Shown here piece after piece: positions 1-64,000 of a stretch of DNA of 64,000 nt. Made by a program: the position numbers and the translations under genes. Source of the DNA: Streptomyces drozdowiczii (GTDB lineage: Bacteria; Actinomycetota; Actinomycetes; Streptomycetales; Streptomycetaceae); the NCBI RefSeq assembly GCF_026167665.1, contig NZ_CP098740.1, positions 6,014,001 to 6,078,000 of the forward strand, in the 5' to 3' direction. Position 1 is the first letter of the stretch. Every line of letters begins with the position of its first letter. A model generated the notes under the pieces. It worked only from the letters and a program-made list of their open reading frames with translations, made no database searches and was not told where the DNA came from.

Positions 1-542
1 GGCGGTGACCTGCGCGGCGACCACTTCGGGGGTGGACGCGTCCAGCTTGCCGTCCAGGTGCAGGAACGCCAGCCCGTGGACCAGGGCCCACACCGCGGTC
101 GACAGGGCGTCCGGGTCCACGCCGGGGAAGGCGGCGCGCACGATGTCGCGCACGTACGCGGAGATGGCGGCCGTCGCGGCGACACGCTCCTCGCTCGCCG
201 GGTCGCAGGGCTCGGCGAACATCGCCCGGAAGAGGGCCGGGTGCTCCAGGGCGAACCGCACATAGGCGACGGCGACGGCCGCCATGCCGTCCGGGGTCGA
301 GGGCGCGGGGTCGGCGGCCGTCAGGGCGACGGCGAGTTCGCGGTACCCCTCCGCGGCGACCGCCGAGACAAGCGCCTCGCGGTCCGCGTAATGGCGGTAG
401 GGGCCGTGGGCGAGACGCCGGCCCGGCGGGCGACCGCGCGCATGGACAGGGCCGCGCTGCCGTCCTCCTCCAGCAGTTCGCGGGCCGCCCGCAGGCAGGC
501 GGCGCGCAGATCGCCGTGATGATACGTGCCGTTCCGGGCCAT
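1..542 (-). pseudogene. TetR-family repressor with WHG-type C-terminus; frameshifted and cut by the window edge
   Basis: The start codon is the ATG ending at 542. The first 47 or so residues (MARNGTYHHGDLR...RRAGVSPTAP) form the first half of a TetR helix-turn-helix. The rest, YRHYADREALVSAV and onward, continues in another frame to base 1. It includes the W-x-x-V-H-G-L-A-F-L stretch typical of the WHG C-terminal domain. The frames join if one C is added to the short C-run complementary to about 397-400, so the break is a single-base loss. It is divergent from the decarboxylase-like gene at 717, with three 19-bp operator-like repeats in between, so it probably represses that gene and itself. 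The ligand is unknown. The C-terminal end lies outside the window. Because similar one-base losses recur here, I think the gene is probably intact in the organism. Confidence 0.8.
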
Positions 543-576
543 GGGTCCTACCTGCTCTTCCGGTGCCGCGCAATCG

Positions 577-697
577 ATGTAAATGGTGCATACATCCTAG
601 GTGACCGGTGTGGGTGAGGAGGTACCGAAGGGGCCGGCCGCTCCATTGTTGACGGTGCTTACATTGGGTCGTACAGTCATGTGTACACCGCTTACAT
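577..697. promoter_or_regulatory. Three 19-bp operator-like repeats for the divergent TetR regulator
   Basis: Site 1 (577-595) reads ATGTAAATGGTGCATACAT, with ATGTA/TACAT arms. Site 2 (646-664) reads TTGTTGACGGTGCTTACAT and agrees with site 1 at 14 of 19 positions. Site 3 (679-697, read on the minus strand) is ATGTAAGCGGTGTACACAT and agrees at 15 of 19. Site 2 covers the -35 hexamer and site 3 covers the expected transcription start of the gene at 717. That arrangement suits repression by the adjacent TetR protein. The assignment to that protein is inferred from position. Confidence 0.6.
649..677 (+). promoter_or_regulatory. Sigma70-type promoter of the decarboxylase-like gene
   Basis: TTGACG (649-654), a 17-base spacer and TACAGT (672-677) make a near-consensus housekeeping promoter. 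The predicted start is near 684, about 33 bases before the ATG at 717. This rules out the in-frame GTG at 681 as the translation start. Confidence 0.65.
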
Positions 698-716
698 GAG
701 AGTGAGGCGCACCGTC

Positions 717-1643
717 ATGTCTCCGTCAGCCCCGCAGCAGAACACCGTCGCGGTCGACCTGGGAGGCCGCGAGGTCCGTGTTCCCCAGGACGGCCTGTAC
801 GACAGGTACCGGATGAATCCCGACCTGGACGTGATCGCCCGGGACCCCCGCGTCAGCGGCGTCGACTTCTTCCGGAAGCTCCCCAAGGTCCGGGTCGACT
901 CACCGGTCGGGCCCACGCTCACCCCGAACTTCTACTACGCGCTCTCGACCGCCCGGCTCACCATGGCGGCGCCCTCCCGCGCGATCCGCGCCCGGCTGCC
1001 CGAGGAGCTGGCGCCGCTGGAGATCGTGCCCGGCCTCGGCCTGGTCTCGGTGATGTTCTTCCGGTACGACGTGTGCGACATCGACTTCTACACCGAGGCC
1101 GCCGTCGGGATCGCCGTGAAGCCCGCGCGCCACGGCGGGCTCGGGCTCTTCGACCTCGTCTCCGGCCTGAAGAACGAGAGCCTGGACTCCTACGTCCTGT
1201 CCCTGCCGGTGAGTTCGGACATCGCCCAGGTCCGCGGCCACGACGGCTACGGCTTCCCCAAGTGGGTGACCGGCCTCGATGTCGCCATCGACCGCACCCG
1301 GACGACCGCGCGCGTGGCCAACGCGTCCGGCGGGACGGACCTGTCCCTCCTCGCGGACACCCCGGCCCAGCAGGCGTACCCGAGCGGGGAGCGCGTCGGC
1401 TCGCTGACCTCGTACACGACGATCGGCGGCGCCTGGCACTCCACCCTCAACCAGACCAACGTGCTGAGCGCCGGCACGACGCGCCGCACCCGTGGCATCG
1501 GCCTCCGGCTCGGCGAGGGCCGGATGTCCGACGACCTGCGGTCGCTGAGGCCCAAGCGGATCATCCAGTTCGACGTGATGACCGAGGGCCAGGCCGCCCT
1601 GCACATGCCGGTGCCCACCTCGGTCCGCGGCCGGACCGCGTAG
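717..1643 (+). CDS. Acetoacetate decarboxylase-family protein
   Basis: 308 residues. The fold resembles acetoacetate decarboxylase, in which a lysine forms a Schiff base with a beta-keto acid. The motif G-Y-G-F-P-K (Lys182 from this start) matches the Gly-x-Pro-Lys region that holds the catalytic lysine of the classical enzyme. The protein is longer than clostridial Adc (about 245 residues). It may therefore belong to one of the family branches with other activities, such as aldolase-dehydratases, and I cannot name the substrate. ATG 717 is preceded by GAG-AGTGAGG and follows a good promoter. The stop is 29 bases before an aldehyde dehydrogenase, so the two are probably cotranscribed under TetR control and handle a keto acid and then an aldehyde. 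Confidence 0.82.
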   Translation: MSPSAPQQNTVAVDLGGREVRVPQDGLYDRYRMNPDLDVIARDPRVSGVDFFRKLPKVRVDSPVGPTLTPNFYYALSTARLTMAAPSRAIRARLPEELAPLEIVPGLGLVSVMFFRYDVCDIDFYTEAAVGIAVKPARHGGLGLFDLVSGLKNESLDSYVLSLPVSSDIAQVRGHDGYGFPKWVTGLDVAIDRTRTTARVANASGGTDLSLLADTPAQQAYPSGERVGSLTSYTTIGGAWHSTLNQTNVLSAGTTRRTRGIGLRLGEGRMSDDLRSLRPKRIIQFDVMTEGQAALHMPVPTSVRGRTA

Positions 1644-1672
1644 CCGGACCCCGCGACAAAGGAGCCCCCGCC

Positions 1673-3268
1673 ATGGCCACCGCACCAGCCCGCCCCACGA
1701 CCGCCCGCGGCCCCCGCCTCCCCGCGTCCCTCACCCCGGCCGTGCTCCGGCGCCTCGCCGGCCGCGTCTCGGCGTCGCCGGACGCCACGCGGGTCACGAC
1801 CAGCGCCCCCTACACCGGCGTCCCCCTCGCCGACCTGCCCGTCTCCACCCCCGCGGACGTCGAGGACGCGTTCGCCCGCGCCCGGATCGCGCAGCGGACC
1901 TGGGCCGCGACCCCGCTCGCCGAGCGCAGGAAGATCCTGCTGCGCTACCACGACCTGGTCCTGGCCCGCCAGGACGAGGCCCTGGACCTGATGCAGGCCG
2001 AGAACGGCAAGACCCGCCGCGACGCCTTCCTGGAAGTCGTGGACATCGCCATCGTCTCCCGCTACTACGCCCGGAACGCGGCCAGGTACCTCGCCCCCAA
2101 GCGCCGTCGCGGCGCGATCCCGCTGCTCACCCACACCACCGAGATCCGCCACCCCAAAGGCGTCGTCGCGGTGGTCTCGCCCTGGAACTATCCGCTGAGC
2201 ATGGCCGCGAGCGACACCCTCGCCGCCCTGGCGGCCGGGAACGCGGTCGTCCAGAAGCCCGACCCCCAGACCGCGCTCACCGCCCTGTGGTCGATGGAGC
2301 TGATGTACGAGGCCGGGCTGCCCGAGGGCGTCTGGCAGATGGTGATCGGCAGGGGCAGCTCCATCGGCGGCGCGCTGATGGACAACGCCGACTACATGAT
2401 GTTCACCGGCTCCACCGCCACCGGGCGCGCGATCGCGAGCGACGCCGGAAAGCGCCTGATCGGCGCCTCCCTGGAGCTGGGCGGCAAGAACCCGATGATC
2501 GTCCTGGACGACGCCGACATCGAGAAGGCGGCGGAGGGGGCCGTCGCGGCCTGCTTCCCCTCGGCCGGACAGCTGTGCGTCTCCGTCGAGCGCCTGTACG
2601 TGGCCGAGTCGGTCCGGGACGCGTTCCTCGCCGCGTTCACCGCCCGTACCAAGCGGCTCCGTATCGGCGCGGCGTACGACTACGGCGCCGACGTCGGCAG
2701 TCTCACCACCCCCGCCCAGCTGAAGACCGTCACCGAGCACGTCGCCGACGCCGTGGCCAAGGGCGCCACCGTCCTGCCCGGTGGCAGGGCGCGCCCGGAT
2801 CTCGGCCCGCTCTTCCACGAGCCGACGATCCTCACGGACGTCACCCCCGACATGACCCTGCACTCCCAGGAGACCTTCGGGCCGGTCGTCTCCGTCTACT
2901 CCTTCCGCGACGTGGACGACGCCGTGGAACAGGCGAACGCCACCGCGTACGGCCTCAACGCGAGTGTCTGGTCGCGCGACGGCAGGCGCGGCCGGGCCGT
3001 CGCCGCCCGCGTCCACGCCGGGACCGTCAACGTCAACGAGGCGTTCGCGGCCGCCTGGGGCAGCGTCGACGCCCCCATGGGCGGCATGGGCGACTCCGGA
3101 CTCGGCCGCCGCCACGGAGCCGAGGGCATCCTCAAGTACACCGAACCCCAGACCATCGCCCACCAGCGCCTCCAGGGCTTCAGCCCGCCCAGCCGCATCG
3201 CCCCCCGGACCTGGGCCGCCCTCCTCACCGGAGGACTCAGGGCCCTCAAGGCGCTCGGTGTCCGCTAG
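1673..3268 (+). CDS. Succinate-semialdehyde-type aldehyde dehydrogenase
   Basis: 531 residues in the NAD(P)+-dependent aldehyde dehydrogenase superfamily. The nucleotide-site signature SPWNYP, the general-base region LELGGKNPM (Glu) and the nucleophile region GQLCVS (Cys) are all present. The sequence resembles actinobacterial succinic semialdehyde dehydrogenases (GabD2 type), which oxidise the semialdehyde to succinate. Substrate calls in this superfamily are unreliable, and the neighbouring decarboxylase-like gene could mean a different aldehyde. The start ATG has AGGAG seven bases upstream. The C-terminus carries about 30 extra residues after the usual end of the domain, with a mildly hydrophobic patch. 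Confidence 0.85.
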   Translation: MATAPARPTTARGPRLPASLTPAVLRRLAGRVSASPDATRVTTSAPYTGVPLADLPVSTPADVEDAFARARIAQRTWAATPLAERRKILLRYHDLVLARQDEALDLMQAENGKTRRDAFLEVVDIAIVSRYYARNAARYLAPKRRRGAIPLLTHTTEIRHPKGVVAVVSPWNYPLSMAASDTLAALAAGNAVVQKPDPQTALTALWSMELMYEAGLPEGVWQMVIGRGSSIGGALMDNADYMMFTGSTATGRAIASDAGKRLIGASLELGGKNPMIVLDDADIEKAAEGAVAACFPSAGQLCVSVERLYVAESVRDAFLAAFTARTKRLRIGAAYDYGADVGSLTTPAQLKTVTEHVADAVAKGATVLPGGRARPDLGPLFHEPTILTDVTPDMTLHSQETFGPVVSVYSFRDVDDAVEQANATAYGLNASVWSRDGRRGRAVAARVHAGTVNVNEAFAAAWGSVDAPMGGMGDSGLGRRHGAEGILKYTEPQTIAHQRLQGFSPPSRIAPRTWAALLTGGLRALKALGVR

Positions 3269-3379
3269 GACCCCGCACCGGCCGTGCCCCATGGCGCCTC
3301 CCCGGCCCGGGGCAGATCATGGTTTCGTACCGATTCCATCGGATATCCGGGGATATTCCGAGGCAGAAGGAGGCCCGTC

Positions 3380-4096
3380 GTGACCAGGGTGTTGTTCGTC
3401 GTGTCCGCGGCAGACCGGTGGACCCTGCGGGACGGGGAGGTGCACCCGTCGGGCTTCTGGGGCGAGGAACTCGCGATGCCGCACAAGATCTTCTCCCGGG
3501 CCGGGTGGGAGATCACCCTCGCGACCCCGGGCGGGAAGGTCCCGACCCTGGACCGGCTGAGCATGTCCCGGACGGCCGGGCGCCCGTCGAAGCTCCGCGA
3601 GGTCGCCGCCTATCTGGAATTCATCCGGGGCGATCTGCACAACCCCCGGAACCTCGGCGACATCGATCCGGACGACTTCGACGTCGTGTTCTACCCCGGT
3701 GGGCACGGGCCCATGGAGGACCTGTCCGTCGACCCCGTCTCCGGTGCGCTGCTGACCCGGGTGCTCGCCTCCGGCAAGCCGCTGGCGCTGCTCTGCCACG
3801 CACCGGCGGCGGCGTTCGCGGCGCGCGGCGAAGACGGATCCTGGCCGTTCGCCGGCTACCGGATGACGGGCCTGTCCAACCTGGAGGAGAAGTTCAACAG
3901 CTTCGGCCGCAAGGCCGTCTGGCTGCTGGAGGACCGGCTGCGGGAGAGCGGCGCGGCGTACTCCAAGGCCCTTCTGCCGCTGCGCCCGTACGTGGTCGTC
4001 GACCGCAATCTGTACACGGGGCAGAACCCCTCCTCCTCCGAACGCCTCGCGGAACGCCTCGTCGCCGACGTCGGAGCGGCGCGGCGGACCGGTTAG
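3380..4096 (+). CDS. DJ-1/PfpI family protein (class I glutamine amidotransferase-like, Hsp31-like)
   Basis: 238 residues from GTG 3380, which has AGAAGGAGG just upstream. The nucleophile elbow is L-L-C-H-A-P-A-A (Cys). An acidic residue in G-F-W-G-E-E-L near residue 30 and the Y-P-G-G-H-G-P oxyanion region complete the pattern of Hsp31/DJ-1 proteins. Family members act as glyoxalase III-like enzymes, deglycase-like enzymes or stress chaperones; which applies here cannot be read from sequence. It follows the aldehyde dehydrogenase after about 110 bases. A role in reactive-aldehyde stress would fit that neighbour, but this is inference. Confidence 0.82.
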   Translation: MTRVLFVVSAADRWTLRDGEVHPSGFWGEELAMPHKIFSRAGWEITLATPGGKVPTLDRLSMSRTAGRPSKLREVAAYLEFIRGDLHNPRNLGDIDPDDFDVVFYPGGHGPMEDLSVDPVSGALLTRVLASGKPLALLCHAPAAAFAARGEDGSWPFAGYRMTGLSNLEEKFNSFGRKAVWLLEDRLRESGAAYSKALLPLRPYVVVDRNLYTGQNPSSSERLAERLVADVGAARRTG

Positions 4097-4174
4097 CCGC
4101 GGGCCCCGTAAACGAACACCGGACGGCCCGGACGGGCCCCGGACGTCAAGAGACAAGAAAGAGCGACACTTCCC

Positions 4175-5095
4175 ATGCACACAGTCCTGGGCGCCAACGG
4201 ACCGATCGGCGAGGAGCTCACCCGCGAGCTGCACCGCACCTTCACACAGGACATCCGGCTGGTCAGCCGGAAACCCGCGAAGATCCACGACACCGACCGG
4301 CTCGTCGCGGCCGACCTGACCGACCCCGAGGCCACCGACCGCGCCGTCGAGGGCAGCGAGGTCGCCTACCTCACCGTGGGCCTGCCGATGGACTCCGCGC
4401 TGTGGGAGCGTCAGTTCCCCGCGATGATGCGCAACGTCATCGACTCCTGCGCCAAGTACGGCACGAAGCTCGTGTTCTTCGACAACACCTACATGTATCC
4501 GGGGACGACCACCCCGCAGACCGAGACGACCGGCTTCGAGCCCAACGGCCGCAAGGGCCGGGTACGCGCGCGGATCGCCACGACGCTGCTCGACGCGATG
4601 GCCGACAAGTCCGTCGAGGCCGTCATCTGCCGCGCTCCGGAGTTCTACGGGCCGGGCAAAACCAAGAGCCTCACCAACTCGCTCGTCTTCGACCGGATCA
4701 AGGCGGGGAAACGGCCGCTCGTCCCCGTCAGCGCGCACACGGCCCGCTCCCTCATCTGGACGCCGGACGCCAGTCGCGCCATGGCCCTGATCGGCAACAC
4801 CCCGGACGCCTACGGCCAGACCTGGCACCTGCCCGTCGACCCGGACCGCCTCACCTACGCCGAGCTGGTCGAGGCGGCCGGGGAGATCACCGGCCGCCGG
4901 ATCCGGTACACGGTGCTGCCCGAGGCCGTCTTCCGGATCGGCGGCCGGTTCATCGGCCAACTGGGAGAGACACGGGAGCTGTTGCCGCGCTACCGGGGCG
5001 ACAACATCTTCGACACCACGAAGTTCGCGACCCGCTTCCCCGATTTCCCGGTCACCTCCTACCGCGAGGGAATCGCCGGGATCCTGGTGTCGTGA
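4175..5095 (+). CDS. NAD(P)-dependent epimerase/dehydratase-like (extended SDR, atypical)
   Basis: 306 residues. The N-terminus MHTVLGANGPIGEEL is a Rossmann motif (G-A-N-G-P-I-G). DNTYMYPG matches the strand-plus-Tyr region of extended short-chain dehydrogenases, but the usual YxxxK is not clear, so this may be an NmrA-like or atypical member. C-terminal text such as YAELVEAAGEITGRR is typical of sugar-nucleotide epimerase relatives in actinobacteria. It lies 78 bases after the DJ-1 gene on the same strand and is followed by a terminator hairpin. The substrate is unknown. Confidence 0.75.
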   Translation: MHTVLGANGPIGEELTRELHRTFTQDIRLVSRKPAKIHDTDRLVAADLTDPEATDRAVEGSEVAYLTVGLPMDSALWERQFPAMMRNVIDSCAKYGTKLVFFDNTYMYPGTTTPQTETTGFEPNGRKGRVRARIATTLLDAMADKSVEAVICRAPEFYGPGKTKSLTNSLVFDRIKAGKRPLVPVSAHTARSLIWTPDASRAMALIGNTPDAYGQTWHLPVDPDRLTYAELVEAAGEITGRRIRYTVLPEAVFRIGGRFIGQLGETRELLPRYRGDNIFDTTKFATRFPDFPVTSYREGIAGILVS

Positions 5096-5110
5096 CACCG
5101 ACTCGGGACC

Positions 5111-5148
5111 GGACCCGTTGTCACTTCGCGACAACGCGTCGCGGGTCC
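5111..5148. terminator. Hairpin between convergent genes
   Basis: The inner stem CGTTGTC (5116-5122) pairs with GACAACG (5130-5136). An outer GGACCC (5111-5116) can pair with GGGTCC (5143-5148). There is no T-run, as is common in Streptomyces. It can serve both converging transcripts. Confidence 0.55.
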
Positions 5149-5177
5149 CTACCTCCGCGGTGGGCAACTCCCGCCGT

Positions 5178-6233
5178 TCAGCTGCCGGTTGCCGTCTTCC
5201 AGGCGTCCACGTAGGAGTCGAGTCCGGTGCCGATCTCCGACCAGTCCGGCTCGAAGACGTCGACGCCCTTCATCAGTTGTGCCAGCGCCTCGGCGTTGGC
5301 GTCGGTGGCCTCGACATCCGTGCGGGGCGAGAATCCGCCGCCGATGGCGCTGACGTTCTTCTGCGCCTCCTCGGAGAGCATGAAGTCGAGCAGCTTCTTT
5401 CCGTTCTCCGGGTGCGGCGCCTTGGCGACGAGACCGGCGGCGTACGGGAGGGCGAAGGTGGTCGGCCGGCCGTCGCCCTTCGCCGGGAACCAGATGCCGA
5501 GGTTCGGCATGTCCTTGGACTGGGCGTAGTTCATCTGTACGTCGCCGTTGGCGGCGAGCAGTTCGCCCTTGTCCACCTTGGGGGCGAGCTTGCCGGTGGA
5601 GGCCGAGGGGCCGACGTTGTTGGCCTGGAGCTTCTTCAGGTACGCCATCGCCGGCTCCTCGCCGCCGAAGTCGTGCATCGCCTTGATGAGCACGGCGGTG
5701 CCGTCACCGGCCACGCCCGGGGTGGAGTACTGCACCTTCTCCTTGTACGAGGAGTCCAGCAGGTCCTCCCAGGACTTCGGCGCGGTCTTCAGCTCCTTCT
5801 TGTTGTAGATGAAGCCGAAGTAGTTGTTGACGACCGAGGTCCAGGTGGAGTCCCGCGCCTTGTCCGCGCCGTCGACCCGGTCGGAGCCGGCGGGTGCGTA
5901 CGTCGCCAGCAGCCCTTTGCTGTCGGCCTGCTGGATGAAGGGCGGCAGTGTGACGAGGACGTCGGCCTGGGTGTTGGTCCGCTCGCGCTGGGCGCGCTGG
6001 ACCATCTCGCCCGAGCCGCCCTCGACGTACTTGACCTTGATGCCGGTCTTCTTCTCGAAGTCGGCGAAGACCTTGTCGTACCAGCCGTCGTTGTTCTCGC
6101 CCTTGAGGCCGTCCGCGCTGTAGACGGTCACGGTCTTCCGGTCCGAAGCGGAGGAGGAACCGCAGCCGGAGAGCGAGGCGGCGAGGGCCAGACAGCCGGT
6201 GACGGCGGCGAGGGACCTGAGGTGGTTGCGCAT
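5178..6233 (-). CDS. Phosphonate (2-aminoethylphosphonate-type) ABC transporter substrate-binding lipoprotein
   Basis: 351 residues. The signal peptide ends in the lipobox L-S-G-C, so the protein is predicted to be lipid-anchored outside the membrane. The body resembles iron/2-aminoethylphosphonate type periplasmic binding proteins (V-T-V-Y-S-A-D-G near the start, G-I-K-V-K-Y-V, A-D-V-L-V). The 2-aminoethylphosphonate assignment rests mainly on context: it is the last gene of an operon that also encodes a phosphonatase-like hydrolase, a flavin oxidoreductase and the transporter core. It is 73 bases from the permease gene. If the operon context were misleading, ferric iron would be the alternative ligand. 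Confidence 0.82.
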   Translation of the reverse strand: MRNHLRSLAAVTGCLALAASLSGCGSSSASDRKTVTVYSADGLKGENNDGWYDKVFADFEKKTGIKVKYVEGGSGEMVQRAQRERTNTQADVLVTLPPFIQQADSKGLLATYAPAGSDRVDGADKARDSTWTSVVNNYFGFIYNKKELKTAPKSWEDLLDSSYKEKVQYSTPGVAGDGTAVLIKAMHDFGGEEPAMAYLKKLQANNVGPSASTGKLAPKVDKGELLAANGDVQMNYAQSKDMPNLGIWFPAKGDGRPTTFALPYAAGLVAKAPHPENGKKLLDFMLSEEAQKNVSAIGGGFSPRTDVEATDANAEALAQLMKGVDVFEPDWSEIGTGLDSYVDAWKTATGS

Positions 6234-6306
6234 GGGTGGGTGACTCCTGGTGGGTGGGAACGAGGGTGGGTGCCACGGGGGTTCACCGGCGGGCCGGCTA
6301 CGCGGA

Positions 6307-7104
6307 TCAGCGGTAGGAGGCCCTGGTCCGGATACGGGAGACGCCGAGCAGCACGAGCAGCGTCGAGGCCATGAGGACGGTGGCGACGGCCGCGCCGGTG
6401 AAGAGCGAGCCGCGGTCGGTCGCGGCGAAGACCTCGACCGGCAGCGGTGTCCAGTCCGGCGGGTAGAGCATCATCGTGGCGCTCAGCTCCCCCATGGAGA
6501 GGGCGAAGCAGAGCCCCGCGGCGGCCGTGAGCGACGGCAGCAGGAGCGGCAGCCTGATCCGCCACAGTGTGTACGCGGGTCCGGCGCCGAGACTCGCCGC
6601 CGCTTGCGCGTACCCGGGGTCTAGCCGCACGAGGGCCGCCGAGACCGACTGGTGGGCGAAGGCCGTGACGAGCACGGTGTGCGCCAGGATGACGATCCAC
6701 GGCGTCCCGTTCAGGAGCAGCGGCGGCCGGCTGAAGGCGACGAGGACCGACAGGCCCACGACCACGGACGGCACGGCGACCGGCAGGACGAACAGGGCGT
6801 CCATGAACCGCTTGCCCCGTCCGCCGAGTGAGGCGCCGGCGATCGCCGCCCAGGCGCCGACGAGCAGGGCGAGCAGACCGGCGGTGACGGCGGTGACCAG
6901 GCTGGTGGTCAGCGCCCGCAGCGCATCCCCGCCGGTGGCGGCGGCGTAGTGCGCGACCGTGGGACCGGAGGGAAAGGCGCCGGACCAGTGGGTGGCGAAC
7001 GACGCGGCCAGGATCACCAGCAGCGGCACCGCGAAGAGCGGCAGGAAGAGCAGGAAGAAGACGAGGCGGATCGCCCACCGGGCGGCCCTGCTATGCACCA
7101 GCAC
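6307..7104 (-). CDS. ABC transporter permease (phosphonate-type operon)
   Basis: 265 residues and about six membrane segments. The conserved EAA loop, where the ATPase docks, is seen as A-A-A-S-L-G-A-G-P. The start overlaps the end of the partner permease by 14 bases, showing translational coupling. It resembles PhnV-class inner-membrane subunits of 2-aminoethylphosphonate importers. The direction of transport is import, because a binding lipoprotein is encoded next door. Confidence 0.85.
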   Translation of the reverse strand: MLVHSRAARWAIRLVFFLLFLPLFAVPLLVILAASFATHWSGAFPSGPTVAHYAAATGGDALRALTTSLVTAVTAGLLALLVGAWAAIAGASLGGRGKRFMDALFVLPVAVPSVVVGLSVLVAFSRPPLLLNGTPWIVILAHTVLVTAFAHQSVSAALVRLDPGYAQAAASLGAGPAYTLWRIRLPLLLPSLTAAAGLCFALSMGELSATMMLYPPDWTPLPVEVFAATDRGSLFTGAAVATVLMASTLLVLLGVSRIRTRASYR

Positions 7105-8011
7105 GTCGGCTCACCACCCGGTACAGGCCGTACAGGCCCACGGAGATCGCGATGTTGACGACGGCGACGACGCAGGCGGCCGGGTAGTCGGACTCCAGGA
7201 TCGCCTCGCTGTACTCGAGCATCGGCAGGGTGGTGACGCCCTTCGCCCCGGTGAAGAGCACGATGCCGAACTCGTTGAGGCACATCACCAGGACGAGGCT
7301 GCCGCCCGCCGCGAGCGCGGGCAGCGCCTCGGGGAGGATCACCCGGCGCACGATGCGCAGCGGCCCGGCACCGAGCGAGGAGGCGACCTCGATCTGCGCG
7401 GTGTCCAGCTGCGAGAACGCGGCGAGCAGCGGGCGCATCACGAACGGGGTGAAGTAGGTGATCTCGGCGAGCAGCACTCCCCAGGGCGTGCCCAGGAAGT
7501 GGAAGGGCCCTTCGGCCGCCCCCGAGAGGTCGGTCCAGACACCGTTCGCCATCCCGGCGTTCCCGTAGACGAAGAGCAGCGCCAGGGTGATGAGGAAGGA
7601 CGGGAACGAGAGGAAGACGTCGATGAACCTGGCGACGAGACCCCCGCCGGGGAACGGGACGAAGGCGATCACCAGGGCCAGGACGAAGCCGAGGACGAGA
7701 CAGCCGGCCGCGGAGCCCGCCGAGAGCCAGACCGTGGTGACGAGCGCCGAGCGGAAGGACGCGGAGCCGAAGACCTCGGCGTACGGCGCGAACGAGAGGC
7801 CGCCCCCGTCCGGGCTGACGGACTGCCGGACGACGAGGAAGAGCGGATAGAGGAAGACCAGCGCCAGCGCGACGACCGGGGGCAGCGCCCAGAGGAACGC
7901 CGGCGCGCGCCGCGGCTGACGCGGCCCGGGCCCGGTGGCGGGCGGCGAGGGCCGGGGGCCGGCCGGCACCGCGGCGGACTCCCGTACGCGGATGGGCGAG
8001 GCGCTAGACAT
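7091..8011 (-). CDS. ABC transporter permease (phosphonate-type operon)
   Basis: 306 residues from the ATG ending at 8011, which overlaps the last 8 bases of the ATPase gene. A cytoplasmic, proline-rich N-terminal tail of about 45 residues precedes six predicted membrane helices. The docking loop is V-A-S-S-L-G-A-G-P. It pairs with the next permease as a heterodimeric channel (PhnU/PhnV pattern). Upstream in-frame starts would only add low-complexity sequence from inside the ATPase gene. Confidence 0.85.
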   Translation of the reverse strand: MSSASPIRVRESAAVPAGPRPSPPATGPGPRQPRRAPAFLWALPPVVALALVFLYPLFLVVRQSVSPDGGGLSFAPYAEVFGSASFRSALVTTVWLSAGSAAGCLVLGFVLALVIAFVPFPGGGLVARFIDVFLSFPSFLITLALLFVYGNAGMANGVWTDLSGAAEGPFHFLGTPWGVLLAEITYFTPFVMRPLLAAFSQLDTAQIEVASSLGAGPLRIVRRVILPEALPALAAGGSLVLVMCLNEFGIVLFTGAKGVTTLPMLEYSEAILESDYPAACVVAVVNIAISVGLYGLYRVVSRRAGA

Positions 8012-9089
8012 CGGACCCTCCGGACGGCCCGGCAGCCGGGAGCAGCACGGCGTCCTCGGCGGCGAAGTGGAGGGTGAGCCGGTCGCCGAGCGCCGGGGTC
8101 TCGCGCAGTTCGCGCACATCGGCGGTGAGGCGGTGCCCCGACACGTCGACGCCGAGACGGTGGGTGTCCCCGCGCCACTGGACCTCGGCGACGGTACCGG
8201 TCAGGGCGTTGGGGCCGGCCCCGATCCCGACCCGGTGCGGGCGTACGCAGAGCGTGGCGTCCTCCCCGGGGCGGGCGCCGCCGGTGGTGGTGGCGAGCGG
8301 CTGCCCGGCGAAGTCGACCGTGTCCGCTCCCGGGCCGACGCGCACCGGCAGCAGGTTGGCGCTGCCGACGAAGGACGCGGTGAACTCGGTGCGCGGGCGC
8401 CGGTACAGCTCCTGGGGGGTGCCGCAGTCCTGGAGCCTCGCCCGGTCCATGACCGCGATCCGGTCCGCCAGGGTCAGCGCCTCGATCTGGTCGTGGGTGA
8501 CGTAGAGGATCGACACCTCGGGAAGTTCCCTGTGCAGCCTGGCGAGTTCGGCCAGCATGCCCGAGCGCAGCTGCGCGTCCAGGGCGGACAGCGGTTCGTC
8601 CAGGAGCAGTACCGAGGGCCGGATCGCGAGGGCGCGGGCGATGGCGACCCGCTGCTGCTGGCCGCCCGAGAGCTCCCGTGGGTAGCGCTTCGCGTAGGCG
8701 CTCATGCCGGTCATCTCCAGCGCCTCGCCGACCCGCACCGGTATGTCGGCCCTGGCTGTCCTGCGCGTCCTGAGGCCGAAGGCGACGTTCTCCTCGACCC
8801 GCATGTGCGGGAAGAGCGCGTACTGCTGGACGACCATGCCGATGCCCCGCTTGTGCGGGGGCAGGTCGGTGACGTCCCGGTCGCCGAGGTGGACCCGCCC
8901 GGAGACGGGGCGCACGAATCCGGCGACGGCGCGCAGCGCGGTGGTCTTGCCCGACCCGGACGGGCCGAGCAGGGCCATGACCTCGCCGGGCCCGACGGTG
9001 AGGTCCAGCCGGTCGAGGACCACGTTGCCGTCGTACGCGACGGTGACCTGGTCGAACCGGATCCCCGGCCCGACCGCCCCGGCCGTCAT
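8004..9089 (-). CDS. ABC transporter ATP-binding protein (phosphonate-type operon)
   Basis: 361 residues. Walker A GPSGSGKT, Q-loop V-V-Q-Q-Y, signature LSGGQQQR, Walker B VLLLDEP and the switch histidine in V-T-H-D are all intact. A TOBE-like regulatory domain follows after about residue 270. It powers the two adjacent permeases. The start codon shares ATGA with the stop of the hydrolase gene upstream. PhnT-like by context; alone it could be any spermidine/iron-type importer ATPase. Confidence 0.88.
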   Translation of the reverse strand: MTAGAVGPGIRFDQVTVAYDGNVVLDRLDLTVGPGEVMALLGPSGSGKTTALRAVAGFVRPVSGRVHLGDRDVTDLPPHKRGIGMVVQQYALFPHMRVEENVAFGLRTRRTARADIPVRVGEALEMTGMSAYAKRYPRELSGGQQQRVAIARALAIRPSVLLLDEPLSALDAQLRSGMLAELARLHRELPEVSILYVTHDQIEALTLADRIAVMDRARLQDCGTPQELYRRPRTEFTASFVGSANLLPVRVGPGADTVDFAGQPLATTTGGARPGEDATLCVRPHRVGIGAGPNALTGTVAEVQWRGDTHRLGVDVSGHRLTADVRELRETPALGDRLTLHFAAEDAVLLPAAGPSGGSDV

Positions 9090-9787
9090 GCCTCGGCCCC
9101 CGCGATCACTCCGGGTAGCTCGGCGACGGACCCGAGGACATGCGTGGCCCCGTGCCGGAGCAGCTGGTCCCGGTCGTGGGCGCCGGTGAGGACGCCCGCG
9201 ACGATGCCCGCCCCGGCGCGCACCCCGCTGAGCATGTCGTACGAGGTGTCCCCGGCGACCGCGATCCGCCGCACGTCGTCCACGGCGCCGGTGCGCAGCA
9301 GCGCGGCGAGCACCATGTCCGGGTAGGGCCGGCCCCGGCCGCCCGCGTCCGCCGGGCAGAGCGTCAGCGCGGCCAGGTCCTGCCAGCCGAGGGCGGCGAG
9401 GATGGCGTCCTGGGTGACGCGGGCGAAGCCGGTGGACAGGACGACGGTGCGGCCGGCGGCGCGCAGCTCCTCGACGGCCTCGCGGGCGCCGGGGACCGGC
9501 GCGATCGCGCCGCCGTCGACGAGTTCGCCGTACGCCTCCTCGAAGGCGGCGTTGGCGCGCTGCGCCGTGGCCTCGTCCCCGAAGAGGTGCCGGAAGACGG
9601 AGATCTTGGACTCGCCCATGGTGGCGCGGACGTAGTCGAGCTTCTCGGCGTGGTCGGGGGAGCCGGCCTCGACACCGAGGCGTCCGGCGGCGGCGGAGAA
9701 CGCCCGCTCGACCAGGCCGCCGTCGGCGACCGTGGTGCCCGCCATGTCCAGGACGACGAGTCGGTAGGAGTGGTCCTGCGTGGTCAT
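9086..9787 (-). CDS. Phosphonatase-like HAD hydrolase
   Basis: 233 residues from ATG 9787; an in-frame GTG at 9793 overlapping the previous stop is the alternative. The nucleophile motif is L-D-M-A-G-T-T (Asp14), the phosphonatase variant in which the usual second HAD aspartate is alanine. The cap domain has M-G-E-S-K, with Lys61 aligning with the Schiff-base lysine of PhnX (M-G-x-x-K). In PhnX this lysine binds phosphonoacetaldehyde so the C-P bond can be cut to phosphate and acetaldehyde. The same chemistry is likely here. It belongs to the phosphonatase-like group usually found with an HpnW-type oxidoreductase, as here. Confidence 0.88.
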   Translation of the reverse strand: MTTQDHSYRLVVLDMAGTTVADGGLVERAFSAAAGRLGVEAGSPDHAEKLDYVRATMGESKISVFRHLFGDEATAQRANAAFEEAYGELVDGGAIAPVPGAREAVEELRAAGRTVVLSTGFARVTQDAILAALGWQDLAALTLCPADAGGRGRPYPDMVLAALLRTGAVDDVRRIAVAGDTSYDMLSGVRAGAGIVAGVLTGAHDRDQLLRHGATHVLGSVAELPGVIAGAEA

Positions 9788-9789
9788 CT

Positions 9790-10914
9790 TCACCAGCCCA
9801 GTTCGTCGGCGGTCTGTTCGGCGATGGCGGGGGAGCAGGTCATGCCCCGCCCCCCGGGCCCGGTGACGAGCCAGACCCCGTCGGCCACCTGCCGGCGGTG
9901 GACGACGCGGCCGGGGTCGGTGCACTGGGCGTACACCCCGGCCCAGCGGTGCCGGATGCGCGGCAGCGGGCGGCCGAGGAAGGACTCGACGACGCCGGTG
10001 AGGTGCTCGTACGGCTCCTCGACGGTGTCGAACGGGAAGGGGTGCTCGTACTCGTGGGTGTCCCCGATGGTCAGCCCGCCGTCCAGGCGCTGCACCATCA
10101 GCAGCTGCATCCGGTGCGCGGACGCGGTCGGGGCCTGCGGCTGCCCGTCGTTGAGGGCGTCGAGCGCCGGGCCGCCGTACGCGGGGTAGTAGCGGAAGCT
10201 GTCGGCGTCCGCGACCGAGGTGGTGAGCCTCTCGCCGAGCGGGTCGGTCTGCATCATCTGGAGACGGACCCGCCGCACCGGCAGACCGGGTCCCGCCAGC
10301 TCACGGACGAGGCCGCCGAGCCAGGCGCCGGTCGCCAGGATCACGGCGTCACCGGTGTGGACGTCGCCGTGGTCGTCACGCACCGATGCGGCACCGACCA
10401 CCTCGCGGACCTCCCGGCCGCCGAGGTAGGCGTACCGGCCGGACGCCAGCAGCGCCTGCTTAAGGGCGAGTTGTGCGGTGCGGGGCTCCACGGCCGCGTC
10501 CCGTTCGCACCACAGGGCGGAGCCGAACGTGCCGCGCAGGGCGGGGTTGAGCGCGCGGGCCTCGTCGGCGGTGACCAGCTTGTAGCCGCGGGCGGCGGCG
10601 TCGTCCCGGGCGACGGCCGCCTCGGCGACGGCGACCTCGAGGCCGGTGCGCAGCGGGGTGAGCGAACCGCAGGGGCGGAAACCCAGACCGGGCACCTCGG
10701 CGCCGATGCCCTCCCACAGCTCACGCGCCCGCAGCGCCGTATCCAGCTCCTCGCCACCGGCCCGGCCGCTGACCCAAATCTGTCCGAAATTGCGGAGCGA
10801 TGCCCCGCGCGCCTCACTCTCGCGCTCGATCTGTACGACCTCGTGGCCGCGGTTCACTGCGTGCCAGGCGTGCATGGTTCCCACCACGCCGGCTCCTACG
10901 ACGATGACCTTCAC
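9790..10914 (-). CDS. FAD-dependent oxidoreductase of phosphonatase operons (HpnW type)
   Basis: 374 residues from GTG 10914, with GAGGAG 10 bases upstream; longer in-frame versions begin inside the promoter. The N-terminus V-K-V-I-V-V-G-A-G-V-V-G is the FAD-binding Rossmann motif of the DadA/glycine-oxidase superfamily. TIGR-type families place this branch with phosphonatases. By family logic it oxidises an amine of aminoethylphosphonate, or of its N-methyl form, to phosphonoacetaldehyde. That product would feed the hydrolase encoded next, which begins three bases after this stop. No PhnW transaminase is seen in the window, so this enzyme may replace it. The exact amine substrate is inferred. 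Confidence 0.85.
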   Translation of the reverse strand: MKVIVVGAGVVGTMHAWHAVNRGHEVVQIERESEARGASLRNFGQIWVSGRAGGEELDTALRARELWEGIGAEVPGLGFRPCGSLTPLRTGLEVAVAEAAVARDDAAARGYKLVTADEARALNPALRGTFGSALWCERDAAVEPRTAQLALKQALLASGRYAYLGGREVREVVGAASVRDDHGDVHTGDAVILATGAWLGGLVRELAGPGLPVRRVRLQMMQTDPLGERLTTSVADADSFRYYPAYGGPALDALNDGQPQAPTASAHRMQLLMVQRLDGGLTIGDTHEYEHPFPFDTVEEPYEHLTGVVESFLGRPLPRIRHRWAGVYAQCTDPGRVVHRRQVADGVWLVTGPGGRGMTCSPAIAEQTADELGW

Positions 10915-10987
10915 GGCGGCAACACTCCTCGGGTCCGGTGACTCTCTTCGGTCTGCGGGGCGACGAGACGGTAAACGGACCCGCAAG

Positions 10988-11003
10988 CTTGGACTAGACC
11001 CGT
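10988..11003. promoter_or_regulatory. GntR/HutC-type operator over the phosphonate operon promoter
   Basis: CTTGGACTAGACCCGT matches 12 of 16 positions of the DasR-like consensus built around TGGTCTAGACCA. On the minus strand, TTGGTC (complement of 11015-11020) with a 17-base spacer puts the -10 inside this site. The GntR protein encoded immediately upstream (11061-11831) is of the subfamily that binds such sites. It likely represses the operon until a phosphonate ligand is present. Confidence 0.55.
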
Positions 11004-11060
11004 TATGTTTCCGTGACCAAAAAGTCGGGAGGAACGGCACATCTCATGCCATCCGGCCGG

Positions 11061-11831
11061 TCAGTGCGGTCGCGCGTGACCCAAGTGCGTACGGAAGGAG
11101 AACCGGTCGCCCCGGAAGAGGGTGCGGACCCGCTCCAGCGGACGGCCTTCGGCATCCCGCGACAGGCGGTGCAGCAGCAGCATCGGCAGAGCGGGCGGGG
11201 TGCCGATGAGCAGCGCCTCGCGGGGCGTCGCGAGGACGGTCTCGATCCGCTCGTCCGCGTCCCCGAAGGAGAGCGAGAGCTTCTCGGTCAGGTACGCGTA
11301 GAAGGAGGAGTCCGGATCGAACCCGGTGTCCAGGGCGGGCACCCGGGCGACCGTGACATAGGTGCTCTCCAGCCCCACCCGCTCGTCGTCGGCGAGCAGC
11401 ACCCGCTCCATGTGCCAGACCGGTTCGCCGGCCTCCACCTCGATCTCGGCGGCCAGCGCCGCCGGGCAGGGGAAGCGTTCGAGACCGATGAGATTCCGCC
11501 CCGGCCGCCGGCCCTGCCGGCGTACGCCCTCGGTGTAACTGGCCAGTGAGAGCGGCTGTTCCAGCTTGGGCCCCGCCACCACGGTCCCGCGCCCCTGCCG
11601 GCGCAGCCGCCCCTCCAGCAGGAGTTCACGCAGCGCCTGCCGGACCGTCTCCCGCGACACCTCGTGGCGCAGCGCCAGGTCGCGCTCGGTGGGAAGCGTG
11701 TCTCCCTCCTCCAAGCCGTCGATGAGGGAGAGGAGTCGCGCCTTGACCGCGTAGTACTTCGGAATGCGGCCGTGCTCCGGGATGCCGGAGCGCACGGGGG
11801 CGCCGGGTGCCTGATCGTTCGGGTAGTCCAC
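11061..11831 (-). CDS. GntR/HutC-family transcriptional regulator (phosphonate operon)
   Basis: 256 residues. The winged helix covers roughly residues 22-90 (P-K-Y-Y-A-V-K...G-R-G-T-V-V-A), followed by a UTRA ligand-binding domain. This is the HutC/DasR/PhnR-type layout. It lies 146 bases upstream of the oxidoreductase gene on the same strand, with a matching operator between. Control of phosphonate uptake is inferred from position, comparable to PhnR in enteric 2-aminoethylphosphonate clusters. The N-terminal 20 residues are proline/glycine-rich and may be a mis-called extension. Confidence 0.85.
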   Translation of the reverse strand: MDYPNDQAPGAPVRSGIPEHGRIPKYYAVKARLLSLIDGLEEGDTLPTERDLALRHEVSRETVRQALRELLLEGRLRRQGRGTVVAGPKLEQPLSLASYTEGVRRQGRRPGRNLIGLERFPCPAALAAEIEVEAGEPVWHMERVLLADDERVGLESTYVTVARVPALDTGFDPDSSFYAYLTEKLSLSFGDADERIETVLATPREALLIGTPPALPMLLLHRLSRDAEGRPLERVRTLFRGDRFSFRTHLGHARPH

Positions 11832-11892
11832 CCGCCGATGGTGGCACGGGAGCGGGCCGGAGCTCCGGTCGAGCAGTGGGTAGCCTGGCGAA

Positions 11893-12744
11893 ATGCTGAC
11901 AGAGGTAACAGCGACCCGCTATGTCACGCCCTTGCGTGAAGGCGGCTCGCTCCCCGGGATCGTCGAGGCCGACGATCTCGGCACGTACGTCATGAAGTTC
12001 ACCGGAGCCGGGCAGGGGCGCAAGACCCTCGTCGCGGAGGTGATCTGCGGGCAGCTCGGGCGGCGGCTCGGGCTGCGGGTGCCCGAGCTCGTGCAGATCC
12101 AGCTCGACCCGGTCATCGGACTCGCCGAGCCCGACCAGGAGGTGCAGGAGCTGCTGAAGGCCAGCGGCGGCCTGAACCTCGGGATGGACTTCCTGCCCGG
12201 CTCCCTCGGCTTCGACGCGCTCGCCTACGAGGTCGACCCGCGCGAGGCCGGGCGGATCGTCTGGTTCGACGCGCTGATCAACAACGTCGACCGGTCCTGG
12301 CGCAACCCGAACATGCTCGTCTGGCACGGCGACCTCTGGCTCATCGACCACGGCGCCACCATGATCTGGCACCACAACTGGCCCGGCGCCCAGGCGTCCG
12401 CCGCCAAGCCGTACAACGCCTCCGACCACGCCCTCGCCCCCTTCCGGCCCGACATCGCATCGGCCGCCGCCGAACTCGCCCCGCTGGTGACGCCCGAGCT
12501 GCTCGCGGAGGCCGCCGCCGACGTCCCCGACGAGTGGCTGGTGGACGAACCGGGCTTCGGCTCGACGGACGAGCTGCGGCAGGCGTACGTGGACGCGCTG
12601 GCTGCCCGCGCGGCCACCATCCACGAGCGGATCGTCATGGACGCGCCCACCCCCGACAAGCCGTCCCAGGCCCCGGGCTGGATCACCGAACGCCTCGCAC
12701 CGCGCGGCCACGCCGAGGCCGGCGAGAAGGGCGGCCGGGCATGA
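11893..12744 (+). CDS. HipA-like kinase-fold protein
   Basis: 283 residues. N-R-D near I-N-N-V-D-R-S-W-R-N-P-N-M and the later I-D-H-G match the catalytic and metal-binding Asp-containing motifs of HipA-type kinases. The protein is shorter than true HipA (about 440 residues) and has no adjacent HipB. It belongs to the small HipA-like group that pairs with a DUF3037 protein, as here: its stop overlaps the next start by ATGA. A -10 box TAGCCT (11881-11886) sits seven bases before ATG 11893, so the mRNA is probably leaderless. The substrate and role are unknown; toxin activity should not be assumed. Confidence 0.75.
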   Translation: MLTEVTATRYVTPLREGGSLPGIVEADDLGTYVMKFTGAGQGRKTLVAEVICGQLGRRLGLRVPELVQIQLDPVIGLAEPDQEVQELLKASGGLNLGMDFLPGSLGFDALAYEVDPREAGRIVWFDALINNVDRSWRNPNMLVWHGDLWLIDHGATMIWHHNWPGAQASAAKPYNASDHALAPFRPDIASAAAELAPLVTPELLAEAAADVPDEWLVDEPGFGSTDELRQAYVDALAARAATIHERIVMDAPTPDKPSQAPGWITERLAPRGHAEAGEKGGRA

Positions 12745-13124
12745 GCGGGCGCGATGTCTTCGAGTACGCGCTGCTGCGCGTCGTCCCCCGCGTCCAGCGC
12801 GGGGAGTGCTTCAACGCCGGTGTGGTCGTCTACTGCCGCGCCAAGGGCTTCGTGGCCGCCCGCACCGAGCTGGACGAGGCCAAGCTGAAGGCCCTCGACC
12901 CCGGCGCCGACGTGACCGGGGTCCGGGCCGCGCTGCACGCCGTCGAGGGCATCTGCCGCGGCGGTACGGACGCGGGCCAGGCCGCGGGCGACGACGCGGG
13001 CAGGCGCTTCCGCTGGCTGATCGCGCCGCGCTCCACCGTCGTACAGCCCGGGCCCGTGCACAGCGGCCTCACCGCCGATCCCGAGGCCGAGGTGGAGCGG
13101 CTGCTCGACCTGCTGGTGCGCTGA
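12741..13124 (+). CDS. DUF3037 family protein
   Basis: 127 residues with the DUF3037 pattern F-E-Y-A-L-L-R-V-V-P near the N-terminus and N-A-G-V-V-V-Y-C shortly after. No known enzyme motif is visible. It is translationally coupled to the HipA-like gene (ATGA overlap), and the two families recur together in many bacteria. It is probably a partner or modulator of the kinase-fold protein. No function has been shown to my knowledge. Confidence 0.75.
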   Translation: MSGRDVFEYALLRVVPRVQRGECFNAGVVVYCRAKGFVAARTELDEAKLKALDPGADVTGVRAALHAVEGICRGGTDAGQAAGDDAGRRFRWLIAPRSTVVQPGPVHSGLTADPEAEVERLLDLLVR

Positions 13125-13205
13125 TCCGCGCCCCGGGCCGCCGTCCGCCCACCGGGTGACGGCGGCCCGGCGGGGTGTGACATGCGCCGCTGCGCCCGTG
13201 GCCCG

Positions 13206-13268
13206 TTGACACCGGGTGCCAGGGCTTCTAGCGTCTCGTCTGCTGAAGGTACTAAGCGGTTGCTCAGT
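13206..13268 (+). promoter_or_regulatory. Promoter with a TetR-type operator ahead of the two-SDR operon
   Basis: TTGACA (13206-13211), a 17-base spacer and TAGCGT (13229-13234) form a strong promoter. Just past the expected start is ACTAAGCGGTTGCTCAGT (13251-13268). Its arms ACTrAGC and GCTyAGT are inverted around four bases, which is typical of TetR-family regulators of acyl-CoA metabolism. No regulator is adjacent, so it would act in trans. Confidence 0.55.
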
Positions 13269-13338
13269 CATCGGGCGGTTTCTCTCCGGAGCCCCCGACG
13301 TCCGCTGAGCCGCTATCCAAGGGCGAGGAGAGCCAAGC

Positions 13339-14100
13339 ATGTCGACCAGCGAGCAGCGCGTAGCCATCGTGACGGGAGCGGCCCGGGGCATCGGTGCCGC
13401 CACCGCGGTACGTCTGGCGGCCGAGGGCCGCGCCGTCGCCGTACTCGACCTCGACGAGGCGGCCTGCAAGGACACCGTCGAGAAGATCACCGCCGCCGGG
13501 GGCAAGGCCCTCGCCGTCGGCTGCGACGTGTCGGACGGCGCCCAGGTGGAGGCCGCCGTCGCCCGGGTCGCCGCCGAGCTCGGCGCCCCGACCATCCTCG
13601 TCAACAACGCGGGCGTGCTCCGCGACAACCTGCTCTTCAAGATGAGCGAGTCCGACTGGGACACCGTGATGAACGTGCACCTCAAGGGCGCGTTCCTGAT
13701 GGCCAAGGCCGTCCAGAAGCACATGGTGGACGCCAAGTTCGGCCGTATCGTCTCGCTGTCCTCCTCCTCGGCGCTCGGCAACCGCGGCCAGGCCAACTAC
13801 TCGGCGGTCAAGGCCGGTCTCCAGGGCTTCACCAAGACGCTCGCCAAGGAGCTCGGCAAGTTCGGCATCACCGCCAACGCCGTCGCGCCCGGCTTCATCG
13901 TCACCGAGATGACCGCGCAGACCGCCGCCCGCGTCGGCATGGGCTTCGAGGAGTTCCAGGCGGCCGCCGCGACGCAGATCCCGGTCCAGCGCGTCGGCGT
14001 CCCCGACGACATCGCCAACGCCATCGCCTTCTTCACGGGCGACGCCGCCGGCTTCGTCTCCGGCCAGGTCATGTACGTGGCCGGCGGACCGCTCAACTGA
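13339..14100 (+). CDS. fabG: 3-oxoacyl-ACP reductase-like short-chain dehydrogenase
   Basis: 253 residues. The cofactor motif T-G-A-A-R-G-I-G, N-N-A-G, the catalytic Ser in S-L-S-S-S-S and Y-x-x-x-K (Y-S-A-V-K) are all present. The C-terminal F-V-S-G-Q-V-M-Y-V-A-G-G-P is standard for FabG. It would reduce 3-oxoacyl-ACP or -CoA with NADPH. It is first in an operon with a second SDR 20 bases downstream and has its own strong promoter. As FabG paralogues are many, beta-oxidation or another acyl substrate is possible. Confidence 0.85.
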   Translation: MSTSEQRVAIVTGAARGIGAATAVRLAAEGRAVAVLDLDEAACKDTVEKITAAGGKALAVGCDVSDGAQVEAAVARVAAELGAPTILVNNAGVLRDNLLFKMSESDWDTVMNVHLKGAFLMAKAVQKHMVDAKFGRIVSLSSSSALGNRGQANYSAVKAGLQGFTKTLAKELGKFGITANAVAPGFIVTEMTAQTAARVGMGFEEFQAAAATQIPVQRVGVPDDIANAIAFFTGDAAGFVSGQVMYVAGGPLN

Positions 14101-14120
14101 CCCGAAGGGCTGCGGACAAC

Positions 14121-14876
14121 ATGACTGTGCAGGACAGCGGCAAGGTCGCGCTGATCACCGGCGCGAGCCGGGGCATCGGCTACGGCATCGCGCAGGCGCT
14201 CGTGGAGCGCGGCGACCGGGTGTGCATCACCGGGCGCAACGAGGACGCCCTGAAGGAGGCCGTCGAGACGCTCGGCGCCGACCGGGTCATCGGCGTCGCC
14301 GGCAAGGCGCACGACGAGGCGCACCAGGCGGTGGCCGTCGCCCGCACCATGGAGGCGTTCGGCCGGGTGGACTTCCTGGTCAACAACGCCGGCACCAACC
14401 CGGTCTTCGGGCCGATCGCGGAGCTCGACCTGAACGTCGCCCGCAAGGTCTTCGAGACCAACGTGGTCTCGGCGCTCGGCTTCGCCCAGCAGACCTGGAA
14501 GGCGTGGCAGAAGGAGAACGGCGGGGCGATCGTCAACATCGCCTCGGTCGCCGGTGTCTCCGCCTCGCCGTTCATCGGCGCGTACGGGATGAGCAAGGCG
14601 GCCATGGTCAACCTGACCCTCCAACTGGCGCACGAGTTCGCGCCGGTGGTCCGGGTCAACACGATCGCCCCGGCGGTCGTCAAGACCCGCTTCGCCCAGG
14701 CGCTCTACGAGGGCCGCGAGGAGGAGGCCGCGGCCGCCTACCCGCTCGGCCGGCTCGGGGTGCCCGAGGACATCGGCGGGGCCGCCGCGTTCCTCACCTC
14801 CGACCAGTCCGCGTGGATCACGGGCCAGACCCTGGTCGTCGACGGGGGCATTTTCCTGAATGCCGGAGTCGGCTGA
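14121..14876 (+). CDS. Short-chain dehydrogenase/reductase
   Basis: 251 residues. T-G-A-S-R-G-I-G, N-N-A-G, I-A-S-V-A-G and Y-G-M-S-K are the cofactor and catalytic signatures of classical SDRs; G-Q-T-L-V-V-D-G-G closes the fold. It starts 20 bases after fabG and is cotranscribed with it. A strong terminator follows. It was probably kept as the second reductase of an acyl or keto-acid pathway; the substrate is not predictable. Confidence 0.85.
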   Translation: MTVQDSGKVALITGASRGIGYGIAQALVERGDRVCITGRNEDALKEAVETLGADRVIGVAGKAHDEAHQAVAVARTMEAFGRVDFLVNNAGTNPVFGPIAELDLNVARKVFETNVVSALGFAQQTWKAWQKENGGAIVNIASVAGVSASPFIGAYGMSKAAMVNLTLQLAHEFAPVVRVNTIAPAVVKTRFAQALYEGREEEAAAAYPLGRLGVPEDIGGAAAFLTSDQSAWITGQTLVVDGGIFLNAGVG

Positions 14877-14910
14877 TCCGGCCTGGGCCGATATGGCCCC
14901 GATTGCCTCA

Positions 14911-14950
14911 AGTGCCCCGCCGGGCCTGCGGATTGACCCGGCGGGGCGCT
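14911..14950 (+). terminator. Terminator of the two-SDR operon
   Basis: GCCCCGCCGGG (14914-14924) pairs with CCCGGCGGGGC (14937-14947) around a 12-base loop. One U-G and two more pairs extend the stem to 14911-14950. Confidence 0.7.
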
Positions 14951-14993
14951 GCGGTATGGTCTGCCGACCCATGGCTGATCGAGGAGCGTGCAC

Positions 14994-16586
14994 GTGTTCT
15001 ACCGGGCCAGTCTGCAAGCCGCTGCAGCCCTTGCGTCCCTGTCCTTGCTGGCCGGCTGCGGGCTGTTGCCCGGCGGCGGCTCGGAGGTGGACCAGAAGCT
15101 CGCCGTCGGGACGACCAGTGAGCCGTCGACCCTCGACCCGGCGGCGGCGTGGGACGGCTCCTGGGAGCTGATGCGGAACGTCTTCCAGACGCTGGTGAGC
15201 TTCCCCACCGGCAGCACGAAGCCCGAACCGGACGCGGCCGAGGAGTGCAGGTTCACCGACCGCACCAGCACCGCCTACCGGTGCACGCTCCGCAAGGGGC
15301 TGAAGTTCTCCAACGGCGACAAGCTGGACGCGGCGGCCGTGAAGTACTCCATCGACCGGATCTCGGAGATCGGGGTCAAGGGCGGACCCGTCGGCATGCT
15401 CGGCTCGCTCGACCGGGTCGAGACCAAGGGCGACGACGTCGTCATCTTCAACCTGAAGAAGCCCGACGCCACCTTCCCGTTCGTGCTGGCCACCCCGGCC
15501 ATGTCCCTGGTCGCGCCGAGCGCGTACTCGAAGCACAAGATCCGCGACGACGGCAAGGTCATCGGTTCCGGCCCCTACCTGCTGGACTCCTACCAGCAGG
15601 GCGACCGCTCCGAACTGGTGAAGAACCCCGACTACAAGGGCTTCGCCGACCGCAAGAACGACGCCGTGACCATCCGGTACTTCAAGGAGTCCGGCGCCAT
15701 GGTGAAGGCGCTCCGGAACAACGAGATCGACGCCACCTACCGCGGCCTGTCCGCCGAGGACGTCGTCAGCATCGAGGACAGCAAGAGCAGCGGCAACGGG
15801 CAGGCCGACGACCTCCAGATCGTGGAGTCCACCGGCGCCGACATCCGCTTCCTGGTCTTCAACCCGGACGACCCCGCCGCCGGGAAACCGGCCGTCCGGC
15901 GGGCGATAGCCCAGCTGGTCGACCGGGACGCACTCGTCGCCAAGGTCTACCGGGGCACGGCCGAACCGCTGTACTCGATGGTCCCCAAGGGCATCGCCAC
16001 GCACACCACCAGCTTCTTCGACACCTTCGGCAACCCCAGCAAGGACAAGGCCCGCCAGATCCTGGCCGACGCGCACATCAGCACGCCCGTCCCCGTGACC
16101 TTCTGGTACACCACCGACCGCTACGGCTCCTCGACCGAGCCCGAGTTCGGCGAACTGAAGCGCCAGCTGGAGGAGTCCGGACTCTTCCGCATCACCCTGA
16201 AGCACCGGCCGTGGAAGACCTTCCAGGAGGGCTTCACCAAGGGGGAGTACCCGGTCTTCGGCCGGGGCTGGTTCCCCGACTTCCCGGACCCGGACAACTT
16301 CATCGCCCCCTTCGTGGGCAAGAACAGCGTCACGGGCATGCCGTACGCGCAGGACGAGATCACCAAGCAGCTGCTGCCCCGTTCCCGCAAGCAGAGCGAC
16401 CGGGGCGCCGTCGCCGCGGAGTTCGAGCGGGCCCAGAAGATCCTGGTGGACGACGTGCGGCTGCTGCCGCTGTGGCAGGGCAAGCTGTACGTGGCGGAGG
16501 GCGAGGACATCGGCGGCGGCGAGCGCGCCCTGGACCCGCAGACCGTCATGCAGATGTGGGAGCTGTACCGCAAGGCCAGCTGGTGA
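14994..16586 (+). CDS. Peptide-type ABC transporter substrate-binding lipoprotein (SBP family 5)
   Basis: 530 residues from GTG 14994, seven bases after GAGGAG; the GTG at 14988 touches that ribosome site and is less likely. The signal peptide ends in L-L-A-G-C, so this is a lipoprotein. The motif region G-T-T-S-E-P-S-T-L-D-P-A and L-R-K-G-L-K-F-S-N-G-D mark the family that binds oligopeptides, nickel and related cargo. No permease or ATPase genes lie beside it, so it is an orphan binding protein that must share a transporter or act as a receptor. Confidence 0.88.
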   Translation: MFYRASLQAAAALASLSLLAGCGLLPGGGSEVDQKLAVGTTSEPSTLDPAAAWDGSWELMRNVFQTLVSFPTGSTKPEPDAAEECRFTDRTSTAYRCTLRKGLKFSNGDKLDAAAVKYSIDRISEIGVKGGPVGMLGSLDRVETKGDDVVIFNLKKPDATFPFVLATPAMSLVAPSAYSKHKIRDDGKVIGSGPYLLDSYQQGDRSELVKNPDYKGFADRKNDAVTIRYFKESGAMVKALRNNEIDATYRGLSAEDVVSIEDSKSSGNGQADDLQIVESTGADIRFLVFNPDDPAAGKPAVRRAIAQLVDRDALVAKVYRGTAEPLYSMVPKGIATHTTSFFDTFGNPSKDKARQILADAHISTPVPVTFWYTTDRYGSSTEPEFGELKRQLEESGLFRITLKHRPWKTFQEGFTKGEYPVFGRGWFPDFPDPDNFIAPFVGKNSVTGMPYAQDEITKQLLPRSRKQSDRGAVAAEFERAQKILVDDVRLLPLWQGKLYVAEGEDIGGGERALDPQTVMQMWELYRKASW

Positions 16587-16604
16587 CACCGCGCGCGGAC
16601 CGCG

Positions 16605-16627
16605 TTGTCAGTGGCGCCCGGTAGGTT
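16605..16627 (+). promoter_or_regulatory. LexA-independent DNA-damage promoter of ung (RecA-NDp/PafBC type)
   Basis: TTGTCAGTGGC (16605-16615), six bases, then TAGGTT (16622-16627) matches the actinobacterial motif tTGTCRGtg-N8-TAnnnT exactly. This class of promoter is activated by PafBC after DNA damage. The transcript would start near 16634, about 34 bases before GTG 16668. Confidence 0.75.
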
Positions 16628-16667
16628 CTGGGATCAAGAACGGATTGCCTACCGGAGGTTGTTCACT

Positions 16668-17351
16668 GTGACCGACACCGACCTGCTGCCCGAGTCCTGG
16701 CGCGGCGTCCTCGGCGAAGAGCTGCAGAAGCCGTACTTCAAGGAGCTCACCGAGTTCGTCGAGGAGGAGCGCGCCGCCGGACCGGTCTACCCGCCCCGGG
16801 AGCAGGTGTTCGCGGCCCTCGAAGCGACCCCGTACGACAAGGTGAAGGTCCTGGTCCTCGGGCAGGACCCCTACCACGGCGAGGGCCAGGGGCACGGCCT
16901 CTGCTTCTCCGTGCGGCCGGGCGTGAAGACCCCGCCCTCGCTGCGCAACATCTACAAGGAGATGCAGGAGGAGCTGGGCCTGCCCGTCCCGGACAACGGC
17001 TATCTGATGCCGTGGGCCGAGCAGGGCGTCCTGCTGCTCAACGCCGTGCTCACCGTCCGCGCGGGCGAGGCCAACTCGCACAAGGGCAAGGGCTGGGAGA
17101 AGGTGACCGACGCGGTGATCCGGGCCGTCGCCGCCCGCCCCGACCCGGCGGTCTTCGTCCTCTGGGGCAACTACGCGCAGAAGAAGCTCCCCCTGATCGA
17201 CACCGAGCGCCATGTGGTGGTGAAGGGTGCCCACCCCTCGCCGCTGTCCGCGAAGAAGTTCTTCGGCTCCCGCCCCTTCACCCAGATAAACGAGGCCGTC
17301 GCCCAGCAGGGCCACCAGCCCATCGACTGGCGCATCCCCGACCTGGGCTGA
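16668..17351 (+). CDS. ung: Uracil-DNA glycosylase, family 1
   Basis: 227 residues from GTG 16668 with GGAGG ten bases upstream. The water-activating motif G-Q-D-P-Y-H-G and the loop H-P-S-P-L-S are the two hallmarks of family-1 UDG, and the length is normal. It removes uracil from DNA to start base-excision repair, which matters in a genome this rich in C. The promoter is of the DNA-damage type. Translation upstream of 16668 would run into the promoter itself. Confidence 0.95.
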   Translation: MTDTDLLPESWRGVLGEELQKPYFKELTEFVEEERAAGPVYPPREQVFAALEATPYDKVKVLVLGQDPYHGEGQGHGLCFSVRPGVKTPPSLRNIYKEMQEELGLPVPDNGYLMPWAEQGVLLLNAVLTVRAGEANSHKGKGWEKVTDAVIRAVAARPDPAVFVLWGNYAQKKLPLIDTERHVVVKGAHPSPLSAKKFFGSRPFTQINEAVAQQGHQPIDWRIPDLG

Positions 17352-17444
17352 GCCGCGCCCGAGCCTCCGCGTGTCCGCCCGTCCCGGCGGCTAGCGTCGG
17401 AAGCCGGACCGCCGGTTCGGGCGGGCGGGTGCGAGGAGGCCGTG

Positions 17445-17930
17445 GTGACGGAGCAGCGGGAGGCGTCGGAGGACGTCTTCATGACCAGGATCGGCCAGGC
17501 GGTCATGCTGCTGCACGGAGGCGACCGGGAGGAGGCCCGCAACCGCTTCACCGTGCTCTGGTCCGAGATCGGCGACGAGGGCGACGCCCTGCACCGGTGC
17601 ACCCTGGCGCACTACATGGCCGATACGCAGGACGACCCGGCCGACGAGCTGGCCTGGGACCTGCGCGCGCTGACCGCCGCCCGCGCCCTGGCCGACGAGG
17701 GAGCGGCCGGCGAGCGGGACGCGCTCGCGATGCGCGCCTTCTACCCGTCGCTGCACCTCAACCTCGCCGCGGACTACATGAAGCTCCAGCGCCCGGGCGC
17801 CGCCCGGGACCACCTGGAGCGGGCCCGGGCGGCCTCGGCGGTGCTGGCCGACGACGGCACGGACGACGGATACGGGGGCGGTGTCCGGGCGGCGATCGGC
17901 CGGCTGGAACGGCGGCTGCGCGAGTGGTGA
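17445..17930 (+). CDS. Tetratricopeptide-like helical protein, unknown role
   Basis: 161 residues from GTG 17445, which is better spaced from AGGAGG (17434-17439) than the GTG three bases earlier. The sequence is helical and alanine/arginine-rich. R-E-E-A-R-N-R-F and L-A-A-D-Y-M-K-L-Q-R-P-G-A-A-R-D-H-L-E-R-A look like degenerate TPR helices. There are no catalytic motifs or membrane segments. I do not know its function. It is convergent with the lipoprotein gene that ends at 17953. Confidence 0.65.
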   Translation: MTEQREASEDVFMTRIGQAVMLLHGGDREEARNRFTVLWSEIGDEGDALHRCTLAHYMADTQDDPADELAWDLRALTAARALADEGAAGERDALAMRAFYPSLHLNLAADYMKLQRPGAARDHLERARAASAVLADDGTDDGYGGGVRAAIGRLERRLREW

Positions 17931-17952
17931 CCGGTGCCTTCGGAGCGCCGCC

Positions 17953-18414
17953 TCACCGCCCGTAGGTGCGGTCGCAGATCCGGGACTGCGGGCTGCCCGT
18001 CGGCCAGTGGCCGTAGCCCCGGCCGAGATCGCACACCCCGGACCCGCCGCCGGGCGCGGGCAGGACCGGCGCGGGGCCGGGCGGGGCGATCCGGCGCGGC
18101 AGCGGCAGGTCCGGGGCGGGCGCGGCCCGGCGCGGCGGCGGAAGCCGCGGTTCGGCGGGACGTGCGGCCGGGCGCCCCGGCGACGGCTTGTGCGCGGCGG
18201 ACGGCGAGGCCGGGCGGGAGGGCTTCGCCTTCGGTACGGCCTCCAGCGTGTCGTGGACCGGCGGCCCGGCGGTCTGCGGGGCCAGGTCATGGGCCGGCCG
18301 GCTGACCCCCGGGCGCGGCGGGGCGGCCGGGTGCGGCTGGACGGACACGCACCCGGACAGGGCCGCGACCGCGAGGCCGACCAGGAGTTTCACGGCGGTT
18401 CTCGTTCGTTGCAC
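17953..18414 (-). CDS. Small proline-rich secreted lipoprotein, hypothetical
   Basis: About 153 residues from GTG 18414 (GTG 18393 is an alternative). The N-terminal hydrophobic stretch K-L-L-V-G-L-A-V-A-A-L-S-G-C ends in a lipobox. The middle is Pro/Ala/Arg-rich with no fold visible. The C-terminus, around V-C-D-L-G-R-G-Y-G and I-C-D-R-T-Y-G, is distinct and has two cysteines that could form a disulfide outside the cell. I know no function for it. Confidence 0.6.
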   Translation of the reverse strand: MQRTRTAVKLLVGLAVAALSGCVSVQPHPAAPPRPGVSRPAHDLAPQTAGPPVHDTLEAVPKAKPSRPASPSAAHKPSPGRPAARPAEPRLPPPRRAAPAPDLPLPRRIAPPGPAPVLPAPGGGSGVCDLGRGYGHWPTGSPQSRICDRTYGR

Positions 18415-18512
18415 GAGATCAACTCTGCGGGGCCGGTGACCGGTCCAGGCCGCCGTCGCCCCCGATCCGCCCGCACGAGTGACGCCGGTCAGCACGGCGC
18501 AGCAACGGCGCG

Positions 18513-19100
18513 TCAGTGCCCCAGCATCCCGCGCAGCAGCTCGCCGAAGCCCGTCCGCAGCTCCGCCTCGCTCGGTACGGAGCGGTGGTAGGAGCCGGCC
18601 GCGCACGAGAACATCAGCCCCTCGCACCAGGCCACCAGGGACAGCGTGTGCCGTTCCGGCTCCGGCGACCCGGCCGCCGTCATCAGCGCCACCAGCGGGG
18701 CGCGGAACTGCATGCCCGTCGCGTCGAAGAACTCCCGCAGCTCGGGGCGGCGGGTCGCCTCCAGCGCCAGTTCGTACCGGCAGACCAGCAGCTCGGGGTG
18801 GTGCGTCAGATAGCGGTGCAGAGCCCTGGCCAGCCCCGCGACCAGCTCGCCGGTGTCCGCGCCCGCCCCGAGCCCGCCGGGCGCGAGGACCCGCCCCTCC
18901 CGCTCCGCGAGCCGTCGCACCGCCGCCTCCAGGAGGGCCTGCCGGGTCCGGGCGTGGTTCGACGTCGAGCCCTGGGGCAGCCCGGCCCGCTCGTCCACCG
19001 CGCGGTGCGTCAGCCCCCGCATGCCGCGCTCCGCGAGGAGGGCGAGGGCGGCGTCGGCGATCAGTTCGGCCCGGTCGGAGCCGGTGGGGCGTGCGGCCAT
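18513..19100 (-). CDS. TetR-family transcriptional regulator
   Basis: 195 residues. The helix-turn-helix lies at about residues 12-58 (A-D-A-A-L-A-L-L-A-E-R-G...Q-G-S-T-S-N-H). The C-terminal part is a ligand-binding helix bundle of unknown specificity. It is divergent from the FAD monooxygenase at 19194; two near-identical palindromes between them are its likely operators. It probably represses both genes until an aromatic-type substrate appears. Confidence 0.87.
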   Translation of the reverse strand: MAARPTGSDRAELIADAALALLAERGMRGLTHRAVDERAGLPQGSTSNHARTRQALLEAAVRRLAEREGRVLAPGGLGAGADTGELVAGLARALHRYLTHHPELLVCRYELALEATRRPELREFFDATGMQFRAPLVALMTAAGSPEPERHTLSLVAWCEGLMFSCAAGSYHRSVPSEAELRTGFGELLRGMLGH

Positions 19101-19120
19101 GGGGTCAACCTACCGTCGCG

Positions 19121-19163
19121 ACTACAGCTGTAGTACGTTGGACCGTGGCACTACAGGTGTAGT
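19121..19163. promoter_or_regulatory. Twin palindromic operators between TetR and monooxygenase genes
   Basis: ACTACAGCTGTAGT (19121-19134) is a perfect 14-base palindrome. ACTACAGGTGTAGT (19150-19163) is the same with one central change. Their starts are 29 bases apart. The second overlaps a plausible -10 region for the plus-strand gene (TTGGAC at 19138-19143). The adjacent TetR protein is the obvious ligand. Confidence 0.7.
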
Positions 19164-19193
19164 TGCCGTGCGCCTCGGACCGGAGGGAAAGTC

Positions 19194-20408
19194 ATGGACA
19201 AGCGCCGTGCGGTCGTCATCGGCAGCGGGGTCGGCGGGCTCACCGCCGCCCTCGCCCTGCACCGATCCGGCTGGCAGGTCACCGTGCTGGAACGCGCCGA
19301 CTCCCTGGAGCCCGTCGGCGCCGGCATCGGACTCGCCCCCAACGCCCAGCGCGCCCTCGACGTCGTCGGCCTCGGCGACGAGATCAGGTCCCTGGCCGCC
19401 TGGCAGGGCGAGGGCGGGATGCGCGCCCCGTCCGGCCGCTGGCTCTCGCGCACCGACGCCTCGGCCGCGGCCGAACGGTTCGGCGGCCCCCTGGTCCTCC
19501 TGCACCGCGCCGTCCTCATCGACCGCATCGCCGCCCGGCTCCCCGCCTCCGCCATCCGCACCGGCTGCCCGGCCCGCCTGACCGACCCGGGCACCGCGGG
19601 CGGCGCCCCCGCCGTCGTCGCCACGCCGGCCGGGGCGATCGAGGCCGAACTCGTCGTCGGCGCCGACGGCATCCACTCCGGCGTCCGCACCGCCCTCTTC
19701 CCGGACGCCCCCGGCCCCTCCTACGCGGGCTTCACCACCTGGCGCGTCGTCGTCCCGGCCCCGGACCGCCCCTTCCCGCCGCACGAGACCTGGGGGCGCG
19801 GCGCGCTCTGGGGCACCCAGCCGCTCAAGGACGGCCGGATCTACGCCTACGCGGCGGCGACCGCCCCCGCCGGGGCCCGGGCGGCCGACGACGAGAAGGC
19901 CGAACTCCTGCGCCGCTTCGGCGACTGGCACGACCCGGTCCCCGAGATCATCGCCGCCACCGCACCGGAGGAGATCCTCCGCAACGACGTGTACCGGATG
20001 GCCGACCCGCTCCCCGCCTTCCACCGGGGCCGCACCGCGCTGCTCGGGGACTCCGCCCACGCCATGGCCCCCACCCTCGGCCAGGGCGGCAACCAGGCCA
20101 TCGAGGACGGCGTCGTCCTCGCCCACCATGTGGCCCCCGCCCGGGACCTGGGCGCCGGCCTCGCCGCGTACACCGCCGACCGGCTGCCGCGCACGTCCGC
20201 CGTCGTCCGCAAGGCCGACCGCGTCTCCCGGCTCATGAGCCTCAGCAGCGCCCCGGCCGTCGCCGCACGCGACTTCCTCATGTCCACCGTTTCGCGGCTC
20301 GGCCCCGGCCTCGTCCTGCGCACCTTCGACGGGATCGCCGACTGGCGGCCCCCGGGCGCCACGTATGCTGCCGGGACGACGGAGGAGGCGCCCGGCACGC
20401 GGCGCTGA
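19194..20408 (+). CDS. FAD-dependent monooxygenase (salicylate/p-hydroxybenzoate hydroxylase-like)
   Basis: 404 residues. The FAD motifs are complete: G-S-G-V-G-G at the N-terminus, V-G-A-D-G-I-H-S (DG motif) and L-L-G-D-S-A-H-A-M (GD motif) with P-T-L-G-Q-G. These class A flavoprotein monooxygenases use NAD(P)H and O2 to hydroxylate aromatic rings. The natural substrate cannot be told. The divergent TetR gene suggests substrate-induced expression. The stop lies 19 bases before a Gfo/Idh/MocA gene that may be cotranscribed. Confidence 0.88.
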   Translation: MDKRRAVVIGSGVGGLTAALALHRSGWQVTVLERADSLEPVGAGIGLAPNAQRALDVVGLGDEIRSLAAWQGEGGMRAPSGRWLSRTDASAAAERFGGPLVLLHRAVLIDRIAARLPASAIRTGCPARLTDPGTAGGAPAVVATPAGAIEAELVVGADGIHSGVRTALFPDAPGPSYAGFTTWRVVVPAPDRPFPPHETWGRGALWGTQPLKDGRIYAYAAATAPAGARAADDEKAELLRRFGDWHDPVPEIIAATAPEEILRNDVYRMADPLPAFHRGRTALLGDSAHAMAPTLGQGGNQAIEDGVVLAHHVAPARDLGAGLAAYTADRLPRTSAVVRKADRVSRLMSLSSAPAVAARDFLMSTVSRLGPGLVLRTFDGIADWRPPGATYAAGTTEEAPGTRR

Positions 20409-20427
20409 CCAGCGAGAGGAACACCCT

Positions 20428-21327
20428 GTGAAGGTCGGCTGCATCGGGCTCGGGGACATCGCGCGGAAGGCGTACCTGCCGGTGCTCGGCACCCTGCCGG
20501 GCATCGAACTCCACCTCCAGACGCGCACCCGGGCCACCCTGGACGAGGTCGCCGCCGCCCACCGCATCCCGGCCGACCGGTGCCACCAGGATCTGGACTC
20601 GCTGCTCGCCCAGGGGCTCGACGCCGCGTTCGTGCACGCCTCGACGGCAGCCCACCCCGAGATCGTGGGCCGACTGCTCGACGCGGGCGTCCCCACGTAC
20701 GTAGACAAGCCGCTCGCGTACACGCTGGAGGAGTCCACCCGCCTGGTGGAGCTGGCCGAGGCGCGCTCCACCGGCCTCGCCGTCGGCTTCAACCGCCGGC
20801 TGGCCCCGGGCTACGCCCAGTGCGCGGAGCACCCGCGCGAGCTGATCCTCCTGCAGAAGAACCGGGTCGGGCTCCCCGAGGAGCCCCGGACCATGGTGTA
20901 CGACGACTTCATCCACGTCGTGGACACCCTGCGCTTTCTGGCGCCCGGCCCGGTCGAGCGCACCGTGGTGAGCGGCCGGCTGGTGGACGGTCTGCTGCAC
21001 CATGTGGTGCTCCAGCTCTCCGGCGACGGCTTCACCGCGATCGGCGCGATGAACCGGCTCAGCGGCTCGACCGAGGAGCGGCTCGAAGTCTCCGGCCAGG
21101 ACTCCAAGCGCGAGGTCCTCAACCTCGCGGAGGTCATCGACCACAAGGGCCAGCCGAGCGTGCGCCGGCGCGGCGACTGGGTGCCGGTGGCCCGTCAGCG
21201 CGGCATCGAGCAGGCCGTCCTGGCCTTCCTGGACGCCGTACGCGAGGGCCACCCGCTGAGCGCCCGGGACGCCCTGGAGACCCACGAACTGTGCGAACGC
21301 GTCCTGCGTGAGCTGAACACGCCCTAG
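20428..21327 (+). CDS. Gfo/Idh/MocA family oxidoreductase
   Basis: 299 residues from GTG 20428, preceded by GAGAGGA. V-G-C-I-G-L-G-D-I-A is the NAD(P) Rossmann motif and Y-V-D-K-P-L-A is the D/E-K-P motif that holds the catalytic lysine. The family reduces or oxidises sugars and inositols; the target here is unknown. The stop TAG shares a CTAG tetranucleotide with the stop of the convergent lnt gene. Confidence 0.85.
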   Translation: MKVGCIGLGDIARKAYLPVLGTLPGIELHLQTRTRATLDEVAAAHRIPADRCHQDLDSLLAQGLDAAFVHASTAAHPEIVGRLLDAGVPTYVDKPLAYTLEESTRLVELAEARSTGLAVGFNRRLAPGYAQCAEHPRELILLQKNRVGLPEEPRTMVYDDFIHVVDTLRFLAPGPVERTVVSGRLVDGLLHHVVLQLSGDGFTAIGAMNRLSGSTEERLEVSGQDSKREVLNLAEVIDHKGQPSVRRRGDWVPVARQRGIEQAVLAFLDAVREGHPLSARDALETHELCERVLRELNTP

Positions 21328-22904
21328 GAAGCCTGCGTCGCGGTTCTCACCGGCCGCGTGCGCCTCCGGGCACGCACCCCTCGTACGCCCTCCGCCGCGC
21401 AGAAGACCGCCAGCACCCCCAGCGCCCCGTACAACGCCCAGTCGCCCAGGCGTACGTAGAGCGTCGTGCCCCGGGCCAGCGGCACCCCGTAGACCGCGGT
21501 CCCGCTGGTGTCCGTGGCGAGCCGGGGTCCGACCGCCTCGCCGTGCGGGCCGTACACCGCGCTCACCCCCGTGAGGGTGGCGTGCACCATCGGGCGGCCG
21601 CTCTCAGCCGCCCGCAGCGCCCCGAGCGAGGCGTGCTGGCCCGGGGCCCAGCCGTGCTGGAAGGACGAGGTGGACGACTGGGCGACCAGGAGCCCCGCCC
21701 CGTCCCGGACCAGACGCCGGCTCATGTCCGGGAACGCGGACTCGAAGCAGACCAGCGGGCCGATGCGCAGCCCGTCCGCACCGGGCACCCGCATCGTGAC
21801 CGGGCCCGTGCCGCGCAGCCGGTCCTCACCCGCCGCCCGGCCCATCGAGGTCGCCCAGCCGAGCGCCGACCGCGCCGGGATGTACTCACCGAACGGCACC
21901 AGCCGCATCTTGTCGTACCGGTCCCCGGTGAGCCCTTGCGGCCCGACCAGCACGGCGCTCTTGAAGATCCCGGTGCGCCCCGCCGCATCGGTCTGCCGGG
22001 CGTCCACGTTCACCAGGACGTCCGCGCCCACCGCCTTCGACAGCGCCGCCAGCCGGGCCGTGACGTCCGGCCGCCGGACCGGATCGACGCCGACGCTGCT
22101 CTCGCCCCACACCACCAGGTCGACGCCCTGGCCGGTGAGCGACCGGGTCAGCTCCTCGCTGAGGGCGAACCGCCGCTGAATGCTGCCCGGTCCCTCCACG
22201 ATCCCGGGCTGCACGACGGCCACCCTGGCCGTCCCCGTCCGTTCCGGCTGCGGCGCCCACACCCAGGCCGCACCGACCACCAGCGCGCCCACCAGGAGCG
22301 ACACGGCGGCCACGACACGCGCGGCGGAGTGCACCAGCAGCACGGTGACCGCCGTGTTCACCGCCACCACCAGCAGGCTCACCAGCCACACCCCGCCCAC
22401 CGAGGCCAGCCGGAGCGCCGGTTCCACCTGCCACTGGCTCGCCCCCAGCAGCCCCCACGGACCGCCCAGCGCCTCCCAGGACCGCACCAGCTCGATCATC
22501 AGCCAGCCGCACGGCACCACGACCACCGCCGCGCCCGCCGCCCACCCGTTCACCGGCCCCCGCAGCAGCCGGTGCGCCAGCAGCCCCCACGGCGCCCACA
22601 GCAGACCGAGCAGCGCCGCGAGGATCACGATGAACACATGCAGGCTCGGCATCAGCCAGTGGTGCACGGCGATCATGTAACCCGTGCCGCCCAGCCACGC
22701 GTCCCGCGCCGCCATGCGCCCCGTCCCGGCGGACCGGACCAGCAACAGCAGCGGGACCAGGCAGACGTAGGCGAACCACCACAGCGAGGGCGCGGGGAAC
22801 GCCAGGGCCGGCAGCGCACCGGCCACCAGCGCGGCGGCCGCGCGCCCCGTGGTCCGGTCCAGCACGCGCGCGCCCCGCTCGCGCCATCCGGTCCACGCAT
22901 CCAT
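21324..22904 (-). CDS. lnt: Apolipoprotein N-acyltransferase
   Basis: 526 residues. An N-terminal block with about six to eight membrane helices (residues 20-215) precedes a nitrilase-like domain. The Glu-Lys-Cys triad is visible at E268 (W-G-E-S-S), K332 (D-K-M-R) and C386 (V-C-F-E-S). The enzyme adds the third acyl chain to lipoproteins at the outer face of the membrane. This window encodes at least three predicted lipoproteins. Streptomyces commonly carry two Lnt copies, so this may be one of two. Confidence 0.92.
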   Translation of the reverse strand: MDAWTGWRERGARVLDRTTGRAAAALVAGALPALAFPAPSLWWFAYVCLVPLLLLVRSAGTGRMAARDAWLGGTGYMIAVHHWLMPSLHVFIVILAALLGLLWAPWGLLAHRLLRGPVNGWAAGAAVVVVPCGWLMIELVRSWEALGGPWGLLGASQWQVEPALRLASVGGVWLVSLLVVAVNTAVTVLLVHSAARVVAAVSLLVGALVVGAAWVWAPQPERTGTARVAVVQPGIVEGPGSIQRRFALSEELTRSLTGQGVDLVVWGESSVGVDPVRRPDVTARLAALSKAVGADVLVNVDARQTDAAGRTGIFKSAVLVGPQGLTGDRYDKMRLVPFGEYIPARSALGWATSMGRAAGEDRLRGTGPVTMRVPGADGLRIGPLVCFESAFPDMSRRLVRDGAGLLVAQSSTSSFQHGWAPGQHASLGALRAAESGRPMVHATLTGVSAVYGPHGEAVGPRLATDTSGTAVYGVPLARGTTLYVRLGDWALYGALGVLAVFCAAEGVRGVRARRRTRPVRTATQAS

Positions 22905-23012
22905 GCCGCACCTCCTCGCCCCGCCCGACGGCAGGTCCGTCCGCCGGCAGGTCCGTCCGCCGTCCGGTCCCGATCTTCTGCCCAGTGTGCGGCAGCGGAC
23001 GCGGCCCGGCCG

Positions 23013-23881
23013 TCAGCAGGGGACGACGGCCACCGGGCCCATCGCGTGCGTGAGTGTCGTGTGCGCCACCGGCGACAGCCCGAGGCCCAGCGACTCACCG
23101 CCCCGGCGCCGCCCGATGACGGTCAGCGACGCCGTCGCGGACGCGGTGACCAGCGTGCGGGTCGCGGAGCCGTTGACCGGCTCCTTCATGACCTCGACCT
23201 GCGGATAGCGAGCCCGCCAGCCGGCCGTCAGCTCGGCCAGCGACCGCTCGGCCGCGTCCGCCGCCGCGTCCCGGTCGAAGACCGGCCCGCCGGACAGCAT
23301 CGACGAGAACATCGTCCAGCCGTGCACGATCCGCAGCCGGGCGCCCGGGTGCGCCGCCGCCGTCTCGAAGGCGAAGTCCAGCACCCCTTCGCTGCTCTCG
23401 TCGGAGGCCACCCCGGCGACGATGTCCGGGAAGACCTCGCCCGCCCCTCCCCGTCCGGCTCCTCGTCGTCCCGGCCGCCGTGCACGATCACCACGGGGCA
23501 CTTCGCCATGGACGCCGTCGCCAGGCTGTTGGACCCCAGCATCAGGGACCGGAAACCGCCGAGGCCCCGCGAGCCGAGCACCAGCAGCGAGGCGTCCCGG
23601 CTCAGCGAGACCAGCGCCGCCGACGGGAAGTCGAGCGGGGCGAGCGTCGAGGGCCGCAGCCCCGGAGCGGCCTGCGCGACCCGGCGCACGGCCGAGGCCA
23701 GCAGCTCGCCCGCCTCCCGCTCCTGCACCTCCTGGTCGGTGCGCCGGGCCAGCTGCCGCACATGCACGACGAGCAGCGGCCATCCTCGTACGACCGCCTC
23801 ACGGGCCGCCCAGTCCAGCGCGTCCCAGCTGTGCGAGGAGCCGTCGACCGCCGCGATCACGGGAAGCTCGGTGCCGCTCAT
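23013..23881 (-). pseudogene. Tandem-domain universal stress protein, frameshifted as written
   Basis: ATG ends at 23881. The first UspA domain (V-I-A-A-V-D-G-S-S to V-V-I-V-H-G) includes G-S-R-G-L-G-G-F, a nucleotide-binding loop. The second domain (V-A-G-V-A-S-D-E-S-S to G-P-V-A-V-V-P-C) is in another frame. The frames rejoin if one G is restored in the run at about 23439-23446. That would give roughly 289 residues, the normal two-domain length. Family members bind ATP and help in hypoxic or stationary survival. The break looks like a sequencing error of the kind seen repeatedly here. Confidence 0.82.
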
Positions 23882-24032
23882 GGGTTCCTCTCCGCCGTCC
23901 GGACCTGCTCCGTACGGTACGGCGGCGCGGGCACCGGTGCCGAGGCGGAGGCGGCCGTCCGGGCCCCGGCACGGCATGACCTCGCACGTCGTTGTCCCTC
24001 TGGGCCGGTCCGGCTGCGCCTATGCTCGCGGT

Positions 24033-24410
24033 ATGGAGCAGAGCGAAGTGGTGAAGCGTGTGGTCGGCATCCTCACCGAAGCGGGGGAGATGCGCCGGCT
24101 GCTGGAGGAGAACCCGGACCGCGAAGACGCCGACACCGACTCGACCGTGGTGACCGCCCTACTCAACGAGACCATGCCCCGGATCGCCATCCCGGAGGAC
24201 GCCACCGTCGAGGACGTGGTGGTGGTCGTCGGACGCGAGGTCGGCGGCGCGGTGGAACAGCTCGTCGGGGCGTTCACCCTGGCGTTCGCCATGCTGGCCC
24301 AGGTCCACGACTCCGGGCAGACGGACGTCACCTCGGCGGACGTCCTTCAGGACCTCGCCCTGCGCGCCGAGCAGTTCGGCGCCGAGGGCCCCGGCGACGC
24401 GGAGATCTGA
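24033..24410 (+). CDS. Conserved small acidic protein, unknown
   Basis: 125 residues, strongly acidic. I-A-I-P-E-D-A-T-V-E-D-V-V-V-V-V-G-R-E-V-G-G and a long amphipathic helix can be seen, but no known motif. The box TATGCT (24021-24026) lies seven bases before the ATG, so the transcript is probably leaderless. A terminator follows at once. Function unknown. Confidence 0.68.
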   Translation: MEQSEVVKRVVGILTEAGEMRRLLEENPDREDADTDSTVVTALLNETMPRIAIPEDATVEDVVVVVGREVGGAVEQLVGAFTLAFAMLAQVHDSGQTDVTSADVLQDLALRAEQFGAEGPGDAEI

Positions 24411-24415
24411 CGCGG

Positions 24416-24448
24416 GGTGCCGCCCCCGGTCACGGCCGGGGCGGCACC
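24416..24448. terminator. Bidirectional terminator hairpin
   Basis: GGTGCCGCCCC (24416-24426) pairs with GGGGCGGCACC (24438-24448), an 11-base stem between the converging 24033 gene and uppP. Confidence 0.7.
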
Positions 24449-24457
24449 GTACGCACG

Positions 24458-25330
24458 TCAGCCCGCGGACTCGCCCGCGTGCGGGGACAGCGCGCCCGCG
24501 CCGACGAGAATGAAGAGCAGCACGCCCAGGACGATCCGGTAGATCACGAACGGCATGAAGCTCTTCGTCGTGATGAACTTCATGAACCAGGCGATGACCG
24601 CGTATCCCACCCCGAACGCGATGACCGTCGCGAAGATCGTCGGGCCCCACGCGACGTGCCCCTCGCCCGCGTCCTTCAGCTCGAAGACGCCCGAGGCGAG
24701 CACCGCCGGGACCGCCAGCAGGAACGAGTAACGCGCCGCCGCCTCCCGGGTGTAGCCCATCAGCAGACCGCCGCTGATCGTGGCGCCGGACCGCGAGACG
24801 CCGGGGACGAGGGCCATCGCCTGGCAGCAGCCGTAGATCAGGCCGTCCTTGACGCCCAGTTCGCGCAGGGTCTTGCGCTGCTTGCCGGCCCGGTGCCTGC
24901 CGCCCTTCTCGTCGCGGGCGGCCATCCGGTCCGCGACGCCGAGCACGATGCCCATCACGATCAGGGTGGTGGCGATCAGCCGCAGATCGCGGAACGGGCC
25001 CTCGATCTGGTCCTGGAACGCCAGGCCCAGCACGCCGATCGGGATGGAGCCGACGATGACCAGCCACCCCATCTTGGCGTCGTGGTCGCCGCGCATCGAA
25101 CGGTCCGTCAGCGACCGGAACCACGCCGAGACGATCCGCGCGATGTCCTTGCGGAAGTAGATGAGGACCGCGGCCTCCGTGCCGATCTGGGTGATCGCGG
25201 TGAAGGCCGCGCCCGGGTCCTGCCAGTCGGCGAACGCCGCGGTGAGCCGCAGATGCGCGCTGGAGGAGATCGGCAGGAACTCGGTCAGTCCCTGGACGAG
25301 GCCGAGGACGAACGATTCGAACCAGCTCAT
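24458..25330 (-). CDS. uppP: Undecaprenyl-diphosphatase
   Basis: 290 residues with about eight membrane helices. The two BacA/UppP active-site motifs are present: G-L-T-E-F-L-P-I-S-S-S-A-H-L near the N-terminus and P-G-V-S-R-S-G-A-T in the middle. It dephosphorylates undecaprenyl diphosphate to recycle the lipid carrier for cell-wall synthesis, and family members give bacitracin resistance. Length and motifs are standard. Confidence 0.95.
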   Translation of the reverse strand: MSWFESFVLGLVQGLTEFLPISSSAHLRLTAAFADWQDPGAAFTAITQIGTEAAVLIYFRKDIARIVSAWFRSLTDRSMRGDHDAKMGWLVIVGSIPIGVLGLAFQDQIEGPFRDLRLIATTLIVMGIVLGVADRMAARDEKGGRHRAGKQRKTLRELGVKDGLIYGCCQAMALVPGVSRSGATISGGLLMGYTREAAARYSFLLAVPAVLASGVFELKDAGEGHVAWGPTIFATVIAFGVGYAVIAWFMKFITTKSFMPFVIYRIVLGVLLFILVGAGALSPHAGESAG

Positions 25331-25517
25331 GGGGCTTGGGCCATCCCGGGATACTCGTGCACCGGCCGCCGGCGTCGGGCGCAGGCGGCGTGCGGTTTGC
25401 GGTCACGCGAGAACAGGGCCCGGCCGGGCCCTGTCTCGTCTGTCGGTCGCGGGCAGCGTATCGCCCCCGGGTGAACGACCGGCGACACCCCCCGCGCGCC
25501 CCGCCCCGTCGCCGCCC

Positions 25518-26227
25518 TCAGCCGCCCAGGCGGTGACGGCGGCGCCAGGCGACCACGGCGGCTCCGGCCCCCGTCAGCACGATGAAGCCCATCGCCGCCA
25601 GGAACGCGGGCGAGGTCGGCGACGACGCCTCGCTGCCCGCCACCACATAGGCGGCGGTGTTCGGGATCGAGCCCAGGCCCGTCGCCACCAGGAACGGCGG
25701 ATAGCCCATGCGCGAGACGGCCGCGCAGTAGTTGGCGGCGGCGAACGGCACGCCGGGGAAGAGCCGCAGCGCCAGCATCGAGCGGAAGCCGTGCCGGCTC
25801 AGCTGCCCGTCCGCCGCCCGCAGCCAGCGCCCCCGCACCAGGGTCCGCAGCGCTTCCTGGCCCAGGACCCGGCCGAGCATGAAGGAGACCCCCGCGCCCA
25901 GCACCGTCCCGCCGATCGCCGCCGCGAGCCCCGCCTGCGCCCCGAACAGGGCTCCCGCCGCGAGGTTCAGCAGCGGACGCGGCACGAACGCCACCGTGCA
26001 GACGCTGTACGCGAGCCCGAAGAGCACCACCGCCATGGAACCGCCGCTCAGCTCCCCGAGTCTCCCGGAGGCCAGCAGCCGCTGCGGTTCGAGCAGCAGC
26101 ATGGCCGTGGCGGCGGCCAGCAGCACGGCGACGAGCAGTGAGAGCCGGGACCACGGCGACAGCAGCACCCGCGTGCAGCGCACGGCGAGGCGGGGGCGGG
26201 CCGGGTGTCGGGGACGACGTCGAGCAT
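25518..26227 (-). CDS. TVP38/TMEM64 (SNARE-associated) family membrane protein, 5' end probably frameshifted
   Basis: The open part shows several membrane helices and the family core F-V-P-R-P-L-L-N-L-A-A-G-A-L-F-G and F-P-G-V-P-F-A-A-A-N-Y. Family members are flippase/scramblase-like membrane proteins. Read without change, the frame can only start at GTG 26186 or 26168, inside the N-terminal tail. If one C is restored in the C-run complementary to 26192-26196, the frame reaches ATG 26227. That ATG has a TACTCT -10 box seven bases upstream, as in other leaderless genes here. The protein would then begin M-L-D-V-V-P-D-T-R-P. Confidence 0.75.
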
Positions 26228-26364
26228 TCGGGGAGAGTAACCGACAAAGGTGTGTGATCGCCGTAATGTGCCTCCGCCGACCTCCCCGGCGACCCGCGCC
26301 CAATCCCCGTACGGCCCGCCGTAATTCGCTCGACGGCGGGCGCCCCCTCGGAGATGATCGGCGC

Positions 26365-26499
26365 ATGTTCCGGTACGCCTTCCTCGCAGCGCCGTCCGCA
26401 GTCGCGGACGCGCCGAAGGCTGCCGTGTGCGCACTCGCAGCAGTCGTCGCCGCAGCGGTCACCGCTGCCGCAGCGCCCCTCGGCGGCGCCCGAAGCTGA
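26365..26499 (+). CDS. Possible 44-residue leader peptide upstream of tuf
   Basis: A short frame M-F-R-Y-A-F-L-A...G-G-A-R-S ends right at a strong hairpin before the EF-Tu gene. It is alanine-rich and has a hydrophobic segment. No clear ribosome site precedes it. It may be a real small protein or leader, or chance in GC-rich DNA. Confidence 0.25.
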   Translation: MFRYAFLAAPSAVADAPKAAVCALAAVVAAAVTAAAAPLGGARS

Positions 26500-26540
26500 C
26501 CCTCCCCCGACTGTCCGGCGGACCCCGCGAGGGGAGGGTC
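26498..26540 (+). terminator. Hairpin ahead of the EF-Tu paralogue (terminator or attenuator)
   Basis: GACCCTCCCC (26498-26507) pairs exactly with GGGGAGGGTC (26531-26540). The 23-base loop holds a smaller GTCC/GGAC hairpin. It stands 52 bases before ATG 26593. It may end an upstream transcript or reduce read-through into tuf. Confidence 0.55.
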
Positions 26541-26592
26541 GGCCGGGCCCCGGGGTCCTCACGTCACGCTTCGCATCCCAAGGAATGAACCC

Positions 26593-27762
<1,170 letters not shown>

Positions 27763-27777
27763 GCCGTACCGGCCTTG

Positions 27778-27813
27778 GGGCCCGTCTTCCCCGACCCCGG
27801 GGGAGGCGGGCCC
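27778..27813 (+). terminator. Terminator after tuf3
   Basis: GGGCCCG (27778-27784) pairs with CGGGCCC (27807-27813) and TCCCC (27788-27792) with GGGGA (27800-27804), with small internal loops. Confidence 0.55.
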
Positions 27814-27841
27814 GTCCACCGGGAGCCCGCACAATGGGGGA

Positions 27842-28687
27842 GTGAACGAGTCGATACCCGTCGTCCGGGACGTGGACCACGGCACCGCACGCCTCCTCCC
27901 GGACGTGGACCGGGAACGGGCCTGGCTGCTCACGGTCGACGGCGCCCCGCAGTCCTACGTCGACCTCGACGCGCCCGAGCACCTGGAATTCGAGTACGCC
28001 CGCCGGCTCGGCCACGTCGTGGACTGCGCGGCGGACCCGGGCGAGCCGCTGGACGTCCTGCACCTGGGCGGCGGCGGCCTCACCCTGCCCCGCTATGTCG
28101 CGGCCACCCGCCCCGGCTCCCGGCAGGAGGTGGCGGACGCGGACCGCGGGCTGCTCGGCCTCGTCGCGGAGCACCTGCCGCTGCCCGCCGACTCCGGGAT
28201 CACCGTGCACGCGGCGGACGCCCGCGCCCTGCTGGAGGACACCGCCCCCGGCTCGGTGGACCTGCTGATCGCGGACGTCTTCGGCGGGTCCCGGGTCCCC
28301 GCCCACCTCACCTCGGTCCCGTACGCCCGGGCGGCGGCGCGGGCCCTGCGGCCGGACGGGATCTACGCCGCGAACCTGGCCGACGGGCCGCCGTTCGGCT
28401 TCCTGCGCTCACAGCTGGCCACCTTCGCGGCGGTCTTCGGTGAGCTGGCGCTGATCGCGGAGCCGGGCGTACTGCGCGGACGCCGCTTCGGCAATGTGGT
28501 CCTGGTCGCCTCCCGGGCCCCGTTCGACACGGCGGCGCTGGCCCGCCGGTGCGCGGCGGACGCGTTCCCGGCGCGGGTGGAGCACGGCGATCCGCTGGCC
28601 GCGTTCGTCAACGGCGCCCGGCCGGTCGGGGACGAGGACGCGGTGGGCTCACCCGAGCCGCCCGACGGCGCCTTCGGCATCGGCTGA
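27842..28687 (+). CDS. Spermidine synthase-like / SAM-dependent methyltransferase-fold protein
   Basis: 281 residues from GTG 27842. L-H-L-G-G-G-G-L-T-L is the nucleotide (SAM) loop of the spermidine synthase fold, and L-L-I-A-D-V-F-G follows at the usual distance. No clear polyamine-site tyrosine/aspartate set is seen, so aminopropyl transfer is unproven. Actinobacteria have many such orphan proteins. A CACAAT box about seven bases ahead suggests a leaderless mRNA. The 3' end overlaps the convergent MFS gene by 39 bases. Confidence 0.75.
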   Translation: MNESIPVVRDVDHGTARLLPDVDRERAWLLTVDGAPQSYVDLDAPEHLEFEYARRLGHVVDCAADPGEPLDVLHLGGGGLTLPRYVAATRPGSRQEVADADRGLLGLVAEHLPLPADSGITVHAADARALLEDTAPGSVDLLIADVFGGSRVPAHLTSVPYARAAARALRPDGIYAANLADGPPFGFLRSQLATFAAVFGELALIAEPGVLRGRRFGNVVLVASRAPFDTAALARRCAADAFPARVEHGDPLAAFVNGARPVGDEDAVGSPEPPDGAFGIG

Positions 28688-29962
28688 GGTGGGCGGCAGG
28701 AGCGGGGCGGCGGCCACCTCGACCGTCTCGGTCCGGCGGGTCAGATTGCGTACATCCGGAACGAACAGCACGAGACCCGTGACGAGCACCACCAGGCCCG
28801 CGCACCCCCACAGCGCCTCGGAGCGCCCGACCAGGGACTCGACCGGTCCGGCGAGGGCGGTGGCGACCGGCACCATGGCCACCGAGCCGAACCAGTCGTA
28901 GGCGGAGACGCGCGACAGCTTCTCCTCCGGGATCTCCTGGTGCATGGCCGTCATCCAGGAGACGCCGAACACCTCGATCGCCGTACCGCTGACGAACATC
29001 ACCAGGCAGAGCCAGCTCGCCGACAGCGGCACCGCGAGCCCGGCCGACGGCAGGGCCAGCGGGAAGACGCAGAGCGTCCCGGCCAGCAGCAGCCGGCGCG
29101 GCTTCCACCGCATCATCAGCAGCGCCCCCGCGATGTTGCCGACGCCGAACGCGGCGAGCGCGAAGCCCCACGGCCGGGCGCCGCCCAGCTCGTCGCGGGC
29201 GACCAGCGGCCCGTAGACCGCCTCGGCGGCCCCGACGGCGGCGACCACCACGGAGAACTGGGCGACGATGGACCAGAGCCACGGGCGGCCCGTGAACTCC
29301 TTCCAGCCGTCCCGCAGATCCGCGAGCAGCCCGCCGCCGGGCTCACGGGCCGGGATGTGGCTGACGTCGAGGAAGGCGCGCAGGGCTCCGGCGACCGCGA
29401 AGGCCGCCGCGTCGACGGCGAGCACCCAGCCGGGGTCCATCGCCGCGATCATGGCCCCGCCGAGGGCGGCACCGCCGATCGCGGCGCCCTGGGTGGACAT
29501 CCGGAAGAGCGCGAAGGCCCGGCTCGCCTGTTCGCCGCTGACGCTCGACATCAGCATGCCCTCGGCCGCCGGACTGAAGAACGCCTGCCCGGTCCCGCAG
29601 AGCGCGGTGAGCAGCATCATCTGCCACAGCTTCGGGTCGCCGGCCAGGACCAGGAGGGCGAAGAGGCCCTGCGAGACGCAGTTGAGGGTGTTGGCCGCGA
29701 CCATCACCCGGTGGCGCGGCAACCGGTCGGCTATCGCCCCGCCGATGAGGAGGAACAGCACCAGCGGCACCGTCCTGGCCGCGGCGACGAGACCGACGTC
29801 ACCGCCGTCGCCGCCCGCCTGGAGAACCGCGAACGCCGCCGCGATCAGCGCGCCGTGGGTGCCCAGGGCGGTGATGATCGAGGCGGCGGTCAGCAGCCGG
29901 TAGTTGCGGCCCGCCGGGACGGGTCGGGTGGTGCGGGGGGCGGGGGCGGCTGCTTCGGTCAC
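28649..29962 (-). CDS. MFS transporter (drug exporter-like, DHA3-type)
   Basis: 437 residues from GTG 29962, twelve predicted membrane helices. The loop G-G-A-I-A-D-R-L-P-R-H-R between helices 2 and 3 is the MFS signature (G-x-x-x-D-R-x-x-R). It resembles exporters related to MefA and enterobactin exit proteins. The cargo is unknown. It is convergent with the spermidine-synthase-like gene. Confidence 0.85.
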   Translation of the reverse strand: MTEAAAPAPRTTRPVPAGRNYRLLTAASIITALGTHGALIAAAFAVLQAGGDGGDVGLVAAARTVPLVLFLLIGGAIADRLPRHRVMVAANTLNCVSQGLFALLVLAGDPKLWQMMLLTALCGTGQAFFSPAAEGMLMSSVSGEQASRAFALFRMSTQGAAIGGAALGGAMIAAMDPGWVLAVDAAAFAVAGALRAFLDVSHIPAREPGGGLLADLRDGWKEFTGRPWLWSIVAQFSVVVAAVGAAEAVYGPLVARDELGGARPWGFALAAFGVGNIAGALLMMRWKPRRLLLAGTLCVFPLALPSAGLAVPLSASWLCLVMFVSGTAIEVFGVSWMTAMHQEIPEEKLSRVSAYDWFGSVAMVPVATALAGPVESLVGRSEALWGCAGLVVLVTGLVLFVPDVRNLTRRTETVEVAAAPLLPPTSADAEGAVGRLG

Positions 29963-30016
29963 CCAGGGACTATCGCGGCCGCCGCCCCGTTGTGCAAATG
30001 AGTTGCCGGACCGGGG

Positions 30017-31108
30017 TCAGGAATCGCCGTCCGGGTCGACGACGGGCACCAGGCGCACGGTGCTGAGGATCTTCTCGATCGTCGCGTTCGGCAGCTCGTC
30101 GTCCACGCCCGCCGCCGCGTACAGCACCCACGAGGCGAACTCGTTCTTCTTGTTCTTGAACGTGAAGGCGTACGTCTTGCCGTCGCTGCTGCACTTGGAG
30201 CGCTTGGTGACGTTGGGCGCGGTCGCCGTGACCAGGCTCCCGGTCAGCCCCGACTTGGTGGTGTACTGCTTGGCCTTGCTGATCTTGATGGTCTTCTTCG
30301 GCATGTGCTGCGCGAACGCGGCCCAGGCCCAGGTGCCCGCCTCGTTACGGGCGTTCACGTCGGCGTCCGTGGCGCCCTGCGCGCCCCGGGTGCCGGTGCC
30401 GGCCAGGCTGTACCTGTCCTTGGTGCCGTCCTTGTCGGCGTCGTCGGTGCACCACTCCTGCTTGAGGTCCGCCGGCGCGCTGAACCCGATGAGCGGCAGC
30501 CCGTCGTTCTTCTTCTCGTCCTCGAAGAAGGACTGCGTGGTGGGCGGGGAGACCTCCCAGTCGCCCGGCACGTCGAACTGGGTGCCCCACTTGGGGTTCG
30601 TCACGACCTTCCAGCCCGCGATCTGCGGCTTGGCGTCCTCGCCGCCGCGCGGGTTGTCCTCGGGCGAGGCGGAGGCGGACGCGGACGGCTTGGCGGGCGC
30701 GGACGACTTCTTGTCGTCGGCGACGTTCTTGCCGTCCTTGTCGTCGTCCTTGTTCAGCACGACGACACCGGTGACCGCGGCGGCCACCACGACCGCGGTC
30801 GCCGCGACGATGGCGACGACCGTCGTCTTCTTCTTGTCGTTGCCCGGCTGCGGGTCGCCGGGAGGACCGGGCACCGCGTACTGCGGAACCGTCGGCTGCT
30901 GGTACGGGTTGGGCTGCCCGTACCCCCCTTGCCCGCCCTGCTGCGGGTAGCCGTAACCGGGCTGGCCCGGCTGGCCCGGCTGGCCCGGCTGCTGGTACCC
31001 CGGCTGCTGATAGGGGTTCGGCTGCTGGTATCCCGGCTGCTGGTACGGGTTCTGGTTCTGGTCCTGCGGGTTCTGCTCGCCCCCGGGCGGCTGCTGTCCT
31101 GGCCACAT
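30017..31108 (-). CDS. Membrane-anchored protein with Pro/Gln/Gly-rich N-terminus and extracellular domain
   Basis: 363 residues. Residues 1-90 are a low-complexity tail of P-Y-Q-Q-P-G repeats in the cytoplasm. One membrane helix (about 96-117, [12 protein letters not shown]) follows K-K-K. A Ser/Ala/Asp-rich linker leads to a compact outer domain (about 165-350) with two cysteines and W-x-V-x-P starts. It resembles a group of actinobacterial proteins with an uncharacterised outer domain. The tail may aid clustering. No enzymatic motif is seen. Confidence 0.75.
30962..30988. repeat. Three tandem copies of a 9-base unit (CTGGCCCGG)
   Basis: Perfect copies at 30962-30970, 30971-30979 and 30980-30988 encode G-Q-P on the minus strand inside the low-complexity tail of the membrane protein. 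Such a repeat can change copy number by slippage. Confidence 0.8.
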
Positions 31109-31230
31109 GGCGAGTAACGATAGAGGGGCCCCGCCCGGCGTGCTACGTCCGCCCCCGTGTGCGAACGGTGAAGGAGCGGGCGCCGCCCGGCCGGTGAGTG
31201 TCCCGGAGGCATGGCCAAAGCTGCCTACCC

Positions 31231-31701
31231 ATGAGTAACATCCCGTTCATGAGCGCTGAACAGATGACCGCGGGCGAGATGCTGGCCGCGACGGTCCCCA
31301 TGGTCCGGACCCTCAACCTCGAATTCCTGGAGTCCACCGCCGACCGCGCGGTGGTCCGCATGCCGGACCAGGCCGACTACCACAACCACGTCGGCGGACC
31401 GCACGCCGGAGCGATGTTCACGCTGGCCGAGTCGGCGAGCGGCGCCATCGTCATCGCCGCCTTCGGCGACCAGCTCTCCCGGGCCGTACCGCTCGCGGTC
31501 AGCGCCGAGATCGGCTACCGGAAGCTGGCCATGGGCGAGGTCACCGCGACCGCCGTCCTCGGCCGCCCCGCCGCCGAGGTCGTCGCCGAACTCGACGCGG
31601 GCGAGCGCCCCGAGTTCCCGGTGACCGTGGAGATCCGGCGCGGCGACGGCGCCGTGACCGGTGAGATGACCGTGATCTGGACGCTGCGCCCCAACTCCTG
31701 A
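31231..31701 (+). CDS. Hotdog-fold thioesterase-like protein (PaaI/DUF4442)
   Basis: 156 residues from ATG 31231; ATG 31249 (M-S-A-E-Q-M) is equally possible and gives 150. [18 protein letters not shown] holds the hotdog helix and the catalytic-type acid. Relatives hydrolyse acyl-CoA thioesters, but this group has no tested substrate that I know of. It is divergent from the membrane protein gene and is followed by a strong terminator. Confidence 0.78.
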
Positions 31702-31710
31702 CCGTACGAC

Positions 31711-31742
31711 GCGAAGGGCCGCCCCCATCGGCGGCCCTTCGC
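31711..31742 (+). terminator. Terminator of the thioesterase gene
   Basis: GCGAAGGGCCGCC (31711-31723) pairs perfectly with GGCGGCCCTTCGC (31730-31742), loop of six bases. Confidence 0.8.
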
Positions 31743-31835
31743 GCTGTCCGCCTCCGTGAGGCTGAGGGTAGGCTTCCCGCGGTGCGCCGATGAGTGTCCG
31801 GCGGGCGACAGGCCATCACACGTAAGGAAACGGCG

Positions 31836-32501
31836 TTGCACATCCAGGAGTGGCTGGAGACCGTCCCCGCGATCAGCGTCTACATCCTGGTGGGCGCCGT
31901 CATCGGGCTGGAGAGCCTGGGCATCCCGCTGCCCGGCGAGATCGTCCTGGTCAGCGCCGCGCTGCTGGCCGCGAGCCACGACGGCATCAACCCCTGGATC
32001 CTCGGCGCCTGCGCCACCGCCGGAGCCGTGATCGGGGACTCGATCGGTTACGCGATCGGCCGCAAGGGCGGGCGGCCGCTGCTGGCCTGGCTCGGCGGGA
32101 AGTTCCCCAAGCACTTCGGTGAGAGCCAGATCGGCCTGGCCGAGCGCTCCTTCCAGAAGTGGGGCATGTGGGCCGTGTTCTTCGGCCGCTTCGTCGCCCT
32201 GCTGCGCATCTTCGCCGGTCCGCTGGCCGGTGTGCTGCACATGCCGTACTGGAAGTTCCTCATCGCCAACGTGCTCGGCGGGATCGCCTGGGCGGGCGGC
32301 ACGACGGCCGTCATCTACTCCGTGGGCGTCGTCGCCGAGGCATGGCTCAAGCGCTTCTCCTACCTGGGCCTGGCCATCGCGGTCCTGATCGGCCTCGCCT
32401 CCATGCTGATCCTGAAGAACCGTGCCAAGAAGGCCGCCGCCGCGCACTCCGCCGCCGAGGCGGCCGAGCCCGAACCGGACACCGTACCGGTCGCGGACTG
32501 A
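31836..32501 (+). CDS. DedA-family membrane protein
   Basis: 221 residues from TTG 31836, chosen because TAAGGAAA sits eight bases upstream; there is no closer ATG. The DedA signature (G-I-P-L-P-G-E-I near residue 30, and F-G-R-F-V-A-L-L-R-I-F-A-G-P-L-A-G) and several membrane helices are present. DedA proteins are now linked to lipid-carrier flipping. The acidic C-terminal tail is cytoplasmic. The stop is only 7 bases from that of the carbonic anhydrase-like gene on the other strand. Confidence 0.87.
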   Translation: MHIQEWLETVPAISVYILVGAVIGLESLGIPLPGEIVLVSAALLAASHDGINPWILGACATAGAVIGDSIGYAIGRKGGRPLLAWLGGKFPKHFGESQIGLAERSFQKWGMWAVFFGRFVALLRIFAGPLAGVLHMPYWKFLIANVLGGIAWAGGTTAVIYSVGVVAEAWLKRFSYLGLAIAVLIGLASMLILKNRAKKAAAAHSAAEAAEPEPDTVPVAD

Positions 32502-32508
32502 GCGGGCC

Positions 32509-33039
32509 TCAGCCCTCGCAGGCCTCGCGGTGGGCCTTGGCCAGCTCCACATAACCCACCGCGTTGAAGCGGACGCCCTCCAGCTCCTCCTCGGTCAGCT
32601 GCCGCTTCACCTTCGCCGGGACGCCCGCGACCAGCGACCCCGGCGGCACCCGCATCCCCTGCGGTACGAGGGCCTGCGCCGCGACCAGCGAGCCCGCGCC
32701 GATGTGCGCGCCGTTGAGGACGGTGGCCCCCATGCCGATGAGGACGTCGTCCTCGATGGTGCAGCCGTGCAGGACCGCGTTGTGGCCGACCGAGACCCGC
32801 TCGCCGACCGTCACCGTGAAGCCGGGGTCGACGTGGACGCTGCAGTTGTCCTGGATGTTGGAGTCCGCGCCGATCACGATGGGCCCGCAGTCCGCGCGCA
32901 ACACCGCCTGATACCAGAGGCTGGAGCCCGCCGCCATGGTGATGTCGCCGATCGCCACCGACGTCGGGGCGGTGAACGCCTCCGCGTCGATGACGGGCTC
33001 CTTGCCGCCGATGCCCATGATCATCGCCTGCTCCGCCAT
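32509..33039 (-). CDS. Gamma-carbonic anhydrase family protein
   Basis: 176 residues in a left-handed beta-helix of hexapeptide repeats. The three zinc-ligand histidine positions are visible: S-V-H-V-D, then V-G-H-N-A-V-L-H-G. The fold with these ligands is that of Cam/YrdA-type proteins. Many members have weak or no CO2 hydration activity, so the enzymatic role is uncertain. It acts in the cytoplasm (no signal peptide). Confidence 0.88.
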   Translation of the reverse strand: MAEQAMIMGIGGKEPVIDAEAFTAPTSVAIGDITMAAGSSLWYQAVLRADCGPIVIGADSNIQDNCSVHVDPGFTVTVGERVSVGHNAVLHGCTIEDDVLIGMGATVLNGAHIGAGSLVAAQALVPQGMRVPPGSLVAGVPAKVKRQLTEEELEGVRFNAVGYVELAKAHREACEG

Positions 33040-33178
33040 CGCCCGTTCCTCCGTGCTCCGGTGCCGTCGGTCGCCGCCGGGGAAACCGTATGCGACGCGG
33101 CGGGCAGGACCCCTGTTGGGGTGAAGATCACAGGCCGGTCCCGCCGCCCGCCCGGTGGGTGCGGCTTACGGTGAGCGC

Positions 33179-33916
33179 GTGCCGAAGAACCGAAGCCCGT
33201 TCGCCCCCCTGACCGCCTGGCGGCGGCGTGCCCTGTCCGGGGCCGTCCACCGCTGCTGGCGCTGGGCGCGCGAGGCGGGCGCGGTCACCGCCGAGCACCC
33301 CGGAGGGCTGCGGTTCGCCCGGATCGGCGAGGGCACGCGGCTGGCGTTCCCGCAGGGCACGGTCTTCGGGGAGCCGTGGATCCGGCTCGGCGACCACTGC
33401 GTCATCGGCGAACAGGTCACGCTCACCGCGGGCCTCATGCCCGACCTGGACCTCGGGCCCGACCCGATCCTCACCCTGGGCGACGGTGTCGTCCTCGGCC
33501 GGGGCAGCCATGTCGTCGCCGACACGACGGTGACCATAGGGGCGGACACGTACTGCGGTCCGTACGTCTACATCACCTCGACCAACCACAGCTACGACGA
33601 CCCGCACCAGCCGGTCGGCAAGCAGTGGCCCCGGATGGAGCCAGTCTCCATCGGACCCGGCTGCTGGATCGGCACCGGTGCGGTGATCCTGCCCGGCGCC
33701 CGCCTCGGCCGGAACGTCGTCGTGGCCGCCGGGGCGGTGGTCCGGGGCGAGGTGCCCGACCGGGCGGTGGTGGCCGGAGCGCCCGCCCGTGTCGTACGCG
33801 GCTGGGACGAGGAGAAGGGCTGGCAGCCGCCCCTGCGGACGCCGGCCCCGGTCCCGATCCCCGAGGGCGTCACCCCGGAACAACTCCTCGCCGTGGCCCA
33901 GCTCGACGAAGGCTGA
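33179..33916 (+). CDS. Hexapeptide-repeat acyltransferase
   Basis: 245 residues from GTG 33179, seven bases after TACGGT (33167-33172), so probably leaderless; the GTG at 33155 would add only promoter sequence. A left-handed beta-helix of hexapeptide repeats runs from about residue 75 to 200, with N-H-S-Y-D near the active-site histidine (T-S-T-N-H) of the NodL/LacA/CAT group. It probably acetylates a sugar or cell-wall molecule using acetyl-CoA. The substrate is unknown. Confidence 0.8.
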   Translation: MPKNRSPFAPLTAWRRRALSGAVHRCWRWAREAGAVTAEHPGGLRFARIGEGTRLAFPQGTVFGEPWIRLGDHCVIGEQVTLTAGLMPDLDLGPDPILTLGDGVVLGRGSHVVADTTVTIGADTYCGPYVYITSTNHSYDDPHQPVGKQWPRMEPVSIGPGCWIGTGAVILPGARLGRNVVVAAGAVVRGEVPDRAVVAGAPARVVRGWDEEKGWQPPLRTPAPVPIPEGVTPEQLLAVAQLDEG

Positions 33917-33921
33917 CCGCC

Positions 33922-34788
33922 CTACCCCGTCGCGAGCAGCACCGTGCCCACCAGGGCCAGCCCCGCCCCCGCCGCCTGGACGCCCCGCAACCGCTCCTTC
34001 AGGAACCCGCGCGCGGCCAGCGCCGTCACCACCGGGTAGAGCGAGGCGAGCACAGCGGCCACGGTGACCGGGCCGTGCTGGGCGGCCAGGGAGTACGTGC
34101 CGTTGGCCGCGACGTCCGCGAGGCCGACGAAAGCCAGCGCCGGCAGCGCCGCCCGGACCGCCGCGGCGCCCCCGGCCTCGGGCAGCGCCCGGCCGCCGCG
34201 CCGCACGGAGACGTACAACGCCCCGCCGCCCACCGCCACGTTGGTGACGCGCTGCACGAACAGGGCGAGGAACAGCCCGGTCACCGTGGTCGACGCATGG
34301 GCGATCAGCGACATCACGCCCCCGAAGCCGAAGGCCGCCACCAGGGTCAGCAGGACCGCCCGCCGCTGCACCGGCGCCCCGCGCAGCTGCGGGCCGCCCG
34401 CCAGCACCACACCCGCGACGGCCACCGCGACCCCGGCGCCCTGGAGGAGGTCCGGGCGCTCCCCGGCGATCAGCCCGACACCCACCGGAACGGCCACGCC
34501 GAGCGAGCCGAGCGGGGAGACCACGCCCATCGGGCCGAGGGCGAGCGCCTGGTAGAAGCAGAGCATCGCCACCGGTCCGACGACCCCCGCCGCGACCGCG
34601 TACCAGAGCCGGGGCCCCGCCTCGCTCCAGCCGCCCGTGGCGGTGACGATCACGCCCAGTACCGCGGCCGTGATGACCTGCGAGACCACGACCACGGTGA
34701 GCGCGGGCGTACGCCGGGTCAGCAGGCCGCCCCCGAAGTCGGCCAGCCCCCACAGGAGGCTGGTGGCCAGGGCGAACAACGCGGTCAT
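33922..34788 (-). CDS. EamA/DMT-family transporter
   Basis: 288 residues from ATG 34788; the upstream ATG 34833 lies in the promoter region. Ten predicted helices in two EamA halves (first: L-L-W-G-L-A-D-F-G-G; second ends A-L-V-G-T-V-L-L-A). It exports small metabolites. It is divergent from an XRE-cupin regulator, which may control it. Confidence 0.84.
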   Translation of the reverse strand: MTALFALATSLLWGLADFGGGLLTRRTPALTVVVVSQVITAAVLGVIVTATGGWSEAGPRLWYAVAAGVVGPVAMLCFYQALALGPMGVVSPLGSLGVAVPVGVGLIAGERPDLLQGAGVAVAVAGVVLAGGPQLRGAPVQRRAVLLTLVAAFGFGGVMSLIAHASTTVTGLFLALFVQRVTNVAVGGGALYVSVRRGGRALPEAGGAAAVRAALPALAFVGLADVAANGTYSLAAQHGPVTVAAVLASLYPVVTALAARGFLKERLRGVQAAGAGLALVGTVLLATG

Positions 34789-34880
34789 GGGGGCCTCGCA
34801 GTACAGTGCGGCGGACGGGTGGGTACACCGCACCGTAGTGCAGGATGCTGAACTATGTCATACAGAATATTGGACGGAAT

Positions 34881-35453
34881 GTGACTGACCTCGATCAGCT
34901 GACCCAGTCCCTCGCGCGCAATCTCAAGCGGTGGCGCGGTGAACGGGGCTTCACCCTGGACCAGTTGGCGGCCCGTGCCGGAGTCAGCCGCGGCATGATC
35001 ATCCAGATCGAGCAGGCCCGCACCAATCCCAGCGTCGGCACCACGGTCAAGCTCGCCGACGCGCTCGGCGTCAGCATCACCACCCTGCTCGACTACGAAC
35101 AGGGCTCCCCGGTCCGTCTCGTCCCCCCGGACCAGACCGTCCGCCTCTGGTCCACCGACGCGGGCAGCTCGACCACGCTCCTGGTCGGCACGGACGCCCG
35201 GGGCCCGTTCGAACTCTGTGCCTGGCGGCTGATGCCCGGGGAGGGCAGCCGCTCCGACCCGCACCCCGAGGGCACGGTCGAACTCCTCCACGTCACCGCC
35301 GGAACGCTCACGCTCGTCGTCGCGGACACCCCCTACGAGATGGGCGCCGGCACCTCCGCCACCTTCGAGGCGCACCACCCCCACGGCTACCGCAACGACG
35401 GCACCGAACCGGTCGAACTCACCATGGCCGTAAGCGTTCCGCCCGTTGGATGA
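34881..35453 (+). CDS. XRE-family regulator with cupin sensor domain
   Basis: 190 residues from GTG 34881 with GGACGGA upstream. The helix-turn-helix covers about residues 8-64 (T-L-D-Q-L-A-A-R-A-G-V-S-R-G). The C-terminal cupin covers about 100-188, with H-P-E-G-T-V-E and H-H-P-H-G-Y. Such proteins bind small ligands through the cupin and control nearby transport or catabolic genes. The divergent EamA gene 92 bases away is the likely target. The gap is AT-richer than average (34850-34880). Confidence 0.88.
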   Translation: MTDLDQLTQSLARNLKRWRGERGFTLDQLAARAGVSRGMIIQIEQARTNPSVGTTVKLADALGVSITTLLDYEQGSPVRLVPPDQTVRLWSTDAGSSTTLLVGTDARGPFELCAWRLMPGEGSRSDPHPEGTVELLHVTAGTLTLVVADTPYEMGAGTSATFEAHHPHGYRNDGTEPVELTMAVSVPPVG

Positions 35454-35496
35454 GACGCCGCACGCCCCCGCGTACGGCGCTGTTAGCGTGACGCGC

Positions 35497-36069
35497 ATGC
35501 GCGCACCCATCGGCTCCTTCGAGAACGCCAGCCCCGCCGTCGACCGTCAGGACCTGCTCACCGCACCGGTGGCCGAGGCGGTGCGCACGGGCTGGGGCGG
35601 CATCGCCCCCGACCAGGTCCTGCACGTCGACACCGACCCGGAGATCGCGGACACCGCGGCCTTCGTCGCCCACCACGGGGCGGACCTGCTGGACCACTCG
35701 GCGAACTGCGTCGTCCTGTCCGGCAAGCGCGGCGCCGACGTCACCCTCGCCGCCTGCCTGGTCCTCTCGCACTCCCGCGTCGATGTGAACGGCGTCGCCC
35801 GCAAGCACCTCGGCCTGCGCAAGGCGCGCTTCGCCTCGATGGACACGGCGGTCGGAGAGACCGGCATGGAGTACGGCGGCATCACGCCGATCGGGCTCCC
35901 CGCCGCCTGGCCGCTGCTGATCGACTCCGCCGTCGTGGACGAGGAGTGGGTCCTCATCGGCAGCGGCTCGCGCCGGGGCAAGCTGATCGTGACCGGCAAG
36001 GCGCTGGGCGCCCTGCCGGGCGCGGTGATCCTCGACGGCCTGGGCGTGCGCGCCCCGGAAGCGTCCTAG
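35497..36069 (+). CDS. YbaK/EbsC-family aminoacyl-tRNA deacylase-like protein
   Basis: 190 residues from ATG 35497, eight bases after TAGCGT (35484-35489), so probably leaderless. The YbaK/ProRS-INS fold is suggested by V-V-L-S-G-K-R, D-V-N-G-V-A-R-K-H-L-G, and T-G-M-E-Y-G-G-I-T-P-I-G-L-P. In the family, a lysine in this core guides tRNA deacylation (Cys-tRNAPro, Ala-tRNAPro). The tRNA partner here is unknown. The stop shares a CTAG with the stop of the convergent gene. Confidence 0.84.
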   Translation: MRAPIGSFENASPAVDRQDLLTAPVAEAVRTGWGGIAPDQVLHVDTDPEIADTAAFVAHHGADLLDHSANCVVLSGKRGADVTLAACLVLSHSRVDVNGVARKHLGLRKARFASMDTAVGETGMEYGGITPIGLPAAWPLLIDSAVVDEEWVLIGSGSRRGKLIVTGKALGALPGAVILDGLGVRAPEAS

Positions 36070-36473
36070 CCCAGCTTCGGGATCTCGATGGCGGGGCAGC
36101 GGTCCATGACCATGTCCAGGCCGGCCGCCCGGGTGCGTTCGTACGCCTGCTCGTCCACCACGCCGAGCTGGAACCAGACGGCCCGGGCGCCCTTGGCGAC
36201 CGCCTCGTCGGCGACCGCGCCCGCCAGCTCGCTGTTGACGAAGACGTCGACCACGTCCACCGGGAACGGGATGTCCGCCAGCGAGGCGTACCCCTCCTCG
36301 CCGTGCACCCGCTCCGCCTTCGGGTGCACCGGGACCACGCGCTTGCCGAAGCGCTGAAGCACCTCGGCGACCCCGTAGGCCGCGCGCGAGCTGTTGTTGG
36401 ACAGGCCGACGACCGCCCAGGTGTCGCCGGTGTCTTCCAGGATCCTGCGGATCGTCTCCGTGTCTGCGTACAT
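36066..36473 (-). CDS. CoA-binding domain protein (YccU type)
   Basis: 135 residues from ATG 36473. T-W-A-V-V-G-L-S-N-N-S-S-R and V-P-V-H-P-K-A are the Rossmann-like CoA-binding motifs of this family; V-V-D-V-F-V-N-S-E follows. No ligase domain is attached. The role is unknown. It is divergent from the YigZ gene with about 60 bases between. Confidence 0.85.
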   Translation of the reverse strand: MYADTETIRRILEDTGDTWAVVGLSNNSSRAAYGVAEVLQRFGKRVVPVHPKAERVHGEEGYASLADIPFPVDVVDVFVNSELAGAVADEAVAKGARAVWFQLGVVDEQAYERTRAAGLDMVMDRCPAIEIPKLG

Positions 36474-36532
36474 GCACCGCACAACCGGCGGCCCGCCCCG
36501 GTCATTCCCGCAGGTGCGCATAGGGTGGCGGG

Positions 36533-37159
36533 ATGCAGGAGGAGTACCGGACCGTCGCCCGCGCGGGCGTGCACGAGAGCGAGATCAACCGGTCACGCTT
36601 CATCTGCGCGCTCGCTCCCGCGGCCACCGAGGAGGAGGCGCAGGAGTTCATCGCCCGCGTCCGCAGGGAGCACCCGACCGCCACGCACAACTGCTACGCG
36701 TACGTGATCGGCGCGGACTCCTCCGTACAGAAGGCGAGCGACGACGGCGAGCCCGGCGGCACCGCCGGAGTCCCCATGCTCCAGATGCTCACCCGCCGCG
36801 AGGTCTGCTACGCCGTCGCCGTCGTCACCCGCTACTACGGCGGCGTGAAGCTCGGCGCCGGCGGGCTGATCAGGGCGTACGGGGGAGTGGTCGGGGAAGC
36901 CCTCGACGCCCTCGGCACCCGCACCCGCCGCCGCTTCCGGCTCGCCGCGGTCACCGTCGGCCACCAGCGGGCCGGCCGGCTGGAGAACGAACTGCGCGCC
37001 ACCGGACGGACCGTGCGCGAGGTCCGGTACGGGGCCGACGTGACCATCGAGATCGCGCTGCCGGACGCCGACGTCGAGGCGTTCCGCCGCTGGCTGGCCG
37101 ACGCGACGGCGGGCGAGGCGCGGGTGGAGCTGGGCGGCGAGGCGTACGACGACGCGTGA
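36533..37159 (+). CDS. YigZ/IMPACT family protein
   Basis: 208 residues. The IMPACT-type N-domain includes N-R-S-R-F-I, T-H-N-C-Y-A-Y, D-D-G-E-P-G-G-T-A-G and Y-Y-G-G-V-K-L-G-A-G-G-L. The C-terminal half is the ferredoxin-like YigZ domain. Bacterial YigZ is conserved but its function is not firmly known. TAGGGT (36521-36526) lies seven bases before the ATG, indicating a leaderless transcript. Confidence 0.87.
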   Translation: MQEEYRTVARAGVHESEINRSRFICALAPAATEEEAQEFIARVRREHPTATHNCYAYVIGADSSVQKASDDGEPGGTAGVPMLQMLTRREVCYAVAVVTRYYGGVKLGAGGLIRAYGGVVGEALDALGTRTRRRFRLAAVTVGHQRAGRLENELRATGRTVREVRYGADVTIEIALPDADVEAFRRWLADATAGEARVELGGEAYDDA

Positions 37160-37309
37160 CGCGGCCGGGTGCCGGGGGCGGAGAGTCTGGCCGCGCGTCG
37201 CTGCCGGGCGGGACTTCCCGGTTGCGGCCGTGGCTCCCCGGCGGGATGGGAGACTGTGGGGCGTGAGGGCACAGGGGCGGAGGAAGCGCATGCGGACCGG
37301 AGCCGGGTC

Positions 37310-38476
37310 TTGAGGATTCTGCACACATCGGACTGGCACCTCGGCCGGTCCTTCCACCGGGTCCCCCTGCTCGACGCCCAGGCCGCCTACCTCGACCACC
37401 TGGTCGCCACCGTCGCCGAGCGCGAGGTCGACGTCGTCGTGGTGGCGGGTGACGTGTACGACAGGGCGGTACCGCCGCTCAGCGCCGTCAAACTCTTCGA
37501 CGACGCCCTGCACCGGCTCGCCGCCGCCGGGGTGCCCACGGTGATGATCTCCGGCAACCACGACTCCGCCCGCCGCCTCGGCGTCGGCGCCGGGCTCATC
37601 GGCCGGGCCGGCATCCACCTGCGCACCGACCCCGCGCACTGCGCGACGCCCGTCGTCATCCCCGACGCACACGGCGACGTGGCGTTCTACGGGCTGCCCT
37701 ACCTGGAACCGGCCCTGGTCAAGGACGTCTTCAAGGCCGAGCGCGCCGGGCACGAGGCCGTGCTCACCGCCGCCATGGACCGCGTCCGCGCCGACCTCGC
37801 CCAACGGCCCGACGCCACCCGGTCCGTCGTCCTCGCCCACGCCTTCGTCGCCGGCGGCGAGCCCAGCGACAGCGAGCGCGACATCACCGTCGGCGGCGTC
37901 GCCGCGGTCCCGGCCGCGGTCTTCGACGGCGTCGACTACGTGGCGCTCGGCCACCTCCACGGCTGCCAGGCCGTCACCGACCGCGTCCGGTACTCCGGCT
38001 CCCCGCTCGCCTACTCGTTCTCCGAGGCCACCCACCGCAAGACCATGTGGCTCATCGACCTGGACGCCTCCGGGGCGGTCACCGGTGAACGGATCGACTG
38101 CCCGGTGCCCCGCCGCCTCGCCCGGCTGCACGGCCGGCTGGACGACCTCCTCGACGACCCCGCGCTCGACCGCCACGAGGACGCCTGGGTGGAGGCCACC
38201 CTCACCGACCCGGTCCGCCCCGCCGACCCCATGGCCCGCCTCACCGAGCGCTTCCCGCACACCCTCGCCCTCGTCTTCGAACCGGACCGGGCACCCGACG
38301 ACCCGGAACTCTCGTACGCCCGCCGGCTGCGCGGCCGCGACGACCAGACCATCGCGGAGGACTTCGTGGCCCATGTGCGCGGCGGCACGGGGACCGACGA
38401 GCGGGAGCGGGCGGTGCTGCGGGGCGCCTTCGACCACGTCCGGGTGGACGACGGCCTGCGCGAGGTGAACCGGTGA
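37310..38476 (+). CDS. sbcD: DNA repair exonuclease SbcD
   Basis: 388 residues starting at TTG 37310 with GGAG about eight bases upstream; the protein then begins L-R-I-L-H-T-S-D-W-H-L-G-R, as in nearly all SbcD proteins. A GTG at 37256 would add 18 unusual residues. Metallophosphatase motifs D-W-H, G-D-V-Y-D, G-N-H-D-S, and G-H-L-H are intact. It forms the Mn-dependent nuclease half of SbcCD (Mre11-like), which cleaves hairpins and blocked ends. The stop overlaps the start of sbcC by GTGA. Confidence 0.9.
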   Translation: MRILHTSDWHLGRSFHRVPLLDAQAAYLDHLVATVAEREVDVVVVAGDVYDRAVPPLSAVKLFDDALHRLAAAGVPTVMISGNHDSARRLGVGAGLIGRAGIHLRTDPAHCATPVVIPDAHGDVAFYGLPYLEPALVKDVFKAERAGHEAVLTAAMDRVRADLAQRPDATRSVVLAHAFVAGGEPSDSERDITVGGVAAVPAAVFDGVDYVALGHLHGCQAVTDRVRYSGSPLAYSFSEATHRKTMWLIDLDASGAVTGERIDCPVPRRLARLHGRLDDLLDDPALDRHEDAWVEATLTDPVRPADPMARLTERFPHTLALVFEPDRAPDDPELSYARRLRGRDDQTIAEDFVAHVRGGTGTDERERAVLRGAFDHVRVDDGLREVNR

Positions 38477-41400
38477 GGCTCCACACCCTCCGCGTCACCG
38501 CCTTCGGCCCCTTCGGCGCCACCCAGGAGATCGACTTCGACGCGCTCTCCGCCGCCGGCCTCTTCCTGCTCCACGGACCGACCGGAGCCGGGAAGACCTC
38601 CGTCCTGGACGCCGTCTGCTACGCCCTCTACGGAGCCGTGCCCGGCGCCCGGCAGAGCCCCGGCACCTCGCTGCGCAGCGACCACGCCCCGGCGGACCTG
38701 CCGACCGAGGTCCTGCTCGACCTCACCGTCGGCGGGCGCCGCCTGGAGATCACCCGCCGCCCGGCCCAGCCCCGCCCGAAGAAGCGGGGCGGCGGCCACA
38801 CCACGGAGAAGGCGCAGAGCTGGCTCCGCGAGTACGACCCCGAGGACGGCTGGCGGGCGCTCAGCCGGTCGCACCAGGAGATCGGCGAGGAGATCACCCA
38901 GCTCGTCGGCATGAGCCGCGAGCAGTTCTGCCAGGTGGTCCTGCTGCCCCAGGGCGACTTCGCCCGCTTCCTGCGCGCCGACGCGGAGGCGCGCGGGCGG
39001 CTCCTCGGCCGGCTCTTCGACACCCGGCGCTTCGCGGCCGTCGAGGAGCGCCTCGCCGAGCTGCGCCGGACGGCCGAGGCGCAGGTCAAGGCCGGTGACG
39101 ACCAGATCCTCGCGCTCGCCCAGCGCATCGCCCAGGCCGCCGGGCCCGCCGCCCGCGAGTGCCCGCTGCCGGACGTCCAGCCCGGCGACCCCGGCCTCGC
39201 GGACGCGGTCCTCGGGTGGGCCGCGACCGCCCGCAGCGGTGCCGGCGAACGCTGCGACATCGCCGCGTCGGTCCTGGCCACGGCGGAACGCCGGCACGCC
39301 GCCGCCCGCATCGCCCTGGACGCCGAACGGGAGCTCGCCGCGCTCCAGCAGCGGTACGCCGAGACCCGGCGCCGCGCCGACGCCGTGGAGGCCGGCCGCG
39401 CCGCCTGCGAGGAGGCGCGGGACCGCCTCGCGCGCGCCCGGAAGGCGGACCTCGTCGGTCCGGCCCTCGATCTGCGCGAGGCCGCGGAGCGGGCGTACCG
39501 GCGGGCGCGCGAGGAGCGGGACCGGGCCCGGTCCCGGCTGCCCGAGACCCTGGCCGACGCGGGCGCCGAGCAGCTGGCGGCCCTGGAGCACCGGCTCCGC
39601 GAGGACCTGGGCGGCCTGGAGTCGGCCCGGCGCGCCGAGCAGCGGGCGGCCGAGATCTCCGAGGAGCGCGCCGCCCTGGACCGGCAGGCCAGGGCCGACG
39701 AGGAGCTGGTCCGGGACGCGGAGGGCTGGCTCGCCGGCTGGGAGACCACCCGGCAGGACCTCCAGGCCCGCCTGGACGCCGCCCTCGAAGCCGCCACCCG
39801 CACCGAACTCCTGGCCCGCCGGCTCGACCCGGCCCGCCGCCGCCTCGACGCGGCGCGCCGCCGCGACGCACTGGCCGCCGAGGCGGCCACGGCCGGGCAG
39901 GCGCTGACCGCCGCCCGGGAACACGCCGCCGCCGCCCACGAGTTCTGGCTCGACCTGCGCGAGCGCCGCCTGCGCGACATCGCCGCCGAACTCGCCGCCC
40001 AGCTGGCCGACGGCACCGCCTGCGCGGTCTGCGGCGCGACGGACCACCCGGACCCGGCCCGCCCCGGCGACGGGCATGTGGACCGCGCGGCGGAGGAAGC
40101 CGCCGAACGCGCCCACCGCGACGCGGAACGGGCCCGCGCCACGGCGGAGCAGTCCCTGGCACTGGTACGCGAACGCCACGCGACGGCCCGCGCGGAGGCG
40201 GCGGGGGCCGCCGCTACCGACGCGGAGGCGCGCCCGGACACCGGCGCCCCGACAGATGGCACGGCCGCCTCCGACACCGCCCCCGCATCCGCTCCCGCCG
40301 TCGATGTGGCGTCGGGCTCCGGCGGGGGCACAGGCACAGGCGCCCGGCCGGGCGATTCCCGGCCGACCGGGGGCGCGGCCCCCGAGAGCGACCCCACCGT
40401 CGCCGCGCTCGCCGACCTCGTGGCCGGCCTCGCCGCCGAGCACGCCGAGGCGTACCGCCTCGCCGCCGGAGCGCACTCCGCCCGGGAAGCGCTCGCCGGC
40501 GCCGAGCGGGAGCACCGGCGGCGGTCCGAGGAGCGGCAGCGGGTCGGGCAGCGGGGTGCCGCCCGGACCTCGCGGCGCGAGTCGCTGGACCGGGAGCAGA
40601 CGGACATCGACGCCGCGCTGGACCGGGCGCGCGGGGGTACCCGAGCGTCGCCGAGCACGCCGCCGTGGTTCAGCGACGGGTCGCCCTGCTCGCCGGGGCG
40701 GGCGGGGCGGTGCGCGAGGAGGAGAGCGCGGCGGCACGGCTGAAGGAGGCCGACGACCGGCTCGCGGACGCCGCCTTCCGGGCCGGGTTCGAGACGCCGG
40801 AGGCCGCCGCCGCGACCCTGCTGGACGACGCGGCGCAGCGTACGCTCCAGCACCGCGTCGACGCCTGGCAGGCCGAGGCCGCCGCCGTCGCCGACCGGCT
40901 CGCCGAGACCGACGCCCGGGACGCCGCGAACCGCCCGCCCGCCGCCCCCGAAGCCGCCCGGGAGCACTTCGACCGGGCCGAGCGCGCGCTCCGCGAAGCC
41001 GCCGCCGGCCTGGACGCGGCGCGGGAACGCCGTACCGAACTCGCCAGGCTCTCCCGCCGCGTGGCGGACGAGGTGCGCGCGCTGGGCCCCGTGCGCGAGG
41101 AGCACGAACGCGTCGCCCGGCTCGCCGGGCTCACCGCCGGCACCTCGGCGGACAACGCGCGCAAGATGCGCCTGGAGTCCTACGTGCTCGCGGCCCGGCT
41201 GGAACAGGTCGCGGCGGCGGCCACCGCCCGGTTGCGGCGGATGTCCTCGGGCCGCTACCAGCTCGTCCACTCCGACGCCCGCACCGGCGGCCGCAGGGCG
41301 GGGCTCGGCCTACACGTCATCGACGCCTGGACCGGCCGCGAGCGCGACACCGCCACGCTCTCCGGCGGCGAGACGTTCTTCGCCTCGCTGGCCCTGGCGC

Positions 41401-41669
41401 TCGGCCTCGCCGACGTCGTGACCGACGAGGCCGGAGGCGTACGCCTGGACACCCTGTTCATCGACGAGGGGTTCGGCAGTCTGGACGACCAGACGCTGGA
41501 CGAAGTGCTCGACGTGCTCGACTCGCTGCGCGAACGGGACCGCAGCGTCGGCATCGTCAGCCATGTCGCGGACCTGCGCCGCCGCATCCCCGCCCAGCTG
41601 GAGGTGGTGAAGGAGCGGCACGGCTCGGCCGTGCGGCTCCGCTCCGGGGCGGACGGGCTCAGCGGCTGA
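38473..41669 (+). pseudogene. sbcC: SbcC ATPase subunit, frameshifted as written
   Basis: GTG 38473 overlaps the sbcD stop. Walker A G-P-T-G-A-G-K-T-S lies near residue 35, followed by coiled coil and the zinc hook C-A-V-C near 517. A Pro/Ala/Gly/Thr-rich insert (about 40200-40395) follows the hook. The frame breaks in the G-run 40633-40637. The second coiled coil, signature L-S-G-G-E-T, Walker B L-F-I-D-E-G-F-G-S-L-D and S-H-V continue in another frame. Adding one G gives about 1065 residues, normal for the family. With SbcD it forms the long-arm nuclease of DNA end repair. The break is likely a sequencing error. Confidence 0.87.
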
Positions 41670-42105
41670 TCGGCCGCCCCGGCAGCGGCGAGGAGTAGAC
41701 GACGCTCGTGGTGACGGAGCCCAGGGCGCCGATCTTCCCGGAGACGGTCTCCAGATGGCTCATCGAGCGGGCCGTCACCTTGAGCACGAAGCAGTCGTCG
41801 CCGGTGACGTGATGGGCCTCCACGATCTCCGGCGTGGTGTCGAGGAGGTCGTGGAACGGCTTGTAGTTGCCGTTCGGATACCGCAGCCGTACGAAGGCGA
41901 GGATCGGCAGCCCGAGCCGTTCCGGATCGACCACGGCCGCGTAACCGCTGATGACCCCGGTCTCCTCGAGCCGGCGGACCCGCTCCGTCACGGCGCTCGG
42001 CGACATGGCCACCGCCCGCGCCAGCTCCGCGAACGAGGCGCGGCCCTCGCGTTGCAGCACGTCGAGAATGCGCCAGTCGGTGGCGTCCGGGGAATAGTCG
42101 CTCAT
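41659..42105 (-). CDS. Lrp/AsnC-family regulator
   Basis: 148 residues from ATG 42105. The N-terminal helix-turn-helix (W-R-I-L-D-V-L-Q-R-E-G-R-A-S-F-A-E-L-A) and the C-terminal RAM domain (V-T-G-D-D-C-F-V-L-K) are clear. It is divergent from the rhodanese gene, with a 10+10 inverted repeat between. This pairing recurs in actinobacteria and suggests control of that gene, perhaps in response to an amino acid or sulfur compound. Confidence 0.87.
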   Translation of the reverse strand: MSDYSPDATDWRILDVLQREGRASFAELARAVAMSPSAVTERVRRLEETGVISGYAAVVDPERLGLPILAFVRLRYPNGNYKPFHDLLDTTPEIVEAHHVTGDDCFVLKVTARSMSHLETVSGKIGALGSVTTSVVYSSPLPGRPISR

Positions 42106-42124
42106 TCGGGCAGAGAACCGTGGA

Positions 42125-42156
42125 ATCCCCGGCAGGTCAAGGCCGCTGCCGGGGAT
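42125..42156. promoter_or_regulatory. Inverted repeat between AsnC and rhodanese genes
   Basis: ATCCCCGGCA (42125-42134) is exactly inverted as TGCCGGGGAT (42147-42156), 12 bases apart. Its place in the divergent promoter suggests an operator for the AsnC protein, though it could also be a hairpin. Confidence 0.5.
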
Positions 42157-42198
42157 CTCGCCTTCCGGACCTGGCGCGCCGATCATAGATTTTCAGGC

Positions 42199-42687
42199 AT
42201 GACTCCCCAGCCCGGCGCCCTCGCCGCCCACCCGGTCCTGAGCGTGCCGCCCGCCGAACCCGCCGACGCCGTCGCCTACTTCGGAGCCTCGCTCGCCTTC
42301 CACGCCGATGTCTCGGACGTCGCGGCGGCCCTGGCCGCCGGGGGAGACCCCGGCTTCGTCCTGCTCGATTCCCGGTCCACCGAGTCCTGGGACCAGGGGC
42401 ACATCCCGGGCGCCCTGCACCTGCCGACCGCGCTCGTCGCCGAGCAGGCACCCCGGCTCCTCGACCCGGCCGTGCCGGTGGTCACGTACTGCTGGGGACC
42501 CGGCTGCAACGGCGCCACCCGCGCCGCCCTCGCCCTGGCCAGGCTCGGTTACCGGGTCAAGGAGATGCTCGGCGGCTTCGAGTACTGGGCGCGCGAGGGA
42601 TTCCCGTACGAGACCTGGGAGGGGGAAGGGAGGCGCGCCGCCGACCCGCTGACCGCGCCGGCCGGCACGGACGACTGCGGCTGCTGA
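42199..42687 (+). CDS. Rhodanese-like protein
   Basis: 162 residues. The active loop Y-C-W-G-P-G-C-N-G-A holds the candidate catalytic cysteine. D-S-R-S-T-E-S-W-D-Q-G-H-I-P-G-A-L-H is the CDC25-like N-terminal signature. It transfers or senses sulfane sulfur. The C-terminus ends D-D-C-G-C, a possible metal or thiol site. TAGATT (42186-42191) eight bases ahead indicates a leaderless mRNA. Confidence 0.87.
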   Translation: MTPQPGALAAHPVLSVPPAEPADAVAYFGASLAFHADVSDVAAALAAGGDPGFVLLDSRSTESWDQGHIPGALHLPTALVAEQAPRLLDPAVPVVTYCWGPGCNGATRAALALARLGYRVKEMLGGFEYWAREGFPYETWEGEGRRAADPLTAPAGTDDCGC

Positions 42688-42689
42688 CG

Positions 42690-42727
42690 GCGGCCGGGCC
42701 CGGGGACGGCACCCCGGGCCCGGCCGC
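42690..42727. terminator. Strong terminator between convergent genes
   Basis: GCGGCCGGGCCCGGGG (42690-42705) pairs perfectly with CCCCGGGCCCGGCCGC (42712-42727) around a six-base loop, the longest perfect stem in the window. Confidence 0.85.
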
Positions 42728-42733
42728 ACCCGG

Positions 42734-44419
42734 TCAGAGCTTCGACAGCTCGTCCACCAGGTCGTCCAGACCCAGCGGGCCCTGGGACAGGGCCGCCATG
42801 TGCCACGCCTTGAGGTCGAAGGCGTCACCGTGCGCCTTCCGGGCGTTCTCCCGGCCCAACAGCCAGGCGCGCTCGCCCAGCTTGTAGCCGATGGCCTGGC
42901 CCGGCATCGAGAGGTAGCGGGTCAGCTCGCTCTCCACGAAGTCGGCGGGCCGGCCGCTGTGGTTGCCGAAGAACTCCTGCGCCAGCTCCGGCGTCCACCG
43001 CTCACCCGGGTGGAACGGCGAGTCGGCCGGGATCTCCAGGCCCACATGCATGCCGATGTCCACGATCACCCGGCAGGCGCGCATCATCTGCGCGTCCAGA
43101 TAGCCGAGCCGGCGCTCCGCGTCGGGCAGGAAGCCCAGCTCGTCCATCAGCCGCTCCGCGTACAGCGCCCAGCCCTCGGCGTTGGCGCTGACGATGCCGA
43201 TCGACGCCTGGTAGCGCGACAGGCTCTCCGCCACGTGCGCCCACTGGGCGAGCTGGAGGTGGTGACCGGGCACGCCCTCGTGGTACCAGGTGGACACCAG
43301 GTCGTACACCGGGAAGCGGGTCTCGCCCATGGTCGGCAGCCAGGTGCGGCCGGGCCGCGAGAAGTCCTCGGAGGGGCCCGTGTAGTACGGGGCGGCGGCG
43401 CCGCCGGGCGGCGCGATCCGCGACTCCACCCGGCGCACCCGCTCGGCCAGTTCGAAGTGCGTCCCGTCCAGCGCGTCGATCGCCTCGTCCATCAGGCCCT
43501 GGAGCCACGCCTGGACCTCGTCCACGCCCTCGATGTGCTTGCCGTGCACATCGAGATGGGCCAGCGCCTCCCAGGGGCCCGCGCCCGGCAGCACCTTCTC
43601 GGCCTCGGTCTTCATCTCGGCGAGCAGCCGGTGGTATTCGGACCAGCCGTACGCGTACGCCTCGTCCAGATCCAGGTCCGTGCCGTTGAAGTAGCGCGAC
43701 CAGCGGGCGTACCGCTCACGGCCCACCGTGTCGGGCTCGCCCTCGATCCCGGGGGCGTACACCTCGCGCATCCAGTGGCGCAGCTCGTCCAGCGCGCCGG
43801 TGGCCTGCGCGGCGGCCTCGTCCAGCTCCGCGCGCAGGCTGTCCGGGCCGCCGGCCGCGAAGTCCCGGAAGAAGCCGTTCGTGCCGTCGCCGACCCACTC
43901 GTCCAGCTGCCCGAGGAACGTGGCGGTGGCACGCGGACCGCCGTGCAGCTTGCGTTCCAGACCGAGCGCCAGGGACTCCTGGTAGCCGGCGAGCGCCGCC
44001 GGAACGGCCCGCAGCCGCTCCACGACGGCCGCCCAGTCCTCGTCCGTCTCGGTCGGCGTCACCGTGAACACCTCACGGATCGAGTGCGCGGGGGAGTGCA
44101 GGTTGGAGACGGCCCGCAGCGCCTCGTCCGCCTCGTGCACGGCGAGTTCGGCCGTCAGCCGCTCCCGCAGCAGCCGGCCGCAGCGGCGCTCGGCGTCCTC
44201 GGCGGCCCCGGGCAGCTGCTCCGCGCGGTCGAGCCGGGCGAGCGTGTCCCGGGCCAGCGCGGCCAGTTGTTCCTGGCCGGCGGGGGAGAAGTCGGGAAGG
44301 CGGCGCGAACTTGCCGCGACACCGAGGTAGGTGCCGGAGATCGGGTCGAGTTCGATGAAGGCGTCGACGTAGGCGTCGGCGATCTGGCGCGGCAGTGCGC
44401 TGCTGGAAGAGTCAGACAT
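42734..44419 (-). CDS. DUF885 family protein (putative zinc carboxypeptidase-like hydrolase)
   Basis: 561 residues from ATG 44419; an upstream extension is not needed. Near the middle-to-end, W-Y-H-E-G-V-P-G-H-H-L-Q resembles the HExxxGHH zinc site of this family. E-T-R-F-P-V-Y-D-L and E-G-W-A-L-Y-A-E-R are also typical. There is no signal peptide, so it is cytoplasmic. DUF885 proteins are thought to be peptidases but few have been tested. It lies beside an AsnC regulator gene 38 bases upstream, on the same strand. Confidence 0.87.
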   Translation of the reverse strand: MSDSSSSALPRQIADAYVDAFIELDPISGTYLGVAASSRRLPDFSPAGQEQLAALARDTLARLDRAEQLPGAAEDAERRCGRLLRERLTAELAVHEADEALRAVSNLHSPAHSIREVFTVTPTETDEDWAAVVERLRAVPAALAGYQESLALGLERKLHGGPRATATFLGQLDEWVGDGTNGFFRDFAAGGPDSLRAELDEAAAQATGALDELRHWMREVYAPGIEGEPDTVGRERYARWSRYFNGTDLDLDEAYAYGWSEYHRLLAEMKTEAEKVLPGAGPWEALAHLDVHGKHIEGVDEVQAWLQGLMDEAIDALDGTHFELAERVRRVESRIAPPGGAAAPYYTGPSEDFSRPGRTWLPTMGETRFPVYDLVSTWYHEGVPGHHLQLAQWAHVAESLSRYQASIGIVSANAEGWALYAERLMDELGFLPDAERRLGYLDAQMMRACRVIVDIGMHVGLEIPADSPFHPGERWTPELAQEFFGNHSGRPADFVESELTRYLSMPGQAIGYKLGERAWLLGRENARKAHGDAFDLKAWHMAALSQGPLGLDDLVDELSKL

Positions 44420-44457
44420 GCGTACATCCTCGTACGGGGAGGGCCCTCGCGTCACTA

Positions 44458-44976
44458 TCAATCGGCGGGACGGACCTGACCGGGGGCCGGAACCGTCACC
44501 CCCGGCACCGGTGGGAGCAGCGGTCCGCACTCCCACTGCTGGAAGATCAACCGCGTCTCCACCCGGGCCACTTCGCGCCGCGAGGTGAACTCGTCCAGCA
44601 CGAGCCGTTGCAGATCGGCCGTGTCCGCCACGGCCACATGCACCAGATAGTCGTCGGGGCCGGTCAGATGGAACAGGGCCCGGGACTCCGGCAGCGACCT
44701 GATCCGCTCCACGAACGGCCCGATCAGCTCCCGTCGGTGCGGCCGTACCTGTACGGACAGCAGCGCCTCCAGACCCCGGCCGAGTCTGGCCGGATCCAGC
44801 CGCAGCTGGTGACCGAGGATGACACCGGTGCGGCGCAGGCGGGCCACCCGGTCCAGACACGTCGAGGGCGCCACGCCGACCTCGGCCGCCAGCTCCCGGT
44901 ACGTGGTCCGGGCGTCGTTCTGCAACAGCCGCAGAATGTGCAGATCGACCGTGTCGAGAGCGACGGATTCAGTCAT
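44458..44976 (-). CDS. Lrp/AsnC-family regulator (next to methionine gamma-lyase-type gene)
   Basis: 172 residues from ATG 44976. The N-terminal helix-turn-helix (D-L-H-I-L-R-L-L-Q-N-D-A-R-T-T-Y) and RAM domain (L-T-G-P-D-D-Y-L-V-H-V-A-V) are clear. It is divergent from the PLP lyase gene with 59 bases between, and probably controls it in response to a sulfur amino acid or similar ligand. A weak inverted pair GAACG/CGTTC flanks the gap. Confidence 0.87.
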   Translation of the reverse strand: MTESVALDTVDLHILRLLQNDARTTYRELAAEVGVAPSTCLDRVARLRRTGVILGHQLRLDPARLGRGLEALLSVQVRPHRRELIGPFVERIRSLPESRALFHLTGPDDYLVHVAVADTADLQRLVLDEFTSRREVARVETRLIFQQWECGPLLPPVPGVTVPAPGQVRPAD

Positions 44977-45035
44977 TCGGCGAACGTAGCACGGCCTTTG
45001 GGCCGCACCTTCCGGTGAGCGTTCAGAGTGCGCGC

Positions 45036-46283
45036 ATGGACAACGAATCCGTGCTGCCGCCCTCGACCACCCCGTCCCGGGCGCTCGCCACCGAAGCCGT
45101 GCACGCCGGACGCGACGACCTCGCGGCCCTCGGCCTGCACGCCGCACCGATCGACCTGTCGACCACCTACCCCTCGTACGACTCCCGCGCCGAGGCCGAG
45201 CGGATCGACGCCTTCGCCACCACCGGGGCCCGCCCGGACGGCCCGCCGGTCTACGCACGGCTCGACAACCCCACCACCGGCCGCTTCGAAACGGCACTCG
45301 CCCGGCTCGAATCCACCGCGAGCGCGGTGGCGTTCGCCAGCGGCATGGCCGCGCTGACCGCCGTCCTGCTGGCCCGCGCGAGCGTGGGACTGCGCCATGT
45401 GGTGGCCGTGCGGCCGCTGTACGGGTGCAGCGACCACCTGCTGGGCGCCGGGCTGCTGGGCACCGAGGTGACCTGGACGGACCCGGCGGGCATCGCGGAG
45501 GCGATCCGGCCCGACACGGGTCTGGTGATCGTGGAGACCCCGGCCAACCCGACCCTGGCCGAGGTGGACATCCGGGCCGTCGCCCACTCCTGCGGTTCGG
45601 TTCCGCTGCTGGTCGACAACACCTTCGCGACGCCCGTCCTCCAGCGTCCCGTCGAGCACGGGGCGCGGATCGTGCTGCACAGCGCGACGAAGTACCTGGG
45701 CGGGCACGGTGACGTGATGGGCGGAGTCGTCGCGTGCGACGAGGAGTTCGCCGCCGTGCTGCGCCGGATCCGCTTCGCCACCGGCGGGGTCCTGCACCCG
45801 ATGGCCGGCTATCTGCTGCTGCGGGGCCTGTCCACCCTGCCGGTGCGGGTCCGGGCCGCCTCCACGAGCGCCGCCGAACTCGCCCGCCGGCTCTCCGCCG
45901 ACCCCCGGGTGGCGCGGGTGCACTACCCGGAGATCGGCGGCGCCATGGTCGCGTTCGAGGTGTACGGAGACCCGCACCAGGTGATCGCGGGGGTGCGGCT
46001 GATCACCCCGGCCGTCAGCCTCGGCAGCGTGGACACCCTCATCCAGCACCCGGCCTCCATCAGCCACCGCATCGTGGACGAGGGAGACCGGCACGCCTCC
46101 GGCGTCGGAGACCGGCTGCTGCGGATGTCGGTGGGCCTGGAGGACGTCGAGGACCTGTGGGCCGACCTGTGCCAGGCGCTGGGCGGCGGCGATTCCGTAC
46201 GCGGTGGGGTCAGTGCTCGGCCTGTTCGTACGGCGGCAGCTGCGGCAGGGGGCGCGCCGGGGTCGCCGCGAGGCGTGCGGTGA
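45036..46283 (+). CDS. Cys/Met metabolism PLP enzyme (methionine gamma-lyase / cystathionine gamma-lyase type)
   Basis: 415 residues. The PLP-lysine motif H-S-A-T-K-Y-L-G-G-H (Lys) and the fold signature A-R-L-D-N-P-T-T-G-R-F-E-T-A-L-A are intact. The AsnC gene beside it favours a catabolic role such as methionine breakdown. The last 37 or so residues (G-D-S-V-R-G-G-V-S-A-R-P...) do not look like the family and overlap the convergent GNAT gene by 74 bases. This may be a natural extension or another small indel near 46190. Substrate choice between Met and cystathionine is not resolved. Confidence 0.85.
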   Translation: MDNESVLPPSTTPSRALATEAVHAGRDDLAALGLHAAPIDLSTTYPSYDSRAEAERIDAFATTGARPDGPPVYARLDNPTTGRFETALARLESTASAVAFASGMAALTAVLLARASVGLRHVVAVRPLYGCSDHLLGAGLLGTEVTWTDPAGIAEAIRPDTGLVIVETPANPTLAEVDIRAVAHSCGSVPLLVDNTFATPVLQRPVEHGARIVLHSATKYLGGHGDVMGGVVACDEEFAAVLRRIRFATGGVLHPMAGYLLLRGLSTLPVRVRAASTSAAELARRLSADPRVARVHYPEIGGAMVAFEVYGDPHQVIAGVRLITPAVSLGSVDTLIQHPASISHRIVDEGDRHASGVGDRLLRMSVGLEDVEDLWADLCQALGGGDSVRGGVSARPVRTAAAAAGGAPGSPRGVR

Positions 46284-47601
46284 TCACGAGCGTGCCCTCC
46301 TCGATCTGGTAGTCGAGCGGCAGCGAGAGCGCGCGCATGGCGGCCACCATCCCGGTGTTGGACGCCTGGGTGACGGCGTAGACGTTCTCGCAGCCGGCCT
46401 CGACGGCCAGCGCCACCAGGCGGGCCAGCAGCTCGGAGCCGATGCCGCGCCGCTGCCACTCGTCCTCGACCAGGAGCGCCACCTCGGTCTCGTCGCCGTC
46501 CCAGAGCAGGTGGCCGAGGGCGACCATCCGCCCGGACGCCGTCTGCACGGCGAGGGTACGGCCGAAGCGCGGGCTCAGCAGGTGGTCCAGATAGCGGTCG
46601 GCGTCCCGGACCGGGCCGTGGTAGCGCAGCCGCAGGGTCTGCTCGGAGCACCGCCCGTGCATCTCCACGGCCGCGTCGAGGTCGGCCCGGTCCGCCCGGC
46701 GCACGGTGATCTCGTCGCCCTCGGGCAGCCTGAGCACCTGCTCGCCGCGCGGGACCCGGGGGCCGAGCCGGGCGTCGAGCTCCACCAGCGCACGGGCCCG
46801 CGCGAACTCCGTGGGCGTGAACGGCAGATAGGGCCGCTCCACGGTGATGACGCCGCCCGACGGGTCGCGCAGCCGCATCACGGTCTCCTCCAGCACCCCT
46901 TCGACCGGGGCGGTCTCACCGGTGGCACGCCCGGTCACGGAGACGGCGGGCAGCGAGTGGATCGTGCACCGCCCGAGCAACTGACGCAGAGCCAGCGGAA
47001 GTTCGGCGGCGTCCAGGGCGGTACGGGTGGCGAGGCCGAGCAGCCGGGTCGGGGCGTCCACCAGGTCGTGGGCGTCGGCCCGCTCCGTCCAGGTGGAGCT
47101 GCCCCCGGCGGCGGCGACCGCGCGCGACAGCTCCCGGGCCGGCAGCGACGCGGGCACCCTCAGCAGGAACTCGTCCACGGTGCCCCGCGCCAGCGGGTGC
47201 GTCTGGAGCGTGAGGATGTCGATGCCGTGCCGGGCCAGCACCGTGCACAGCGCGGCCAGGCTCCCGGGGACGTCCCGCACGGTGGTCCGCATCCGCCACA
47301 GCACGGTCTCGCCGGGGGCGGCGGAGGTGTCGTGGGCATCGGATGCGGCGGTGGTATCGGTGGCCGGTGCGGGAGGCGGCGCGTGGCTGTGGCGCCGTGC
47401 CCACCAGGTGTGGAACGCGGCCGTCGCGGTCAGGGCCACGGCCGAGGCGATGAGCAGGTAGGGGCCGTCCGGCTGGTGCCCGATCAGGTTGGCGATCGCG
47501 TCGGCGACCGCCACCGCCGTGAACAGCGCGGCGAGTTCGATCACGTCCCGCCGCCAGTGGTGGGGGCGGCGGGCACTCTTCGCGGATGTCACATCAGTCA
47601 T
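46210..47601 (-). CDS. Membrane-ACT-GNAT fusion protein
   Basis: 463 residues. Two hydrophobic segments lie at about 20-37 and 45-65. An ACT-like ligand-binding domain is at about 98-170 (V-P-G-S-L-A-A-L-C-T-V-L-A-R-H-G-I-D-I-L-T). A GNAT domain is at about 300-450, with the acetyl-CoA loop Q-R-R-G-I-G-S-E-L-L. ACT domains usually bind amino acids, so amino-acid-regulated acetylation is possible, as in lysine acetyltransferases with sensor domains. The target is unknown. The 3' end overlaps the PLP enzyme gene. Confidence 0.8.
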   Translation of the reverse strand: MTDVTSAKSARRPHHWRRDVIELAALFTAVAVADAIANLIGHQPDGPYLLIASAVALTATAAFHTWWARRHSHAPPPAPATDTTAASDAHDTSAAPGETVLWRMRTTVRDVPGSLAALCTVLARHGIDILTLQTHPLARGTVDEFLLRVPASLPARELSRAVAAAGGSSTWTERADAHDLVDAPTRLLGLATRTALDAAELPLALRQLLGRCTIHSLPAVSVTGRATGETAPVEGVLEETVMRLRDPSGGVITVERPYLPFTPTEFARARALVELDARLGPRVPRGEQVLRLPEGDEITVRRADRADLDAAVEMHGRCSEQTLRLRYHGPVRDADRYLDHLLSPRFGRTLAVQTASGRMVALGHLLWDGDETEVALLVEDEWQRRGIGSELLARLVALAVEAGCENVYAVTQASNTGMVAAMRALSLPLDYQIEEGTLVITARLAATPARPLPQLPPYEQAEH

Positions 47602-47713
47602 GAATCCACTGTGACCGTACGGTGTTGCCTGATCACGAACGCTTTGTGACCGATGGGTTAAAGGGCGATCCGGCTTCCCGTCGTCGGTTTCGAAGGCGTT
47701 GGAGGGGCGTTTC

Positions 47714-47742
47714 GCGGGGCGCCCCGGGGAGCGGCGCCCCGC
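47714..47742 (-). terminator. Terminator of the SWIM operon
   Basis: GCGGGGCGCC (47714-47723) pairs with GGCGCCCCGC (47733-47742), downstream of the large-protein stop at 47750 in the minus direction. Confidence 0.7.
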
Positions 47743-47749
47743 ACGGGTC

Positions 47750-50412
47750 TCACCCGGTCCCCGCCCGGCAGGCCGTCTCCAGGCGTATCGCCTGCCGCAC
47801 CAGCTGGGTCGTCCCGCCGCGCGCGGCCGTCTCCGCGAGCCCCGGGACCGGCCCGGTCTTCGGAGGGCCGCAGCGCTCCGCGCACTCCGCCGCCACGGCG
47901 AGCAGATCGCTCAGCCCCCGGGGCGCCCGCTCCCGCGCCAGCAGCGCGGGCAGCACCGGCACCAGGAAGGACAGGACCGTCCGGTACGCCCCGGTCCCCG
48001 CAGCCGTCCGTGCCGCGTCCGCCAGCCGCCCCGGCTTGACCGAGTCCCGCTGGATCAGCCGCGCCAGCTCGCCGCCGAGCAGCTCCGCGTCCAGCCGGCC
48101 CCGGGCCGCCAGCACCAGCAGGGCGTCCACCGCCGAGAGCCGGTCCTCCGCGTCCCGGGCGCCGAGCCCGTACGCCAGGGCCAGATGCACCGCCCCGGCG
48201 GCGGGTCCGCCGGTCTCGGCGAGCGCGGGCAGCAGCCAGGTGGTGCCCCGCTGCTCGTCCACGCACGACGCGACGGTGGGCAGCAGCCACGCCGCCAGGG
48301 TCTCGCCGTCCTCGGGAGGACGGCGGTCCAGTGCGGCGACTCCACGAACCAGTGGTAGCAGCGGTGGTTGAGCGGGGCGTGCGGGCTGCCGAGCCAGTGG
48401 AAGGTCCGGGGAAGCCGCTGCTGGACGAGGCGGTTCCCGTCGGTGGACAGCAGCACCCGGCGCACCGTGGTCACCGTCTGCCGCAGCCAGTCCCGGGCTA
48501 CGGGCACATCCGTCTCCACATGCTGGGGCAGCACGGTCGCCACCGGCTGGTCCGCCCGGAGCCATTCCGCCAGCCGGTCGCCCTCCGCCGTGCCCAGCGC
48601 GGCGGCCCGCTCCGCGGCCTTTTCCTCGCCGGTGCGCCGCACCCGCAGCAGGGCCTGCGCGAAGTCCACCGGCCCCGCCTTGACGCCCAGCTCCCCGTAT
48701 CCGCGCAGCCGCTCCACCAGCTCCGGGGCGTCGATGGCCCCCGTGTGCCAGGTGGGCGTGGCCAGCAGATACGGCAGCGTGCCCGCCCCTACCACGGCGG
48801 CGGCCTCCCACAGGCGGGCGTACACGATCGCGTCGAGAGCCGCGTGGCAGCAGGTGCCCTTCGCCTCCCCGCGGGTCTGTCCGTCGTGGACGGCGCGCCG
48901 CGAGATCCGCCCGAGCAGCGAGGCCGCGACGAGGTGCAGGCCGTCGCCGCCGCGCAGCATCCGCCGGTCGACGTCGTCCCGGGGGGCCTTGGCCCACCAC
49001 TGTCCGGCGAGTGCGGACTCCAGGGCGGTGATCAGCTCCTCCCGGCCGCTGTGGGCCTGCCGGACCAGCCCGTCCAGCGCCCGTTCGAACGCGCTGACGT
49101 CCTCCTGGTCCGACCGGAGCAGGACCGCCGTCACCTCCTCGGTGAGCTCGGCCACGGACGCCGCCGGCGGGCCGAGCGGGCGCGGGGCCGGGGGCGGCGG
49201 CAGGATCTCCTCGTAGGCGGCGGTCCCCGGCGCGTCCTCCAGCAGCTCCCCGAAGACCGCGCGCGCCGTCTCCCGGTGCACCGGCGCCAGCAGCGAGGCC
49301 ATCCCGGCCGCCTCCGCGCGGACCTCCGGAGAGGCGGCGGGCAGGGCGCGGGCGGCCAGCTTGAGCGCCCGCTCCTGCGCGTCGGTGTCCGGATGCCCGA
49401 AGGCGTCCGCGATCACCGGCACCAGCTCGTCCGCCGCCGAAGGCTCCCGGCGCAGCACCTTGCCCAGGTGGATCAACTGGGCGCGCACCAGCTTCTTCTC
49501 CGTACGGAAGAGCACCCCACCGGAGACCTCCGCCAGCTGCCGGACCGACAGCGCCCCCCGCGCGTCGAGCCGGGCCAGCACCTCTTGGGCGTGTCCGGCC
49601 ACCGGGGAGGGCCCGTCGGCCGCCATCGCCATCCAGTCGGCGACCCGCGCCGCCTCCTCCTCGGCGGTCGGAGCGAGCCCCCGCACGACCAGCAGGCAGA
49701 AGCGGAGATCGGTGGGCTTCCCGCCCCGCAGCAGCCGCGCGGTGCAGCCGTCGAGCAGGGCCGCCCGGTCGAGCCGCCCCTCCGCCACCAGCGCGGTCAG
49801 CGCGGCCGGCCAGTACTCGTCGGGGGAGCCGCTGTCGACCCAGGCCACCACCGAGGGCAGCTCCGGCATGGTCAGGAGATGCGGCACGAGGACGTCGAGA
49901 CGGGCGTCCGCCCGCAACACATCGAGCAGGGGCTTACCGGAGCCGCCGTGCCATCGCGCGCTGTTGACCCGCTCCGCCCACGCCCGGACCATGCCGTCCG
50001 AGACGGGCAGCGGACAGCCCGCCCGGCGGGCCAGCTCCTCGACCAGCCGGTACTCCGCCTCGGACTCCACGGCGCGCGCGGCCAGCCGGCGGGCGAGATC
50101 GGCGAGCCAGTCCGGCTCGCGGTCGCCCAGCACCTCCAGGACCCACGGGTACGGCGAGTGCACCCAGTCCCGCATGTCCCTGGCGCCGAGCCAGGTCGCG
50201 CAGCCCGCCGCCCCGGTGTGGCAGCCCGCACCGGCCACCAGGATCGCCTTGCGGACCCGGGTGCGCTCGCCCCAGCGCCAGCCACGGGCCTCCTTGCGCA
50301 GCGCCTTCAACTCCTCCAGGGCCGCCTTGCGTCCGCCCCGGTCGAGCCGGGCCAGCAGGGGCCGGATGTCGTCCGTGCGGCCCTCGCGGACCGCGTCCAG
50401 CAGGGTGGTCAT
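47750..50412 (-). pseudogene. Large helical protein of the SWIM operon (DUF6493-like), frameshifted as written
   Basis: ATG ends at 50412, overlapping the SWIM stop (ATGA). Residues up to about 700 lie in one frame (M-T-T-L-L-D-A-V-R-E...N-H-R-C-Y-H-W-F-V-E-S-P-H-W). The remainder, from E-D-G-E-T-L-A-A-W, lies in another. One C restored in the G/C run at 48314-48316 joins them into about 887 residues. The sequence is alpha-helical with Ala/Leu-rich repeats; no catalytic motif is seen. I think it is the DUF6493 family found beside SWIM proteins in actinobacteria, from memory. The function is unknown. The shared damage-type promoter suggests a role in genome stress. Confidence 0.77.
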
Positions 50413-51782
50413 CGCGCACCCCCGGCGACCGCCGCGCCACGGCGGACCATCCGGACCGCGAGGGCGTGCTTGCACGGGCCCCGGCGGCCCCGGTAGTCCG
50501 CCCACCACTGGCAGGTGCAGCTCAGCGCCCCCGACCGCTCACGGACCTGGTAGCGCCGGTCGCCCGAACGCACCGCCGCCAGCTCGCCGTCCAGGACCAC
50601 CGCCCCCTCCCGGGCCAGCCGCCGCGCCGCGACCAGCCGGGGATTGTGCCGCTCGGCCCGGTCCGCGTCGTACGGCAGCTCGCGGTGGAAGTACGCGGCG
50701 TCCGCGAGGTCGTAGCCCACCCGGCCGGCCGTGCCCAGCCGGACCAGGGCGGCCCGGACCCGCTCCACCGGAAGGCCCGCCTGCTCCGCCAGCCGGTCCG
50801 GCTCGATCCGGGGCTCCCACGCCAGCAGCACCGACACCAGCTCCGCGTCGGCCGCCGCTTCGTCCGTGGCCAGCGCCTCCAGGACGCCGCCCTCGCCGGA
50901 GAAGCCGCGCGAGGCGTCGGGCGACAGCGTCAGCGTGAGCCGCATTCCGGGCAGCACGACCTCCCAGGCGCTCGCGGCGGCCGCGCCGTCGGCCGGCGGC
51001 CCGTACACGCGGAGCGCCGACGCGTACCGCAGGACCCGTTGCAGGGCGGTCAGCCGCTGCGGTCCGGGAAGGCAGACGGCACCGGGCACCGGCCTGGTCG
51101 TGGGCCGGAGCGTCCGCCCGGCGGGGACCACCCACCGGGCGCCGCGCGCGGCCGCCCCCGAGGACGTGGGCAGCGACCTCAGGAACCGTACGGCCTCCGC
51201 CGCCGGGAGCTCCGCCCGCAGGTCGAAGGCGGCGGACGCCACCTGCGCCTCCGCGAACCCCCGCAGCCAGCGGTCCGGCAACGGCACCTTCTTCTCCACG
51301 ACGGCACCGCCCGTCGTGGTCACCGCCATCTCGTCCGGGCCCACCCGCAGATGCAGCGGCTCGTCGCCGCCCATCCGGGACAGCGCCTCCCGCAGCGGAT
51401 GGTTCACGTCCACATTGGTGGTGCCGTGGCCCGTCTTCACGCCCTCCAGACCCTCGCCGAGCACGTCGAGCCGCGCGTACACCCCGCAGCAGCCGGAGAA
51501 CGACTCGAAGCGCAGCCGGTCCCCGTTGCCCGTCACCACCGGGTCCAGCGAGGCCGCCAGGGTCCGCTGGTAGTAGCGCGCGGCGGCGACGTCCGCGACC
51601 GCGAGCAGCCCCCGCGCCGCTATCTGCGGCGAGGCCAGGAACCCGGAGAAGAACCGGGGATGCGCCTCGGCGCCCTGCGGTGTGGAGCCGCCGGCCGTCT
51701 CCAGGCCGAGCGATCGCCCGGCCCCCGAGGAGGCCAGGACGGAAGGACGTGAGTAGGCCAGGGCCTGCACGGTTCGGGTCAT
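50409..51782 (-). CDS. SWIM zinc-finger protein
   Basis: 457 residues. The SWIM motif near the C-terminus reads L-S-C-T-C-Q-W-W...G-P-C-K-H, giving the CxC-xn-CxH zinc site. SWIM domains bind DNA, RNA or proteins. The N-terminal 380 residues are of unknown fold with several W and F residues in G-F-S-G-E-G-like loops. It is first in an operon with the large helical protein. The promoter is of the DNA-damage type and leaderless, so the ATG ending at 51782 is firm. Confidence 0.85.
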   Translation of the reverse strand: MTRTVQALAYSRPSVLASSGAGRSLGLETAGGSTPQGAEAHPRFFSGFLASPQIAARGLLAVADVAAARYYQRTLAASLDPVVTGNGDRLRFESFSGCCGVYARLDVLGEGLEGVKTGHGTTNVDVNHPLREALSRMGGDEPLHLRVGPDEMAVTTTGGAVVEKKVPLPDRWLRGFAEAQVASAAFDLRAELPAAEAVRFLRSLPTSSGAAARGARWVVPAGRTLRPTTRPVPGAVCLPGPQRLTALQRVLRYASALRVYGPPADGAAAASAWEVVLPGMRLTLTLSPDASRGFSGEGGVLEALATDEAAADAELVSVLLAWEPRIEPDRLAEQAGLPVERVRAALVRLGTAGRVGYDLADAAYFHRELPYDADRAERHNPRLVAARRLAREGAVVLDGELAAVRSGDRRYQVRERSGALSCTCQWWADYRGRRGPCKHALAVRMVRRGAAVAGGAR

Positions 51783-51788
51783 GGAAAA

Positions 51789-51811
51789 ACCGTAGAACCC
51801 ACCACTGACAA
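51789..51811 (-). promoter_or_regulatory. DNA-damage-type, leaderless promoter of the SWIM operon
   Basis: On the minus strand, TTGTCAGTG (complement of 51803-51811), eight bases, then TACGGT (complement of 51789-51794) fits tTGTCRGtg-N8-TAnnnT. The expected start, seven bases on, is the A of the ATG at 51782. The stretch CCGATTGTCAGTGG is identical to the one before the gene at 56700. Confidence 0.7.
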
Positions 51812-51837
51812 TCGGTCATCACCCCAGGTCAGCAGCG

Positions 51838-53284
51838 CTATTGGGCAAGGTCGGCCAGCGCCCGCACCCCGCGCGCGATGTCGGCCGGCGCCAGATGGGC
51901 GTAACCGAGGACGAGGCGTACGCAGCCGTCCGCCGGCCGCTCCGTCCCGTACTCGCGCAGCAGCCGCACCGCGACCCCGGCACCCGCCGCGCGCTCGGCG
52001 AACTGCTCGTCCGGGCCCCAGCGTCCGGGGAGCCGCGCGATGGCGTGCAGCCCCGCCGCGACCCCGCTCACCTCCGTGCCCGGGATGTGCTCGGACAGGG
52101 CCCGCGTGAGTACGTCCCGGCGCTCCCGGTAGGCGCGCTGACAGCGCCTCAGCTGACGGTCGTAGCCGCCGCCCTCCACGAAGTCGGCGAGCACCGCCTG
52201 TTCGAGGGACGGGTTGCCGAGGTCCATCATCCGCTTCCGCTCCACCAGTTCGTCGGTCATCGACGCGGGCGCGATCAGCCAGCCCAGCCGGAGCCCGGGA
52301 GCCAGCGACTTGCTGACCGAGCCGGTGTACGCGACGGATTCCGGATCGAGGCCCTGGAGGGCGCCGACCGGGGCGCGGTCGTACCGGAAGTCACCGTCGT
52401 AGTCGTCCTCGATCAGCAGCCCGTCCACCTCTCGCGCCCACTCCAGGAGCCGGCTGCGCCGGGCTGCGGAATACGCCACTCCGGTCGGGAACTGGTGGGC
52501 CGGAGTCGTCACCGCGGCCCGCACCCCGGAACGTTTCAGCGGCTCCAGGGCCAGGCCCTCCGCGTCCAGCGGGAGCATGGCGGTCGCCACCCCGGCGGAG
52601 GCGAAGAGCGCCGTGTGCTCCGGGCTTCCGGGGTCCTCCACCCGACCGTGCGCACCCCGCGCCCGTGCAGGACGAACCCGAGCAGCGTCGTCGCCTGCGC
52701 GACCCCGGAACACACCAGCAGCCGTTCCGGATCGGCGACCACCCCGCGCCGCCGCGTCAGCAGCGCGGCCAGGGCCACGCGCAGCTCCGGCAGACCGCGC
52801 GGATCCGGGTAGCCGAGCGCGCCGTGCGGCAGCCGGCCGAGCACCGAGCGGTGCGCGGCGGCCCAGGCGCTGCGCGGGAAGAGGGAGAGATCCGGCGTCC
52901 CCGGCCGGAAGTCGACCCGCACCCTGAGAGCGCGCGGCGCCAGATCCCGCGCACCGCCCGCCGCCGCCCGAGCCGACCCGCTCACCCAGGTCCCGCGCCG
53001 CGCCCGCTGCGCAGATAGCTCTCCGCGGTCAGCTGCTCGTACGCCTCGGTCACCAGACCGCGCGAGACCCTCAGATCGGCGGCCAGCTCACGGCTGGACG
53101 GCAGCCGCGTCCCCGGCGCCAGGCGGCCGGAGCGGACCGCCTCGCGCAGCGCCGACTGGAGCGCCCGGCCACGGCCGCGCGCCGGAGCCGACGCCACCGG
53201 AAGCAGCAACTCCCAGGCCGTCGAAGCGGACGCGCGGTCCGAACCGCTGCCACCGGAAGGCGAATTGGTCCCCGAAGCCGTCAT
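51838..53284 (-). pseudogene. MocR/PdxR-type regulator (GntR wing + aminotransferase fold), two frameshifts as written
   Basis: ATG ends at 53284. A GntR helix-turn-helix lies at residues 35-95 (L-Q-S-A-L-R-E-A-V-R-S-G-R-L). A class-I aminotransferase-like body follows, with the PLP lysine site G-S-V-S-K-S-L-A-P-G-L-R. Frame breaks at about 52992-52994 and 52641-52643 each need one G restored on the coding strand, giving 482 residues. It is divergent from an EamA transporter gene, a common MocR pairing. It probably activates that gene when PLP or an amino compound is bound. Both breaks look like sequencing errors. Confidence 0.82.
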
Positions 53285-53288
53285 GGAA

Positions 53289-53309
53289 GTGGACCTTAAA
53301 CCGAACCAC
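53289..53309. promoter_or_regulatory. Candidate MocR operator
   Basis: A 21-base segment has GTGG/CCAC ends and inner C/G matches but little other symmetry. It lies between the divergent MocR and EamA genes, where MocR proteins normally bind. The evidence is positional. Confidence 0.35.
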
Positions 53310-53331
53310 CGCGCTCCCTAGCGTCGGTGCC

Positions 53332-54303
53332 ATGAACGCGATCTCTCTGCGCGGCGCCTTGCTCGCCGCCTTCGCCTGCGTCCTCGTCGGCGCCTCCTTC
53401 ACCGCCAACAGCGTCCTCGGCGACTACCCCTACGCGGGCGGCCAGGCGCTTCGCTACGGCCTCGCGGCGCTCCTCCTGCTGCCCCTGATCCACCGCCCCG
53501 GGGAACCCCGCCCCGCCGCCACGCTCCGCCTGCTCACCGGGCGGCAGTGGGGGCGGCTCGCGCTCCTCGCCGCCGTCGGCATGGTCGGCTTCAACTTCGC
53601 CGTACTGGCCGCCGAACGCTCAGCGGAACCCGCGGTTCCGGGCGTCTTCGTCGGCTGCGCCCCGATCCTCGTCGCCGTCCTCGTGCCCCTCCTTGAAGGA
53701 CGCAGGCCCACCCGGCCCGTGCTGTACGCGGCGGGGCTGGTAGCCGCCGGGGCGTTCACGGTCCAGGGCTGGGGGCGCACCGACCTGAGCGGCATCCTGT
53801 GCTCCGTCGGCGCGCTGGCCGGTGAAGTGGGCTTCGCCGTGATCGCGGTGCCGGTGCTGCGCCCGCTGGGTCCGAAGCTGCTGTCCGCGACCGTGTGCGC
53901 CATCGCGGCGGCCGAGTCGACCGTCCTCGGCCTGGTGCTGGACGGCGGCGGCTTCCTGCGCCTGCCGACCGGGGCCGAGGCGCTGGCGCTGGTCTGGCAG
54001 GCGGCCGTCGTGACGGTCATCGGCTTCGTCTGCTGGTACATGGGCATGCAGCGCATCGGTGCCGAGCGCGCCACCCTCTTCTCCGGCCTCATCCCCGTCT
54101 CCGCCGCGCTCACCGCCCCGCTCGTCGGCACCGGTTCCTACGGCCTCGCTCAGGCCGCCGGATCCTGCCTCGTGGGCCTCGGGGTGGCGATCGGCTCGGG
54201 CGTGCTGGGGCGGCGCGGCGCGACCGCCCCGCAGGCGGAAGCCCCCGCTCCGAAGGCGGACGCCGGGCCGCGCGCGGTGCGCCGGTCCGCGAACGTCCTG
54301 TGA
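53332..54303 (+). CDS. EamA/DMT-family transporter (amino-compound exporter type)
   Basis: 323 residues and ten predicted helices in two EamA repeats. A box TAGCGT (53319-53324) lies eight bases before ATG 53332, so the mRNA is probably leaderless. The gene is divergent from the MocR regulator, which suggests export of an amino acid or vitamin-B6 related compound. The C-terminal tail is Ala/Pro-rich and cytoplasmic. Confidence 0.85.
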   Translation: MNAISLRGALLAAFACVLVGASFTANSVLGDYPYAGGQALRYGLAALLLLPLIHRPGEPRPAATLRLLTGRQWGRLALLAAVGMVGFNFAVLAAERSAEPAVPGVFVGCAPILVAVLVPLLEGRRPTRPVLYAAGLVAAGAFTVQGWGRTDLSGILCSVGALAGEVGFAVIAVPVLRPLGPKLLSATVCAIAAAESTVLGLVLDGGGFLRLPTGAEALALVWQAAVVTVIGFVCWYMGMQRIGAERATLFSGLIPVSAALTAPLVGTGSYGLAQAAGSCLVGLGVAIGSGVLGRRGATAPQAEAPAPKADAGPRAVRRSANVL

Positions 54304-54348
54304 ACGCTGTGCGGCGCACCGTCCATTCACAGGGTCTCCGGCGCAGGA

Positions 54349-54383
54349 TTGGTCTTGACCAAGGGGTTGCGCCGTCCTATGGT
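54349..54383 (+). promoter_or_regulatory. Promoter overlapped by a DasR-like operator ahead of the GntR gene
   Basis: TTGGTCTTGACCAA (54349-54362) is a perfect 6+2+6 palindrome of the HutC/DasR type. TTGACC (54355-54360), 17 bases and TATGGT (54378-54383) form a promoter. The operator covers the -35. The short, AT-rich leader that follows (54384-54420) is unusual here. Confidence 0.65.
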
Positions 54384-54455
54384 CTCAACGTTAAGACAGG
54401 AACCTTTAATAAATAACGTCGCGGAATAAGCCGCTGGGCGATTGCGGAGGACAGG

Positions 54456-55223
54456 GTGGGGACCACGCAGCTGGAAACGGTGCAGGAGCCGAAGTACTGG
54501 CACCTCAAGACCGTGCTCAGTGAGGCACTCGACTCGGACTTTGCGGTGGGGGAGATCCTTCCCAACGAGCGTGAGCTCGCCGCCCGGTTCGGCGTCGCCC
54601 GGGCCACGCTCCGGCAGGCCCTGGAACAGCTCGAACTCGAAGGCCGGCTGCACCGCCGCCGGGGCGTCGGGACCACCGTCGCCCCGCCCCGCGTCGGCGT
54701 GGCCGTCTCCACCGCCCGCAACGACTGGACCGACGGCGGCGCAGACACGGCCTGGCAGCCGGTGGACTGCGAGAGCGCTCCCGCCCCGGCCGCCGTCGCC
54801 GCGACGCTGAACGCCGGCGCCGAGGAGCCCGTGCACATCGTGCGCCGCATCCGCACCAGCCACGGCCAGGTGGTCGCCGCCGAGCTGCTCTACGTGCCGT
54901 CCTCCTCCGTGCCGGAGCTGTCCGGGATAGACGCCCCGTCCGGCGCGGCCCGCGCCCGCAACGTCGTCCGCGAACTGCACCGCCTCGGCCTCGACGGCCA
55001 GGACCGCTCCGTCGAGCTGGGCTCCGCCCGCGCCGACGACGCCAAGGAGCTGGACCGGCTCCCCGGTGCCCCCGTCCTCGTCGTCACCACCCGCTACCTC
55101 GCCGCCGGCGGCACGGCGGCGGTCTCGGTCGCCACGTACCGGGCCGACACCTGCCGGCTCACCTTCGGCGACTCGGGCGACCTGGAGATCAGCCACCCGG
55201 CCGAGGAGCGTCAGGCTTCCTGA
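54456..55223 (+). CDS. GntR/HutC-family regulator
   Basis: 255 residues. The winged helix covers about residues 10-78 (P-K-Y-W-H-L-K-T-V-L...R-R-G-V-G-T-T-V). A UTRA domain follows to the end. The perfect operator over its own promoter suggests autoregulation, or control by DasR, which binds such sites when GlcNAc is low. The ligand is unknown; a sugar phosphate is likely for this subfamily. It is convergent with the ROK gene. Confidence 0.87.
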   Translation: MGTTQLETVQEPKYWHLKTVLSEALDSDFAVGEILPNERELAARFGVARATLRQALEQLELEGRLHRRRGVGTTVAPPRVGVAVSTARNDWTDGGADTAWQPVDCESAPAPAAVAATLNAGAEEPVHIVRRIRTSHGQVVAAELLYVPSSSVPELSGIDAPSGAARARNVVRELHRLGLDGQDRSVELGSARADDAKELDRLPGAPVLVVTTRYLAAGGTAAVSVATYRADTCRLTFGDSGDLEISHPAEERQAS

Positions 55224-55260
55224 CCCCCGAGCACAAGCCGGCACCCACGGCCCGTCGCGT

Positions 55261-56418
55261 TCAGCGGCGGGCCGTCACCGTTCCCTCGACGGCGAACAGC
55301 TGCTCCTCCACATGGTCGAGCGCGAGCCGCAGCGCACCGGTCGCCACCGCCGCCTCGCCGAGGAGCGACAGGCACACCCGGGGCGGGCGCAGGCAGTAGC
55401 GGGCCAGCTCGCTCCGCAGCGGGTCCAGCACCCCGTCCAGCCCGGCGGCCCAGCCCCCGACCACCACCAGCTCGGGGTCGAGCGCCAGGACCAGCGCCGC
55501 CACGTCGTGCACCAGGCGCTGGATGAACCGCTCCACCGCGGCCCGCGCCTGCTCGTCCCCGTGCCGCGCCTTCGCGAAGACCGCGGCCACCGCCTGCTCG
55601 TCCAGCGGGTCCAGCGGGGTGTCCGTCGTGGACAGCAGGTGCTCCGGCGTCACGTCCCGGCCGAGCAGATGCAGCGCGCCGATCTCCCCGGCCGCCCCGC
55701 CGAACCCCCGGTGCAGCCGCCCTCCGATCAGGGAACCGGCGCCCGGGCTCAGCCCCGCGAGGACGAACACGATGTCGTCGGACTCCGTGGCCGCGCCCTT
55801 CCAGTGCTCGGCGACGGCGGCGGCGTTGGCGTCGTTCTCCACGAGGACGGGGCAGCGGAAGGAGCGCCTCAGCCGCTCGCCCAGGGGCAGGCCGGTCCAG
55901 TCCGGCAGCGCGGTGCCCAGCCGCACGGTCCCGTCGGCCTCCACGATGCCCGGACTGCCCACGCCGACCGCGCGCAGGCTGCTGCGGGCCACGCCGGTAC
56001 GGCGCAGGACGTCGGCGACGACGGCCCGGACCCGGTCGAGGCGGTCGTCGGCACCGGCGGTCTCGGACACCTCGCGGGAGCCGGCGCCGATGATCCGGCC
56101 GTCCAGCCCGGAGAGCAGTGCGGAGACGCGGTGCGGGCCGATCTCGATACCCAGCAGGTGCCCGGCCTCGGCGCGGAAGCGGAAGCGGCGGGCGGGACGG
56201 CCCTGGCGGCGGGTTTCGGCCCCCTCCGGAGCGCACTCCACGACCAGACCCGCCTCGAAGAGCCCTTCCACGACGCCTTCTACCGTCGGGCGGGAGAGGC
56301 CCGTGATCCGGGTCAGGTCCGTGAGGGTCGAGGAGGAAGCGCCCCTGAGGGCATGGAGTACCACCGCGGAATTGATCCGCCGCAGCAGCGAGGGATCCCC
56401 GCCGGTCAGCCGGCCCAC
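55261..56418 (-). CDS. ROK-family transcriptional regulator
   Basis: 385 residues. A winged helix (about 8-72: L-L-R-R-I-N-S-A-V-V-L-H-A-L) precedes a sugar-kinase-like ROK body with V-E-N-D-A-N-A-A-A-V. The zinc motif common in ROK repressors (CxCGxxGC) is absent; the equivalent region is G-A-A-G-E-I-G-A-L-H. It may therefore fold or sense differently. It probably controls sugar genes elsewhere. No transport genes adjoin it, and its pairing with the convergent GntR gene is unexplained. Confidence 0.85.
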   Translation of the reverse strand: MGRLTGGDPSLLRRINSAVVLHALRGASSSTLTDLTRITGLSRPTVEGVVEGLFEAGLVVECAPEGAETRRQGRPARRFRFRAEAGHLLGIEIGPHRVSALLSGLDGRIIGAGSREVSETAGADDRLDRVRAVVADVLRRTGVARSSLRAVGVGSPGIVEADGTVRLGTALPDWTGLPLGERLRRSFRCPVLVENDANAAAVAEHWKGAATESDDIVFVLAGLSPGAGSLIGGRLHRGFGGAAGEIGALHLLGRDVTPEHLLSTTDTPLDPLDEQAVAAVFAKARHGDEQARAAVERFIQRLVHDVAALVLALDPELVVVGGWAAGLDGVLDPLRSELARYCLRPPRVCLSLLGEAAVATGALRLALDHVEEQLFAVEGTVTARR

Positions 56419-56571
56419 GGTGTGTCCTCCCAGCTAGTGCGCATGTCAGGCGGATCGTACTCGCTGCTCAGGGGGGAGGCGACCGAGGGATGCGAAGCCG
56501 TTAGGAAGGCATGCGGCGGGTCGGCCGCGGTCGCCGCGGACCCGGGTGCGGCGACCGGTGCCATCTTCTGC

Positions 56572-56619
56572 GGCACACCGTCCAGTTGGTGCCCGGCGGG
56601 TGCCAACTGGGGGTGTGCC
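56572..56619 (+). other. Long structured RNA hairpin of unknown role
   Basis: GGCACACC (56572-56579) pairs with GGTGTGCC (56612-56619). Inside, CCAGTTGGTGCCC (56582-56594) pairs with GGGTGCCAACTGG (56598-56610), with two G-U pairs and a GGC loop. As RNA this fits only the plus strand, because on the other strand the G-U pairs become C-A mismatches. No T-run follows. It lies between the divergent ROK and 56700 genes, upstream of the latter's promoter. Confidence 0.5.
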
Positions 56620-56670
56620 AGCCGGAACGAGGTGGCTGAAATCATCTCAAAGTACGGAGCGGAGCCCCGA

Positions 56671-56693
56671 TTGTCAGTGGGGGAAGGTTTACT
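56671..56693 (+). promoter_or_regulatory. DNA-damage-like, leaderless promoter
   Basis: TTGTCAGTG (56671-56679), eight bases, TTTACT (56688-56693). The -10 is one base off TAnnnT. The predicted start is the A of ATG 56700. The preceding CCGATTGTCAGTGG equals that of the SWIM promoter. Confidence 0.5.
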
Positions 56694-56699
56694 GACGGC

Positions 56700-57134
56700 A
56701 TGACCACCGCACATCACCTCCGCCTCATCGACGGGATGCGCACCCGGGAGTTCCCCGCGCAGCGCGTCCGGTCGGATTCGGGAGTCAGCGGTCCCGGTTA
56801 CCACACGGCGTTCCTGTACGTGGACGATGTCTGGGAGGAGGACGAGGCCGGCCGGCTGGAGCGCCGCGCCCAGTGCCTCGCGGACCACGAGGCACTGGTC
56901 ACCCTGCTCGGCAGCCGCTGGGGCGAGCCGCAGCTGGTCAGTCTGTTCAGCGCCCAGGAGCGGATGCTCGCCGGTGAGGAGATACCGCAGCCGTGGGCGG
57001 ACACGGTCGCGGGCTGCGAGTACCTGCGCCTCTGGTACATCGAGGAGCGCTGGATAGCGCTGGCCCTCTATCTGGAGGAGGGCGGCTCCGGCTGCGAGCT
57101 GAGCGTGGTCGTGACGGAGACCGACCCGCCCTGA
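56700..57134 (+). CDS. Hypothetical protein under a damage-like promoter
   Basis: 144 residues, acidic, no signal peptide. I see mixed alpha/beta sequence (F-L-Y-V-D-D-V-W-E-E-D, W-I-A-L-A-L-Y-L-E-E-G) without a known motif. The 3' end overlaps the mug gene on the other strand by 67 bases, so the two converge. The leaderless promoter is close to that of the SWIM operon, which hints at shared regulation. No function is known to me. Confidence 0.72.
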   Translation: MTTAHHLRLIDGMRTREFPAQRVRSDSGVSGPGYHTAFLYVDDVWEEDEAGRLERRAQCLADHEALVTLLGSRWGEPQLVSLFSAQERMLAGEEIPQPWADTVAGCEYLRLWYIEERWIALALYLEEGGSGCELSVVVTETDPP

Positions 57135-57676
57135 GGGCCGTCGGCCTCCACGGCCGCGCGCAGCCGCGCGTACTCCTCGGCCATGGTGGCGGCCGTCCAG
57201 TGCGCGTTGAGGCCGCTGGGGTTGGGCAGCGCCCAGACCCGGGCCCCGCCGACCGTCCGCTCCTGCGGCCCGATCCGGGCCCGGCGCTCACCGAACGCGG
57301 TGCGGTACGCGGTGATGCCGACAACGGCCAGCCACCGCGGGCGCAGCCGCTCGACCTTGGCGGTCAGGATCCGCCCGCCCTCCCGGAACTCCTCGGCGGA
57401 CAGCTCGTCGGCCCTGGCGGTGGCCCTGGCGACCACGTTGGTGATGCCGAGCCCGTGGTCGAGCAGTTGGGCCTGCTCGGCGGGGGCCAGCCGGCGCGGG
57501 GTGAAGCCCGACAGATGGAGCACCGGCCAGAAGCGGTTGCCGGGGAAGGCGAAGTGGTGGCCCGTCGCCGCCGTCGTCAGGCTCGGGTTGATCCCGCAGA
57601 ACAGGACGCGCAGGCCGCCCGCGACCACGTCGGGAACGACGCGGTCGCGGGCGGCCTGGAGTTCTTCGGGCGTCAT
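57068..57676 (-). CDS. mug: G/U mismatch-specific (MUG-type) DNA glycosylase
   Basis: 202 residues. V-L-F-C-G-I-N-P-S-L holds the catalytic-site Asn of the family-2 glycosylases, and A-L-P-N-P-S-G-L-N-A-H is the second motif. It removes uracil or ethenocytosine opposite G. The start is 27 bases after purB, so it may be cotranscribed with it. The last 67 bases overlap the convergent gene. Confidence 0.9.
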   Translation of the reverse strand: MTPEELQAARDRVVPDVVAGGLRVLFCGINPSLTTAATGHHFAFPGNRFWPVLHLSGFTPRRLAPAEQAQLLDHGLGITNVVARATARADELSAEEFREGGRILTAKVERLRPRWLAVVGITAYRTAFGERRARIGPQERTVGGARVWALPNPSGLNAHWTAATMAEEYARLRAAVEADGPQGGSVSVTTTLSSQPEPPSSR

Positions 57677-57703
57677 CTGCGGGGACGGTTCGGCGGGTCG
57701 CCG

Positions 57704-59152
57704 TCAGAGGATGGAGCCGGGCGCGTAGCCGGCGGCCTCGGGGTGCTGCTTGGTGATCTCCTCGATCCGCGCGACGAGCGCGGTGACCTGGTCGCCGGCC
57801 GCCCCGGTGAAGGACAGCTTGTCCGCCATCAGCTCGTCCAGCTGGGCGCGGTCCAGCGGGATGCGCTCGTCGGCCGCGAGCTTGTCCAGCAGCTCGTTGC
57901 GCTCGGTGCCCTGCTCGCGCATGGCCAGGGCGGAGGCGACGGCGTTCTCCTTGATGGCCTCGTGGGCGACCTCGCGGCCGACTCCGGCGCGCACCGCGCC
58001 CATCAGGACCTTGGTCGTGGCGAGGAACGGCAGGTAGCGGTCCAGCTCGCGGGCCACCACGGCCGGGAAGGCGCCGAACTCGTCCAGCACCGTCAGGAAC
58101 GTCTCGACCAGCCCGTCGAACGCGAAGAACGCGTCCGGCAGGGCCACCCGGCGTACCACCGAGCAGGAGACGTCGCCCTCGTTCCACTGGTCGCCCGCAA
58201 GCTCGCCGGTCATCGAGGCGTAGCCGCGCAGGATGACCATCAGGCCGTTGACGCGCTCGCAGGAGCGGGTGTTCATCTTGTGCGGCATCGCGGACGAGCC
58301 GACCTGACCGGGCTTGAAGCCCTCGGTGACCAGCTCGTGGCCGGCCATCAGCCGGATGGTCTTCGCCACCGAGGAGGGCGCCGCCGCGAGCTGGACGAGC
58401 GCGGTCACCACGTCGTAGTCGAGCGACCGGGGGTAGACCTGGCCGACCGAGGTGAAGGCGTGCGCGAAACCGAGGTGCGCGGCGATGCGCTCCTCGAGCT
58501 CCGCCAGCTTCCCGGCGTCGCCGCCCAGCAGGTCCAGCATGTCCTGCGCGGTGCCGACCGGGCCCTTGATGCCGCGCAGCGGGTAGCGGCCGAGCAGGTC
58601 CTCGAGGCGGCCGTACGCCACCAGCAGCTCGTCGGCCGCGGTCGCGAAGCGCTTGCCGAGGGTGGTCGCCTGCGCGGCCACGTTGTGGGAGCGCCCGGCG
58701 ACGACCAGCTCGCGGTACTCGGCGGCCAGCTTGCCGAGGCGGGCCAGGACGGCCACGGTGCGGTCGCGCATCAGCTCCAGGGAGAGCCGGATCTGCAACT
58801 GCTCGACGTTCTCGGTGAGGTCGCGCGAGGTCATGCCCTTGTGGACGTGCTCATGACCGGCGAGGGCGTTGAACTCCTCGATCCGGGCCTTCACGTCGTG
58901 CCGGGTGACCTTCTCGCGCTCGGCGATCGAGGCCAGGTCGACCTGGTCGAGGACGCGCTCGTAATCGGCGAGGGCGGCGTCGGGCACCTCGATCCCGAGG
59001 TCCTTCTGGGCGCGCAGCACCGCCAGCCACAGCCGGCGTTCCAGCTTCACCTTCTGCTCGGGGGACCAGAGGACGGCCAGCTCCGTGGAGGCGTAGCGGC
59101 CGGCCAGGACATTGGGGATGCGAGGCTTCGCAGACACAGCAGTCACGTCCAT
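57704..59152 (-). CDS. purB: Adenylosuccinate lyase
   Basis: 482 residues from ATG 59152; an upstream alternative start would add 36 residues of poor quality. The fumarase-superfamily signature G-S-S-A-M-P-H-K-M-N with its catalytic serine loop is complete. The enzyme acts twice in purine synthesis, splitting SAICAR and adenylosuccinate. Length and motifs match actinobacterial PurB. Confidence 0.94.
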   Translation of the reverse strand: MDVTAVSAKPRIPNVLAGRYASTELAVLWSPEQKVKLERRLWLAVLRAQKDLGIEVPDAALADYERVLDQVDLASIAEREKVTRHDVKARIEEFNALAGHEHVHKGMTSRDLTENVEQLQIRLSLELMRDRTVAVLARLGKLAAEYRELVVAGRSHNVAAQATTLGKRFATAADELLVAYGRLEDLLGRYPLRGIKGPVGTAQDMLDLLGGDAGKLAELEERIAAHLGFAHAFTSVGQVYPRSLDYDVVTALVQLAAAPSSVAKTIRLMAGHELVTEGFKPGQVGSSAMPHKMNTRSCERVNGLMVILRGYASMTGELAGDQWNEGDVSCSVVRRVALPDAFFAFDGLVETFLTVLDEFGAFPAVVARELDRYLPFLATTKVLMGAVRAGVGREVAHEAIKENAVASALAMREQGTERNELLDKLAADERIPLDRAQLDELMADKLSFTGAAGDQVTALVARIEEITKQHPEAAGYAPGSIL

Positions 59153-59205
59153 GGATTCTACTGGCGGTTTGTGCAGCTCAGCCCCCAGGTCCGGTTTGTG
59201 CGTTA

Positions 59206-60075
59206 CTACGAACCGGACGCGTCCCGCGCCTCCCGCCCGCCGGACTCCACCTGCCGCCACGTCGCCACCGGGGCCGTCCAGCCGTCCTCCTCCGGGGTCA
59301 CCCAGAAGCCCCGCCCCAGCTCGGCGTCGAACTGCGCCCCGGCCCGTCCGTCGCCCGACGAGCGCCCCGTGAGCCGCCGGCCGATCCAGGGCAGCAGGTG
59401 CTGCCGGGCGAAGCGCACGTCCTCCACCCGCCGGGCGGCCCAGCGCGCCGGGGCCGAAACGGGCAGCGGGGCCTGCCAGTCGCTCTCCGGCGGCAGCCCC
59501 AGGGCCTGCCAGACCGCCTCGGCGACCCGGCGGTGCCCCTCGGCGGTCAGATGCAGCCGGTCCACGTCCCAGAGGCGCGGGTCACCCAGCGCCGGAGCGC
59601 CGTACAGGTCGACCACCACCGCGCCGTGCCGCGCGGCCAGCTCGTCCACCAGCGCGAACAGCTCCTCCATGCGCGGCCGGAACCGGTCGAGCACGGGCCC
59701 GTTGCGGCCGGGGCTGCGCATCAGCACCAGCTTCCCGCAGGACGGCGCCAGGCGCTCCACCGCCTCCTCCAGGCGTCCGCGCACCATGCCCATGTCGCAC
59801 TTGGGGCGCAAGGTGTCGTTGAGGCCGCCGACCAGCGTCACGACGTCCGCCCGCATGGCCGCCGCCACCTCCACCTGCTCGTCCACGATCTGCGCGATGA
59901 GCTTCCCGCGTACCGCGAGATTGGCGTACCGGAAGCCCGGCGTACGGGCGGCGAGCCGGGCGGCGAGCACATCGGCCCAGCCCCGGTACGAGCCGTCGGG
60001 CAGCAGGTCCGACATGCCCTCGGTGAACGAGTCGCCGACCGCGACCAAACTGGTGTATGAGGCATTGATGTCCAT
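59206..60075 (-). CDS. SGNH/GDSL hydrolase
   Basis: 289 residues. Block I G-D-S-F-T-E-G (Ser), block III G-G-L-N-D (Asn) and block V D-V-D-R-L-H (Asp-x-x-His) give the full catalytic set. No signal peptide is seen, so it acts in the cytoplasm on an ester. The 70-residue C-terminal extension (after about 215) has unknown function. Substrate unknown. Confidence 0.88.
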   Translation of the reverse strand: MDINASYTSLVAVGDSFTEGMSDLLPDGSYRGWADVLAARLAARTPGFRYANLAVRGKLIAQIVDEQVEVAAAMRADVVTLVGGLNDTLRPKCDMGMVRGRLEEAVERLAPSCGKLVLMRSPGRNGPVLDRFRPRMEELFALVDELAARHGAVVVDLYGAPALGDPRLWDVDRLHLTAEGHRRVAEAVWQALGLPPESDWQAPLPVSAPARWAARRVEDVRFARQHLLPWIGRRLTGRSSGDGRAGAQFDAELGRGFWVTPEEDGWTAPVATWRQVESGGREARDASGS

Positions 60076-60076
60076 G

Positions 60077-60094
60077 GCGATGCGATCGTATCGC
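60077..60094. promoter_or_regulatory. Near-perfect palindrome at the SGNH hydrolase start
   Basis: GCGATGCGATCGTATCGC is inverted-repeat except at two positions. It lies just before the ATG at 60075 and overlaps the presumed -10 (TACGAT on the minus strand), so it may be an operator. Confidence 0.4.
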
Positions 60095-60157
60095 GGTGCC
60101 GTACGGCCCCGGGGGGCGCTGGGCGGCTCCGGACCGGGGGCCCGGAACCGCAGCGGC

Positions 60158-61177
60158 TCAGCGGCTCTGCGGCCGCCCCACCAGCTCCCGGAGCACGTCC
60201 TCCATCGTCACCATGCCCGCGAGCCTGCCGTCCTCGTCCAGGACCGCCGCCAGGTGCGTACGGCTGCGCCGCAGCGCGGTCAGCGCGTCGTCCAGCGGTG
60301 TCGCGGCCCGGACCCGGGCGATCGGCCGCATCGAGGACACCGGGAACGGCATGTCGCGCGGGGCGGCGTCCAGGGCGTCCTTCACATGGAGGTAGCCGAG
60401 GATGCGCTGCTCCGCGTCCATCACCGGGAAGCGCGAGAAGCCCGTCTCGTACGACAGCCGCTCCAGCTCCTCCGGTGTCGCCCCGACCCGGATGTACATC
60501 ACCTTGTCGACGGGCAGCACCACGTCCCGTACCGGGCGGCGGCCCAGCTCCAGCGCGTGGTGCAGGCGCTCGGCCGCCCGGTCGTCCACCAGCCCGGCGT
60601 CACCGGCGTCCTTCACCAGGCGCGCCAGCTCGTCGTCCGAGAACGTCGCCTCCACCTCGTCCTTCGTCTCCACCCGCAACAGCTTCAGGAGGGCGTTGGC
60701 GAAGGCGTTGATCGCGAAGATCACCGGGCGCAGCGCCCGGGCCAGCGTCACCAGCGGCGGGCCGAGCAGCAGCGCGGACCGCACCGGCTCGGCCAGCGCG
60801 ATGTTCTTGGGCACCATCTCGCCCAGCAGCATGTGCAGATAGGTGGCCACCGTCAGCGCGATCACGAACGAGATCGGATGGACCAGGCCGTGCGGCACGC
60901 CCACCGCGTCGAAGACGGGCTCCAGCAGATGGGCGATCGCGGGCTCGGCGACGATACCGAGCACCAGGGTGCACAGCGTGATGCCCAGCTGCGCCGCCGC
61001 GAGCAGCGCCGAGACGTGTTCGAGGCCCCAGATGACGCTGCGCGCCCGCCGGTTCCCCTGCTCGGCCTGCGGCTCGATCTGGCTGCGGCGCACCGAGATC
61101 AGGGCGAACTCCGCGCCGACGAAGAAGGCGTTCACGACCAGCGTCAGCAGACCGATGAAGAGCTGTACGGCGGTCAT
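60158..61177 (-). CDS. CNNM/CorC-type membrane protein
   Basis: 339 residues from ATG 61177, which overlaps the upstream stop by ATGA. Three to four N-terminal membrane helices form the CNNM (DUF21) domain. A CBS pair follows (about 205-330: R-P-V-R-D-V-V-L-P and D-A-L-T-A-L-R-R). The C-terminal CorC_HlyC domain is missing, as in the shorter members. These proteins are linked to magnesium or cobalt efflux. It is coupled to a second, longer paralogue. Confidence 0.88.
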   Translation of the reverse strand: MTAVQLFIGLLTLVVNAFFVGAEFALISVRRSQIEPQAEQGNRRARSVIWGLEHVSALLAAAQLGITLCTLVLGIVAEPAIAHLLEPVFDAVGVPHGLVHPISFVIALTVATYLHMLLGEMVPKNIALAEPVRSALLLGPPLVTLARALRPVIFAINAFANALLKLLRVETKDEVEATFSDDELARLVKDAGDAGLVDDRAAERLHHALELGRRPVRDVVLPVDKVMYIRVGATPEELERLSYETGFSRFPVMDAEQRILGYLHVKDALDAAPRDMPFPVSSMRPIARVRAATPLDDALTALRRSRTHLAAVLDEDGRLAGMVTMEDVLRELVGRPQSR

Positions 61178-62511
61178 CGTTCGTCCTCCGACGGCTGGTG
61201 GGAACCGGTCAGCGGTGCGTGCAGCAGCGCCCGGGCGGCGCGGCGCCCGGAGGCGTCCACCACGTCGAGCCGCCAGCCGGCCAGCTCGATCGAGTCGCCC
61301 ACGGCCGGAATGCGGCCGATCTCCGTGGCGATCAGGCCCGCCAGCGTCTCGTAGGGGCCGTCCGGAACCCGCAGCCCGATCGTCTCCAGCTGGTCCGTGC
61401 GGGCGGCGCCGTCCGCCGACCACAGGACGCGCCCGTCGGCGTCCTCGCCGGCCGGAGCCAGGTCCGGCGTCTCGTGCGGATCGTGCTCGTCGCGCACCTC
61501 GCCGACGACTTCCTCGACGATGTCCTCCAGCGTCACGACGCCCGCCGTGCCGCCGTACTCGTCGATCACGACCGCCATGGCCAGCTTGCCGGAGAGCCGG
61601 TCGAGCAGCCGGTCCACGGTCAGTGTCTCGGGGACGAGCACCGGCTCGCGCAGCATCTCGGAGACGCGCTTGCGGGCCCGCTGCTCGGCCGGGATCGCCA
61701 GCACGTCCTTGATGTGGGCGACGCCGACGACGGTGTCGAGGCTGCCCCGGTAGACGGGGAAGCGGGAGAGGCCGGTGGCCCGGGTCGCGTTGGCGACGTC
61801 CTCGGCGGTCGCGCTGACCTCCAGGGCCGTGACCTGCACGCGCGGGGTCATCACGTTCTCGGCGGTGAGCTCCGGGAGGTTGAGGGTACGGACGAACAGC
61901 TCGGCGGTGTCCGCCTCCAGCGCGCCCTCCTTGGCGGAGTGCCGGGCCAGCGCCACCAGCTCCTGCGGGCTGCGTGCGGAGGCCAGCTCCTCGGCCGGTT
62001 CGAGCCCGAAGCGGCGCACGATCCGGTTGGCGGTGTTGTTGAGGTGGCTGATGAAGGGCCGGAAGACGGCCGTGAAGGCCCGCTGCGGAGTGGCGACCGT
62101 CTTCGCCACCGCGAGCGGCGAGGAGATGGCCCAGTTCTTCGGGACCAGCTCGCCGACGACCATCAGGAACACCGTGGACAGCGCCGTGCCGATGACGAGC
62201 GCCACGGACGAGGCCACACCGGGCGAGAGCCCGACGGCCTCCACCGGACCCCGGATCAGCTTGGCGATGGACGGCTCGGAGAGCATGCCGACGACCAGGT
62301 TGGTGACGGTGATGCCGAGCTGCGCCCCGGAGAGCTGGAAGGTGAGGCTGCGGACCGCCTTCATGGCGCTCGCGGCTCCGCGCTCACCCTGCTCGACGGC
62401 CCGTTCCAGCTGGCCGCGCTCCACCGTGGTCAAGGAGAACTCCGCCGCGACGAAGGCGCCGCAGGCGAGCGAGAGCAGTACCGCAACGAGCAGGAGAAGC
62501 ACTTCGGTCAT
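61174..62511 (-). CDS. CNNM/CorC-type hemolysin-family membrane protein
   Basis: 445 residues. A CNNM membrane domain (about 1-200), a CBS pair (about 205-330, T-A-E-N-V-M-T-P-R-V) and a C-terminal CorC_HlyC transporter-associated domain (about 350-440) are in order. It resembles MpfA/YtfL-type magnesium efflux proteins. Its partner, with no C-terminal domain, begins at once, so they may form a heterodimer. Confidence 0.88.
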   Translation of the reverse strand: MTEVLLLLVAVLLSLACGAFVAAEFSLTTVERGQLERAVEQGERGAASAMKAVRSLTFQLSGAQLGITVTNLVVGMLSEPSIAKLIRGPVEAVGLSPGVASSVALVIGTALSTVFLMVVGELVPKNWAISSPLAVAKTVATPQRAFTAVFRPFISHLNNTANRIVRRFGLEPAEELASARSPQELVALARHSAKEGALEADTAELFVRTLNLPELTAENVMTPRVQVTALEVSATAEDVANATRATGLSRFPVYRGSLDTVVGVAHIKDVLAIPAEQRARKRVSEMLREPVLVPETLTVDRLLDRLSGKLAMAVVIDEYGGTAGVVTLEDIVEEVVGEVRDEHDPHETPDLAPAGEDADGRVLWSADGAARTDQLETIGLRVPDGPYETLAGLIATEIGRIPAVGDSIELAGWRLDVVDASGRRAARALLHAPLTGSHQPSEDER

Positions 62512-62676
62512 CGGTTCACCTCCGTCCCATGATCGGACAGGGACCGGAGGACCGCGCGATGTCGGTGGCTTCTGGGACTGGGAGGCTCGCCCATGGGCGG
62601 ACGCTCACACCTTTCGTCGGAGGGGCAGGAGTGCCTCCCCATAGTAAAGGATCAGCAAAGTCGCCGGTGCTGCCGG
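62512..62676 (-). promoter_or_regulatory. Structured leader of the CNNM operon
   Basis: The 165 bases upstream of the CNNM pair hold a plausible -10 (TACTAT at the complement of about 62639-62644). After it come GC-rich inverted segments such as GCCCATGGGC. I do not recognise a known riboswitch, although a metal sensor here would make sense. This is an observation without a family match. Confidence 0.3.
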
Positions 62677-63117
62677 TCACCTTCCCCCTGTGCCCGGACC
62701 GAGCGGCTTCACCCACCGCCGCCAGTGGTCCTCGCGGTGATAGCCGGCGGCCCGCCAGGTGTGGTGGGCCCGCTCGTTCTCCTCCAGCACCATGGCGTCC
62801 ACCCGCCGCCCGCCCAGCTCGGCGAAGCGCCGCTCCGCCGCTTCGAGGAGCGCGGTCGCGATGCCCTGTCGGCGGTGGTCCGGGTGGACGGCGAGCCGGT
62901 AGGCGGAGCACCGCCAGCCGTCGAAGCCCGCGATGACGGTCCCCACGAGCACGCCCTCCCGTTCCGCGAGGAGCAGTGCCCCCGGGTCGCGGTCGATGAG
63001 CCGGGCCACCCCGTCGTGGTCGTCGCTGATGCTGGTGCCCTCGGCGGCCGTCCGCCAGAACAGCAGCACGGGGTCGATGTCGGAGGAGGCGGCGGGGCGC
63101 AGGGAGAGATCGCTCAT
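62677..63117 (-). CDS. GNAT-family N-acetyltransferase
   Basis: 146 residues from ATG 63117 (M-S-D-L-S-L-R-P); the ATG at 63129 would add four residues. The acetyl-CoA loop R-R-Q-G-I-A-T-A-L-L and the surrounding V-H-P-D-H are typical of GNAT proteins such as RimI relatives. Target unknown. Confidence 0.88.
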   Translation of the reverse strand: MSDLSLRPAASSDIDPVLLFWRTAAEGTSISDDHDGVARLIDRDPGALLLAEREGVLVGTVIAGFDGWRCSAYRLAVHPDHRRQGIATALLEAAERRFAELGGRRVDAMVLEENERAHHTWRAAGYHREDHWRRWVKPLGPGTGGR

Positions 63118-63181
63118 GGGGCGAGCCAATCAGAGGGCCGCACATCCGGGCGAACGCTTTCCCCGCCGGTACGGGGACGGC

Positions 63182-64000
63182 TCAGCGCAGTCGTGCGGGC
63201 AGCGAGTCGACGCCGTACACGATCGACAGCTTGCGGAAGGCCAGGTCCTGCGGGGGTACGGCGAGCCGCATCGCGGGAAAGCGCCGGACCAGGGCCGGGA
63301 AGGCGGAGCGCAGTTCCATACGGGCCAGCTCCGCGCCGATGCAGCGGTGGATGCCGTACCCGAAGGCGAGATGCCCGGCCGGGGTGACCCGGTCCACGTC
63401 GAACCGCCCGTCGTCCGTGACGTACGCCGGATCGCGGTTGGCGCCGCTGAGCGAGCAGAGCACCATGTCGCCGCGCGGGATCACCACCCCCGCGATCTCG
63501 ATGTCCTCGCGGGCGAACCGGGGGAACGCCATCTGCACGGCCGACAGATAGCGCAGCACCTCTTCCACGAAGGGTGCCGCCACGGCGTCGTCCGTCCGCA
63601 GCCGGTCCGCCACCCCGTGGTTCCGCAGCAGTACGAGGGCGCCGAGCGCGATCGTGCTGGCGGTCGTCTCGAAGCCCCCGGTGAGCACCCCGTCCGCCAG
63701 GCCCGCCAGTTCCTCGTCGTCCACGCTGTCCCCGTGCTCCCGCACGATCATCCCGAGCAGGCCGTCGCCCGGCGCGCGGCGCTGGTCCCGGACCACGCCC
63801 CGGAAGTAGTCGAGCGACTCCGACATGGCGCCGAACGGCGCCGTGGCCCCCGGAACAGGTCGAAGCGGTCCATGGCCAGCTTCTGGAAGTCGTCGCGGTC
63901 CTCGTAGGGCACCCCGAGCAGTTCGCAGATGGTCAGCGACGGCACGGGCAGCGCGAACGCGTGCACCAGATCGACCGGCCCCGGCGCGGCCGCCATCGCG
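63182..64000 (-). pseudogene. Cytochrome P450, frameshifted and cut by the window edge
   Basis: The C-terminal half has the I-helix G-G-F-E-T-T-A-S, E-x-x-R in E-E-V-L-R, and the heme loop F-G-Y-G-I-H-R-C-I-G with the cysteine ligand. Upstream, [15 protein letters not shown] continues to the window end in another frame. Restoring one G on the coding strand in the run at 63847-63851 joins them. The N-terminus is missing. Bacterial P450s of this class need ferredoxin partners, none of which is visible here. Confidence 0.85.

Follow-up and report, generated by a model that had tools for sequence, protein, structure and literature searches.

Introduction

The closest described counterparts of the locus reported here are the mycobacterial PafBC regulon and the RecA-NDp genes of Streptomyces. 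In mycobacteria, single-stranded DNA activates PafBC, which reprograms the housekeeping polymerase (PMC11804915), and in M. smegmatis PafBC acts via the RecA-NDp motif (PMC6789036, PMC11804915). In S. coelicolor, one study describes a 5-fold rise of the RecA-NDp gene SCO6735 after UV, and a deletion of this gene that caused no damage sensitivity (PMC5087735). In S. venezuelae, a 2022 study of the SOS response included an initial search for the M. smegmatis PafBC motif and, given an apparent lack of motif conservation, left open the question of a PafBC-type response in Streptomyces (PMC9380542).

Here, we analyzed a window of 64,000 nucleotides from Streptomyces drozdowiczii, that is, the whole stretch of DNA presented above. 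It contains a SWIM zinc-finger gene followed by an alpha-solenoid partner gene, and we consider it very likely that this pair is driven by a DNA-damage promoter of the RecA-NDp (PafBC) type located in the 55 bp upstream of the SWIM gene. The motif, its spacing, its conservation, the repair genes in its company and the presence of pafB and pafC are directly observed.

Results

On the minus strand, the gap from the MocR-type gene to the SWIM gene reads TTGTCAGTG-GTGGGTTC-TACGGT-TTTTCC-ATG. The upstream promoter element TTGTCAGTG, of the RecA-NDp type that PafBC reads in mycobacteria, lies at 51803..51811 (-), and an 8-nt spacer separates it from the -10 hexamer TACGGT (51789..51794, -). The bases TTTTCC (51783-51788, -) then lead to the ATG of the SWIM gene (51782-51780); the whole motif spans 51811..51789 (-) and leaves 6 nt between the end of the hexamer and the ATG. 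The initial annotation had placed TTGTCAGTG-N8-TACGGT at a leaderless distance before this ATG, and the exact match and the 6-nt gap bear this out. The SWIM upstream site showed zero mismatches to the general RecA-NDp motif, whose consensus for RecA-NDp/PafBC-type promoters we take to be TTGTCRGTG-N8-TANNNT. Since the 6 nt after the hexamer leave no space for a Shine-Dalgarno sequence or another ribosome-binding site, the SWIM mRNA is probably leaderless, provided that transcription starts at the usual distance.

A LexA-like box was not detected within 300 nt of the SWIM start at up to 4 mismatches of 12, in a scan where the recA control region gave 3-mismatch sites. No sigma-70 type -35/-10 pair was found in 51600-52000. 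The latter result bears on the reading that the element is a constitutive, non-inducible promoter whose extended upstream box is conserved. In the M. smegmatis pafBC mutant, transcription from recA P1 falls under standard conditions too (PMC5656591), which indicates that such promoters have a basal activity. However, the missing -35/-10 pair and a box that is the one of damage-induced genes argue against a constitutive element, which we regard as very improbable.

The conservation of the site was analyzed in named Streptomyces loci, namely the 80 best of 304 relatives. The motif was present before the SWIM gene in all 80 of them (73 exact, 6 with one mismatch and 1 with two mismatches), at a distance of 6 nt from the ATG in 26 loci and of 7 nt in 54. 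S. griseus NCTC13033 (L025) is a case of the exact motif at 7 nt. The fixed motif columns carried 1.9-2.0 bits, the first T 1.5 bits and the majority of the flanking positions 0.1-0.5 bit, the spacer and the six positions immediately upstream being conserved to some extent; the T, the A and the last T of the -10 hexamer were invariant in 80/80 loci. When all 21,296 candidate starts of the same 80 loci (ATG or GTG opening a frame of 150 codons or more, on either strand) were scored at up to 2 mismatches, 80 matches were obtained, all at SWIM, and 0 at the 21,216 other starts. Only 13 of the 80 loci were found to carry mocR upstream of SWIM; this gene is therefore not part of the conserved unit, and the motif is not carried by a frozen neighbourhood.

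Further loci gave the motif in 29/29 cases (26 exact, 2 one-mismatch, 1 two-mismatch), 9 of which duplicate the 80. A more divergent set was made of 43 loci from the order and class searches, with identities of 46-76%, leaving aside the other order-search matches and three weak or fragment class-search matches. Of these 43 loci, 38 retained a site at a distance of 6-8 nt from the start (19 exact, 13 one-mismatch, 4 two-mismatch and 2 three-mismatch). The motif was missing in a paralogue (L183) and in the four most divergent loci (L195-L198), and two of these five (L183/L243 and L195/L239) still carry the partner gene. A named Nonomuraea copy carries the motif with one mismatch at a distance of 7 nt, and three Streptomyces plasmid copies kept no good site (a 3-mismatch site in place in L252, a 3-mismatch site out of place in L250 and none in L249). 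The presence of the motif before SWIM homologues of relatives had been proposed as a check in the initial annotation, and the three sets of loci answer it in favor of the claim. The SWIM gene itself is patchy: within the order, 83 of 197 genomes gave a match, and within the class 41 of 394.

These data also bear on a chance resemblance. The window alone holds 3 motif matches at up to 2 mismatches and 10 of 100 shuffles reach the same number, so that the window by itself is no proof, which comes from the genome and the relatives. With 80/80 SWIM genes against none of the other starts, and with the motif retained in most divergent loci, chance is refuted and its probability is practically negligible.

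At the scale of the host genome (7.39 Mb, single contig), the exact motif TTGTCRGTG-N8-TANNNT was found at 27 sites, while 0.1 were expected from the window base composition over the whole genome and both strands. Up to one mismatch, there were 95 sites, compared to 3 for the same pattern read backwards. All 27 exact sites were read (25 fetched and 2 within the window), and repair or replication genes stand behind 10 of them: recA, a UvrD-like helicase, dnaX, a DnaN paralogue, MGMT, uvrB, a RecD2-HHH protein, ruvC, rarA/mgsA and ung. The other 17 comprise both SWIM genes, a Shedu nuclease, an ECF sigma factor, DUF2797, GNAT, HAD and YCII genes, an ABC permease, a weak LAGLIDADG match, a leaderless 395-aa family-less protein (L108) and six sites without a nameable gene (L086, L087, L088, L090, L102, L109). 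Sixteen of the 68 one-mismatch sites were also read (14 fetched, 1 in the window and 1 beside the second SWIM gene). Five of the 14 fetched ones, which were picked mostly for an intact TANNNT and are thus not a random sample, precede genes for an endonuclease III-like, a RecB-like PD-(D/E)XK and a RadA-like protein, an AlkZ-like glycosylase and a dGTPase. An ATG or GTG lies 6-7 nt past the motif at 14/27 exact sites, SWIM gene included, where 5% would be expected (P ~6e-12); at one of the 14, L088, the frame is only 75 aa long.

Two further sites lie in the window. The second exact motif (16605..16627, +) stands 40 nt before the uracil-DNA glycosylase gene (GTG at 16668) and provides an internal positive control. 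A GGAGGT just before this GTG points to a leader that contains a ribosome-binding site, in contrast to the 14/27 sites of leaderless type. A one-mismatch motif with TTTACT as -10 (56671..56693, +) ends 6 nt before the ATG at 56700 of a gene for a 144-aa protein (56700-57134) without a Pfam family. In many one-mismatch sites, TTGTCAGTG is intact and the mismatch falls in the -10 (CANNNT, GANNNT, TTTACT); these sites are possibly weaker or differently used members.

Other observations were made on the motif outside the window. One exact copy lies before the gene of an ECF sigma factor that also carries a SnoaL-like domain (L092, G000:C1:2655550-2657300), reminiscent of the mycobacterial SigG. 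The genome G017 contains 78 exact copies, many of them near-identical TTGTCGGTGGYGGCRTCTAGCAT. Several of the eight copies read there (L201-L208) have an upstream stretch in common; L207 and L208 precede long ORFs, which we take to resemble the DUF222/13E12 family, and the other six have no recognisable gene. These copies look like a dispersed repeat carrying the damage promoter.

Concerning the regulator, the host genome has 5 WYL matches, two of which are adjacent pafB- and pafC-type genes (L124: WYL+WCX; HTH_PafC+WYL+WCX). A search for the Pup ligase (pafA) near pafBC covered one L124 ORF and gave no match in it, an overlapping 453-aa frame (261-1622) being left out. A PafC domain was present in 15 of the 16 genomes tested and exact motifs in 12; all 12 genomes with exact sites have the PafC domain, and G508 has neither. 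G286, G363 and G355 possess PafC and no exact motif, their SWIM sites showing 3, 3 and 2 mismatches, respectively. Taken together with the zero mismatches and the retention of the motif in relatives, the presence of pafB and pafC supports the earlier assignment of the site to the PafBC/RecA-NDp motif. Another regulator, ClgR or a different WYL protein, might read the motif instead: the RecA-independent promoter of mycobacteria is reportedly a target of ClgR, as discussed in PMC5656591, and three WYL matches of the host genome lie outside pafBC. We consider this improbable, since PafBC works through the motif in M. smegmatis (PMC6789036, PMC11804915), and since PafC accompanies the exact sites in every genome that has them.

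The SWIM gene (50409..51782, -) encodes a zinc-finger protein of 457 aa, with a winged helix at residues ~306-376 and the SWIM finger at ~406-451. The metal ligands CxC...CxH (C422, C424, C437 and H439) are invariant in 33/33 proteins, and the finger matches PF04434 with 20.8 bits (cut-off 19.6). The winged helix before the finger was matched by PF17782 in 30/33 and by PF13412 in 24/33 (E up to 0.5), and residues 306-376 gave structural matches to the winged helix; the N-terminal part of the protein was poorly modelled.

The partner gene (47753..50412, -) is of the DUF6493/DUF7824/DUF7825 alpha-solenoid type, about 900 aa long in relatives, and its ATG at 50412 overlaps the SWIM stop codon (ATGA). 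A partner homologue lies downstream of SWIM in 78/80 loci, and the contig ends there in the other two. The copy of one relative (L016) was modelled as an all-helical solenoid (pLDDT 87). The intact L001 copy matches DUF6493 (PF20103, 28.1 bits for a gathering threshold of 25), DUF7824 and, weakly, DUF7825; the 817-aa frame of the window reaches only 22.9 bits for PF20103. This frame (48055-50508) was rejected as the natural partner gene, since the start should be 50412 and the homology runs past the frame end. In comparison with six relatives, in which the partner is intact, the frame is disrupted near 48313-48316, and beyond this point the homology continues in a different frame to ~47753. 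Upstream of SWIM, the MocR-type regulator (51838..53284, -; PdxR-like C-terminal part 51838-52713) is also frame-disrupted here, and its length is 476-486 aa in 8 of the 9 relatives looked at. Two disruptions within 5 kb suggest sequence errors, and assembly errors are the probable explanation for both, with gene decay as the alternative. If the partner disruption is real, this strain makes an altered partner.

An exact site at G000:C1:2730125 precedes a second SWIM gene, followed by DUF5691. This second operon is divergent from genes for MoxR (AAA_5), DUF5682 and a VWA_CoxE protein (L126, G000:C1:2722000-2741000), and 56 of 60 genomes of the order gave a match to its SWIM gene. In the 30 best-scoring loci read, the motif is exact and separated from the SWIM ATG by 7 nt (30/30). 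On the MoxR side, a divergent one-mismatch site (CANNNT for TANNNT) was observed in 25/30 loci, and only 4-5-mismatch sites in the other five. The two SWIM proteins have only the zinc finger in common, and no profile similarity links the window partner to DUF5691. That two otherwise unrelated SWIM operons stand behind one promoter type is the best hint of a tie between the SWIM domain itself and damaged DNA; it also suggests that proteins with this domain are a recurrent component of the damage response in actinobacteria.

The promoter could be linked to damage and the pair nevertheless be a module of phage defence, for which DNA damage would be the sign of an infection. The PADLOC model SWIM_XIII (PDLC02972) matches the SWIM protein over residues 72-447 with an E value of 1.6e-51. 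The gene of the Shedu (SduA) anti-phage nuclease starts 6 nt after an exact motif (L096, G000:C1:3678750-3680500); a defence gene thus stands under a damage-type promoter. In addition, the SWIM gene has a patchy distribution and plasmid copies exist, one of them beside an integrase and a toxin-antitoxin pair. By contrast, no PADLOC model matched the partner (L001 copy), a reverse transcriptase was not detected in the host genome (0 RVT_1 matches), and no relatives were found in phage records, nor did a search of viral contigs by two peptide patterns detect any. The other members of the regulon, mainly repair genes, also speak against defence, which we hold to be unlikely and yet the chief alternative in view of the PADLOC match, of Shedu in the regulon and of the patchy, partly plasmid-borne distribution.

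Discussion

We propose that DNA damage would lead to single-stranded DNA and thereby to the activation of PafBC, a step shown in mycobacteria in the papers cited above. PafBC would then let the housekeeping RNA polymerase use TTGTCAGTG instead of a -35 box, and transcription would start at the SWIM ATG or one or two bases from it. The leaderless message would give the SWIM protein, and the solenoid partner would follow via the ATGA overlap. The transcription start site, the induction by damage and the dependence on PafBC are in this scheme predictions made from sequence.

Because the regulon company is mainly repair, the pair is most likely a DNA-bound repair or tolerance complex, the defence module being its main rival. 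We see about even chances that SWIM and its partner form a complex on damaged or stalled DNA, in which the winged helix and the finger would hold DNA and the solenoid would serve as a scaffold. More tentatively, SWIM proteins, each with a helical or ATPase partner, may constitute a recurrent and overlooked arm of the PafBC response. The window pair would then form a complex that holds DNA as a mediator or protects forks, possibly including a clamp-like middle domain, hinted at for residues 40-300 of the SWIM protein; SWIM-DUF5691/MoxR-VWA would be a second, ATP-driven machine controlled by the same switch. This elaboration is equally tentative. In two Proteobacteria, Diaphorobacter and Asticcacaulis, a DUF6493-type gene lies next to SWIM in the same order and with overlapping ends, and neither a class-typical SOS box nor a RecA-NDp site was found upstream of these two pairs. 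The activity must therefore make sense without PafBC too.

With this promoter, two uncharacterised SWIM operons gain a testable role in genome stress, and the genes behind the motif sites provide a candidate list for damage-response testing. Exact sites were counted in three Streptomyces genomes (27 in G000, 16 in G035 and 26 in G152). The leaderless geometry, or a narrow mycobacterial motif, may explain why the motif was missed earlier in Streptomyces. In the literature, which was only partly searchable, we found no paper on the SWIM zinc finger and DNA damage in Streptomyces, on PafBC and SWIM, on DUF6493, on the SWIM domain and MoxR, or on the meaning of SWIM_XIII. A SWIM gene could, however, already figure in one of the early RecA-NDp gene lists.

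Compared to known systems, the SWIM_XIII model, which we take to belong to type XIII retrons, shares with the window protein the similarity over residues 72-447. The SWIM accessory protein of such retrons is thus found here, and their reverse transcriptase is absent and the partner unrecognised. For eukaryotic SWIM proteins such as Shu2/SWS1 and ZSWIM8, no similarity was found to the rest of the window protein. The SWIM-DUF5691/MoxR-DUF5682-VWA locus, which we assume to resemble E. coli yehLMPQ, has both the SWIM finger and the RecA-NDp motif in common with the window pair. The closest likeness is with the RecA-NDp promoters of Streptomyces recA and SCO6735 and with the mycobacterial PafBC regulon, where motif, spacing, repair company and pafB/pafC are alike. 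SCO6735 is UV-induced, and induction is predicted for the SWIM operon; the SWIM site differs in preceding an uncharacterised SWIM/solenoid pair, with no LexA-like box beside it. Overall, the promoter type is already known, and the two SWIM operons appear to be new members of the regulon rather than a new kind of promoter.
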